Below are positions 1 through 44,979 of a DNA stretch of 44,979 nt, piece after piece (the first letter of the stretch is position 1; every line of letters begins with the position of its first letter). The stretch comes from Gammaproteobacteria bacterium (GTDB lineage Bacteria > Pseudomonadota > Gammaproteobacteria > Steroidobacterales > Steroidobacteraceae). The translations under genes and the position numbers were made by a program. The stretch covers positions 22,599-67,577 of the forward strand of contig PLEC01000011.1 of the NCBI GenBank assembly GCA_003136935.1, given 5' to 3'. The notes beneath the pieces are model-generated. The model did no database searches, was not told where the DNA came from, and saw only the letters and a list, made by a program, of their open reading frames with translations.

Positions 1-1089
1 GCGCAAGCGCCGGAGAGTTGCGGTGCCGTCATGGCGCATACGGTGACCGTTGCGGTGGCGCCGGTCCCCGGGGAACTCTCACGGCGCCACTCCCATGCGA
101 CCGAGTGGGTGTTGCTGACGTCCGGCACGACGGGCGCCCCGAAGCTGGTTCTCCACACCCTCGCGAGCCTCACGAGTGTGCTGGCGCAATGCGCTCCCGC
201 GCCCGGCAGCGCCCTGTGGAGCACGTTTTACGACATCCGCCGTTACGGCGGGCTGCAGGTGTTCCTGCGCGCCATGTATATCGGCTCGCTGCTGCTGTCA
301 GCGCCGGACGAGCCGGTGGGGGATTTCTTCGCGCGCGCACGCACTGCAGGGGTGACGCATATTTCCGGCACGCCATCACACTGGCGCCGGGCGCTGATGA
401 GCGGCACGACCGCCGCGCTGGCGCCAGCGTACGTGCGCCTGTCCGGAGAGATCGCCGACCAGGCGATCCTGGACAGCCTGCGCGCCGCCTACCCGCGCGC
501 GCGCATCGCGCACGCGTTCGCCTCCACCGAGGCGGGCGTTGCGTTCGAAGTCGACGACGGCCTGGCCGGCTTTCCGGCGGACCTGCTGCGTACGGCGGAC
601 GGAGAAATGCAGTTGCGGGTGATGGCCGATACGCTGCAGATCCGCTCGCCCGGAAATGCGGTGCGGTACCTTGGCGAGGAGGCGGGTGCACTGCGGCGCG
701 CCGATGGCTTCGTCGACACCGGCGACCGCGTCGAACTGCGCGGCGAGCGCTATCATTTCGTCGGCCGCGCCGGCGGAGTCATTAACGTCGGTGGCCTTAA
801 AGTACATCCGGAGGAGGTCGAAGCGGTGATCAACTCTCATCCGTGGGTGCGCATGTCGCTCGCCAGGGCGCGGCGTAGCCCGATCACCGGAGCGGTGGTG
901 ACGGCGGAGGTCGTGCTGGCGGAGCACGTCAGCGGTGCACGCGAGCGGCCGGCTGACGAGGCTCTGACGCAGGAAATTCTCGCGGCCTGCCGGCGTGCCC
1001 TGCCCGCACACAAGGTTCCTACCGTGATCCGCATCGTGCCGGCGCTCGAAGTCTCAGTTGCCGGAAAGCTGGTGCGTCCGAATGCGTAA
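1..1089 (+). CDS. AMP-dependent synthetase/acyl-CoA ligase, C-terminal part (5' partial at window edge)
   Basis: Frame open from base 1; P-loop-like motif LLTSGTTGAPKLV, later GDRVELRGERYHFVGRAGGVINVGGLKVHPEEVE (adenylate-forming family C-terminal motifs). Confidence 0.85.
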   Translation, partial: AQAPESCGAVMAHTVTVAVAPVPGELSRRHSHATEWVLLTSGTTGAPKLVLHTLASLTSVLAQCAPAPGSALWSTFYDIRRYGGLQVFLRAMYIGSLLLSAPDEPVGDFFARARTAGVTHISGTPSHWRRALMSGTTAALAPAYVRLSGEIADQAILDSLRAAYPRARIAHAFASTEAGVAFEVDDGLAGFPADLLRTADGEMQLRVMADTLQIRSPGNAVRYLGEEAGALRRADGFVDTGDRVELRGERYHFVGRAGGVINVGGLKVHPEEVEAVINSHPWVRMSLARARRSPITGAVVTAEVVLAEHVSGARERPADEALTQEILAACRRALPAHKVPTVIRIVPALEVSVAGKLVRPNA

Positions 1090-1816
1090 CATCATCGTGA
1101 CCGGGGCCAGCCGGGGCCTGGGGCTTGCGATCGCCTCCACGCTCGCCGCCGGCGGCGACTGCGTGATCGCCGTGGCGCGCAATGCGACCCCGGAGCTTAC
1201 CGCTGCGACTGCGGCCGCAACACGCGCCGGCAGCGGCGCGGTCGAGTTCCGCTCATTCGACCTCACCGACACTCCCGCAATTGCTGGCTTCGTCTCCGGG
1301 GTGCGCAAGGAGTTTGGGCCCCTCTACGGACTCGTAAACAATGCGGGTCTTGGCACGGCCGGGGTGCTCGCCATCATGCGCGAGGCTGACATCGAGCAGC
1401 TCACGCGCCTGAACGTCATCGCACCGCTGGTGCTGACCAAGCACGTCGTGCGTGCAATGATGCTCGAACGCGCCGGGCGTATCGTCAACATCAGCTCCAT
1501 CATAGGGTCAACCGGCTACCCGGGCCTGTCGGCGTATGCCGCCACCAAGGCGGCCCTGCAGGGGTTCACGCGCTCGCTGGCGCGCGAAGTGGGCTCGCTG
1601 GGTATAACCGTCAACGCGGTGGCCCCGGGGTTCATCAGCACCGAGATGACGGCCGACCTGGGGGAGGAGCAGCGCGAGCAGATCGTGCGCCGCAGCGCGC
1701 TTAAGCGCATGGCTGTTCCGCAAGACGTGGCCGCCGCAGTGGAGTTCCTCATGAGCGAGAAGGCGAAGAACATTACCGGCATCACGCTGACCGTGGATGC
1801 GGGGAACACCGCATGA
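1082..1816 (+). CDS. SDR-family oxidoreductase (FabG-like)
   Basis: MRNIIVTGASRGLGLAIA (TGxxxGxG), NNAG, S-x-YAATK catalytic motif; start overlaps the stop of the previous gene. Confidence 0.9.
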   Translation: MRNIIVTGASRGLGLAIASTLAAGGDCVIAVARNATPELTAATAAATRAGSGAVEFRSFDLTDTPAIAGFVSGVRKEFGPLYGLVNNAGLGTAGVLAIMREADIEQLTRLNVIAPLVLTKHVVRAMMLERAGRIVNISSIIGSTGYPGLSAYAATKAALQGFTRSLAREVGSLGITVNAVAPGFISTEMTADLGEEQREQIVRRSALKRMAVPQDVAAAVEFLMSEKAKNITGITLTVDAGNTA

Positions 1817-3093
1817 AGCCAGAGACGATTGCCCTGCACGGCGGGTTCGATTCGGATCCTACGACCAAGGCTGTCGCGGTGCCGATCTACCAGACGGTCG
1901 CGTACTCCTTCGACAGCGCGGCCCACGGCGCGGCATTATTCAACCTCGAGACGGAGGGTTACCGCTACAGCCGCATTTCCAACCCGACCAACGCGGTGCT
2001 GGAAGCGCGCGTGGCGCAGCTCGAGGGCGGCGCGGATGCATTGAGCGTGAGCTCCGGTCAGGCGGCGCTCTACTACTCGGTCCTGACGGTGACGCGCGCG
2101 GGGCTCAACATCGTTTCCCCGCCGCAGCTCTACGGCACTACCCATACCCTGTTTGCCCACGTGCTGCCGCAGCTCGGCATCCAGGTGCGTCTCGCGCAAT
2201 CTGATGAACCCGCAGCGCTCGCAGCCCTGATTGATGAGAACACGCGGGCGGTGTTCTGCGAGACCGTCGGCAACCCGGCGGGCAACGTCAGTGATCTCGC
2301 CGGGCTCGCCGCGGTCGCGCACGCGGCCGGGGTGCCTCTGATCGTGGACAACACCGTGCCGACACCCATACTCGTGCGCCCGATTGATCATGGCGCGGAC
2401 GTCGTGATCCACTCGCTCACCAAGTTCCTGGGCGGCCACGGCACCACGCTCGGCGGCATCATTATCGACAGCGGCAAGTTCCCCTGGAAACAACACGCGG
2501 CGCGCTTCCCGATGCTGACCGAACCAGATGAGTCCTACCATGGGCTCGTCTACACCGATCACTACGGCGCCTGCGCCTACATCGGACGCTGCCGTAGTGT
2601 CTTCCAGCGCACCATAGGCGCGGTGCTTGCGCCCATCAGCGCATTCCTGCTGCTGCAGGGTGTAGAAACCGTGGCGCTGCGGGTCGAGCGGCACGTCGAG
2701 AATGCGCGCCGCGTGGCTGAATTCCTGCGAGGTGATTCCCGTGTTGCTGCAGTAAGTTACGCGGGTTTCCCAGAAAGTCCCTACTATCCCCTGGTGCAGA
2801 AGTACCTGGGGGGTCGTGCCTGTTCGCTGCTGACGTTTGCAATCAAGGGGGGCTTTGAGGGTGGCGTACGCTTCTACGACGCGCTGCGCCTGTTCAAGCG
2901 GCTCGTGAACCTCGGGGATGCGAAGTCGCTGGCCTGCCATCCGGCGTCCACCACACATCGTCAAATGTCGCGCGAGGAACAGCGGCTCGCCGGCATCGGC
3001 CCCGAAACCATCCGCCTTAGTGTTGGTATCGAGCACATCGATGATATCATCGCCGATCTCGATCAGGCGCTGGCCGCAGCCACGGGTCCCTGA
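1813..3093 (+). CDS. Cys/Met-metabolism PLP enzyme, O-acetylhomoserine aminocarboxypropyltransferase (MetY)-like
   Basis: KPETIALHGGFDSDPTTKAVAVPIYQTVAYSFDSA...GYRYSRISNPTNAVLE...HSLTKFLGGHGTTLGGIIID (PLP lysine); ATGA overlap with the upstream SDR. Confidence 0.88.
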   Translation: MKPETIALHGGFDSDPTTKAVAVPIYQTVAYSFDSAAHGAALFNLETEGYRYSRISNPTNAVLEARVAQLEGGADALSVSSGQAALYYSVLTVTRAGLNIVSPPQLYGTTHTLFAHVLPQLGIQVRLAQSDEPAALAALIDENTRAVFCETVGNPAGNVSDLAGLAAVAHAAGVPLIVDNTVPTPILVRPIDHGADVVIHSLTKFLGGHGTTLGGIIIDSGKFPWKQHAARFPMLTEPDESYHGLVYTDHYGACAYIGRCRSVFQRTIGAVLAPISAFLLLQGVETVALRVERHVENARRVAEFLRGDSRVAAVSYAGFPESPYYPLVQKYLGGRACSLLTFAIKGGFEGGVRFYDALRLFKRLVNLGDAKSLACHPASTTHRQMSREEQRLAGIGPETIRLSVGIEHIDDIIADLDQALAAATGP

Positions 3094-3113
3094 GCCTCGT
3101 GGATCGCCAGCCA

Positions 3114-4148
3114 ATGAGCGCCGAACCCATCACCGACCCGCAACCTGCCTTCCCCGTCGAGCGGTTGCCGACGGTTGCGATACTGGTGCCGTGCCTGAAC
3201 GAGGCCGCGGCGATTGCCAAGGTGGTGGACGATTTCAGGACCAGCGTGCCGCAGGCGCGGATCTTCGTTTACGACAACGGCTCCACGGACGACACCGTGT
3301 CCATAGCCCGCGCCGCCGGCGCGGTGGTGCGGGCCGAGCCCATGCGCGGCAAGGGCAACGTGGTGCGCCGCATGTTCGCCGACGTTGAGGCGGACGTGTT
3401 CGTGCTGGTCGATGGCGATGACACCTACGACGCCGCTGCGGCCCCCGAACTCATCGACAAGCTGCTGCGCGAATCCCTCGATATGGTCAACGCCGCGCGC
3501 CGCACCAGTGCGGCGGCGGCATACCGGACCGGTCACCGCTTCGGCAACTGGCTGCTGAGCACCCTGGTCGCCGCCCTGTTCGGCAACCGCCTCACCGACC
3601 TGCTGTCCGGGTACCGCGTGTTCTCCAGGCGATTCGTGAAGAGCTTCCCGGCACTCGCAGCGGGCTTCGAGACCGAGACCGAGCTGTCGGTGCATGCACT
3701 GCAGATGCGCCTGCCGGTGGCCGAGGTCGTGACTGCCTACCGCGAGCGGCCGCCGGGCTCAGCCAGCAAGCTGAATACCTACAAGGACGGAGTGCGGATA
3801 CTGCGCACCATCATGCAGCTGGTGAAGGAGGAGAAGCCGCTCGCGTTCTTCTCCGTGATCTCGGCGCTCCTCGCCGCGACCTCCCTGCTGCTGGGGGTTC
3901 CCGTCACCATCGAGTTCATGCATACGGGGCTCGTGCCGCGGCTTCCGACCGCACTGCTGGCGGCCTCCATCGCCATCCTGAGCTTCCTTGGCTTTGCCTG
4001 CGGGCTGATCCTGGACACCGTCAGCCGCGGCCGGATGGAGGCCAAGCGGCTTGCATACCTTTCGGTGCCGGTGCGATTCAGCTCGGCAGCGCGGGCCGAA
4101 AACGGTTTCGGCACCAGCGATAGGACAGCATCATCGCCGCGAGCGTAA
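3114..4148 (+). CDS. Glycosyltransferase family 2 (DPM1-like) with C-terminal TM segments
   Basis: VAILVPCLNEAAAIAKVVDDF...VYDNGSTDDT...VLVDGDDTYD; hydrophobic C-terminus. Alternative GTG start at 3099. Confidence 0.85.
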   Translation: MSAEPITDPQPAFPVERLPTVAILVPCLNEAAAIAKVVDDFRTSVPQARIFVYDNGSTDDTVSIARAAGAVVRAEPMRGKGNVVRRMFADVEADVFVLVDGDDTYDAAAAPELIDKLLRESLDMVNAARRTSAAAAYRTGHRFGNWLLSTLVAALFGNRLTDLLSGYRVFSRRFVKSFPALAAGFETETELSVHALQMRLPVAEVVTAYRERPPGSASKLNTYKDGVRILRTIMQLVKEEKPLAFFSVISALLAATSLLLGVPVTIEFMHTGLVPRLPTALLAASIAILSFLGFACGLILDTVSRGRMEAKRLAYLSVPVRFSSAARAENGFGTSDRTASSPRA

Positions 4149-4530
4149 GCAGACACGTGACGCGACTCTGGTAGCGGTCATGGACCGACGACAGAGCGCC
4201 CGTCACCAGGGCGTTGGCGGCGATGGCGGCGAGCAGCGTCCCCGAGACGGCGGCGAGCCTCGGGCCGGTGGAATCGGCAAAGAGCAGCGCCATGGCTGCG
4301 CTGCTGACGCTGGCGGCGTAGGTCGCGACCGTCTCGTATCCGCCCGCGGCAGTCATTGGCGGTCCCCAGAGCACGAAATCCGCCGTCGATTCAAAGCGCT
4401 CCTGCTCCGGCGTCAGGTGATCCCGGTAGGCGCGTATGAGCGGCAGCTGCGGACAGATGGAATAGCCACGCTGCGGGCAGGCAGTCTCGAGATAATCAAG
4501 CGCCACACCGTCATCGATCAGACCGATGGG
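4078..4530 (-). pseudogene. C-terminal remnant of a polytopic membrane protein (N-terminus missing)
   Basis: Reverse-strand ORF 4078..4707 gives plausible protein only from about IGLIDDGVALDYLETACPQRGYSICPQLP...HDRYQSRVTCLLTLAAMM; upstream residues are GtrA DNA read in another frame, so the coding part starts where GtrA ends. Confidence 0.6.
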
Positions 4531-4937
4531 CGCCGGAACACGAAGCGCCGCGCCACGAAGTAGTTGATTGCCAGCCCGGCGAGTGATCCGGCGGCGACGC
4601 CAAGGACCGGATGGCGGGTGACGCGCGCACTGCCCTGGATCAGCGCGTAGTACACCCCGAGGTTGGCTGTGGCGCCCGCCAGCTGCGAGACGCCGTAGCG
4701 GGCCCACTCCGCGAACAGCTTCGGACTGGATGCGTCGCTGAAAGTCAGCCGCCGGTTCAGCGCCCAGGTGGCGGTCATGGCCGTCAGGTAGGAGAACACG
4801 CGCCCGAGCCGCAGTCCCGCGCCCAGCGCGATACCAAGGTACAGCGTGCAGCTGTCGACGACGAAGCCGGCGACGCCCACGATCGCGAAGCTCAGCAGGC
4901 GGCGGGGCTCGCTCATCGATCGTGGCTGGCCGGTCAT
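4518..4937 (-). CDS. GtrA-family membrane protein
   Basis: LLSFAIVGVAGFVVDSCTLYLGIALG...VFSYLTAMTATWALNRRLTF...NYFVARRFVFRRP typical of GtrA; internal alternative start at 4916. Confidence 0.85.
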   Translation of the reverse strand: MTGQPRSMSEPRRLLSFAIVGVAGFVVDSCTLYLGIALGAGLRLGRVFSYLTAMTATWALNRRLTFSDASSPKLFAEWARYGVSQLAGATANLGVYYALIQGSARVTRHPVLGVAAGSLAGLAINYFVARRFVFRRPSV

Positions 4938-5061
4938 GTCTGTTTGTAGCCGCGGCGGGTTCCCGTCATGATACGTGAACACCGTTTGCGGGCATGCCGA
5001 ATCACGTGCAACACATAATCGCCAGCGCCGCTGCGCTGCCGACGACGGGCACGAGGCGTTG

Positions 5062-6468
5062 ATGGCGCTGCGTGCTCCGGCAGCGGCGCTCTTCCCATCG
5101 CGCGCCCAGCGCGAGCGCCTGGATGATCTGCTGACGCGTACTCTGGCGGCGGCGGCCGAGCGCGTCGCGCGCGGTCCGGTCATGCCGGACCTGGACATGG
5201 TGCAGTTTCGCGCGGAGCTGGCACGTTTCGATTTCGCGGCCCCGCAAGACCTGCAGCGGCTCATTGGCTGGATCACGACGCAGCTCGAGCACGGTGCCGT
5301 GCATATGGGCAATCCGCGCTACTTCGGTCTCTTCAACCCGGCAGCCAACTTCCCTTCGCAGTGCGCCGATCGCATCAGCGGCGCATTTAACCCGCAGCTG
5401 GCGAGTTCCGGCTCCTCCCCGGCGCCGGTGGAGATCGAGGCGCACGTGGTGCGCGCGATCGCGCGGCGTGCGGGACTGCCCGACGAATCCGCCGGGCACT
5501 TCACCACTGCCGGATCCGAAGCCAACTACACCGCACTCCTGTGCGCCCTGACGCGTGCGGCGCCGGCCTTTGCGAGCGAGGGCGTGCGCGCGTTTTCAGG
5601 TCCGGTCGCGATGTACACCTCGCGCGAGTGCCAGCCAGCCTGGTTCAAGATCGCGCACCAGGCCGGAATCGGACGCGCCGCCCTGAAGCTGATCGCGACC
5701 ACCGCGCGCGGCGAAATGGACGGCGACGCGCTGACGCAGGCCATCGAGAGCGATCGGCGGGCGGGGGTTGTGCCGGTGCTGATCTCTGCCACCGCCGGCA
5801 CCACCGGTGGCGGCATGGTTGACCCGCTGGCGCACTGCGCAGACGTCGCGCGCAGCTACGGACTCTGGTACCACGTTGACGCGGCCTGGGGGGGCGCGGC
5901 GCTGTGCTCAGCGCGCCTGCGCGGTGTGCTCGCCGGCATCGAGCGGGCCGACTCGCTCACCATCGACGCTCACAAGTGGTTTGCCACCACCATGGGCTGC
6001 GGGATGTTCGTCACGCGCCACCCGGCGCTGCTGAGCGAGACGTTCCGGGCGGCGACGGACTTCATGCCTTCGACGGTTTCGGCGCTCGACCCGTACCTGA
6101 ACAGCGCGCAATGGTCGCGCCGCTTCATGGGACTGAAGCTGTTCCTGTCGCTGGCCACTGCCGGTTGGGACGGGTACGCCGTGCACGTGGAGCGGGCCGT
6201 GGAGGTGATCGCGCTGATTAGGGCGCGCCTGCTTGCCGCGGGCTGGTCAGCGCGTAACGACTCGCAACTCGCGGTGCTGTGCGTGGTGCCCCCGGACGGG
6301 TTTCCGAGCATTCGCGAGATCGTCCGCCGGGTACTCGCCTCGGGTCGCGCCTGGGTGGCGGCGACGAGCTTTGCCGGTCAGGAGGTGGTGCGGATCTGCG
6401 CAACCCACGGGGAGATCTCAGCCGCGGACATCGACGAACTGGTCGCGTCCTTAAACGCCGCGCGCTGA
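5062..6468 (+). CDS. Group II PLP-dependent decarboxylase (aromatic-L-amino-acid/glutamate decarboxylase-like)
   Basis: HFTTAGSEANYTALLCAL, YHVDAAWGGAALCS, SLTIDAHKWFATTMGCG (PLP lysine). Alternative upstream start at 4975. Confidence 0.88.
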   Translation: MALRAPAAALFPSRAQRERLDDLLTRTLAAAAERVARGPVMPDLDMVQFRAELARFDFAAPQDLQRLIGWITTQLEHGAVHMGNPRYFGLFNPAANFPSQCADRISGAFNPQLASSGSSPAPVEIEAHVVRAIARRAGLPDESAGHFTTAGSEANYTALLCALTRAAPAFASEGVRAFSGPVAMYTSRECQPAWFKIAHQAGIGRAALKLIATTARGEMDGDALTQAIESDRRAGVVPVLISATAGTTGGGMVDPLAHCADVARSYGLWYHVDAAWGGAALCSARLRGVLAGIERADSLTIDAHKWFATTMGCGMFVTRHPALLSETFRAATDFMPSTVSALDPYLNSAQWSRRFMGLKLFLSLATAGWDGYAVHVERAVEVIALIRARLLAAGWSARNDSQLAVLCVVPPDGFPSIREIVRRVLASGRAWVAATSFAGQEVVRICATHGEISAADIDELVASLNAAR

Positions 6469-6735
6469 CTCGCCCAGCCTGTTCAGCATCGCTTCGACCG
6501 AAGCGATGGACTCGAAATTTTCCGGCGTGATGTCGGTCTGGGGAATCGCAAGGTTGAATTCCACCTCGATGGCGAGCATCAGTTTCACCATCTTGATGGA
6601 GCTCATGCCGAGATCGCTTAAGCGCGCATCGATCGGCATGGGGCGCGCGCCACCCGCCTGGCCCAGGATCTGACGGATCAGGCCGATAAGGCGTTCGCGC
6701 GTGGTGGCCTGCGGCTGGGATTTCACGTCGTTCAT
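6451..6735 (-). CDS. Acyl/peptidyl carrier protein, candidate partner of the aa:CP ligase
   Basis: MNDVKSQPQATTRERLIGLIRQILGQ...DLGMSSIKMVKLMLAIEVEFNLAIPQTDITPENFESIASVEAML; DxGxSS phosphopantetheine serine. Confidence 0.85.
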   Translation of the reverse strand: MNDVKSQPQATTRERLIGLIRQILGQAGGARPMPIDARLSDLGMSSIKMVKLMLAIEVEFNLAIPQTDITPENFESIASVEAMLNRLGESARGV

Positions 6736-6740
6736 GGACT

Positions 6741-7757
6741 TCAGTGCACCGCTGTTGTGAGTGCGAGGGGTCGATGCGCGCTGGCATCGGGGCGTACCGC
6801 CCCCGCGAGCAACGCGAGCCAGTTGCCGTAGATGGTTGCCGCAGCGTCGGTCCAGGGATTGCCCAGGTCCAGCGCGGCCGCCGCAGTCGGAAAGTCCGCC
6901 AGCAGTTCCGGCCGCGGGCCCCGCAGCGCCCGCTGGCGGAACTCGTCCAGCACGGCGGATGCGGCGGGGGAGAAGTAATCGCGTGGCTGCAGCGGGTAGG
7001 CCGCCTGCTCGCCGCGCAGAAAGCGGCCGACATCGCGGCGATACTCCCTCAGGAGCGTGACATTCTCGTACTCGGGATGCCCCTGGAAGCACAGGAACAG
7101 GCTGCGCCGCTGGCGGATGAAGGTGTCCGCGCCGGTGGCGCCCGAGGAGCTGAGGATCGTGTATCCCGACTCGCGCAGCGCCACGATGGGTAAGTCGTTC
7201 CAACGGGAGTGCGGCAGCCTCAGCGGCGCCCCGATCCCGGCTGTGAGTGGATGCGCCGCCAGAATATCGTGGCGGAATACGCCGCAGAGCTTTTGCGCAA
7301 GGCGCTGCCGCTGCACACCGTCGAAGTGCAGTACGGCTGCGTGCGCGGCGAGGCACGAGCAGATGCTGGAGGCGGTATGGGCGTCCGCCCATTCCAGTAC
7401 CTCAACGAATCTTGGCCAGTACGGCTCCTCGGGCAGCGGGCGACCGCTGGCTTCCATGCCGGTGACGATCAGGGCATCCGGTGGATCGGATTGCAGCTCA
7501 TCGACGTGCCAGTAGCCGCGCGTGGCAATATGCTCGCGGGCCGCCGGCGTGCGCGCCACCTCAGGGAGGGTGAAAAACCGCAATTTCACGGGGTCGGAGC
7601 CGGCGGCGGTCTCGAGAAGCCGTGTGAACTGCGTCTCAGTGGATTCCAATGCCGAATCGGGCATGTTGTTCACCAGCCCCACCACGACGCCGCGCGCGCG
7701 CTCCGACGCTCTGGCGGCGGGCGTCCGGCGGGGGCTGGATTCGATTTCAAGCGGCAT
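6741..7757 (-). CDS. MetA-like homoserine O-acyltransferase (GATase-like fold), divergent
   Basis: GLVNNMPDSALESTETQFTRLL, DALIVTGMEASGRPLPEEPYWPRFVEVLEWA, candidate catalytic Cys in SSICSCLAAHAAVLHFDGV, LCFQGHPEYENVTLLREYRRDV (His/Glu pair). Confidence 0.82.
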   Translation of the reverse strand: MPLEIESSPRRTPAARASERARGVVVGLVNNMPDSALESTETQFTRLLETAAGSDPVKLRFFTLPEVARTPAAREHIATRGYWHVDELQSDPPDALIVTGMEASGRPLPEEPYWPRFVEVLEWADAHTASSICSCLAAHAAVLHFDGVQRQRLAQKLCGVFRHDILAAHPLTAGIGAPLRLPHSRWNDLPIVALRESGYTILSSSGATGADTFIRQRRSLFLCFQGHPEYENVTLLREYRRDVGRFLRGEQAAYPLQPRDYFSPAASAVLDEFRQRALRGPRPELLADFPTAAAALDLGNPWTDAAATIYGNWLALLAGAVRPDASAHRPLALTTAVH

Positions 7758-7871
7758 CGGGCTTTACTTAAATATAATGTTCAATGGCTTGAGGCCGTCG
7801 ACAGATCCGTCAAGTCCCTACTGGTAGCTTAGCGGTCAAGTACGACGAAAACATAGATAAAGGTCACTAAC

Positions 7872-9080
7872 GTGGAAGCGTCGCCGACGACTGCGGCGGG
7901 TGCGCGGGGCACCGATGCCCAGCCCGCCGATTTAAGAACCCGGGCCCGCGCGGTCGCGGCGATCGCCGCGCAGCACGCGCCTGACGTAGACAGCGCCGCA
8001 CGCTTTCCGGCCGAGGCGTTCGCCGCGGTCAAGGCGCAGCGACTGCTCGGCATCGCGGTGCCGAAAGCCGCTGGCGGCGAGGGCGCCTCCATCGCCGACG
8101 TGGCCGATGTCTGCTACCAGCTCGGTCAGTCATGCGCCTCGACCGGCATGATCTACGCGATGCACCAGATCAAGATCGCCTGCATCCAGCGCCACATGCG
8201 CGGCAGCGCGACCCTGGCGGAGACCTTGCGTCGCGTGTGCGCGGAGCAGCTGCTGCTGGCGTCTTCGACCACGGAGGGGCAGGGCGGCGGCAATGTGCGC
8301 TCCAGCGAGGCGCCGATCGAGTACCAGGAAGGACGCATCACGCTCGAGCGTGCAGCGAGCGTCATATCCTACGGCGCGTACGCGGATGGCATCGTCACGA
8401 CGGCACGCCGCACCAGCACCTCATTGCCGTCGGATCAGGTGCTGATCGCGTTTCTGAAAGCCGACTACACGCTGACGCGACTACAGGGATGGAACACGCT
8501 CGGCATGCGTGGCACCTGCAGCGAGGGGTACACCCTGCGTGCCTCGGGGGTTCCCGGGCAGATCATGCCCGACGCGTACGAGATCATTCACGCCCAGACC
8601 ATGGTGCCCACGGCGCACCTCTTGTGGGGTTCGGTGTGGACGGGCATCGCCGCCGGCGCCGTGACGCGCGCCCAGGCCTTTATCCGCCAGGCGGTGCGTG
8701 CGAGCGGCGGCAACATGCCGCCCGGTGCGCCGCAGTTCACCAAGGCGCTGGGCACGCTGCGGACGTTACGCGGGATGCTCGCGACCTCGCTGCGCACTTA
8801 CGAGCGCAGCATGGGCGATCCCAAGGCGCTCGCCTCGCTGGAATTTCAGTCCATGATCACGCTCACCAAGGTCGAGGCGTCGGAACTCGCGGTGGCAACC
8901 GTCATGAGCGCCCTGCGTGCGTGCGGACTGTCCGGCTATCGCAGTGACAGCGAGTTCAGCATCGAGCGCCACCTGCGCGACGTACTGTCCTCGCCGATCA
9001 TGATCAACAACGACCGCATTCTGGCGAACCTCGCCAATTCGGCGCTGCTGACACCGATTCCGGGCTCGGTGCGCGACTGA
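7872..9080 (+). CDS. Acyl-CoA dehydrogenase family protein
   Basis: DSAARFPAEAFAAVKAQRLLGIAVPKAAGGEGASIADVADVCYQLGQSCASTGMIYAMHQI; LQGWNTLGMRGTCSEGYTLRASGVP; typical ACAD layout. Confidence 0.88.
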   Translation: MEASPTTAAGARGTDAQPADLRTRARAVAAIAAQHAPDVDSAARFPAEAFAAVKAQRLLGIAVPKAAGGEGASIADVADVCYQLGQSCASTGMIYAMHQIKIACIQRHMRGSATLAETLRRVCAEQLLLASSTTEGQGGGNVRSSEAPIEYQEGRITLERAASVISYGAYADGIVTTARRTSTSLPSDQVLIAFLKADYTLTRLQGWNTLGMRGTCSEGYTLRASGVPGQIMPDAYEIIHAQTMVPTAHLLWGSVWTGIAAGAVTRAQAFIRQAVRASGGNMPPGAPQFTKALGTLRTLRGMLATSLRTYERSMGDPKALASLEFQSMITLTKVEASELAVATVMSALRACGLSGYRSDSEFSIERHLRDVLSSPIMINNDRILANLANSALLTPIPGSVRD

Positions 9081-9085
9081 CCGCC

Positions 9086-9997
9086 GTGGCGGCCGTTTCC
9101 AGCAACCAGGATCCGCTCGCCCCGGTGGCGGCGGCGCTGTTTCATCCGCTGGGCGTGGACGGCGTGTACGCGCGCACGGCCCTCTACGAGGGCATGATCG
9201 AACGGTTGACGGCCTGGATTTCCCGGCAGCGCGATCCGCGCGCGGAGGTGCTGCGCTTCCCGCCGGTCATGAGCCGCAGCCAGGTGGAAAAATCCGGCTA
9301 CCTGAAGAGTTTCCCCAACCTGCTCGGGTGCGTGTGCGCGCTGCATGGCTCGGAGGCGCAGATCCGCACCGCCGCCCAGGAACACGAGACCGGCGGCGAC
9401 TGGACCCGCGCGCTCACCCCATCCGACCTCGTGCTGTCCCCGGCTGCGTGCTATCCGGTCTATCCGCTCGCGGCGGCCCGCGGGCCGGTGCCCGCCGGCG
9501 GGCTGCTGTTCGATGTCGCGGCGGACTGTTTTCGTCACGAGCCGTCGCGGGCCCTGAATCGTCTGCAATCCTTTCGCATGCGTGAGTTCGTGCGCATTGC
9601 CACGCCGGAGGAAATCACGACATTTGGCGAGTACTGGATGGCGCGCGCGCCGCAACTGGCCGCTGAGCTGGCGTTGCCGTGCAAACTCGACGTGGCGAGC
9701 GATCCGTTTTTCGGCCGCGTGGGGCAGATCATGGCGGTTAGCCAGCGGCAGCAGGCGCTGAAGTTTGAGCTGCTGATTCCCTATCATGAAGGCGCGGTGC
9801 CTACGGCCTGCATGAGCCTTAACTATCACCGTGACCACTTCGGCGGTGTCTGGCAGCTGGCGAATGCCGCCGGCGAGCGCTCGCACACCAGCTGCTTCGC
9901 GTTTGGCGTGGACCGGCTGACTATCGCGCTGTTCTGCGTGCACGGCGTGGACGTGCCGGGCTGGCCGCAGGGAGTCCGGCGCGCGCTCGCGATCTAG
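9086..9997 (+). CDS. Amino acid:[carrier protein] ligase (stand-alone class II aaRS catalytic domain, atypical SerRS-like)
   Basis: About 303 aa without a tRNA-binding arm; motif 2-like CFRHEPSRALNRLQSFRMREFVRI; motif 3-like FAFGVDRLTIALF; Cys (AACYPVYP), Glu (MREF), Cys (HTSCFAFG) could form the Cys-Glu-Cys zinc site of this family. Confidence 0.82.
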   Translation: MAAVSSNQDPLAPVAAALFHPLGVDGVYARTALYEGMIERLTAWISRQRDPRAEVLRFPPVMSRSQVEKSGYLKSFPNLLGCVCALHGSEAQIRTAAQEHETGGDWTRALTPSDLVLSPAACYPVYPLAAARGPVPAGGLLFDVAADCFRHEPSRALNRLQSFRMREFVRIATPEEITTFGEYWMARAPQLAAELALPCKLDVASDPFFGRVGQIMAVSQRQQALKFELLIPYHEGAVPTACMSLNYHRDHFGGVWQLANAAGERSHTSCFAFGVDRLTIALFCVHGVDVPGWPQGVRRALAI

Positions 9998-10010
9998 AGG
10001 CCGCCCATGC

Positions 10011-10943
10011 ATGCCGCTCGATCCCTACGCCAAGAGGTTTCTTGACCGTCTCGTCGCACTGAACCCGCCGAGCGCCTTGTCCTTGTCCGTCGCCGAGCGC
10101 CGTGAGGCGCTTGCCAACCTTCTCAGCCTGTCCGCCGACGGCGCGCCCGACGCCACGGTGGAGGATCGCGTCATCCCGGGGCCTGGCGGGGCGCTCCCCG
10201 TGCGCATCTACACGCCTGCCGGGCAGCCTCACGGCCGTCTGCCCGCGCTCGTGTATTTTCACGGCGGCGGCCTGGTCGCGGGCACTCTCGATTCCTATGA
10301 CGGCATCGCACGCGAACTCGCCCATGCGAGCGGTTGCCGGCTCATTGCGGTCGGCTACCGGCTCGCTCCGGAAGCGCCATTCCCGGCGGCGGTCGAGGAT
10401 GCCTGCGCGGCGACGGCCTGGATCGCGGCGCACACGGAGGACTTCGCGGTCGATCCTGAGCGCCTGTGCGTCGCCGGCGATTCGGCCGGCGCGACCCTCG
10501 CCGCGGTGGTGTGTCAGAGAGCGGCTGGCAGCGGACTGCATCTGGCGCTGCAGTTTCTCTTGTGCCCGATCCTGGATCATGCGGGGGTGACGCCTTCGCG
10601 GCGCGCCTTCGACGCGGGGTACCTGGTGGATGCGGCCACGCTCGCGCACGACCTCAGGCACTACCTCGGAGCGGCGGGCGATGTGCACGACCCGCGCGTC
10701 TCGCCTTTGCGTGGTGCCGGGCTGCGCGGGCTGCCACCGGCCTGCATCCATACCGCGGAATTTGATCCGCTGCGCGATGAGGGCCGGGACTACGCGGCAG
10801 CTCTGCAGGACGCGGGCGTGAGGACGCTATATCGCTGTCACTTAGGTATGATCCACCTGTTCTACGGTATGGGGGTCGTCATTCCGTACGCGGCGGTCGC
10901 GTATCGGGAGATGGGCGCCGATATTCGTTCGCTGCTGAGCTGA
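10011..10943 (+). CDS. Alpha/beta hydrolase fold-3 (HSL-like) esterase/lipase
   Basis: VYFHGGGLVAGTLDSYD (HGGG), GYRLAPEAPFPAAVED, VAGDSAGATLAA (GDSAG). Confidence 0.9.
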   Translation: MPLDPYAKRFLDRLVALNPPSALSLSVAERREALANLLSLSADGAPDATVEDRVIPGPGGALPVRIYTPAGQPHGRLPALVYFHGGGLVAGTLDSYDGIARELAHASGCRLIAVGYRLAPEAPFPAAVEDACAATAWIAAHTEDFAVDPERLCVAGDSAGATLAAVVCQRAAGSGLHLALQFLLCPILDHAGVTPSRRAFDAGYLVDAATLAHDLRHYLGAAGDVHDPRVSPLRGAGLRGLPPACIHTAEFDPLRDEGRDYAAALQDAGVRTLYRCHLGMIHLFYGMGVVIPYAAVAYREMGADIRSLLS

Positions 10944-10957
10944 GACGAGGTAAGTGC

Positions 10958-11341
10958 GTGACGGATCGCCGCGATACCGACCAGTTGTTGCGCGAGTTGC
11001 ACGCAGCACGAGTCGCAGGGCAACTAGAGAGGCTGTGCGCTGTATTTGCCGGGGATGCAGTATTCCGCATCGCCGGCACGAGTGAGGGCAAGCCGATTGC
11101 GATCGCCGCAACCGGCATCGAGGAAATCCGGACGTGGCTCGCGATGCTGGTCAAGACGTTCAGACTTACCGGATATGAAGCGTCCCCGAGTGTGATCGAG
11201 GGTCACCGGGCAATGATCAACTGGCGCGCCCAGATCCATTCCAAGATCACCGGTGCTGTCGTGTCCACCGAGCTGGTGGATCTGGTCGAAGTGCGAAATG
11301 GCCGCATCGGCTCGTACTTCGAGCTGTTCGTGCCGCGTTAG
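10958..11341 (+). CDS. SnoaL/NTF2-like protein
   Basis: About 127 aa, DTDQLLRELHAARVAGQLERLCAVFAGDAVFRIAG...NGRIGSYFELFVPR, typical NTF2-like pattern. Confidence 0.75.
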   Translation: MTDRRDTDQLLRELHAARVAGQLERLCAVFAGDAVFRIAGTSEGKPIAIAATGIEEIRTWLAMLVKTFRLTGYEASPSVIEGHRAMINWRAQIHSKITGAVVSTELVDLVEVRNGRIGSYFELFVPR

Positions 11342-11352
11342 GGGTCAGGAAG

Positions 11353-11592
11353 ATGTCGGTGAGGTCCACGATCACGTCCCTTTTTGAGCAGGTCGCACGC
11401 GAGCAGCAACGAACGCTTGCGCCGCTGTCCGATGATCTGAAGCTCCTGAAGTCGGGCCTGGACTCGTTGAGCTTCGCGCTCATTGTCGCGCGTCTGGAAG
11501 ATACGCTCGGCTACGACCCGTTCGAGACCGCCGAGAGTTTCCCGGTGACCTTCGGCGATTTCGTCAAACTATACGAAAGCCGGCCCAAGTAG
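11353..11592 (+). CDS. Acyl carrier protein
   Basis: LKLLKSGLDSLSFALIVARLEDTLGYDPFETAESFPVTFGDFVKLYE; GLDSL phosphopantetheine motif. Confidence 0.85.
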   Translation: MSVRSTITSLFEQVAREQQRTLAPLSDDLKLLKSGLDSLSFALIVARLEDTLGYDPFETAESFPVTFGDFVKLYESRPK

Positions 11593-11676
11593 TTCATCGG
11601 CCGAAATCGCAGGAAGCGATTTCGGCGGACAGTAGTTCCGTTTCCGGCGGTGACCGCAGTGCGGGCGCGCCGCTCA

Positions 11677-13449
11677 CTACAGCCGCAGGGTGCCGGCGCG
11701 GATGTGCTCGTGCAGGGTGGCATCCATTTTCACGTAGGCCGCAGCGCGACGGTCGTCGAAGTAGAGCGGATCGCTCACCTGCGCCGGATCGAACCCCTGT
11801 TGGGCGAGTTTCCGGCTTCTGTGTCTGAATGTTCCGGTCAGCTCGAGCGACGCCACCAGCCGCACGAACAGCGGCCGCGCATAGGCCGGCAGCTTCTCCG
11901 CCACGTAAAGCCGGAAGTCGTCGAGGTCGAAGCGCGCATCGACGACTAACGCGACCATGCCGGCGCGACCTTCGTGATGTGGCACGGTGACGCCGTACAC
12001 GGCGGCGTCGGCGACTCCGTGAAAGGCGCTGATCACGGACAATACCTCGGTCGTGGAGACGTTTTCTCCCTTCCAGCGGAAGGTGTCGCCGGCGCGATCC
12101 ACGAAGTAAAAAAATCCGTCGCCGTCCTGGCGCATCAGGTCGCCGGTCCGGTACCAGGCGTCGCCTGGCTCGAAAACGTCCTGCAGCACTTTCTTTTTCG
12201 AGGCCTGGGTATCCGCGTAGCCCTCGAAGTGTCCGCCGGCCGCGTCGTCGCGGCTGGAGAGCCTGCCGATCGCCTCGCCGACTTCCCCCGGCGCGCAGCG
12301 TTCACACCATCCGGCCGCGTTGCGCAGTGGTGCGCCGCTGTCCGCATCGACTTTCGCCAGCACGACGGCGGCGCGCTGCGCGAGAAAAGCTGGAATTTTC
12401 CCGATGGCGCCGCGGCGGCCCTCGCAGTTGTAGAGCGAGAAGCTGCCCTCGGTCGCCGCGTAGTACTCGAGGATCTGCGGAATGCGGAAGCGTTCCTGGA
12501 ATTGCTCCCAGACATCCGCGCGCAGTCCGTTGCCGCAGCACAGGCGCAGCGTGTGATGGGTTTCCGCCTCCTGGTGCGGACTCGCCACGAGGTAGCGGCA
12601 CAGTTCACCGATGTACTGGAACAACGTACAGCGCTCTGCAACGACGTCGGGCCAGAAGTCGCTCGCTGAAAACCGTTCGAGCAGCACCACCGTGGCGCCA
12701 CCCACGAGCGGCGCGCCGGCCGCCACCACGCCACCGATGCTGTGGTACATCGGCAGGCAGTTGTACATCCGGTCACCCGGGTGGATCGCCATCATGCCGG
12801 CGAACCAGTGCGTCCACTGGACTATGCGGTAATGGCTGACGTTGGCAGCCTTGGGTGCGCCCGTCGTTCCGGAAGTGTAGATGCACAGTGCGCGGTCGGT
12901 GAGCGCCGGCAGCGCGCGCTCCGCAGCCGTCAGCGAGCGCGCCGACTCGCGCTCCACGGTGCGCTCCAGGCGTGGCAGCTGACCATCGTCGCCGCCGTGG
13001 ACCCAGCAGCGCACGCTATCCGCAAATCCCGCGCGCGCGGACGCCAGGGCGGCAGCCAGGGTTGCCGAAGTGATCAGGTGTCGGGGTGCGGCGGAACGGA
13101 TGGCGTGCGCGAGCAGCTCGCCGCTCAGATAGGTATTAAGAAGCGCAGCCGTGACGCCGATCCTGGTGAGTCCCAGCCAGATGGCCAGATACTCCGGACA
13201 ATTGGTCATGAGCAGGCACACCGAGTCGCCCGGGGACAGACCCTGGGACAGCCCCCAGCGCGCGTAGCGTGCTGCGGATTCGGCGAGCGTGCGGTAGGTT
13301 AGAGTCAGGCCTGAGAACTCAAGTGCAGGCGTTGAGTCAAAGCGTTCCGCCAGGTCTTCGATAATGATTGGAAAGATGGCCGACTGGCCTCGTTCGACGG
13401 GCGCTGTCGCTTGCAGCGCGCGCAGCCAAGCTTTCGCCGGTGAACTCAC
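11677..13449 (-). CDS. Long-chain/very-long-chain acyl-CoA synthetase (FATP-like AMP-binding enzyme)
   Basis: LCIYTSGTTGAPKAANVSHYRIVQW, EYYAATEGSFSLYN, WYRTGDLMRQDGDGFFYFVDRAGDTFRWKGENVSTTEV. Confidence 0.9.
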   Translation of the reverse strand: MSSPAKAWLRALQATAPVERGQSAIFPIIIEDLAERFDSTPALEFSGLTLTYRTLAESAARYARWGLSQGLSPGDSVCLLMTNCPEYLAIWLGLTRIGVTAALLNTYLSGELLAHAIRSAAPRHLITSATLAAALASARAGFADSVRCWVHGGDDGQLPRLERTVERESARSLTAAERALPALTDRALCIYTSGTTGAPKAANVSHYRIVQWTHWFAGMMAIHPGDRMYNCLPMYHSIGGVVAAGAPLVGGATVVLLERFSASDFWPDVVAERCTLFQYIGELCRYLVASPHQEAETHHTLRLCCGNGLRADVWEQFQERFRIPQILEYYAATEGSFSLYNCEGRRGAIGKIPAFLAQRAAVVLAKVDADSGAPLRNAAGWCERCAPGEVGEAIGRLSSRDDAAGGHFEGYADTQASKKKVLQDVFEPGDAWYRTGDLMRQDGDGFFYFVDRAGDTFRWKGENVSTTEVLSVISAFHGVADAAVYGVTVPHHEGRAGMVALVVDARFDLDDFRLYVAEKLPAYARPLFVRLVASLELTGTFRHRSRKLAQQGFDPAQVSDPLYFDDRRAAAYVKMDATLHEHIRAGTLRL

Positions 13450-13600
13450 GGCGCCATCATACCTGCAGCCGTGGCAGCCCCCGCACTGTAGCGCCCGCCG
13501 CCACCGTCACTGCTTTGTTAATTGTTGGGCGATGCGGTTTGTGCGTTAATGCGTGCATGATCGAAGCGGCGGAAACAGCCGCGGTGAGTTTGCCCGCGTC

Positions 13601-14304
13601 GTGAGCGCCAACCCTGTTGACCATGTGCTGCCCGGCGGGCCGCTGTATTTCCCCGCCGAGTCACCGCTGGGCGCGGCACGGTTACACGGTGCTGCGCATG
13701 GACCTCGCTGGCATCGGCGACAGCGACACGCGTGCCGGACGCCCCGACGATGAGGTCTTCCCGCCGGCGGCGCTCGCTGACATCCGTGCGGCGATGGAAT
13801 TTGTTCAGGCGCGCTACGGGATTCGCGACATCACGCTCGCGGGCCCGTGCTCAGGGGCCTATCACGCGCTGCGCGCAGCCGTGGCCGGACTGCCGGTGAA
13901 TTGTCTGCTGATGGTGAACCCGGAAAATTTCTTCTCGGAGGAGGGGGCTTCGGTGCGCGAGCTGCAACTCGCAGAGGTAGTGCGCAATCCGAGCCTCTAC
14001 CGCGAGCGGGCGTTCTCCCCCGAGGCGTGGAAGCGGCTTCTCAGCGGCCAGGTGAGTCGAAGGCGCGTGAGCTGGCGAGATTCCTCCATATCCAACTGCC
14101 CCGCGATCTGGGCCGTGAGCTTGAAGTGCTCGGCGCGCGCAACGTGCGTCTGGTGTTCGTTTTGCCAGGGGTGAAGCGGGAATAGACCTGCTGAAGATCC
14201 AGGCAGGCTCAACCATCCGGCGGCTCGGTGAACGCTGTCACCTGCACATCATCGGCGGCGGAGACCATACCTTCAGCCGCAGCGCGCGAGAAGCCTCGCC
14301 TTAG
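13601..14304 (+). pseudogene. Frameshifted alpha/beta hydrolase
   Basis: Coding signal switches frames: GYTVLRMDLAGIGDSD...ITLAGPCSGAYHALRAA...AFSPEAWKRLLSGQ (frame of 13617), then ESKARELARFLHIQLPRDLGRELEVLGARNVRLVFVLPGVKRE (frame of 13847), then GIDLLKIQAGSTIRRLGERCHLHIIGGGDHTFSRS (third frame, from about 14179). Confidence 0.75.
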
Positions 14305-14529
14305 TCACACGGGGGCGCTGCCCGCGCACCTGACAATAATTGATTTCCTCGTGAGCGCCGTCGCAGTTTTGCGCTCGCGACTTCCGGCAAAGCGCGCACA
14401 CGCAACGCACGCGTCCGCGTGCCCGGGTACTTGGCGGATAAGTGACGCAGCGGATAACTCCGTGTCGTTACCCGGCAACGCGATGCGACGCGTCATGTTG
14501 GCTGCGCGGTCAACGGCTTACGCGCGGGG

Positions 14530-14545
14530 TGTGCGTTACAGCACA
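14530..14545. promoter_or_regulatory. CRP-family-like palindrome TGTGCGTTACAGCACA
   Basis: GTGTGC-GTTACA-GCACAC perfect inverted repeat, about 190 bp upstream of the FN3 lipoprotein gene. Confidence 0.45.
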
Positions 14546-14720
14546 CGGGGTTTGTCGGCGCACGCCGACCCTCAGAGTGTCATAAAGCGCGCGATAACGA
14601 CGCCGTTACTCTCAACACAATGACGCACAAGGAAAAGATCGCGATGGCATAGCGCTTGCTTCTCTGAATTCCCGACCTGCGGTCTCGAGCTTGGTCGCTT
14701 GGACTGCGTAAAGGCGAATT

Positions 14721-15152
14721 GTGAACCCGCGCGCTTGCGTGTGGGGAGGAGTGGCTTTGCCTAGAATCAAGAGCATTGTTGTGGCGCTGGGACTATTGAG
14801 CCTGGCCGGATGTAATTTCGACAACGCCACGCCCGCCGGCGTGCAGGGAGGCACCAGTCAATCCAGCACCGGCGGGGGCACCAGCGCCAGCGCAGGCACT
14901 GCACAGCTGGCATGGCAGATACCAACGGAAAATACCAACGGCACGCCGCTCACGGATCTGGCCGGATATACGATCGTCTACGGCACGAGCCCGGGTGTCC
15001 TGGACCACTCGGCGCAGGTCACGGACATCGAAACTACAAGTTATGTCGTGACGGGTCTCAGCCAGGGAACCTGGTACTTCGCCATCCTGTCCAATACTTC
15101 GTCGGGCGAGAGCAGCGCGCTTTCGGACATCGCGAGCACGACCATCTCCTGA
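14721..15152 (+). CDS. Fibronectin type III-domain lipoprotein
   Basis: Lipobox-like LSLAGC; AQLAWQIPTENTNGTPLTDLAGYTIVYGTSPG...TSYVVTGLSQGTWYFAILSNTSSGESSALS. Start may be 14721 or further downstream. Confidence 0.75.
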   Translation: MNPRACVWGGVALPRIKSIVVALGLLSLAGCNFDNATPAGVQGGTSQSSTGGGTSASAGTAQLAWQIPTENTNGTPLTDLAGYTIVYGTSPGVLDHSAQVTDIETTSYVVTGLSQGTWYFAILSNTSSGESSALSDIASTTIS

Positions 15153-15170
15153 GGGTCGCTAACAGGCGAG

Positions 15171-15186
15171 TGTGACGTGGGTCACA
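15171..15186. promoter_or_regulatory. CRP-family-like site TGTGACGTGGGTCACA upstream of exosortase
   Basis: Exact TGTGA-N6-TCACA; flanking bases extend the palindrome to GTGTGAC-N4-GTCACAC; TATACT follows at 15191. Confidence 0.6.
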
Positions 15187-15336
15187 CCGGTATACTAAAG
15201 CTGGGCGGTGCGCGGCGCCAACCAGCGAACATAGCCGCATGTGGCCGAAGAGCTTGTGGCCACCGTACAAGAACCATTAAAAACTGCCGGTGAGGATGTG
15301 CCGGCGAGGCGCATGAGGCTCAAGGGGAATCACTCG

Positions 15337-16806
15337 ATGCCATATACACGCGCGCTGTCACTGCGCGTTGGGGCGCCGCCCATGCTGCTGCTCACGGCGC
15401 TGGTGGCTGTGCTCTACTGGCCGAGCCTCGCCGCGCTCCTCAGGGTATGGGGACGTGATCGGGGGGCCGGGGCCTACTCCCAGGGCTACCTGATCGCCGC
15501 CGTGTCCGTGTGGATGCTGGTCATGCGCGGGCGCGAGACTGCGGCGCGTCTGCAACCGAGTCTACCGATGCTACCCGCGGTTCTCGGCCTCGGGTTCCTG
15601 TGGCTGATCTGCGCGCGCGCCGGCATTCAGACCGCGGAGGCACTGCTGTTGCCGCTCATCCTGTGGGTGGCTATCCGCGCGGCGTTCGGCGCCCAGCTCG
15701 CGCGCGCCAGCCTGTTTCCGTGCGCGTTCCTGCTATTCGCGATCCCCGTCTGGGACGTGTTGCTCGCCCCCTTGCAGGCCGTTACCACGCAGGCGGCGGC
15801 GCGCATCCTCTGGCTCGTGCGGGTACCCACGGCTGTCACCGGAAATTTCATCCACATCAATGCCGGCACGTTCGAAATCGCCCCCGGATGCAGCGGCCTC
15901 GGCATGCTGCTTGTCGGGCTTGCGACCGCAGCGCTATACGGCGAGATGCAGCGCCAGCCCGTGAGCCGTCGTCTGGTCCTATTCGCACTCGCGGCGGCCT
16001 TAAGCCTGCTGGCGAACTGGATTCGCGTCGCCGCCATCGTCTACGCCGGCTATCTCAAGGGCATGAACACCTCCCTGGTACGGGATCATTACGGGTTTGG
16101 CTGGGTCGTGTTCGCCGTCATACTGCTTGCCTTTTTCCCGCTCGCGAGACGCCTCGCGAACGCGCCTGAGGCACCCGGTTTGCAGGCGACGGCGGGCGGG
16201 GTCACGGGGCACTTCGGAGTCGCCGCGGCGTTGATTCTCGCCTGTCTTGCGATCGGTCCGGCGTGGCAACTCGCGGCAGACTGGCGCGAGCCGCCGCACG
16301 TGACGGCCGATCTGCCGCGGGACCCGAGCGCGAACTGGACCGGGCCGCACGCGGCGCCTCAGGGTTGGGCGCCGCAGTTTCCGGGAGCGGATGCGCAGCG
16401 CATCGGCGTGTACCTGCGTGGTGAACAGCGCATCACCGCCTTCACCGCGGCGTATGCCGTGCAACGGCATGCCAAAAAACTCGTCGGCTACGGCGTTGAG
16501 ATTCTCGATGAGGATGAGAGGCTGCTGTCAGACAAACGGATTGATGTCGGGGGGCAGTCCGTTTCGGAAATCGAGGCCGAGTCACCCGGGGACGGGCATG
16601 CCCTCGTGTGGCTCAGATACACCGTCGGCGCGCGCCGTTTCACCTCCGGCTGGTGGGCGCAGCTTGGTTACGGTTGGGCCTCCCTGTTCAAGTCGCCGGG
16701 CTCCAGCGTTATGTTGCTCCGCGCACAGTGCGATGGGGACTGCGCGGCTGCCCGCACCAGCCTTACGCAGTTCGTTACGGACACAGGGGTTCTCGCGGGC
16801 ACCTGA
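15337..16806 (+). CDS. xrtA: Exosortase A fused to EpsI-like C-terminal domain
   Basis: Polytopic; catalytic motifs APGCSGLGML (Cys), LANWIRVAAIV (Arg), VRDHYGFGWVVF (His); C-terminal EpsI-like region (WAPQFPGADAQRIGVYLRGEQ...VWLRYTVGARRFTSGWWAQLGYG). Alternative start at 15241. Confidence 0.9.
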   Translation: MPYTRALSLRVGAPPMLLLTALVAVLYWPSLAALLRVWGRDRGAGAYSQGYLIAAVSVWMLVMRGRETAARLQPSLPMLPAVLGLGFLWLICARAGIQTAEALLLPLILWVAIRAAFGAQLARASLFPCAFLLFAIPVWDVLLAPLQAVTTQAAARILWLVRVPTAVTGNFIHINAGTFEIAPGCSGLGMLLVGLATAALYGEMQRQPVSRRLVLFALAAALSLLANWIRVAAIVYAGYLKGMNTSLVRDHYGFGWVVFAVILLAFFPLARRLANAPEAPGLQATAGGVTGHFGVAAALILACLAIGPAWQLAADWREPPHVTADLPRDPSANWTGPHAAPQGWAPQFPGADAQRIGVYLRGEQRITAFTAAYAVQRHAKKLVGYGVEILDEDERLLSDKRIDVGGQSVSEIEAESPGDGHALVWLRYTVGARRFTSGWWAQLGYGWASLFKSPGSSVMLLRAQCDGDCAAARTSLTQFVTDTGVLAGT

Positions 16807-16900
16807 AAATTCGCTTAACGGAGGGCATCGCATGGCACCGACGTTAGAGGAGGTTTGGTGACGTAATCCCAGGTAGGCGTCCCGGGAACCGGCTAAGATT

Positions 16901-17539
16901 ATGGAGATGGATCAAAAGATTTTGAACGGTCGCCCACGGATTGCGGCGCTCGGGATGCTCGTGCTTGCCAGCGCGCTGGGACAGGGAATCGCTGTTGCCT
17001 GGGGGGCGCCACCGGCGCCGGCCCCGAGCACGGTCTCCCCGGATTACGTGATCGGCCCGGGGGACAGCCTGCAGATTTTCGTGTGGCGTAACCCGGAACT
17101 CACGATCAACGTGCCGGTGCGACCGGACGGCAAGATCTCGACGCCGCTCGTCGAGGACATGCCGGCGGTCGGCAAGACACCCACTCAACTGGCGCGGGAC
17201 ATCGAGAAAGTCCTGGCGGTTTACGTGAAGCAGCCCCAGGTGAACGTCATCGTGACGCAGCCGGCGAGTGCCTTCAGCCAGGTCAAGGTCATCGGACAGG
17301 TGCAGCACGCCTTCGGCGTGCCCTATCGCGAGGGCATGACGGTCATGGATGCCGTGCTCGCCGTGGGCGGATTGACGCCCTTCGCCGCGGGCAACCGCGC
17401 GCAGCTGGTGCGCACCATCGACGGCAAGGAGTACCAGATTCCCGTGAGACTTGATGCGTTGTTAAACCACGGCGACATGAGCCAGAACCTGCCCGTACGG
17501 CCCGGCGATGTACTCGTCGTGCCGGAAAGCCGCTTCTAA
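16901..17539 (+). CDS. Polysaccharide export protein (Wza/EpsE-like, XrtA locus type)
   Basis: DYVIGPGDSLQIFVWRNPELTINVPVRPDGKISTPLVEDM...VNVIVTQPASAFSQVKVIGQV; SLBB-like repeat and VRPGDVLVVPESRF end. Confidence 0.9.
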   Translation: MEMDQKILNGRPRIAALGMLVLASALGQGIAVAWGAPPAPAPSTVSPDYVIGPGDSLQIFVWRNPELTINVPVRPDGKISTPLVEDMPAVGKTPTQLARDIEKVLAVYVKQPQVNVIVTQPASAFSQVKVIGQVQHAFGVPYREGMTVMDAVLAVGGLTPFAAGNRAQLVRTIDGKEYQIPVRLDALLNHGDMSQNLPVRPGDVLVVPESRF

Positions 17540-17553
17540 AGTAAGGAGACTGC

Positions 17554-19143
17554 GTGAGTCCGGCGCTGGAAAGACTAATGGATGAGGTGCACGGCGCCTG
17601 GCGCTACCGCTGGGCGGGGCTGGCCGCGGCGTGGCTGGTGGCGGTGCTCGGCTGGCTTTACGTGTTCGCGCTCCCGGACAACTATGAGGCCAGTTCGCGC
17701 GTATTCGTTGACACGCGCACGGTGCTGCGCCCCGCGTTGCAGGGACTCGCCCTGAACGAGGATCTCAACGCGGAGCTTAACTACGTGCGCCAGGCGCTGC
17801 TCGCAGGTCCCCAGCTGCAGAAGATCGCCGAGGAGGCGGGCATGCTGCCGGCGGGGGCGAGCCGGGAGCGCAAGCAGGGGGTGCTGACGAACCTGGTCAG
17901 AGGCACGCAGATTGCCGTGCGCAGCGCGAGCGAGCGTGAAGATGACCGCACCGCGGGCAACATATACCGCATCAGCTACCAGGACCCCAGTCGCGCCCGG
18001 AGCCTGAAGGTGGTGTCGATTCTGACCCGTGACCTCGTATCGGGGACCCTGGGCAGCACGCACGCGGAATCCGAGAGCGCGCAGAGATTCCTGGAGACGC
18101 AGCTGCACGACTACGAGGGGCGCCTGAACGGTTCCGAAGCGAAGCTCGCTGCATTCAAATCAGCGCACCTGGGCGTCATGCCGACGGAGGCCGGTGGCTA
18201 CTTTGCGCAGCTGCAGAAAGAGAACGAACTCGTCGAGGACACGCAGAACAAGCTGCGCACCGCGGAGAGCCGCCGTACTACGCTCGAGCGGCAGCTGCGT
18301 GGTGACGCGGTGGTCTCGGCAGTGGGAACCAGCTCGCTCTCCGGCGGCGGCGGCGGCGACACACTGTCGCGAATCGCGGAGACCCAGGCGCACCTGGATG
18401 ATCTGCTGCTGCGCTACACGGACAAGCATCCGGACGTCATCGCCACCCGGGCGACACTGGAAGAGTTGAAGAGGCGCCGCGCGGCCGAGATCGACAGCCT
18501 CCGGCGCGGCGACGCAGGAGCCGCCGCCACCAGCAGGGCGAGCGCGAGCCCCGTCTACCAGGGCATTGCACTCGCGCTGAATCAGGCGGAAGTGGACATC
18601 TCGGACCTGAGCAGCGAGCTGACGGATCACCGGGCGAAGGCGCAGGAGCTGCGCAAGATGCTCAACACCGCGCCGGAGGTGGAGGCGCAGTACGCGCAGC
18701 TCGCACGTGACTACGAAGTCAACCGACAGCAGTACACGGCGCTGCTCGAGAACTACGACAAGACCAAGCTTGGACAGCGGGCTAACGATGCGGGCTCAGT
18801 ACGCTTCACGCTGGTGCAGCCACCGTCCGTGGACTCCAATCCGGTGTCGCCCGATCGGCCGTTGCTGCTCATTGGAGTCCTGCTCGCGGCGCTCGCGGCG
18901 GGGGTGGGTGCGGCGTACGGCCTGAATCTGCTGCAGCCGGTGGCCGGCTCGGCGCGCGCGCTCGCGACGCTCACCGGGGTGACGGTATTGGGGGTGGTCG
19001 GCAACGCCTTCCCGGTGCGCACCGCCCGGACGGCCCGGCACGACGCGCGCCGGGTTTACCTGGCTACCGCGTGTCTCGTGGCAACTTTTGCAGCCATCCT
19101 GGTGCTCAGCAACGCCGGCTGGCGCATGAACCTGTCATTTTAA
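17554..19143 (+). CDS. Chain-length determinant / Wzz-GNVR protein (XrtA locus EpsF-like)
   Basis: AWRYRWAGLAAAWLVAVLGWLYVFALPDNYEASSRVFVDTRTVLRPALQGLAL..., coiled-coil middle, GNVR-like EVEAQYAQLARDYEVNRQQYTALLENYDK, C-terminal TM. Confidence 0.9.
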   Translation: MSPALERLMDEVHGAWRYRWAGLAAAWLVAVLGWLYVFALPDNYEASSRVFVDTRTVLRPALQGLALNEDLNAELNYVRQALLAGPQLQKIAEEAGMLPAGASRERKQGVLTNLVRGTQIAVRSASEREDDRTAGNIYRISYQDPSRARSLKVVSILTRDLVSGTLGSTHAESESAQRFLETQLHDYEGRLNGSEAKLAAFKSAHLGVMPTEAGGYFAQLQKENELVEDTQNKLRTAESRRTTLERQLRGDAVVSAVGTSSLSGGGGGDTLSRIAETQAHLDDLLLRYTDKHPDVIATRATLEELKRRRAAEIDSLRRGDAGAAATSRASASPVYQGIALALNQAEVDISDLSSELTDHRAKAQELRKMLNTAPEVEAQYAQLARDYEVNRQQYTALLENYDKTKLGQRANDAGSVRFTLVQPPSVDSNPVSPDRPLLLIGVLLAALAAGVGAAYGLNLLQPVAGSARALATLTGVTVLGVVGNAFPVRTARTARHDARRVYLATACLVATFAAILVLSNAGWRMNLSF

Positions 19144-19170
19144 CCTCTGGTAAGACCCCTGGTGAACTAA

Positions 19171-20067
19171 GTGAGCCTCATCGAAAACACCCTCGGGAAA
19201 GTGCGGCGCGCCGCCGCCGCCGCCGCCGCCGCCAAACCGGAACCGCTGGCGCCGCGCGCCGTCGGGGTGCCCGTGCCCTCCGAGGCGCTGGCTGATTCCT
19301 CCACGCTGCCGGATTACGACTACCGTCGTGTGGCGGTTGATCTCGCTGCGCTGCGCGCGGCGGGACACGTGCCGGATGCCAGCGAGGATCAGCGCTTCGC
19401 GGAGCACTTCCGCCGCATCAAGCGCTCGGTCGTTGCCAAGGCCACGGGCACTGGCGCTGTTGCCGACTCGCGGCTAGTCGCAGTCACGAGCCCGCTGCCA
19501 GGTGATGGCAAGACCTTCACCAGTGTCAACCTCGCGTTCAGCCTGGCCCGCGAGCGGGATCTGTCCGTGCTGCTGGTGGACGCGGACCTGCACAAGTCGC
19601 AGATCACGCAGGATCTCGGCCTTGAGGATCAGCCGGGACTGGTGGATGCGCTCCTGGATGAGTCGTGCGACGCGGAGTCCCTCGTCCTGCGCACGGATAT
19701 TCCTGGTCTCGACATCCTGCCCGCCGGCCGTTCGGTCGAAGATGCTCCGGAACTCGCCGCCAGCGCGCGCATGGCGCAGATCGTGGCGCGGCTCGCCGCG
19801 CGCAACCCGCGCCGGCTGGTGTTGCTCGACTGCGCGCCGGTGCTGGCCGCGAGCGAGGTCCGGGGCCTCATGCAGCTTTCCGGACAGGTACTGCTCGTCG
19901 TGCGGGCCGGTCAGACACCGCAGCAGGCGGTCGTGGATGCCATCGCGCAGCTTGATCCGAAACGCTTGCTGGGCCTGGTCCTGAATGACGCGCGGCACGG
20001 TGCGGCGACCTACTACGGCTATAGCGGTTACTACGGAGCGCTGGACGATGCTGCGCGCGCCGGTTAG
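19171..20067 (+). CDS. BY-kinase / CpsD-CapB-like tyrosine autokinase (XrtA-associated)
   Basis: VTSPLPGDGKTFTSVNLAFSLA (Walker A), VLLVDADLHKSQ (Walker A'), LVLLDCAPVL (Walker B), C-terminal tyrosines YYGYSGYYG. Confidence 0.88.
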   Translation: MSLIENTLGKVRRAAAAAAAAKPEPLAPRAVGVPVPSEALADSSTLPDYDYRRVAVDLAALRAAGHVPDASEDQRFAEHFRRIKRSVVAKATGTGAVADSRLVAVTSPLPGDGKTFTSVNLAFSLARERDLSVLLVDADLHKSQITQDLGLEDQPGLVDALLDESCDAESLVLRTDIPGLDILPAGRSVEDAPELAASARMAQIVARLAARNPRRLVLLDCAPVLAASEVRGLMQLSGQVLLVVRAGQTPQQAVVDAIAQLDPKRLLGLVLNDARHGAATYYGYSGYYGALDDAARAG

Positions 20068-21487
20068 CCGCGCGCTTGCAGCCTGCGCCCTCACCGCCGG
20101 CGCCCTTGCTCCGGCGGCTGCCTGGGCGCAGAGCTTACCAGGCACCCAGCCGAGCATACTGGGCACCCAGCCGAGCGTACTGGGCACGCCGCCGGCGGAC
20201 ACGACCAACATTTTCCTGACCGCAGGCATCGGGGAGACCGATAACGTCGGACTCACCGCGACCGGGGCCGAGTCGCAGACCATCGCGAACGTCGGGTTAC
20301 TCGTCGACGTCGAGCGCAACGACCCGCTCCTGCAGGGGAGCCTCAAGGGCGATGTTGCCTATATCGACTACCTCGAGCACGCCTTCCCGGGCCAGGTGGT
20401 CGGCCGCCTCGACGGCATCGGATCCTTCACGCTGGTTCCGGACAACATCAAGTGGGTGCTGCAGGACGCCTACGGCACGGCGCAGGTGGATCCGCTGGCA
20501 CCAGTCGATCGCAACAACGTGCAGAGCGTGAACGTGCTGTCCACCGGCCCCGACTTTGTCATGCGCCCGAGCGACAGCGTGTTCCTGCGCCTGGGTGCCC
20601 GTTATGCGCTAGTGGACTACGAGACGAGCCCCTTCAACAGCCACCAGGTGTTGGGCATGGCCGCCATCGGTGATGAGCTGTCGTTAGCGTCGAACATCTC
20701 GCTCAACGCCGACATTTCCCAAATCCGCTTCCAGGACACGTTTGTCAACCCCGACTACGATCGCAGGAAGTTCTACCTGCGCTATGACACGCGTGGATCG
20801 CGCACCAGCCTCTCGCTGGATCTGGGCGTGGCGCAGGTGGACGACGCCGGGCCGTGGACTTCGGCGCTGCTTGCGCAGCTGACTCTCGCACGGGACCTGA
20901 CGCCGTTCCAGTCGGTGACCATCTCCGGAGGCCGGCAGTTCACGGACGCCTCGGACAGCTTCAGCGGGCTGACGAGCGGCGCTGCGGCGGCCGCGGTGAT
21001 CGCACCGGGATTCGGTAGCGCCGGCAACTATCTGGATACCTATGGCTCGCTGGGATGGCAGTTCAAGGAGGGCCGTACGACCATCGGCGTGTCGGGCAGA
21101 TGGGAGCGCGACACCTACACCATCGAGCCGACGCCGCTGCAGCTCGCGGAATTCATCGCGGAGGGGATTTATGCCGCGGGGCTGGACGTCACGCGTGCGA
21201 GCGCCGAAGCGCGCATGCAGCGCGATGTCGCGCCGAACCTGACGGCCGAAGTCCACGCCGGGTACACGCACGAGAACTACGAGACCATCGGATTCATCGA
21301 CCATATCGTGCTCGCCGGGGTCGGCCTTACGTTCAAGCCGAGCCGCCGCCTGCAGTATCGACTGAGTTTTGACCACAACGCGCGGACGGCGGAGAACGTT
21401 CCGACACTCGTCGCAACGCAGGGGCTGGGTACAGGCTACACGCAGAACGAGATATTCCTGACGGCCGTGTACCGGCTAAGCGAGTAG
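20048..21487 (+). CDS. Outer-membrane beta-barrel protein of the XrtA/PEP-CTERM EPS locus
   Basis: Signal peptide (ALAACALTAGALAPAAAWAQ), long alternating beta pattern, terminal strand ...NEIFLTAVYRLSE; start overlaps the BY-kinase 3' end. Confidence 0.75.
   Translation: MLRAPVSRALAACALTAGALAPAAAWAQSLPGTQPSILGTQPSVLGTPPADTTNIFLTAGIGETDNVGLTATGAESQTIANVGLLVDVERNDPLLQGSLKGDVAYIDYLEHAFPGQVVGRLDGIGSFTLVPDNIKWVLQDAYGTAQVDPLAPVDRNNVQSVNVLSTGPDFVMRPSDSVFLRLGARYALVDYETSPFNSHQVLGMAAIGDELSLASNISLNADISQIRFQDTFVNPDYDRRKFYLRYDTRGSRTSLSLDLGVAQVDDAGPWTSALLAQLTLARDLTPFQSVTISGGRQFTDASDSFSGLTSGAAAAAVIAPGFGSAGNYLDTYGSLGWQFKEGRTTIGVSGRWERDTYTIEPTPLQLAEFIAEGIYAAGLDVTRASAEARMQRDVAPNLTAEVHAGYTHENYETIGFIDHIVLAGVGLTFKPSRRLQYRLSFDHNARTAENVPTLVATQGLGTGYTQNEIFLTAVYRLSE
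20141..20187 (+). repeat. 21-bp tandem repeat coding GTQPS(I/V)L heptapeptides
   Basis: ggcacccagccgagcatactg / ggcacccagccgagcgtactg / ggcac... Confidence 0.8.
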
Positions 21488-21639
21488 ACCGCGGCAGCGG
21501 CTCACTCGCGCGGTTCCGTGATTACAGTCCCCGACAAGTAGAGGCTGCCCGGCGCTGCTGTGGCGCGCCTCTCCAGCGATACGTTCTGGATGGAGCGCTC
21601 CGGAGACTCGACCTAGTCAAAATGGAATGACCGGCTCCC

Positions 21640-21930
21640 GATTTGCAGCATTGCAGATTACGCTGTGAATCGGGAAAGATCGCGGCGCAGAGCCGCATAC
21701 AAATGGAAGCCGGCGCTGGATTAGCATCGTTCTCAAGTACACATCGCCGAGTTGGTAATGCCGGCGAGGGCTACTTCCCCACCGCTGGAGCGCTGTCGAG
21801 GCGTCAATCCCGCCCATGCCACAAATTGTCGTCCGTTCTTAAATTGACCGGGATCCGCCACTTCCGCAACCAGCGTCGTCGCCACTATCGGACCCACTCC
21901 GGGGATGGAGGCCAGCAACTACTGCTGAAG
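21640..21930 (-). mobile_element. IS110-family transposase 3' remnant (frameshifted)
   Basis: LASIPGVGPIVATTLVAEVADPGQFKNGRQFVAWAGLTPRQRSSGGEVALAGIT; then LGDVYLRTMLIQ in a different frame. Confidence 0.75.
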
Positions 21931-21981
21931 CTACTTTGAGCGATGGTTGCGCCGTAATCGGTAATTACGCGGCGTGATTGA

Positions 21982-22510
21982 TTAGCTCGGAAAGTCGTGC
22001 AAGTCGGAGCGCAAAGGGTTGGCAGCGAAGTGCTGCTTCCACAGGCGCGGGGTGAGTTCGGCGACACGGCTGGCGGGGTGTTCACTGATTCGCTGCAGCA
22101 CATCGACCAGGCAGGTGTACGGGTCGATGCCGTGTAGTCGGCAGGTGACGATCAAGCTGTGGATGATGCCGACGTGTTTGGCACCCAGTTCAGTCCAGCA
22201 GAAGAGCCAGGATCTTCGACCCATCGGAACGACGCGCAACGCCCGCTCCAGATGATTCGTGTCGATGGGGACGTCCGGGTCAGTGAGAAAGACTTCGAGG
22301 CCGACACGCCGTTCGCGCACATAGTTCACGGCCTGGATGAACGGGTTGCTCGGGGTGAAGCCTTGGCGCTGAAGTTGAGGCAAGTACGGAGACTGCCGGT
22401 TGTTGCTGGTTGGAGACGCGGCAGAACGCGTCCAGGGCGGCTTCGCTCGGTAGTCGCCTACTGCGCGCTCTGTCGTAGCGGATCTTCGCGTGCGCGAGCT
22501 CGCTCAGCAC
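21982..22510 (-). mobile_element. IS66-family transposase (TnpC) C-terminal remnant
   Basis: NPFIQAVNYVRERRVGLEVFLTDPDVPIDTNHLERALRVVPMGRRSWLFCWTELGAKHVGIIHSLIVTCRLHGIDPYTCLVDVLQRI; 5' end degraded. Confidence 0.8.
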
Positions 22511-22552
22511 CCGTTAGGCCGGCTTGATGTCGTTGAGGCGCCTTGCAGCTGC

Positions 22553-23734
22553 CTACAGCTGTCGCGAGAGCAACGGCGCAACGTGCTTGGCACCGTACAT
22601 GAACCGCATGATCGGTCCGAATACCGGCGCACTCGCTATGCCGACGATAAACAGCCCCGCAACAGAGCATTCGAAGCGCGAACTTAATGCAGGGATGCCC
22701 GCGGCTTCCCGCTCGATTTTCGCTCTCAGCGACGGCTCGAGATAGTCGAGGCGGTCTACGTCGACTTTGAACCCAGTCGCGGCGATGACATGGTCCGCGT
22801 AAGTCTCCGCTGTGCCCCGAGGTCCCGCAACAGTGAGGCGCACCCCGTTGCTTTCACGCACTACCTCCCGTACCTGCGAATTCAGTAGTAACTCCACGCG
22901 TGCTTCGATGCGGTCGCGAAGCCACCAGGCGCCGCTTGGACCATAGGAGCCGAGCAGAAACCTGTGGCGCTTCGCTGCTGGAAAGTACCATCGAAATACA
23001 CCGGGCAGCTCCGAAACAGCGGCGCTCTTCCACCCCGCTCCCACTCCGGCGTCCGGCGCAATCAAGCGCTGCAACAGCGGACGCACTCTCGAGGGCAGGT
23101 TCCATGAGATCTGAGGCCTCCGTACGAACACACGAACGCGAGCCCCGTTTTCGTGCAGCAACGCGGCGGTTTCCAATGCGGATTGACCAGCGCCGATGAT
23201 GCAGACGTCACGCCCCGCATATCCCTTCACATCGCCAATGCAGGTACTGTGCATGGCCAGTGGCTCCGGCAGCGCCGCCAGCTCCGGCGGCCCGACACGA
23301 AAGGCCATGTGCCCGGTAGCGAGGACTACGCGGCGCGTGGTGAATCTTGCGCCATCGGTCAGCTGGATCTCGAAGCCGGTGGGAATGCCGCGTACCTGTG
23401 TCACTTTGACATCGCGCGGCTCACCCACCGCGTGTTCGAGAAACCATTGCGCGTAGTCCAGAAAGAGCGCGAGGCTAAGTGGGCTTCCCACCGGCTGATA
23501 GGACAGTCCCCGGGCTTGACAGTATCGTTGCAGCGTGTAGCGGCGCTGCGGATCCCAGAGGCTGGAAGCGAAGCGCTCCGACTTCAGCACCATCCCTTGC
23601 GGCATGAAGCTGCGCCAGCTCTCCAGGGACGTCCCCAGTAATTCAAAAGATCTTCCTCGCGCTCGCAAATGAGCGGCGATCGACAACCCGTACGGACCTG
23701 CCCCGACGATCGTAGTTTCTACGTCCAAGATCAC
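22553..23734 (-). CDS. FAD/NAD(P)-binding monooxygenase-like protein
   Basis: TTIVGAGPYGLSIAAHLRARG (GxGxxG), VCIIGAGQSALETAALLHENG (second nucleotide-binding motif), ATGHM and ATGF motifs. Confidence 0.85.
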   Translation of the reverse strand: MILDVETTIVGAGPYGLSIAAHLRARGRSFELLGTSLESWRSFMPQGMVLKSERFASSLWDPQRRYTLQRYCQARGLSYQPVGSPLSLALFLDYAQWFLEHAVGEPRDVKVTQVRGIPTGFEIQLTDGARFTTRRVVLATGHMAFRVGPPELAALPEPLAMHSTCIGDVKGYAGRDVCIIGAGQSALETAALLHENGARVRVFVRRPQISWNLPSRVRPLLQRLIAPDAGVGAGWKSAAVSELPGVFRWYFPAAKRHRFLLGSYGPSGAWWLRDRIEARVELLLNSQVREVVRESNGVRLTVAGPRGTAETYADHVIAATGFKVDVDRLDYLEPSLRAKIEREAAGIPALSSRFECSVAGLFIVGIASAPVFGPIMRFMYGAKHVAPLLSRQL

Positions 23735-23737
23735 TCC

Positions 23738-24928
23738 TCATAGCGGCGCAGTGCGATTCGTGAGCGCACGAACAACGCGCTGAATGCGCTCAACCCAACG
23801 TTCGTACACGTAGTAGTACAGTGCAGGCAACGGATCTGACCATCTAAAATAGCCATCGACGGCGCGCATTCCGGCGGCGAGCGGAGTGCGAAACCCGACA
23901 GATGAACGCCAGGCGAGCCGTGGAGACGCCGCAGCAATAGGTGGCGAGTGGCATTCCAGCTCGCTCATGTACGTCCTTAACGGAAGATTTACGCCGCACA
24001 ATGTGGCGATTTCCTCCTGCCAATCCGTCCGCCCCACGGTGGGCTCGATGATGACAAAGCGCCCGCTGCGTCGGTCGCGCTTGAATTCAAGGCTGCCCAA
24101 TCCCCGGTATTCAACGCGCGTGATGAACTGCATGGTCGGAGCGAGGAGCTCGCGGGCCACTTCAGGCGCCGCGACGCAGACGGCCGTACTGCCGATGCCG
24201 GGCGGAGTGCAGAGAAGCTTTCGACCGGTAAACAAACCGAGTAGGTTACTGGAACGATCGCAACTGAAGAGCGTAAAGAATAGTTCCGTATCGGGTCCGT
24301 CGACCCATTCCTGGACGACGACGCTCGGCGCGCATGAGAGCATCTGCGTCCCGACGCGCTGCGCCTCGTGGAGGGTCTCAACTCGTACCGCGCGCTCAAC
24401 GATACCCTTCAACACGAGAGTCTTATCGGCCGGCTTGATTATCAGAGGGGGTCGCAGGTTACGGAGCAGTTCCAAGTTGGCGACATGATTGACACATACC
24501 GCCCGCGGCACGACGAAGCGTTCGCGCTCCGCGAGCGCCTGGAACATCGCCTTGTCGGCGAGCGCCCGCACAACCGCCTCGGAGGGCAAACTAATGCGGT
24601 AATGCGCTTCGATCTCACGCCGGTAAGCGGATACACAATTGACGCACTCATCACTGGTCAGAATCAGCACCGGTCGGCATGTAAGGAGTTCGGCGAGCGC
24701 TATGAGGGAGTCGATCAGGCCGCGACCCTCCAGTGCAGGAACGGCGACATACTTGCAGTACCGCGACCAACTGGCCGCACAGAGGCGCGTGGTCTCAAGC
24801 AGATAGATCGGCATTCGGCCGTGTGCAAGGCTGCGGACCACACCCAAAGCGTTCAAGGTCCCGCCCATGACCACAACAGGGACTTGCGCTGAATCTCCAG
24901 AACCGACACTACGCCGGCGGCTTTTCAT
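23738..24928 (-). CDS. ATP-grasp domain protein
   Basis: VVVMGGTLNALGVVRSLAHGR; PPLIIKPADKTLVLKGI; VVVQEWVDGPDTELFF; YRGLGSLEFKRDRRSGRFVIIEPTVGRTDWQEEIA. Confidence 0.8.
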   Translation of the reverse strand: MKSRRRSVGSGDSAQVPVVVMGGTLNALGVVRSLAHGRMPIYLLETTRLCAASWSRYCKYVAVPALEGRGLIDSLIALAELLTCRPVLILTSDECVNCVSAYRREIEAHYRISLPSEAVVRALADKAMFQALAERERFVVPRAVCVNHVANLELLRNLRPPLIIKPADKTLVLKGIVERAVRVETLHEAQRVGTQMLSCAPSVVVQEWVDGPDTELFFTLFSCDRSSNLLGLFTGRKLLCTPPGIGSTAVCVAAPEVARELLAPTMQFITRVEYRGLGSLEFKRDRRSGRFVIIEPTVGRTDWQEEIATLCGVNLPLRTYMSELECHSPPIAAASPRLAWRSSVGFRTPLAAGMRAVDGYFRWSDPLPALYYYVYERWVERIQRVVRALTNRTAPL

Positions 24929-25139
24929 TCTGGGATTCTAACGGCGTTAGACGGTTCCTTGAGCCATCCTCGGCCATCACGGCCGTCTTTTTGTGACGAA
25001 TTTCTAAGTTGAGCGAATCGCCGCCTCTGTGCCGGCTCCGTTCGAAGGCGGCATGTCAGCTCACACGACCGGGCGAGGCATCTCGTAGCTGCCAGGCCTG
25101 CCGGCGTGCCGTCCAGCCCGTTACTTGAAATGCGGCGCG

Positions 25140-25155
25140 TGTGACGCGTTTCACA
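25140..25155. promoter_or_regulatory. CRP-family-like site TGTGACGCGTTTCACA upstream of truncated GT2
   Basis: Exact TGTGA-N6-TCACA. Confidence 0.55.
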
Positions 25156-25193
25156 TCGCCTGGGTACCCTCGAGTGTTTTGCAGGTACGCTAA

Positions 25194-25208
25194 GCACTGT
25201 CACAGTGC
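25194..25208. promoter_or_regulatory. Perfect 15-bp palindrome GCACTGT-C-ACAGTGC
   Basis: Arms perfectly complementary; between the CRP-like site and the truncated GT2 start. Confidence 0.4.
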
Positions 25209-25236
25209 AGCGTATGGGCGCCAACGAGGTAGGTGA

Positions 25237-25486
25237 ATGCTAAGCCCGGCCACAATCATCTTTTGGACCTGCAGCGCTCTACTGCTCTATTTGTATGTCG
25301 TGTATCCGCCCCTCGTACGACTGCTCGCGATCAGGTTCGGCAGGCCGATCGTCCGCGGCAACGCTCTGCCTACGGTCACGGTCATCGTCACCGCGTACAA
25401 CGAAGAAAAGAGCATCGTGGCGAAGCTTTCGAATCTGGCAAGCTTGGACTACCCCGCGTCATTGCTCAACGTACTGGTTGCCTCAG
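25237..25486 (+). pseudogene. Truncated GT2 N-terminus
   Basis: TVTVIVTAYNEEKSIVAKLSNLASLDYPASLLNVLVAS, then loss of homology exactly where the DGSTD segment is expected. Confidence 0.7.
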
Positions 25487-25639
25487 CGCCCTGGGTGCGC
25501 CCAGGCCGGAACCAACCACCACCGCCGGTATGGTCACGGACGCAGGCAATTTAGCCATTGTGCCGGCGCATAGTGACGTACTCCAGATACTCGGCTCGGT
25601 ACCGGTGCGTTCCGTGCAGCGACACGAACTACCTCAATA

Positions 25640-27277
25640 CTATCTGCCAAGCCAGACCCTTTCCCCGGCTGCGGTAAATGTAACGGTATCGCTCTTAAAT
25701 GGCAGGAACACCCTTTGAATCTCAAGTGGACTTGGCGATGGATACTCCTTGAAACTCCAGCCGTCACGGGCGGATTCGTCAGTTCCGAAGAGAGAATCCC
25801 CCAGAAAGACTCGGCCACCGTGCCGCATCGTTTCTTGAATATTGCGCAATTCCGCAGCTTCCCAGCCGGTTCCACGCATCACGATCTCATTCGAAAGATT
25901 GTCGATCTTCGGCATGTTAGGGTCATGCGGGTTGGAAATGACCGACTTACGCTGACCAAGCACTATTACTAAATCTTTACCGGAGGTAGCTTTGTGCAGT
26001 TCGCGCAACCATTCTTGCCGGTAGGAATCCGTGCTGAAAGCCTTAGCGAATGCCCCTTCCCAGTTCACCGATGCGATACCGCACAAGGCGATCGCGATTA
26101 CCACATTAGCCATGCCGCCACGGGCATGCGCCTTCGTCTTCGCGGCCAGAGCCAATAGCAACAACTGAAAGGGCAAGGACGGGAAATAGCGTTCTAAGTC
26201 CGAACCCTGCCACGTTACCGCGAACAGCAGATTTGCGCAGATGGCAACCAGACTCGCGACAATTAGACCTCTTTCAAAGTTGGAGTGCGTCGCGAAACGC
26301 TTCAGCAGGACGTAGCTGCTGTACATGGCACCTGCGTACACGACGATAGGTGTCAGCATCCACGGTGACCAGGGAAAACCCCGTTCGTGGAGACCCCACA
26401 AACGCAGCTTTTGACCGAGGTCGGATATCGACAGTATGGATTGAGGCCATCCAATCAGAACCCGGGCTAGTTGCGATACACCAAGATGTGCAGGAATGCC
26501 GTGATTTGTTGATGAAAGCCACAGATGTAAGCTGCGCGCCGGGGGGCGCCCGCCCGATTCGAAGGCGTGCGTCGCTTGAACGTTCCATGCAGCGAGCAGC
26601 GGCACGACAAACGTGAGCACACACCCAGTCATCATGGCTATTGAATTTCTCAGGTGGTCGCGCCGCAATGCGCGATCCCAGCGAGGCGTCAAAACCAGAA
26701 TCAGAAGCACGGCTGGAATGGAGAGGCACTGAATCGCCCAGGTTGCTGCCGAGGCGCCTGCGAACCCACCCGCCAGGACCGCAGAACACAATGATGCCGG
26801 CGCATCGCGCTTCGCCACTGCAAAAATCATCGCGATGATAAGCAGGAAAATACTCAGGCTATAGCTACAGCCTGAAAATGAATAAGTCCAGAAGCCGTTC
26901 GATACAACCAGCAGTGCGGCAGTCGCACTTGTGATGAATCGGTTGCACCCTACTTTCAAGAGAAAAAACGACATTCCAACGACAGCCAGCGCGCTCGACA
27001 TCAGCGAAAGCCACTGTAACGTCCACAGAGCATCGGAGACTGATCGAAGACCACCAACGGAGGCTGCCACGAGATAGGCAAGCGGACGCCACAATAGGTG
27101 TCCAGGCTCGATCAGATTGCCGGCCCGAATATCGCTTACGTAGGTCGTGGCGTCCCCGTACCAAACGGAGTTGGACAAACCAAAGAGAAGCAAGCTCCCG
27201 AGCGCGATGACGGTGATCAACATCCAATCCGAACGATCGAGTGAGCCCCTCTCCAGCACAGTAGTAGACATGCTCAT
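25640..27277 (-). CDS. Polytopic membrane protein, possibly GT-C-like glycosyltransferase
   Basis: 545 aa, many TM helices; N-terminal VWYGDATTYVSDIRAGNLIEPGHLLWRPLAYLV resembles the first-loop Asp motif of GT-C enzymes. Confidence 0.65.
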   Translation of the reverse strand: MSMSTTVLERGSLDRSDWMLITVIALGSLLLFGLSNSVWYGDATTYVSDIRAGNLIEPGHLLWRPLAYLVAASVGGLRSVSDALWTLQWLSLMSSALAVVGMSFFLLKVGCNRFITSATAALLVVSNGFWTYSFSGCSYSLSIFLLIIAMIFAVAKRDAPASLCSAVLAGGFAGASAATWAIQCLSIPAVLLILVLTPRWDRALRRDHLRNSIAMMTGCVLTFVVPLLAAWNVQATHAFESGGRPPARSLHLWLSSTNHGIPAHLGVSQLARVLIGWPQSILSISDLGQKLRLWGLHERGFPWSPWMLTPIVVYAGAMYSSYVLLKRFATHSNFERGLIVASLVAICANLLFAVTWQGSDLERYFPSLPFQLLLLALAAKTKAHARGGMANVVIAIALCGIASVNWEGAFAKAFSTDSYRQEWLRELHKATSGKDLVIVLGQRKSVISNPHDPNMPKIDNLSNEIVMRGTGWEAAELRNIQETMRHGGRVFLGDSLFGTDESARDGWSFKEYPSPSPLEIQRVFLPFKSDTVTFTAAGERVWLGR

Positions 27278-27399
27278 AGAGATTGTTTCGCCCCGTCCCG
27301 AGTACTTATTGGCCGCGAAAAACGAATGCTTTGAGGCGACAAGTTTAACAGAAGGCCTGCGAGCACCTGCGGCGAGCGTAAGAACCGGGCGATCGTGGG

Positions 27400-27517
27400 C
27401 GGCGGTGCTTACGGGGCGACCTGACGCCCGAGGAGTATGCCGAAAGAGGTTTAGCGAGAGAGCAAGAACGGGTATCTAACCCGGGTGTCAGGTCATATCG
27501 GCTCAGTTTGGCTTAAC
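27400..27517 (+). mobile_element. Possible IS3-like transposase C-terminal remnant
   Basis: Frame gives RGDLTPEEYAERGLAREQERVSNPGVRSYRLSLA*, resembling IS3-group OrfB C-termini. Confidence 0.4.
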
Positions 27518-28136
27518 AGCGGCAGCATAGTGTCGATAGATGTCTTTGGCGATAACGGCGGGCCTCCTCCGGGGTCCCTTTAGTTTCTGACGTCTTGATG
27601 GGCCGCCGCCTGCCTCTCCAGGAGTTCCTTACGCTTCAGCTCCGAGACGCTCACTCCGCCGGACTTCGTTCGCCGCATACCCGTTCCGGGAGGGTCTATT
27701 ATCCACTGTGTCCGGAACTGGGGGACACCTACGGCGCTTCTTGAGGGGCCTCAGAACTGTTTACAGAACATCCCGCAGCATGACCTTGTCCAGAGGACGT
27801 GACGTTCTCGCTGTATAATTTCCGGCGTAAGTATCGATCGGTGTCCGACACCTGCCCACTCGAGCGGTACGTTTCCGAACGCTTCTTGCCGGAGTCGGTC
27901 GAGCACGAACTATGGGTCACGACGAGAGGAAAACGTGCGGGCGTGCCTTTGTATTGCCGAGGCGAAGGCCGGTGCGCGAGAGAAGCTCCCGTTGGCCTCG
28001 GTCGCACCCATCGAGTCGACATGGGGGCACCTGATGCCGACGCCCGGATGCGAGCTGAGTACGCCGCTCAGCGCGCCTTCATCTGCAGTGAGGGTGTGAT
28101 GACGTCGCGGCATTCGGTCAACGCTGAGCCGCCGCG

Positions 28137-29633
28137 ATGAGCGACGATCAGCTGAAGCTGCGTGCGCTGTCCGGGGTCCGTTGGACGGTCTCTGCCCGCG
28201 CAATCGTGCAACTCATCACCTGGCCCGTGACTATCGTCGTCATGCGACTGTTACATCCGCACGACTACGGCGTCGTCGCGATGTCGACCATCGTCATCGG
28301 ATTCGTCGCCCTGTTCGGCGAGCCGGGACTGGCTGCGGGACTGGTGCAGACGCAGGTTCTGCGCGAGGACACGAGCCGGGTCGCAAGCGGCGTCATCCTG
28401 CTGCTCAATCTCGCTTTGCTGACGGCGCTGATGCTGGCCGCCCCGGCGATTGCCACCTGGTACGGCGAGCCACAACTCACGCTTGTGATCCGCGTTGCTT
28501 CGCTTTCGCTGCTTTCCACCGCCATAGCGACGGTCCCGCAGGCGCTGCTGCAGCGCAATCTGCGCTTCCGGGAGCTGGCTCTGGCGCTGATCGCGGGAAA
28601 TCTTGCGGGATGCCTGGCGACCGTGACTCTCGCCTTTCTTGACTTCGGGGTGTGGGCCCTGGTCATCGGAAGCCTGGTCATCTCGTTCGTGACCTCGGTC
28701 GTCATCATCTATTACCACGGCGCGGTAGTCTGGCCCGACTTCTCCAGGGGCCTGGCGCCGGTGCGCCACCTGGTGCACTTCAGCGCCCACGTCGTGGGCA
28801 GCCGCATTCTGTGGTATTGGTCGTTCAGCCTGGACCTGATCATCCTGGGCCGGCTGGTGCCAGCTTCCGCGGTTGGCAGCTACAGCGTCGGCTCGAACCT
28901 CGCCGCAATTCCCGGCGACAAGGTTATGGACGCGTTGAACCGCGTGTCCTTTCCAACGCTGAGCCGCATGCGCACCGATCCGGTGCGCTTCAATTCGACC
29001 GCTGAGCGGCTGCTGCGTTTGCTGGCGCTTTTTGGGTTCTCCATCGCCTGGGGCATTGCCGCCGTCGCCCCGGAATTTGTCCACGTCGTCCTGTCAGACA
29101 AGTGGCGGCTGGCGGTGATTCCGCTCGTCATGGTGTCGATTGCCGCTCCGATCCGAATGCTGTGGGCATTCCATAACACCGTGAATGTTGCCGTGGGCTT
29201 CCCGGCGGTAAGCACCAGGGTCCTGACGGTGAGCGGCGTCCTGCTGCCCATCGGCATTCTGGTCGGCGCCCGTGCGGACGGCATCAACGGCGCCGCCATC
29301 AGCTTGGTGGTGGTTTACCCGATCGTGTTCCTGGTCTCGACGTTTCTCAACTGCCGGGCAACGGGGCGCGCCGTGCGCGACAGTCTGCGCCAGCTGCTCG
29401 TTCCCTTTGCCGGCGGTATCTGCATGCTGAGCGCAGTATCCGTGACGCGAGCGCTCTTGTCCGCTCGCCTGCCGTCGAGCGCCCTGCTGTGCATCGAAAC
29501 GCTCATCGGTGCGACCGTCTTCCTTGGAGTGGTGAGACTCATCGGACCAGCGGTGCTCGCCGACGCGCGCGCCCTGCTGCGCGACCTGCTGCGGCCTGAC
29601 GACCGGGCAGCCGCGGGCCTTGTGAACCCATGA
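28137..29633 (+). CDS. Oligosaccharide flippase (Wzx/MOP superfamily)
   Basis: LKLRALSGVRWTVSARAIVQLITWPVTIVVMRLLHPHDYGVVAMSTIVIGFVALFGEPGLAAGLVQ; 12-14 TM pattern. Confidence 0.88.
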   Translation: MSDDQLKLRALSGVRWTVSARAIVQLITWPVTIVVMRLLHPHDYGVVAMSTIVIGFVALFGEPGLAAGLVQTQVLREDTSRVASGVILLLNLALLTALMLAAPAIATWYGEPQLTLVIRVASLSLLSTAIATVPQALLQRNLRFRELALALIAGNLAGCLATVTLAFLDFGVWALVIGSLVISFVTSVVIIYYHGAVVWPDFSRGLAPVRHLVHFSAHVVGSRILWYWSFSLDLIILGRLVPASAVGSYSVGSNLAAIPGDKVMDALNRVSFPTLSRMRTDPVRFNSTAERLLRLLALFGFSIAWGIAAVAPEFVHVVLSDKWRLAVIPLVMVSIAAPIRMLWAFHNTVNVAVGFPAVSTRVLTVSGVLLPIGILVGARADGINGAAISLVVVYPIVFLVSTFLNCRATGRAVRDSLRQLLVPFAGGICMLSAVSVTRALLSARLPSSALLCIETLIGATVFLGVVRLIGPAVLADARALLRDLLRPDDRAAAGLVNP

Positions 29634-30601
29634 GTTCCGAGCGCCCCACGGCGGGTCGCGGCGCTCCTGCCCCCGGCGTGAGCGTGATCATCCCAGCCTA
29701 CGGCGTGGCGCAGTACATAGCCGAGACACTGGATTCCGTGTTCGCGCAGACCTACCGGGACTTCGAGATCATCGTGGTCAACGACGGTTGCCCGGACAGC
29801 GCGGCGCTGGAAGCGGCTCTGCGCCCCTATCGTGAGCGCATCGTCTACATAAGGAAGGAAAACGGGGGAGTCTCCTCGGCTCGCAATGCCGGGATGCGCG
29901 CCGCGCGTGCGCCGTTGATTGCCTTCCTGGACGGCGACGATGCATGGCTGCCGGATTTTCTCGCCGTCCAGACCGACTATCTGCGCGCCCATCCGCACAC
30001 CGCCATTGTCTACTGCGACGGCAGGATATTCGGCGATACGCCGCTCGCGGGTCGCAGCGGGATGGAGTTCTCGCCGTCGCGTGGCGAGGTGAGCTTCGAG
30101 AGCCTGGCGTTGTCCCGGTGCTCCGTAGCCCTGATCGCAGTCGTGGCGCGCAAGGCGTCGATCCTCGCCGTTGGCGGTTTTGACGAGAGCCTGCGGCGGG
30201 CGGAAGACTTCGATCTGTGGCTCCGTGTGGCTCACGCGGGCGCCAGGATTTCCTATCACCGACGGCTGCTGTTTCGTTATCGCCGGCGCGCCACCGGCCT
30301 GTCCGCTGATGATATTGCCATGGCAGAGGCCGCCCTGCGCATGTTCGACAAGCTGGAGCGGACCCTGCAGTTGTCCGCGTCCGAGCAAGCGGCCCTCGCG
30401 ACCGGCAGGCAAGCATACCGCGCCGACGTCAGTTACTTCCGCATGAAGGATGCCATGCGTCGAGGTGAGGCGCGGATGGCGCTGGGCGCAGTGCGTGATT
30501 TGCTGCCCCTGCGCCGCACGATGAAATTTGCCCTACTGGCCTTCGCACTGCGGTGGGCACCGCTTCTCACGCTGCGCATCGCTCGCTGGCGCCAGCGCTA
30601 G
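29630..30601 (+). CDS. Glycosyltransferase family 2
   Basis: GVSVIIPAYGVAQYIAETLDSVFAQTYRDFEIIVVNDGCPD...GGVSSARNAGMRAARAPLIAFLDGDDAW; ATGA overlap with the flippase. Confidence 0.9.
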   Translation: MSSERPTAGRGAPAPGVSVIIPAYGVAQYIAETLDSVFAQTYRDFEIIVVNDGCPDSAALEAALRPYRERIVYIRKENGGVSSARNAGMRAARAPLIAFLDGDDAWLPDFLAVQTDYLRAHPHTAIVYCDGRIFGDTPLAGRSGMEFSPSRGEVSFESLALSRCSVALIAVVARKASILAVGGFDESLRRAEDFDLWLRVAHAGARISYHRRLLFRYRRRATGLSADDIAMAEAALRMFDKLERTLQLSASEQAALATGRQAYRADVSYFRMKDAMRRGEARMALGAVRDLLPLRRTMKFALLAFALRWAPLLTLRIARWRQR

Positions 30602-30619
30602 TCAGCAGGAAACGGCCGG

Positions 30620-31012
30620 CGGTCATCGCCGAGGCCGCCTCCAGAAGAAACATTTTGCTGGCGCCGAAAATCGTCGACCGCCTTGCGGCAATAAGGCCAG
30701 GAGCGCGCGCCTTGAGCATGGCGCGCATGAAGATCGTGGCACAGCACGCCACACGCCCGCTTCGATAAGGTCGCCCGGAATTTCCGCAGCCAGTACCTCA
30801 GCGATGCAGGATTGCAGGTTGTTGAACCGTGCCAGCGGCAGCATGGAAACGGCCGGTCCTTTGATGTAGTGCTCGATGAATCCATGCACGAACCGCATCT
30901 CATTCTCTTGGCTCGTGTCCGGTTCGATCAGGTGCAGCGTGTTAGTCAGCGATTTCTTCAGCACATCGAGGTAGAGCTCGACCGCATTGGCATCCTTCGC
31001 TTGGCCGTCCAT
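30620..31012 (-). pseudogene. TylF/macrocin O-methyltransferase-like remnant, frameshifted and truncated
   Basis: ELYLDVLKKSLTNTLHL...LARFNNLQSCIAEVLAAEIPGDLIEAGVWR, then ATIFMRAMLKARA continues in a different frame. Confidence 0.6.
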
Positions 31013-31026
31013 CTTTGTCCTCCTCG

Positions 31027-31380
31027 TCAATCCGCCAATTCCGGATGAGCATCTGCCCAGCTTATCGCCGCGTTGCGCGGCCACATGGCAAGCCCGTACC
31101 GGTACCGCAGTCTACCTGCCAGATAATCTACCTTGCGCTGCGCGTTCCCCTCGAGTACCCCGGAGGATACGGGAGCGACGCTCAGCAATACGGTCAGGCC
31201 ACCGTGGTTCACATAGGGCTCGTTCAGGACCTCGAGATGAGGATGATCGCGCACGGCAGCCGAGTCGTGAAACCAGGCATGACCCACTATCGCGCGTACC
31301 GACGGTTGCAGCTGCAGACACCGAGCAGCGCGATAGTAGGCCCGCAGTACCTCTTTCGGCACGCTCAGTGCCCGGTTGCG
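31027..31380 (-). pseudogene. C-terminal remnant of an unidentified protein
   Basis: VPKEVLRAYYRAARCLQLQPSVRAIVGHAWFHDSAAVRDHPHLEVLNEPYVNHGGLTVLLSVAPVSSGVLEGNAQRKVDYLAGRLRYRYGLAMWP looks protein-like, but homology appears lost upstream. Confidence 0.35.
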
Positions 31381-31382
31381 GG

Positions 31383-31478
31383 AAGATCCTGTCCAAGTAT
31401 CATCTCGGACGGAACGTTGAAAGTCTCGCGCAAGAGTTCCGCAAGCGCGTTGCCGAGGGGCGCGCGGCAACCGAATGA
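31383..31478 (+). pseudogene. C-terminal scrap of a GT4 glycosyltransferase
   Basis: KILSKYHLGRNVESLAQEFRKRVAEGRAATE* matches the C-terminus of the intact GT4 at 42639..43889 (KVLAKYHLGRNVERLAEEFRARLA). Confidence 0.75.
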
Positions 31479-31497
31479 GCAAGGGAATCAGCATCAT

Positions 31498-32556
31498 ATG
31501 GAGCCAACGATGTCTTTGCTACGACACACCAAGCTCGCGGTACTGAGCGCTAGCCGTGCTTTGGGTCTCGATCACATTGTCCTGAACTCGTCGTGGCGCC
31601 AGCAGCGCCTCCTCATCGTCTGCTGGCACAATATCTCGATCGACGATGAACACATTTGGGATCCGGCGTTGTGCGTCTCCCCGGATACGTTCAGATCCCG
31701 GCTCGATCTCCTACGCTCGATGCACTGCAATGTGCTGCCGTTTGGGCAGGCGCTTACGCGGCTGCGAGAGGGCACGCTTCCCCCCCGCGCCGTAGCCCTT
31801 ACCATCGACGATGGAGACAGCAGTGTCTATCTTCGAGCGTGGCCGATGCTTCGCGAGTTCGGATTCGCGGCGACTTTGTATTGGACTACGTATTACTCGA
31901 CCCACCCTTACGCGGTATTTGATCCTATGGTTTCCTATCTACTGTGGAAGGGTCGCGGGAGGTTCTTGCAGCTCAGGGAGCCATTGGTCCGTCGCAGTCT
32001 CAAGAGTTCCACTGATCGTGCTCACGCATTTCGCGCGATTTACGATTTCGCCCGAATGAACGCCTGGTCGGCGGAAAGGAAAGAGGCTTTCTTAGCCGAT
32101 CTGTCACAAACTCTCGAAATTGACTATCCGGAGATCAAGACCAAGCGCATTCTGCACCTCATCAGTCCAGCGGAGGCCCATGCGATGGTGGCGGAGGGGC
32201 TCGATCTGCAACTGCATACTCACCGACATCGTGTTCCACGAGACGTGGCGCTGTTCTCAAAGGAATTGGCGGACAACGCTCGCGTAATCCGCGAAGTCGG
32301 TGCCAATAATCCTTCACATTTCTGTTATCCGAGCGGGTCCTTCTTGCCGGAGTTTGCGGGTTGGCTACGGAACGACGGCGTCGTGTCGGCGACTACATGC
32401 CAACCGGGATTCGTTCGGCGGGAGTCGGACGACTATTTTCTTCCGCGCCTGTTGGATAAGGACGGTATGAGTTTGGTCGAATTCGCGGGCTGGATCAGTG
32501 GCGTCGCGGCCAAAATGTTTCGACAGCAACCGATTGATGACCACAGTTTTCGATAA
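31498..32556 (+). CDS. Polysaccharide deacetylase-family protein
   Basis: RAVALTIDDGDSSVYLRAWPMLREFGFAATLYWTTYY (TxDDG), LQLHTHRHRVP (HxxxH), HFCYPSGSF. Confidence 0.82.
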   Translation: MEPTMSLLRHTKLAVLSASRALGLDHIVLNSSWRQQRLLIVCWHNISIDDEHIWDPALCVSPDTFRSRLDLLRSMHCNVLPFGQALTRLREGTLPPRAVALTIDDGDSSVYLRAWPMLREFGFAATLYWTTYYSTHPYAVFDPMVSYLLWKGRGRFLQLREPLVRRSLKSSTDRAHAFRAIYDFARMNAWSAERKEAFLADLSQTLEIDYPEIKTKRILHLISPAEAHAMVAEGLDLQLHTHRHRVPRDVALFSKELADNARVIREVGANNPSHFCYPSGSFLPEFAGWLRNDGVVSATTCQPGFVRRESDDYFLPRLLDKDGMSLVEFAGWISGVAAKMFRQQPIDDHSFR

Positions 32557-33181
32557 TAGCCGCTGAGGACATTTGGCGGTAATACCTCCGTGACGGGGGC
32601 CGCAACGGCCATGAATTGCGGCTAAATGCAACGGTTCGGTGTCAGGCAGATCTTCAGCATTATCGAGCCTGTCGCCGGGTACTCGCTCGTGACGCCTGGA
32701 GGTGACAGGTGCCTTGGTGACCCAGCGGTCCCCATCGCAAAGGCGGACAAGATACGGCGGGTGCCCGGCGGGACCCCGCGTTACCAGGACCTGGATCTGA
32801 TTGTCCCCACAGCCTATGAGTGGGATAGACGCAGTTAGACGCCGAATGTCGAGATGAAGACAAACGATGTTGCCCAAGGTCCTGCTATCCTACGAGGCCG
32901 AATTAATGTTTCTCAGGTTGGCAGAATGCCATACCTCATCGAGGCGCCTGCCTGGTAGCAAATCACGCCAATAATCAGCGCATGGCAAACCATAGAAGCG
33001 CGTCACGAAGGTGGCGCAGGGCAACGTCTTTGTTGATTTCCCAGCCGTGCGTGACCAAGACAACCGCTTCGTCTGCCTTGCGAAGGAGTCACGAATTTGC
33101 TGATGACGCAGTCTGAAGCGAATTGGACGCGCCACGTGCGTAGTCGCATGCCGCGCTGGCGAAGTAAGCCGGGCCGCTGAC

Positions 33182-34837
33182 TTGAATCCGAACTCCACAC
33201 AGGAAATGTCACGCGTACCGCCAGCGTGGTTGGCTTTGCTCCCGCCAGTTCCTGAATGCCGGGTTCTCGATCTGTCCCCGCCGTGTCACGCAGCCGCTGC
33301 GTTGAAGAGCTACTGGGCAGCTATCGGTGCCTTTCCGACACGGTGGATCCCAGAGAACGCGACCGCACGCCCGTCGGCTGCGATTCCTGTTCTGCCGTTT
33401 TCTGCAGGCTCGATGGATTTCGTCCACCTCGGACATCTTGCTGCCCTGCTTCAGGGCCACGACAGCCGTTGGCTTGCAGAGTTGCTTCGAGCCGTACGTC
33501 GCATCCTGGAGCCTCGGGGAATATTGGTGGTTTACGCGTCGAACGCGCGCTGGGTCCGTATGCAGCGATGCACGCTAAGTGCGCCGCCCGACAAGCACCA
33601 CCAGTTTCGCTGCAGCGAACCGCAGCTGCGTCGCATGTTGATGGGCGCTGGCTTCAGGTCTCTGGAGTCGTATTGGTGCGATCCGAGCGTCGAAGAGCCG
33701 ACCTCGCTGGTGCCTCTCACGCGTGCCTGCCTGCTCAACCACATTCAGCGGTCCGCGATTGAAGGCTGGGCAAACCCGCCGCGACAGCACCGAATTCAAG
33801 CGAAGAGCCTCTTGGCATGGATTGGCATGTTCCCCACTTTCGCACCCGACTTTCTCTTCGTCGCAACCCCGTCATCGACGCCTCCAGCTCAGCTGAGCTT
33901 CGACGCTTTGCGCAGAGCAGGCCTCGCTCTGCCCGATTCAAGGCCAACGCAGCTCGTAGTCACTGGCAGCGGAATCTTCGAAAAGCTAGTGGTTGCCATC
34001 CGGTATGCCGGGGGCGGGCCTTACCTCTCCACATTCGTCCGGACTGACCGCGGCATCGCTAGAGCCGGGCGCGCAATCGAACGGGAGCAGGAAATCACCA
34101 ACCGCGTCGGCACAGTGCTGTCTAGCGGCACCGTCTCCTTGCCGCAGCCACTCGGGGTCACGAAAGTCGGCTCGGTTACTTACTCAGCCGAGACCGGCCT
34201 ACGCGGCTCAAGCCTCGCCAGCGTGCTCATGACGACACCCGCGTGGCTAAGAGTCTCCTTGGCGCGCCGGCATCTCATCGCCGCGGCTCGCATCTCAATC
34301 GTAATCACCCAGCGTCTCAGAGCTGACGAAACCGTTTGCCAACTAGCGCGGCTGAACAACGCTAACCCGATGACGACAGACTGTCGCGACGAGCTCGGTC
34401 TATGGGTCCAGCACGGCGACTTTACAATCGAAAACCTGTATCTCGTCAGCGATCGCTCGTACGGGCTGATTGATTGGGAACACCTTTCAGTCCACTCTGT
34501 GCCACTATACGACGCTGTCAGCTTACTTCTATCTGCGATTCCACTGCTTCGCGGACGGCGCACTGATAACTGGACAGCTGTGGACGGGTTCAGGACCGCC
34601 TTTCTCGGTGACGGCGCCTGGGCCTACCTGTTTCGGTCGATTCTTTCGTTTACAGCAAAGGAACTCGGTGTACCCCAACACGAGGTCCGAGATGCGTTTG
34701 TATTCTGTTTGCGCGAACGCGTTAGCTATCACCGGGAGCGAGCCTCGATTCTGGCTTCAGTGCACGAGGCCTTCGTACGGCTTGCCGTCGAGTACTATCC
34801 GGCTCACGAAGAAAAACCTGACCTGGTCCGCTCGTGA
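33182..34837 (+). CDS. Two-domain protein: degenerate methyltransferase-like N-terminus plus APH/choline kinase-like C-terminus
   Basis: N-term CRVLDLSPPC...LPFSAGSMDFVHLGHLAALL...LLRAVRRILEPRGILVVYA; C-term LWVQHGDFTIENLYLVSDRSYGLIDWEHLSVHSVPLYDAVSLL (HGDxxxxN...IDWE). Confidence 0.65.
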   Translation: MNPNSTQEMSRVPPAWLALLPPVPECRVLDLSPPCHAAAALKSYWAAIGAFPTRWIPENATARPSAAIPVLPFSAGSMDFVHLGHLAALLQGHDSRWLAELLRAVRRILEPRGILVVYASNARWVRMQRCTLSAPPDKHHQFRCSEPQLRRMLMGAGFRSLESYWCDPSVEEPTSLVPLTRACLLNHIQRSAIEGWANPPRQHRIQAKSLLAWIGMFPTFAPDFLFVATPSSTPPAQLSFDALRRAGLALPDSRPTQLVVTGSGIFEKLVVAIRYAGGGPYLSTFVRTDRGIARAGRAIEREQEITNRVGTVLSSGTVSLPQPLGVTKVGSVTYSAETGLRGSSLASVLMTTPAWLRVSLARRHLIAAARISIVITQRLRADETVCQLARLNNANPMTTDCRDELGLWVQHGDFTIENLYLVSDRSYGLIDWEHLSVHSVPLYDAVSLLLSAIPLLRGRRTDNWTAVDGFRTAFLGDGAWAYLFRSILSFTAKELGVPQHEVRDAFVFCLRERVSYHRERASILASVHEAFVRLAVEYYPAHEEKPDLVRS

Positions 34838-34933
34838 ATGATGCGCCGTGCGACCGTAACTCAACTTCTCCGATTGTCGCTTCATGGCCCCCGTCGTGAT
34901 CGCGCGCACGTCGGTTAACCCTCAGGACTTCTC

Positions 34934-35105
34934 GTGAGGAGATCTCTTGCAGTAAACGTGGCTGCAAACTGGGCGGCACTGACTACGACGCTCATCTTCG
35001 GGTTCTTTCTGACTCCATTCATGCTCCATCGACTGGGCGACGCGGCGTTTGGTCTTTGGGTTCTGATGGCCTCGCTCGGTGGCTACACACCCGGAGGGAT
35101 AAGGC
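34934..35105 (+). pseudogene. Truncated MOP-family flippase N-terminus
   Basis: RRSLAVNVAANWAALTTTLIFGFFLTPFMLHRLGDAAFGLWVLMASLGGY, then loss of homology. Confidence 0.7.
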
Positions 35106-35888
35106 TTGACTTCGCACAATTCTCGTAACGATGATCCCGCGCACACGCCGCCCCTTTCTGTCTCTGATGCAACGGCCGACTATCGCGATTCTCACAAGGG
35201 CCGTGGGCGTGACTACGATCTCGCGCTCAACCAAGACCCATGGGATAGGTACATGGCTCGCCGTGAGCGTGGCATCGTTGAGAAGCTACTTGATCAGCAC
35301 TTTCCAAATGGAGTCGGAACCTATCTTGATTTTGCTTGCGGGACTGGCCGACTTACGTCCGTGGTCGAGCTTCGCTCCAAGACCGCGGTCGGCATCGACA
35401 TCTCGGACAGCATGCTGGCTGTAGCCGCTAGCACGTGTCTGCGAGCGAATTTCCTCAAGCGCGACATCACGCGAGAACCGGTGCCGGTCAAGGATGTCGA
35501 CTTGGTCACGTCCTTTCGGTTTTTCGGCAACGCACAGCAGGAACTTCGCCGAGAGGTACTTGCGGCCCTATCCGCCCTTCTGCGGCCCGGAGGCCTGCTT
35601 ATACTGAACAATCACCGCAATTCAGCTGCACCTTTGATCCGGCTCGCTAGGTGGCGTGGTAACCCCGATCCGGCGGACCTATCTTCTAGTGTGCTGAACG
35701 CTTTAGTCAGGGACGCTGGCCTGACGGTTGAGTCGATTCACGGCATCGGACTCTGGTACGTGCATCATCGGTTGGCGAAGGAATGGATTGTCGGCACGCG
35801 GCTCGGCCCATGGTTAGACAAGCCTTCCGCATTACTTGGGCTTTATCGCATCTGTCCGGATTATGTCATGGTCTGCAGAAAGCGCTGA
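35106..35888 (+). CDS. Class I SAM-dependent methyltransferase
   Basis: VGTYLDFACGTGRLTSVVELRSKTAVGIDISDSMLAVA; DLVTSFRFFGNAQQELRREVLAALSALLRPGGLLILNNH. Confidence 0.85.
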   Translation: MTSHNSRNDDPAHTPPLSVSDATADYRDSHKGRGRDYDLALNQDPWDRYMARRERGIVEKLLDQHFPNGVGTYLDFACGTGRLTSVVELRSKTAVGIDISDSMLAVAASTCLRANFLKRDITREPVPVKDVDLVTSFRFFGNAQQELRREVLAALSALLRPGGLLILNNHRNSAAPLIRLARWRGNPDPADLSSSVLNALVRDAGLTVESIHGIGLWYVHHRLAKEWIVGTRLGPWLDKPSALLGLYRICPDYVMVCRKR

Positions 35889-36059
35889 CGTGTGCACGAC
35901 GCTCGGAGCTTGTCGCAGATCCATCAACGCGGAGCCGAGAACGAGGTCGGGCGATTGTCAGTTTCGAGATCTGAACCGCTCGGTCGATCATTGGCTCGAC
36001 TTAATCCGAGTTGCGAAGCTCGTAGGGCGGAATTTCGGCTCCGACGCCTTCGCGCAGTG

Positions 36060-36510
36060 CTCCGAACCCCGCTCGCTGTTGCAGCGTGGTCATTATGAGC
36101 ACTTTGATGATCCCGAGAGTGTTCTCCGGCAGTTCCGGCGACTCATCAAGGACGATGGGGAGGTGATCGTCGAGTCTGGTCCGACCTGGCAAACGATGCA
36201 GGATCCAGAGCAACCAGCGCCAAGCAACGGCGCGGTAGGCCACCTCAAGGCTGCTCACCCAGTTGATGCCGAGGCGCGGTGGATTTTCGGCGAGCACGCG
36301 AAGGAGGACGGGCAGCGTGTGGCTAAGTCGGCCGGCTTCTCGCTGCGCCGGGGTGGCGGCCGAGGAGCAGCAACGCTCGAAGCTCGAGCGACTGCGCCGC
36401 TATATCAAGTTCAACGTCACTACCCGCCACTATACAGAGACGCAGATACGCGCCATTGCACAGAGCCAGCAAGCATGGCTCGCAGCGTTTCGAATGGCTG
36501 ACCGGATGGG
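36060..36510 (+). pseudogene. SAM methyltransferase remnant (frameshifted)
   Basis: GHYEHFDDPESVLRQFRRLIKDDGEVIVESGPTWQ in one frame; SKLERLRRYIKFNVTTRHYTETQIRAIAQSQQAWLAAFRMADRM in another. Confidence 0.5.
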
Positions 36511-36539
36511 TAGCTCCGGCAGAAATCCACTTATACCCG

Positions 36540-36564
36540 TGTCCGAAAAACCGAGGCCACCTCT
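36540..36564 (+). repeat. 25-bp direct repeat copy 1 (TGTCCGAAAAACCGAGGCCACCTCT)
   Basis: 23/25 identical to copy at 36689. Confidence 0.75.
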
Positions 36565-36688
36565 TTCTATGAGCGGACATTCACGTCCGCCCAATTAACA
36601 ACAGGCTCGCCGGCGCCAATGAAGCGCAGCGGTATCGCCGTCCGGTGCAGGCCTTGTTAGACGGATTCTAGTCCTTTCGCGATCTTCC

Positions 36689-36713
36689 TGTCCGAAAAAC
36701 CGGAGCCACCTCT
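36689..36713 (+). repeat. 25-bp direct repeat copy 2 (TGTCCGAAAAACCGGAGCCACCTCT)
   Basis: Second copy 149 bp downstream. Confidence 0.75.
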
Positions 36714-36828
36714 GGCTTTCGGCGAGTCGATGAAAGCACCGATGAGGTGCGTTATGAATTGGACGTGCCGGCGACACCCGTCGTTACCGCGACCCACATT
36801 CGCAACGTGGCGACCTGCAGCGCCAAGA

Positions 36829-36909
36829 GCTGATGAAGGGCACGCCAACCCCAAAGCGTTACGCCTGGACAACGGCAGCGAGCTGACCTCGATCGTTTTC
36901 ACCGAGTAG
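36829..36909 (+). mobile_element. IS3-like integrase-core (rve) remnant
   Basis: NPKALRLDNGSELTSIVFTE* resembles the second DDE Asp segment (DNGxEFTS) of IS3-group transposases. Confidence 0.5.
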
Positions 36910-37044
36910 GGTGCGAGCCATGCTTCAGCTGAGACTCTCAGGTGCGAGGGCGCCAGACGAGCTAGCCAGGAGGACTAGCGGGCGATCGCATTCGCACGGG
37001 GCTCCGTGTTTCCCAATTTGGCGTCTCTAATTGGTCAACAACAG

Positions 37045-38154
37045 TCACCCGCTGCGAACCCGCAGCGAAACTGAGTCCCAACACGCCATTCCTCTTGTTT
37101 GCGCAACGGCTCCGGATTTCAGCGCTCCTTTCAACAGCGCCGTCAACTCCGCAAGATTTGCCAACGTATCAGGAGTGATCAGGTCGGTGACGTTAAGCGC
37201 TCGCGCCGCCTCGCTTACCTTGTAATCGTAGGGCATGATGGCGCACGGCCGGCCGCAGGCGACGGCAAGGATAGCGGCATGCAACCTCATTGCAATCACG
37301 CACGCTGCTCCTGCGATATATTGGGTGACCTCGGCGAGGTTGCCACTCCATTCTCGAATCAACACTCGCGATTGTTCGCGCATCCGCTTCGCAACTTCCA
37401 CGTGGATATCATTATCGTTCTCCCCCTGCGTAGCCTGAAAAGGAAGGAAGACAACATCCAGCCCGTTTTGAACGGCCAAATAGTCTAGAGCGTTTGCGAG
37501 ATTGCGCAGTCTGATTTCGTCCAATTTGTACTGGCCGAAAGCGTCGGAGGTGGTGCGCAAGCACACCGCGATATAAGCCCGCGTCCGATCCAGTTTATTT
37601 CGCCAGCCTTCCAGCCAATCCGGAAGATGCATAACGATGTCGGGAATAAAGGACACCTCCGCGCCAGCCTCCCGGCAAACCTCGAGAGAGCGCACGTCCC
37701 GAACCACAATCTGCCGACAGCGCCTGAGAGCCCAGGGCAGGAGCCAGCGCCCGTACCAGGTCGCAGGCCTTCCGATTCCTACGTTCAACAGAAAGACAGG
37801 CCTGCGCATGAAAAAGGCGAGAAGAATCTTTTCCATTGTGTACGTGAAAACTCGCCATCCACGGTCGTCCCGAACCAAATCTCCGCCACCTACAATCAAG
37901 CCGTCTGCTTTCCGGAACTCGTTAAGCAGCCTAAAGGCCTTGCCTCGCAACCAGACGTCGCGCCACGCCCACTCGAACAGAAGCGGCAAGTTCTCCGCCG
38001 CCGGCATCTGAAACCGCTCCCCGGCTTCGCGAGAACCCTCGCAGAGCAGCTTGATCCCGACGTCTTGCTTTTCCAACCATCGGCGCAAACAGAAGAGCAT
38101 CATCTCGTCGCCGAGGTTGTGGGCGCCATAATAGCCCATCAGAAGCATGGTCAT
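37045..38154 (-). CDS. Polysaccharide pyruvyl transferase family protein
   Basis: MLLMGYYGAHNLGDEMMLFCLRRWLE; DGLIVGGGDLVRDDRG; VIAMRLHAAILAVACGRPCAIMPYDYKV. Confidence 0.88.
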   Translation of the reverse strand: MTMLLMGYYGAHNLGDEMMLFCLRRWLEKQDVGIKLLCEGSREAGERFQMPAAENLPLLFEWAWRDVWLRGKAFRLLNEFRKADGLIVGGGDLVRDDRGWRVFTYTMEKILLAFFMRRPVFLLNVGIGRPATWYGRWLLPWALRRCRQIVVRDVRSLEVCREAGAEVSFIPDIVMHLPDWLEGWRNKLDRTRAYIAVCLRTTSDAFGQYKLDEIRLRNLANALDYLAVQNGLDVVFLPFQATQGENDNDIHVEVAKRMREQSRVLIREWSGNLAEVTQYIAGAACVIAMRLHAAILAVACGRPCAIMPYDYKVSEAARALNVTDLITPDTLANLAELTALLKGALKSGAVAQTRGMACWDSVSLRVRSG

Positions 38155-38163
38155 AGGTTGGTT

Positions 38164-39162
38164 CTAGTGCAAATTTAAGGTGCTTCCCAGGAGAATACGC
38201 CTGCTACTTTTCCACAGGAATCTGGACAGAGCCCGCATCCGCACTAGAAAAATAAAGAGGCTCGGAACGTATCTAAGACCGAGAAGCACGAGCCGTAACT
38301 TCAGATTCGGCAAGACCTCATTCGCCTTCTTCAAGGAAGCGAGCGCACCTGAAGTATTACCAGAAGCGAGGAAGAGCTTACCCCGCTCGAGATCGTGCAA
38401 GGCGCATGCGCGCATTAGAGTGGCCTTTAACAGCGCTCGTGATTGGTCTGTGAGATGAAGAGTCCGGTCAAGTTTCTTCAGAACGTGCATCCAGGCAATC
38501 AACATTTTGGACTCAATGGAAGAGAGTGCCGCAGAGTGTATCCAGCGTATTCCCAGGATTTTGCGCTGGTATCCGATCTTCTTGCCCAGATGCGCCAGGC
38601 GCAGCCACAGGTCGTAGTCTTCAGCTCGAAAGAGGCTTTCATCAAACAACCCTGCGTCCAAGAGGGCCTGTTTTCGCGCCATTACAGCGGAAGTAGGAAT
38701 TTGGCACTTCTCAGTCAGCACCGCATCAAACGTTGCCTCACCCATGGAAGGGGCGGTCTCCATGAACGTCTTGCCCGATAGTTGAGAGTCGCCTTTCAGG
38801 AGCAAGTCGGAATAAACCAAGTCCAACGAGTGGTCTTTTTTAAAGAGTGCTAATTGAGTTTCGAGACATTCAGGCAACATAGAATCATCGCTATCCAAAA
38901 AAGCTACATATTTCCCTTGCGCACAGCGGATTCCGTTATTTCGGGCCTTTCCCGGCCCTCCATTCTCCTGTTTGAGGTAAACGATCCGCTTACGATACGG
39001 CTCCAGGACAATTTCTAGCTCCTCCGTGTCCGGCGAACCATCATTGATGATGATTACCTCGTAGTCGGGAAAAGTCTGAGCGAAAACGGAGTCCAGAGCC
39101 CGTGCAATAAATTTCGCTGAGTCATATGCTGGAACGATTACACTTACTGTAAATGCATCCAT
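38164..39162 (-). CDS. Glycosyltransferase family 2
   Basis: FTVSVIVPAYDSAKFIARALDSVFAQTFPDYEVIIINDGSPDTEE...GKYVAFLDSDDSM; RAEDYDLWLRLAHLG. Confidence 0.9.
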   Translation of the reverse strand: MDAFTVSVIVPAYDSAKFIARALDSVFAQTFPDYEVIIINDGSPDTEELEIVLEPYRKRIVYLKQENGGPGKARNNGIRCAQGKYVAFLDSDDSMLPECLETQLALFKKDHSLDLVYSDLLLKGDSQLSGKTFMETAPSMGEATFDAVLTEKCQIPTSAVMARKQALLDAGLFDESLFRAEDYDLWLRLAHLGKKIGYQRKILGIRWIHSAALSSIESKMLIAWMHVLKKLDRTLHLTDQSRALLKATLMRACALHDLERGKLFLASGNTSGALASLKKANEVLPNLKLRLVLLGLRYVPSLFIFLVRMRALSRFLWKSSRRILLGSTLNLH

Positions 39163-39279
39163 ATCATCTATATCCCAAATAAAATTTGGGTCACCGTGTC
39201 GAAGTGCCAGAACAGGACCAAGCTGATCGGGAGTGCCCTCAATCCGTCCAGAGAGGGACGCCGGGCCGCAGCCACCCAC

Positions 39280-39648
39280 TCACGCCTGCGAGAAAACCCA
39301 CAGCCGCGCGACCGTATAGTTCACCAACAACACCAACGCGGTGGTGACGACCTGACAGATTAAGTAAGCATGGGTCGCGGCCGTCAGCACTTTCATCAAC
39401 ACTGCGGTGAGTGCGAGACCGCTGGCAGCCATCACCGCGAAGCGCATCCCCGACACCAGATGGCGCTCGCGCGAGCGAAAGGTAACAAGGTAGTTCAGCA
39501 AATAGTTAAGCACTGAGCTGGCGGCAAACCCTATGCTAGAAGCCAGCCACGGCACGACCGCAAAACAGGCTGTCAGGACAATCAGGATCAGATACTGGAT
39601 GCCCGTTGCGAGGGCACCGATGAGTAAGAATTTCGCCAATCGTGACAC
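39280..39648 (-). CDS. GtrA-family membrane protein
   Basis: LAKFLLIGALATGIQYLILIVLTACFAVVPWLASSIGFAASSVLNYLLNYLVTFRS...VNYTVARLWVF. Confidence 0.85.
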   Translation of the reverse strand: MSRLAKFLLIGALATGIQYLILIVLTACFAVVPWLASSIGFAASSVLNYLLNYLVTFRSRERHLVSGMRFAVMAASGLALTAVLMKVLTAATHAYLICQVVTTALVLLVNYTVARLWVFSQA

Positions 39649-39880
39649 GCCGATGTCTTTGCTCCGGGGCAGAGCGCTACGAGGACGAGTGTATCATTGG
39701 GAGCACGGGCGGTGGCTTGTCAGCTCACAGCGGCACGCGCCGCAGGGCGCTACGGTGCTGGCCCGCGCCGGTGGCGCCCGAGCGCGGCAGCGCGGCGCGA
39801 CGCGGCCGCTGCGTCAGCCGATTCACCATGCGTCGTGGCGTTCGGACAGTCGACGCGCCGCCGACCAATAGGAAACCGCC

Positions 39881-40813
39881 ATGCAGATCAGCATCGTCGT
39901 GCCGTGCTTCAACGAGCAGGAGGTTCTGCCCGAAACCATCGCGCGACTGACCCAGCTGCTCAGCTCGCTCGCCGCCAGCCACGGCGCCTCCGGCCACAGT
40001 GCGCTCTATTTTGTCGATGACGGCAGTTCCGACAGCACCTGGGCGATCATCGAGGCTGCCGCGGCGCAGGACCCACGCGTGCACGGCATCAAGCTGTCGC
40101 GTAACCGCGGACACCAACTGGCCCTGCTCGCCGGCCTATTGACGGTGCCTGGAGATGCGGTGGTCAGCGTTGACGCCGACCTGCAGGATGATCTGGCGGC
40201 CATCCCGGCCATGGTCAGCGACTTTCGCGCCGGCACGGACATCGTGTTCGGCGTCCGCCGTAAGCGCACCGTGGATACGCTGTTCAAGCGGCTGAGCGCC
40301 GAGGGCTACTACCGGATCCTGAAGTGGCTCGGCGTCGAGGTTGTGTTCAATCACGCGGACTACCGGCTCCTCAGCCGGCGCGCCCTGGAGGCGCTCGGCG
40401 AATACCCGGAAGTCAACATGTTCCTGCGGGGCGTCATCTCGCAGCTCGGCTTCCGCACCTCGATCGTCTACTACGAGCGCCAGGAGCGCTTCGCCGGCGA
40501 ATCGAAATATCCGCTGCGTAAGATGCTCGCGCTGGCGTGGAATGGCGTGACCTCCTTCTCCGCAGCCCCGCTGCGTGCCATCACCTCGCTCGGCTTTTTG
40601 GTCTCGCTCGCCAGCATCGGCGTGACGTTGTGGGCGCTCACCGTCAGGATCTTCACCGACCGCGCCGTGCCCGGCTGGGCTTCCACGGTCGTGCCCATCT
40701 ATTTTCTCGGCGGCGTGCAGCTGCTCTCGATCGGCATGGTCGGGGAGTACGTGGCGAAGATCTATGCCGAGTCCAAGCGTCGACCGCGTTATTTCATCGA
40801 CCGGACGATCTGA
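39881..40813 (+). CDS. GtrB-like undecaprenyl-phosphate glycosyltransferase (GT2)
   Basis: MQISIVVPCFNEQEVLPETIARL...FVDDGSSDSTW...GIKLSRNRGHQLALLAGL...VSVDADLQDD...FAGESKYPLRKMLALAWNGVTSFS; two C-terminal TMs. Confidence 0.9.
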   Translation: MQISIVVPCFNEQEVLPETIARLTQLLSSLAASHGASGHSALYFVDDGSSDSTWAIIEAAAAQDPRVHGIKLSRNRGHQLALLAGLLTVPGDAVVSVDADLQDDLAAIPAMVSDFRAGTDIVFGVRRKRTVDTLFKRLSAEGYYRILKWLGVEVVFNHADYRLLSRRALEALGEYPEVNMFLRGVISQLGFRTSIVYYERQERFAGESKYPLRKMLALAWNGVTSFSAAPLRAITSLGFLVSLASIGVTLWALTVRIFTDRAVPGWASTVVPIYFLGGVQLLSIGMVGEYVAKIYAESKRRPRYFIDRTI

Positions 40814-40836
40814 TCGGCGGGGGCACGCACGGAGGT

Positions 40837-41578
40837 CTGAAAGTTTCCACGCAAGTTGTCGCGAAGCCGGGAATACTCTCGCCCCTGAGCACCATCGTCC
40901 TTGTGGCTGGCCTATGCGACGTTCGCGCACGACATCCTCGCACAGTGGCGCTATGCGCTGATCCTGGCCTGCGTGCTTACCGTGTTCGTCTCGGCAGGGA
41001 CGGATACGGTGCTGGCGCGCATCTCCTGGGCACGGACCCGTCAAGTGCTTGCCGTGGGCGTGGTGGCGGCGTTCGCCACGCAGTTGTTGATCACTTACGC
41101 AGCGATGCGCAATGGCGGCGCGCTCGGGCGGCAGCTCGGGCAGTTGTCACCGATCAGGCCCGACCAGTTTTCCTCGCGTGCTCTGCTCAGCTGGGTCGAG
41201 CAATCGGTCCCGCAGAACGAGCACATCCTCGTCACCGCGCACACTCTCGACCACGCCTACCTCGCGATGCGCCGCGAGCAGTATGAGCGCGACCGGCGAC
41301 TCATCACGCAGTCGTATTACCTGCCTCACAGCCAGCTGGTGCACACCCGTGCATCTCTCCAGGCCGAGCTGGTCGCCAAGCTGCGCGACGCGCAATTCCT
41401 GGCGACCAGCACATCGCAGCGTGAACTCGGCCTGCGCGACGGACTGACGCGCGAGATTGTGAACCCGGTGTGTAACGGCGCCCAGCGCGACGCGTGCCAG
41501 TGGCAGGGTTTCCAGCTGACCCGCCTGCACCGCTGTGGCGACATCGTCGTGTGGCGCGTTGGCCCGGCGGCGGGCTGA
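40837..41578 (+). pseudogene. Membrane protein (Gtr-like third component?) with internal deletion/frameshift
   Basis: GLKVSTQVVAKPGILSPLSTIVLVAGLC in one frame, then LAYATFAHDILAQWRYALILACVLTVFVSAGTDTVLARIS...VWRVGPAAG in another. Confidence 0.6.
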
Positions 41579-41805
41579 GGCTGCGGGCGGGAGAACGACT
41601 CCGGCGACGCGCGACGCTGAAGGCTTACGACGCCAGTCTGGTCCGCATGAAGGGTGCCATGCGCGGACGTGACGCGCAGATGGCGCTGGCCGCAGCGGGC
41701 GATTTGCTGCGGCTTCGCTGGCGGGTGAAGTTTGGCTTGTTGGCCCTCGCCCTGCCGTGGGCGCCGCGTCTGACAATGAGTGTTGTACACTGGCGCGGGC
41801 AATAG
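41577..41805 (+). pseudogene. C-terminal remnant of a GT2 paralogous to 29630..30601
   Basis: LVRMKGAMRGRDAQMALAAAGDLLRLRWRVKFGLLALALPWAPRLTMSVVHWRGQ versus YFRMKDAMRRGEARMALGAVRDLLPLRRTMKFALLAFALRWAPLLTLRIARWRQR. Confidence 0.75.
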
Positions 41806-41820
41806 CTCAGAGGTGGCGAC

Positions 41821-42636
41821 TTGGTAGCGCGTGAGGAAGTCCAGGCAAAGCGCTGGGACGAAGAGCGCGCGTTCTTCGACGCGCAGGCTCTCGCGGCAGG
41901 GGATTTCAACCTCGCCAGAGTGGCTCAGCGGTACGAGGGCGCTTTGGGTCACGCGCTCTGGCCGCTGGAAGTCTGCTACGAGATGCTGGGCGACATCAGG
42001 GGCAAGCGGTTGCTGGATGTCGGCTGCGGGCTCGGGGAGAATTCCCTGTTGTTCGCGAAGTGGGGCGCCCAGGTAACGGGAGTCGATGTTTCCGGTGGAT
42101 CGATTGCCGTGGCGCGCCAGCGTGCCGCGACGTTTGGGCTGACCGAGCGCGTTACATTCCTGGAGACGCCCTTTGAACTGGTCGACACGGCGGCGGGCAC
42201 CTTCGACATCGTCTGGTGCGCTGCCTTCCTTCATCACGTATTGGACCGGCTCGATGATGTTTGCGGCGTGCTGAAGAGACTGGTCTCGCCGCAGGGTTTT
42301 GTGTTGTTTTCAGAGCCGGTCCGGATGTCGAATGCGGTCAAACGAATCCGCAAGCTGATTCCAATTCCCGTGGCGGGGACACCCGATGAGCGGCCGCTCG
42401 AGCCACCGGACCTGGCCGTCATAAGATCTGCGTTCGATGTCGAGGAGTCCCGGCTCTTCGGCCCGGTTTCCAGGTTGGAGAGGATCGTCATCATTGGCCC
42501 ATACGAGGATGCGGGTCGGGCCAGGCGTTGGTGCGCTGACACGCTCTACCGTCTGGACCGACGGTTGATGAGTCTGCCACCGCTGCACCCAGCGGCGATG
42601 ATCATGGTGGCGAAACTGCGGCCCAGCGCTGCCTGA
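41821..42636 (+). CDS. Class I SAM-dependent methyltransferase
   Basis: GKRLLDVGCGLGENSLLFAKWGAQVTGVDVSGGSIAVARQ; FDIVWCAAFLHHVLDRLDDVCGVLKRLVSPQGFVLFSEP. Confidence 0.88.
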   Translation: MVAREEVQAKRWDEERAFFDAQALAAGDFNLARVAQRYEGALGHALWPLEVCYEMLGDIRGKRLLDVGCGLGENSLLFAKWGAQVTGVDVSGGSIAVARQRAATFGLTERVTFLETPFELVDTAAGTFDIVWCAAFLHHVLDRLDDVCGVLKRLVSPQGFVLFSEPVRMSNAVKRIRKLIPIPVAGTPDERPLEPPDLAVIRSAFDVEESRLFGPVSRLERIVIIGPYEDAGRARRWCADTLYRLDRRLMSLPPLHPAAMIMVAKLRPSAA

Positions 42637-42638
42637 GT

Positions 42639-43889
42639 TCAGGCCTCCCGGGCCGCCGCTGCCGGTGCGCGCCGGGCATCGGTTGCCAGTCGCGCGCGAA
42701 ACTCCTCTGCGAGTCGCTCGACGTTACGCCCCAAGTGATATTTGGCCAGCACCTTGTGACGCGCCGCCACACCGAGTTGCCGCGCGCGCTCCGGATCATC
42801 GATCAAGCTCTCCACGGCGTCGGCGATCGCGCCCGCGCTCGCCGGCGGAACCAGCAGGCCGTCGACGCCCGACTCGATGATCTCCGGAACGCCGGTGATC
42901 CAGGTCGCCACGCATGGCAGTTCCATCGCCATCGCCTCCATCAGCACGACTGGAACACCTTCCAGGAAGCTGGACAGCACGAACGCGTCGCTCGCCGCAT
43001 AGTAGTCGGCAACCCGCTCGTGATTGCAGGCCCCGACGAGGCGCACACAGTTGCCAAGGCCGCGACTCGCGATCAGCGGCTCAATGGTGGCGCGCTCCGG
43101 GCCTTCTCCCACGAGAGTCAATTCGACGTTGCGCTCCTGCGCCCGCAACAGCGCCACGGCCTCTATCAGGACGGGGAAGCCTTTCGGCGGCGACAGCCGG
43201 CCGACCGAGATGAGCCTGAACGGCTCACCGGAGGCCCGCGCGACACTCTTCCGCGGCGCAAATGCATCCGCATCCACCCCCAGAGGCAGGGCGATCACCT
43301 TGTGCCAGTGCCTCGGATCGGAAGCGTTCATGACCTGACTCATGCCGTACTGCCCGACCGTGGCGACAAACGTCGCTCCCCTGACTTTTTCGGCGAGATG
43401 GAAGCCGACCACGTCGACGAATTCCCCCGACCCATGTGCAGTCAGCGAGTAACGAATTGGAAGGATGCGCGCGAGAATCAACAGCACCGTGGACGAGAAG
43501 TGGGTGTGAATGTCCGTAACCCGTTGCCGTTCGAAGTAGTCCCCGGCGACCACGGCCTCGAAGAAATAGAAGGTGTACATCGCCACGAGTCGCGGCGTGC
43601 CCCGGGTCAGCGACCATGCGTACGTGAGGCCGCGCAGGTAGCCGAGCGGGTGGCGTAACAGCACGCGCACATTGGCGATCAGCGCGTGCAGGTAGCCGGC
43701 ACCCATTACGGAGAAGGTCCGCTGCGCCTCCCGCGCTTCATCGGCACTGAGATCCCCAGGCGGCCGGTCGCAGCGGCGCACCGACACCACACACACGTCG
43801 ACTCCCTGGCCGCGCAGCGACAGCACCTCACGCAGCACGAAGGTATGGCTCAGCGCCGGATACTGGCTGACGAGGTAGCCGAGCTTCAT
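42639..43889 (-). CDS. Glycosyltransferase family 4 (GT-B)
   Basis: MKLGYLVSQYPALSHTFVLREVLSL; PFRLISVGRLSPPKGFPVLIEAVALL; DAFVLSSFLEGVPVVLMEAMAMELPCVATWITGVPEIIESGVDGLLVPP. Confidence 0.9.
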   Translation of the reverse strand: MKLGYLVSQYPALSHTFVLREVLSLRGQGVDVCVVSVRRCDRPPGDLSADEAREAQRTFSVMGAGYLHALIANVRVLLRHPLGYLRGLTYAWSLTRGTPRLVAMYTFYFFEAVVAGDYFERQRVTDIHTHFSSTVLLILARILPIRYSLTAHGSGEFVDVVGFHLAEKVRGATFVATVGQYGMSQVMNASDPRHWHKVIALPLGVDADAFAPRKSVARASGEPFRLISVGRLSPPKGFPVLIEAVALLRAQERNVELTLVGEGPERATIEPLIASRGLGNCVRLVGACNHERVADYYAASDAFVLSSFLEGVPVVLMEAMAMELPCVATWITGVPEIIESGVDGLLVPPASAGAIADAVESLIDDPERARQLGVAARHKVLAKYHLGRNVERLAEEFRARLATDARRAPAAAAREA

Positions 43890-43893
43890 TGAG

Positions 43894-44979
43894 CTACCAG
43901 CACATCCCCTGGTAGCCTGCGCCACTGGTGCGGCCGCTCACGGCACGCGCCAGATCGATGATGAAACGCCCGTCGAGCGCTTTTCCGAGGTCGCGATACT
44001 CGCGCGAGCCGTTGCCAATTACGATGATCTCGCTCGCCTCAATCACCTCGTTGGTCGTCTGGCGCATCAACGACCACAGGTGCGGGATCTCGCGCTCGAC
44101 GTATTCGCGGTTGGCACCGATTATGTTCGCGCGGGATACGTCGCGGTCGTGGATGGTGATCTGACATCCCTTGCCGAGCAGCATCTCCACCAGTGAAACG
44201 GTTGGTGACTCGCGCAGGTCGTCGGTGCCCGCCTTGAACGCCAGACCGAGAATTCCAACGCGTTTCGAGCCGCCCGCCATGACCATCTGGAAGGCGCGCT
44301 CGATCTGCCGGCGATTGCTGTCGAGCACCGCCTCGAGAATCGGCATCGGAACATCTTCCAGCCGCCCGCGATGCACGATGGCGCGCAGGTCCTTGGGCAG
44401 GCAGGAGCCGCCGAAGGCGAAGCCCGGCCGCAGATAGGCCGTCGAGATATTGAGTTTCTTGTCCTCGCAGAACAGCCGCATCACCTCGTGGCTGTCCACG
44501 CCCATGACCTTGCACAGATTGCCGATCTCGTTGGCGAACCCGACCTTCAATCCGTGGAAGCAGTTGCAGGCGTACTTCACCATCTCCGCGACCTGCAGCG
44601 CCACGATGTGACAGGACGCGGTAAGGTTCGCATACAGCGCTGCGACCGGCACGGCATGGGCCGGATCGATGGCTCCGATCAGCGTGAACGGGGGCTCGCG
44701 GAAATCCTTGATCGAGGTGCCCTCCCTCAGGAACTCAGGATTCGAGCACACGGCAAAACCCTTACCGTGTGTGAGCCCGGACGCGGCCTCGATCGCTGGT
44801 ATGACGTGCGCATCGATCGTGCCGGGCAGCACGGTGCTGCGGATCACCACCGTGTGCCAGCGTCCCTTGTCGCGCAGCGCCGCGCCGATCTGCTGCGCGA
44901 CGCGCACGACGTACGCCAGGTCGATGCTGCCGTTCGGACGGCTCGGTGTGCCGACACAGACGAGCGAGATGTTGCTGCC
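43894..44979 (-). CDS. Nucleotide-sugar dehydrogenase (GDP-mannose 6-dehydrogenase AlgD-like), 5' partial at window edge
   Basis: SLVCVGTPSRPNGSIDLAYV; VIRSTVLPGTIDAHVIP; CSNPEFLREGTSIKDFREPPFTLIG; YLRPGFAFGGSCLPKDLRAI; VGILGLAFKAGTDDLRESP. Confidence 0.9.
   Translation of the reverse strand, partial: GSNISLVCVGTPSRPNGSIDLAYVVRVAQQIGAALRDKGRWHTVVIRSTVLPGTIDAHVIPAIEAASGLTHGKGFAVCSNPEFLREGTSIKDFREPPFTLIGAIDPAHAVPVAALYANLTASCHIVALQVAEMVKYACNCFHGLKVGFANEIGNLCKVMGVDSHEVMRLFCEDKKLNISTAYLRPGFAFGGSCLPKDLRAIVHRGRLEDVPMPILEAVLDSNRRQIERAFQMVMAGGSKRVGILGLAFKAGTDDLRESPTVSLVEMLLGKGCQITIHDRDVSRANIIGANREYVEREIPHLWSLMRQTTNEVIEASEIIVIGNGSREYRDLGKALDGRFIIDLARAVSGRTSGAGYQGMCW

Follow-up and report, generated by a model that had tools for sequence, protein, structure and literature searches.

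We conclude that the 44,979-nucleotide stretch of DNA analysed here (the window) probably encodes an aminoacyl carrier protein module of the Bll0957 type (clade A), in which an amino acid would be loaded onto a carrier protein, oxidised there, off-loaded and combined with other building blocks. Since 2010 the literature has included amino acid:[carrier protein] ligases, the enzymes that would perform the loading, together with their structures. In work on Bll0957, glycine was reportedly the substrate and was loaded onto the phosphopantetheine of the carrier. The proposal of a redox partner modifying the amino acid on its carrier goes back to a 2010 note in proof (PMC2922099), and in Bradyrhizobium diazoefficiens the gene bll0958, labelled 'acd', is numbered adjacent to the ligase gene bll0957 (PMC10888616); a 2022 review still calls the biological role of these ligases unknown (PMC9437257). 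Our literature search for an assay combining an acyl-CoA dehydrogenase (ACAD) with an aminoacyl carrier protein, or for a function of Atu2572 or bll0958, returned only PMC2922099 and PMC10888616, the primary papers in PNAS (2010) and Structure (2013) being outside its scope.

The window comes from a soil bacterium. Its relevant features are as follows.

1..1089, plus strand: AMP-dependent ligase, 5' end beyond the window (PF00501/PF13193; recurrent with ACP2 and FabG)
1058..1816, plus strand: FabG-like short-chain reductase (PF13561, 170 bits; recurrent in clade A)
1813..3093, plus strand: MetY-type O-acetylhomoserine aminocarboxypropyltransferase (TIGR01326, 585 bits, cut-off 495; recurrent)
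4975..6468, plus strand: PLP-dependent group II decarboxylase (PF00282, 193 bits; recurrent in gammaproteobacterial clade A loci)
6451..6735, minus strand: aminoacyl carrier protein (4h2s_C match; PF00550; predicted phosphopantetheine Ser46, codon 6600-6598)
6741..7757, minus strand: MetA-type homoserine O-acyltransferase (NF003776, 380 bits, cut-off 358; recurrent in clade A)
7872..9080, plus strand: ACAD-fold flavoenzyme without the catalytic Glu (PF02771, 40.8 bits; alignments; model and Foldseek)
9086..9997, plus strand: class II amino acid:[carrier protein] ligase of clade A, 303 aa (NF005479; Bll0957 identity; tree)
9449-9451, 9584-9586 and 9893-9895, plus strand: codons of ligase Zn ligands C122, E167 and C270 (alignment to Bll0957)
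10011..10943, plus strand: alpha/beta hydrolase of the hormone-sensitive-lipase type, an esterase (PF07859, 219 bits; recurrent in clade A)
10958..11341, plus strand: SnoaL-like protein, NTF2 fold (PF12680, 43.9 bits; recurrent)
11353..11592, plus strand: second acyl carrier protein (ACP2), 79 aa, GLDSLSF motif in the translation (clade A ACP2 family, 136 bits)
11677..13449, minus strand: long-chain acyl-CoA synthetase, FATP type (NF006134, 716 bits, cut-off 625; recurrent)

The initial annotation had read 9086..9997 as an amino acid:[carrier protein] ligase with a class II catalytic core, no tRNA-binding domain and a Cys-Glu-Cys zinc site, and each part of this description held up. The protein scored 429.8 bits against the NF005479 profile ('amino acid--[acyl-carrier-protein] ligase'; cut-off 357), and its top PDB match was Bll0957 (3mey and others; E 2.4e-129), with 186 of 294 aligned residues identical (63%). 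Residues 8-301 of the 303 are covered by that alignment, as befits a catalytic core without a tRNA-binding domain, while the alignment to the SerRS core spans only ~200 residues. The Zn ligands of the Bll0957 structure, C131, E176 and C279, align with C122, E167 and C270 of the window ligase, and the Cys-Glu-Cys set is kept in all 118 aligned ligases. The protein is distantly similar to archaeal-type SerRS, but a SerRS fragment or tRNA-charging paralogue has next to no probability, and we ruled out these and other aaRS paralogues on sequence, since SerRS models gave 57 bits (cut-off 611) and 40 bits (cut-off 490) where NF005479 was exceeded and Bll0957 matched over nearly the full length. We place 9086..9997 firmly among the class II amino acid:[carrier protein] ligases.

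The locus set comprised 118 loci, 111 with a family ligase (90 in clade A, as groups of 81 and 9, and 21 in clade B) and 7 with more distant homologues. The ligase tree separates clade A, which holds the window ligase and Bll0957, from clade B, which is of Agrobacterium type and whose loci include DUF1839 and a glycosidase; six ligase positions differ between the clades, none of them assignable to a choice of glycine versus alanine. In both clade A groups (81/81 and 9/9 loci) and in 20 of the 21 loci of clade B, the gene that precedes the ligase, co-directional with it and at most 102 bp away, encodes an ACAD; this gives 110 of 111 family-ligase loci with the ACAD directly upstream, compared to none of the 7 loci with distant homologues. 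In the window the ACAD gene ends exactly 5 bp upstream of the ligase start on the same strand, just as initially annotated. This adjacency exceeds chance and is not confined to the window locus. The ACAD tree mirrors the ligase clades, with A a fully supported group, and in one assembly that carries both types (G105, loci L045 and L158) each ligase adjoins an ACAD of its own clade. The conserved linkage supports the view that the flavoenzyme is a near-obligatory partner of the ligase.

A carrier protein gene is similarly linked, being present within 5 kb of the ligase in 97 of the 101 loci with enough sequence. The window carrier at 6451..6735 matches PF00550 (35 bits), and its best PDB match is chain C of 4h2s, 'Aminoacyl carrier protein 1' (E 1.1e-15). 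Together with the clade-wide linkage, this match upholds its earlier designation as the cognate carrier neighbouring the ligase, an assignment we make from similarity and position. Its minus-strand orientation was absent from the initial annotation, which also overlooked the second carrier at 11353..11592. The gene begins 5 bp after the MetA-type gene, with which it shares the minus strand, and the ACAD gene is transcribed in the divergent direction; in clade B the order is carrier, ACAD, ligase, in one direction. A phosphopantetheinyl transferase is encoded on the same contig as the window.

The closest known system is that of B. diazoefficiens (Bll0957, aminoacyl carrier protein 1 and bll0958; complexes 4h2s-4h2v), which shares the ligase clade, the Zn site and a cognate carrier protein with the window. 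In Bll0957-type loci, by contrast, the ligase is followed by a GNAT gene, and the window's set of MetA, MetY, AMP ligase, ACP2, FATP, esterase, SnoaL and decarboxylase genes is missing. The GNAT gene occurs in 51 of 53 Bradyrhizobium loci, its fold confirmed by a model, and 41 Bradyrhizobium loci have the triad and the GNAT gene without the MetA/MetY/ACP2 set within 10 kb, from which it follows that the wider gene set is not obligatory. MTA phosphorylase and MtnA genes also adjoin Bradyrhizobium triads; they do so among close relatives only and hence were not counted as linkage.

The Agrobacterium locus Atu2571 (carrier)-Atu2573 (ligase)-Atu2574, which we would place in clade B, likewise combines a ligase, a carrier protein and a redox enzyme, and modification of the bound amino acid has been proposed for it (PMC2922099). 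Loci of this type contain DUF1839, a papain-like protein (PMC10318531), and a GH2-type glycosidase, both absent from the window. Following the 2010 proposal made for the clade B context, the window module might decorate a cell-surface glycan, placing a modified aminoacyl group on an amino sugar of an exopolysaccharide whose genes start at ~15 kb in the window. This reading draws on the note in proof (PMC2922099), on the presence of GH2 and DUF1839 in clade B, on the exosortase and polysaccharide export genes downstream in the window, and on a second ligase, of clade B, on the same contig. We nonetheless consider it unlikely. DUF1839 is encoded at 20 of the 21 clade B loci, whereas neither it nor the GH2-type glycosidase was found in any of the 90 clade A loci, the window included, which have MetA/MetY and acyl-activating genes instead; proximity to exopolysaccharide genes is an observation on the window locus. 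DUF1839 was not found in the window's genome either, in a search that returned no positive-control match.

The proposed oxidation step would fall to the flavoenzyme at 7872..9080. Its model (pLDDT 83; Foldseek probability 1.00) has an ACAD fold with the N-terminal domain. The top Foldseek folds are TdsC/DszC, 3-sulfinopropionyl-CoA desulfinase and nitrososynthases, with true ACADs close behind, the E-values of the monooxygenases and true ACADs lying at most two orders of magnitude apart; in a viral structure library a distant giant-virus acyl-CoA oxidase was the sole match. The nearest folds, DszC/TdsC and the nitrososynthases DnmZ/KijD3, are only 17-20% identical, and the C-terminal domain, unlike theirs, is nearer PF00441, although a W-D/N-T-LGMR stretch is common to the window flavoenzyme and the type-2 ACAD 5z8t. 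By Pfam, this domain looks more like the dehydrogenase type than the monooxygenase type: of 30 members, 29 matched PF00441, the dehydrogenase family (the score of the window flavoenzyme falling under the cut-off), and 2 matched PF08028, the monooxygenase family, with no PF08028 match in the window flavoenzyme. Given the latter result, we dropped plain membership among type-2 flavin monooxygenases and retain only that the enzyme may work like one. No flavin reductase recurred in the clusters examined.

Alternatively, the flavoenzyme might use a different thioester made in the cluster, either acyl-ACP2 or an acyl-CoA that the AMP ligase or the FATP-type ligase produces, or might catalyse a non-redox, desulfinase-like elimination, and be merely co-regulated with the ligase. 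The desulfinase among the best folds and the fatty-acyl activating enzymes in the cluster are consistent with this reading, but ACP2, AMP ligase and FATP genes are missing within 10 kb both of the 41 bll0957-type Bradyrhizobium triads and of all clade B triads, where the ACAD is retained, and we judge it improbable.

The active site bears on the earlier analogy with the prolyl-PCP dehydrogenases PigA, RedW and PltE, which have an ACAD fold and act on a carrier-bound amino acid. PigA/PltE-type enzymes desaturate the alpha-beta bond, and glycine has no beta carbon. The window flavoenzyme has I378 at the SCAD/MCAD-type catalytic Glu position and A248 at the IVD/LCAD-type position, the latter placed by alignment to 3pfd together with the known site in IVD. 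Across the 63 tabulated members (45 clade A, 18 clade B) no acidic residue occurs at these two positions, whereas LGMRGT, H249, W252, W256, M377, N380 and R382, and also W207, are invariant in both clades. The PigA model scored 36.8 bits (cut-off 500) and the RedW model 26.9 bits (cut-off 650). Desaturation of an aminoacyl thioester (alanyl, for example) to a dehydroaminoacyl thioester, for which the ACAD superfamily membership, the conserved linkage to a carrier-protein ligase and the PF00441-like C-terminal domain could be cited, is therefore doubtful, as the aligned members have no glutamate at the catalytic positions and the expected substrate, glycine, offers no beta carbon. The PigA/PltE analogy is thus not supported, and of the two products initially suggested the dehydroamino species is unlikely, while an imino species may still be formed. 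Oxidation at the nitrogen or alpha carbon probably fits the flavoenzyme better.

In the aminoacyl carrier module that we favour, the ligase would adenylate an amino acid, most probably glycine, before charging the phosphopantetheine thiol of the 6451..6735 carrier with it, a step we infer from the 63% identity to Bll0957 and the conserved Zn site; the glycine preference is probable by extrapolation from one characterised relative. The flavoenzyme would then oxidise the bound amino acid by N-hydroxylation, or by C-N oxidation to an iminoacyl or glyoxylyl thioester. Off-loading would fall to a clade-specific acyltransferase, the papain-like DUF1839 protein in clade B and the GNAT-fold protein in Bradyrhizobium. 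No such acyltransferase was identified within the window, and the MetA-type enzyme adjoining the carrier gene might be a candidate. Loading, tailoring on a carrier and papain-like transfer recall, by analogy only, the butirosin BtrI/BtrH logic, the DUF1839 counterpart belonging to clade B and not to the window.

The recurrent, shuffled gene content suggests that AMP ligase, ACP2, FabG and FATP, with MetA, MetY and the decarboxylase, may contribute other units to a small molecule or conjugate. The clade A cluster (MetA/MetY, AMP ligase, FabG, ACP2, FATP, esterase, SnoaL and decarboxylase) was found, its genes rearranged, in several lineages and is apparently undescribed. MetA and MetY could serve plain methionine biosynthesis, a reading that keeps some weight; against it, the window pair look like extra copies in a genome with a MetX-like gene and four other PF01053 genes of full or almost full length. 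More speculatively, and with little confidence, we suggest an undescribed small-molecule pathway in which carrier-bound glycine would be oxidised at the nitrogen or alpha carbon by the Glu-less ACAD-fold enzyme and dedicated MetA/MetY would build a gamma-substituted homoserine derivative, this unit serving as acyl group or nucleophile and the product being a non-proteinogenic amino acid or conjugate.

The purpose of these loaders has been a standing question since 2010. A near-universal flavoenzyme partner with its own active-site signature, clade-specific off-loaders and a defined set of clade A enzymes reduce it to a short list of reconstitutions. The corrected chemistry matters for the design of such assays, as a readout for alpha,beta-dehydro products only would overlook an N-hydroxy or imino product.

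The three genes that the initial annotation had reported, for an amino acid:[carrier protein] (aa:CP) ligase, a carrier and a flavoenzyme resembling acyl-CoA dehydrogenases (ACADs), are real, and they lie with a MetA-type gene and a second acyl carrier protein gene (ACP2):

6451..6735, minus strand, carrier protein
6741..7757, minus strand, MetA-type gene
7872..9080, plus strand, ACAD-like flavoenzyme
9086..9997, plus strand, aa:CP ligase
11353..11592, plus strand, ACP2, overlooked by the initial annotation

The ligase scored 429.8 bits against profile NF005479 (cut-off 357) and its best structural relative in the PDB was Bll0957 (E 2.4e-129; 186/294 aligned residues identical), confirming its assignment as an aa:CP ligase. 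Alignment to Bll0957 also bore out the proposed zinc site, as all three ligands are retained; they are invariant in 118/118 aligned ligases. The carrier, with Ser46 as the predicted attachment site, is of the expected partner type, being closest to 4h2s chain C, the carrier co-crystallized with Bll0957. The 5 bp spacing between the end of the ACAD-like gene and the start of the ligase gene was likewise correct. Gaps of 5 to 14 bp separate the ACAD-like, ligase, esterase, SnoaL-like and ACP2 genes (7872..11592), which appear to form a single operon, and the MetA-type and carrier genes form a divergent pair.

We read the surroundings of the ligase in 80 named loci and in a phylum-wide sample of 399 genomes. 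The ACAD-like gene immediately preceded the ligase gene in the same orientation, at most 102 bp away, in 81/81 and 9/9 clade A loci (the window and Bll0957 type, window included) and 20/21 clade B loci (the Agrobacterium type). Of the 101 loci of both clades that had sufficient sequence, 97 have a carrier no more than 5 kb away. The loci are partly kin and not independent, because many are from Bradyrhizobium and at least one record is common to both samples. The independent support for linkage is its recurrence across lineages and in two layouts; the carrier is divergent in clade A and co-directional in clade B. The ACAD-like gene was absent from 7/7 loci of ligase homologues below the cut-off. 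These homologues (L147-L153; about 130-175 bits), from other proteobacterial families, keep the zinc ligands, have a carrier match within 5 kb in just one case, a weak one, and are a separate, uncharacterised branch.

The phylogenies of ligase and ACAD divide alike. In the ligase tree, clades A and B are each set apart by a branch (support 77 and 92); the ACAD tree groups clade A with full support and places the clade B members outside that group. Both types occur in one assembly (L045, L158), each ligase paired with an ACAD from the matching clade. DUF1839 was found in 20/21 clade B and 0/90 clade A loci, and GH2 in 19/21 and 0/90. The sole clade B locus lacking ACAD, DUF1839 and GH2 genes is the one around a second ligase in the same genome as the window:

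L004:16006-19049, contig C34, about 17 kb past the window end, second, clade B ligase locus

Its carrier and hydrolase are intact, and remnants persist of GH2 (46 residues), ACAD (an N-terminal segment and the final 12 residues) and DUF1839 (the final 11 residues); either the system has decayed or the metagenome-assembled genome is misassembled here.

The flavoenzyme belongs to the ACAD superfamily (PF02771), and its predicted model (pLDDT 83, pTM 0.85) most closely matched TdsC, 3-sulfinopropionyl-CoA desulfinase, DszC and nitrososynthases in Foldseek, with true ACADs close behind; in contrast, the Pfam match of its C-terminal domain leans to the dehydrogenase type. The catalytic YEG glutamate of the acyl-CoA dehydrogenase 3pfd aligns with I378, and the catalytic position of isovaleryl-CoA dehydrogenase corresponds to A248. 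Neither position is acidic in the 45 members of clade A and 18 of clade B that were aligned, in which W207, H249, W252, W256, M377, N380 and R382 show little or no variation. Thus, while the set of ligase, carrier and ACAD-like genes stands as first described, the missing glutamate and the alternative residue set disfavour the canonical alpha,beta-dehydrogenation read into it by analogy with PigA/PltE; oxidase, C-N dehydrogenase and monooxygenase activities are candidates. We infer that glycine is the substrate, in which case desaturation would be chemically impossible, and that oxidation takes place on the carrier. Modification of the aminoacyl group by a redox partner was proposed in 2010 (PMC2922099), and bll0957 and bll0958 (annotated as an acyl-CoA dehydrogenase), adjacent by locus number, are both upregulated in a phaR mutant (PMC10888616).

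The acyl group would then be off-loaded. In clade B, the ligase gene is followed by one for DUF1839, a family of papain-like proteins (PMC10318531), whose member Atu2574 was predicted in 2010 to make an amide linkage to a sugar of the cell surface (PMC2922099). In 51/53 clade A loci of Bradyrhizobium, the gene after the ligase matches no Pfam family, and its predicted model has a GNAT-type acyltransferase fold; this gene also adjoins clade A triads from outside that genus (L089:11836-12699, L178:13435-14292). The window contains neither gene, and by position alone the MetA-type gene adjoining the carrier gene is a candidate for this step.

Around clade A triads MetY, MetA, an AMP ligase, ACP2, FabG and FATP recur in changing order, joined in gammaproteobacterial, betaproteobacterial and Rhodospirillales loci by the esterase, SnoaL-like protein and a PLP decarboxylase, and in alphaproteobacterial loci instead by a class IV aminotransferase, a ThDP enzyme and GNAT. 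This wider set, which may constitute one pathway, is absent from 41 bll0957-type Bradyrhizobium loci. In the window, MetA and MetY are probably extra copies, since the genome has other PF01053 enzymes as well as a MetX-like gene. In two Rhodopseudomonas loci (L058, L049), fix-type electron transfer flavoprotein genes lie within ~10 kb of the cluster, possibly by chance. In the window, the cluster adjoins an exopolysaccharide/PEP-CTERM-type region (15241-16806 and 16901-20067) with an exosortase (EpsH/XrtA type) and polysaccharide export, chain-length and tyrosine-kinase-like genes. Upstream of the window, contig C34 encodes a 4'-phosphopantetheinyl transferase (L003:16165-16839; PF17837, PF01648), which possibly activates both carriers; L003:13997-15349 encodes a member of the HMG-CoA reductase family (PF00368, 327 bits), here in a gammaproteobacterium, next to acyltransferase and MMPL-like genes.

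We found no description of the clade A cluster in the searchable literature, which left out the family's primary papers, and the cluster may be new. The ligase family, its carriers and their structures were already known, and a 2022 review called the biological role unknown (PMC9437257). To this, our analysis adds how far the linkage extends, the division into clades, the missing catalytic glutamate with its alternative signature, the split between GNAT and DUF1839, and the clade A cluster.
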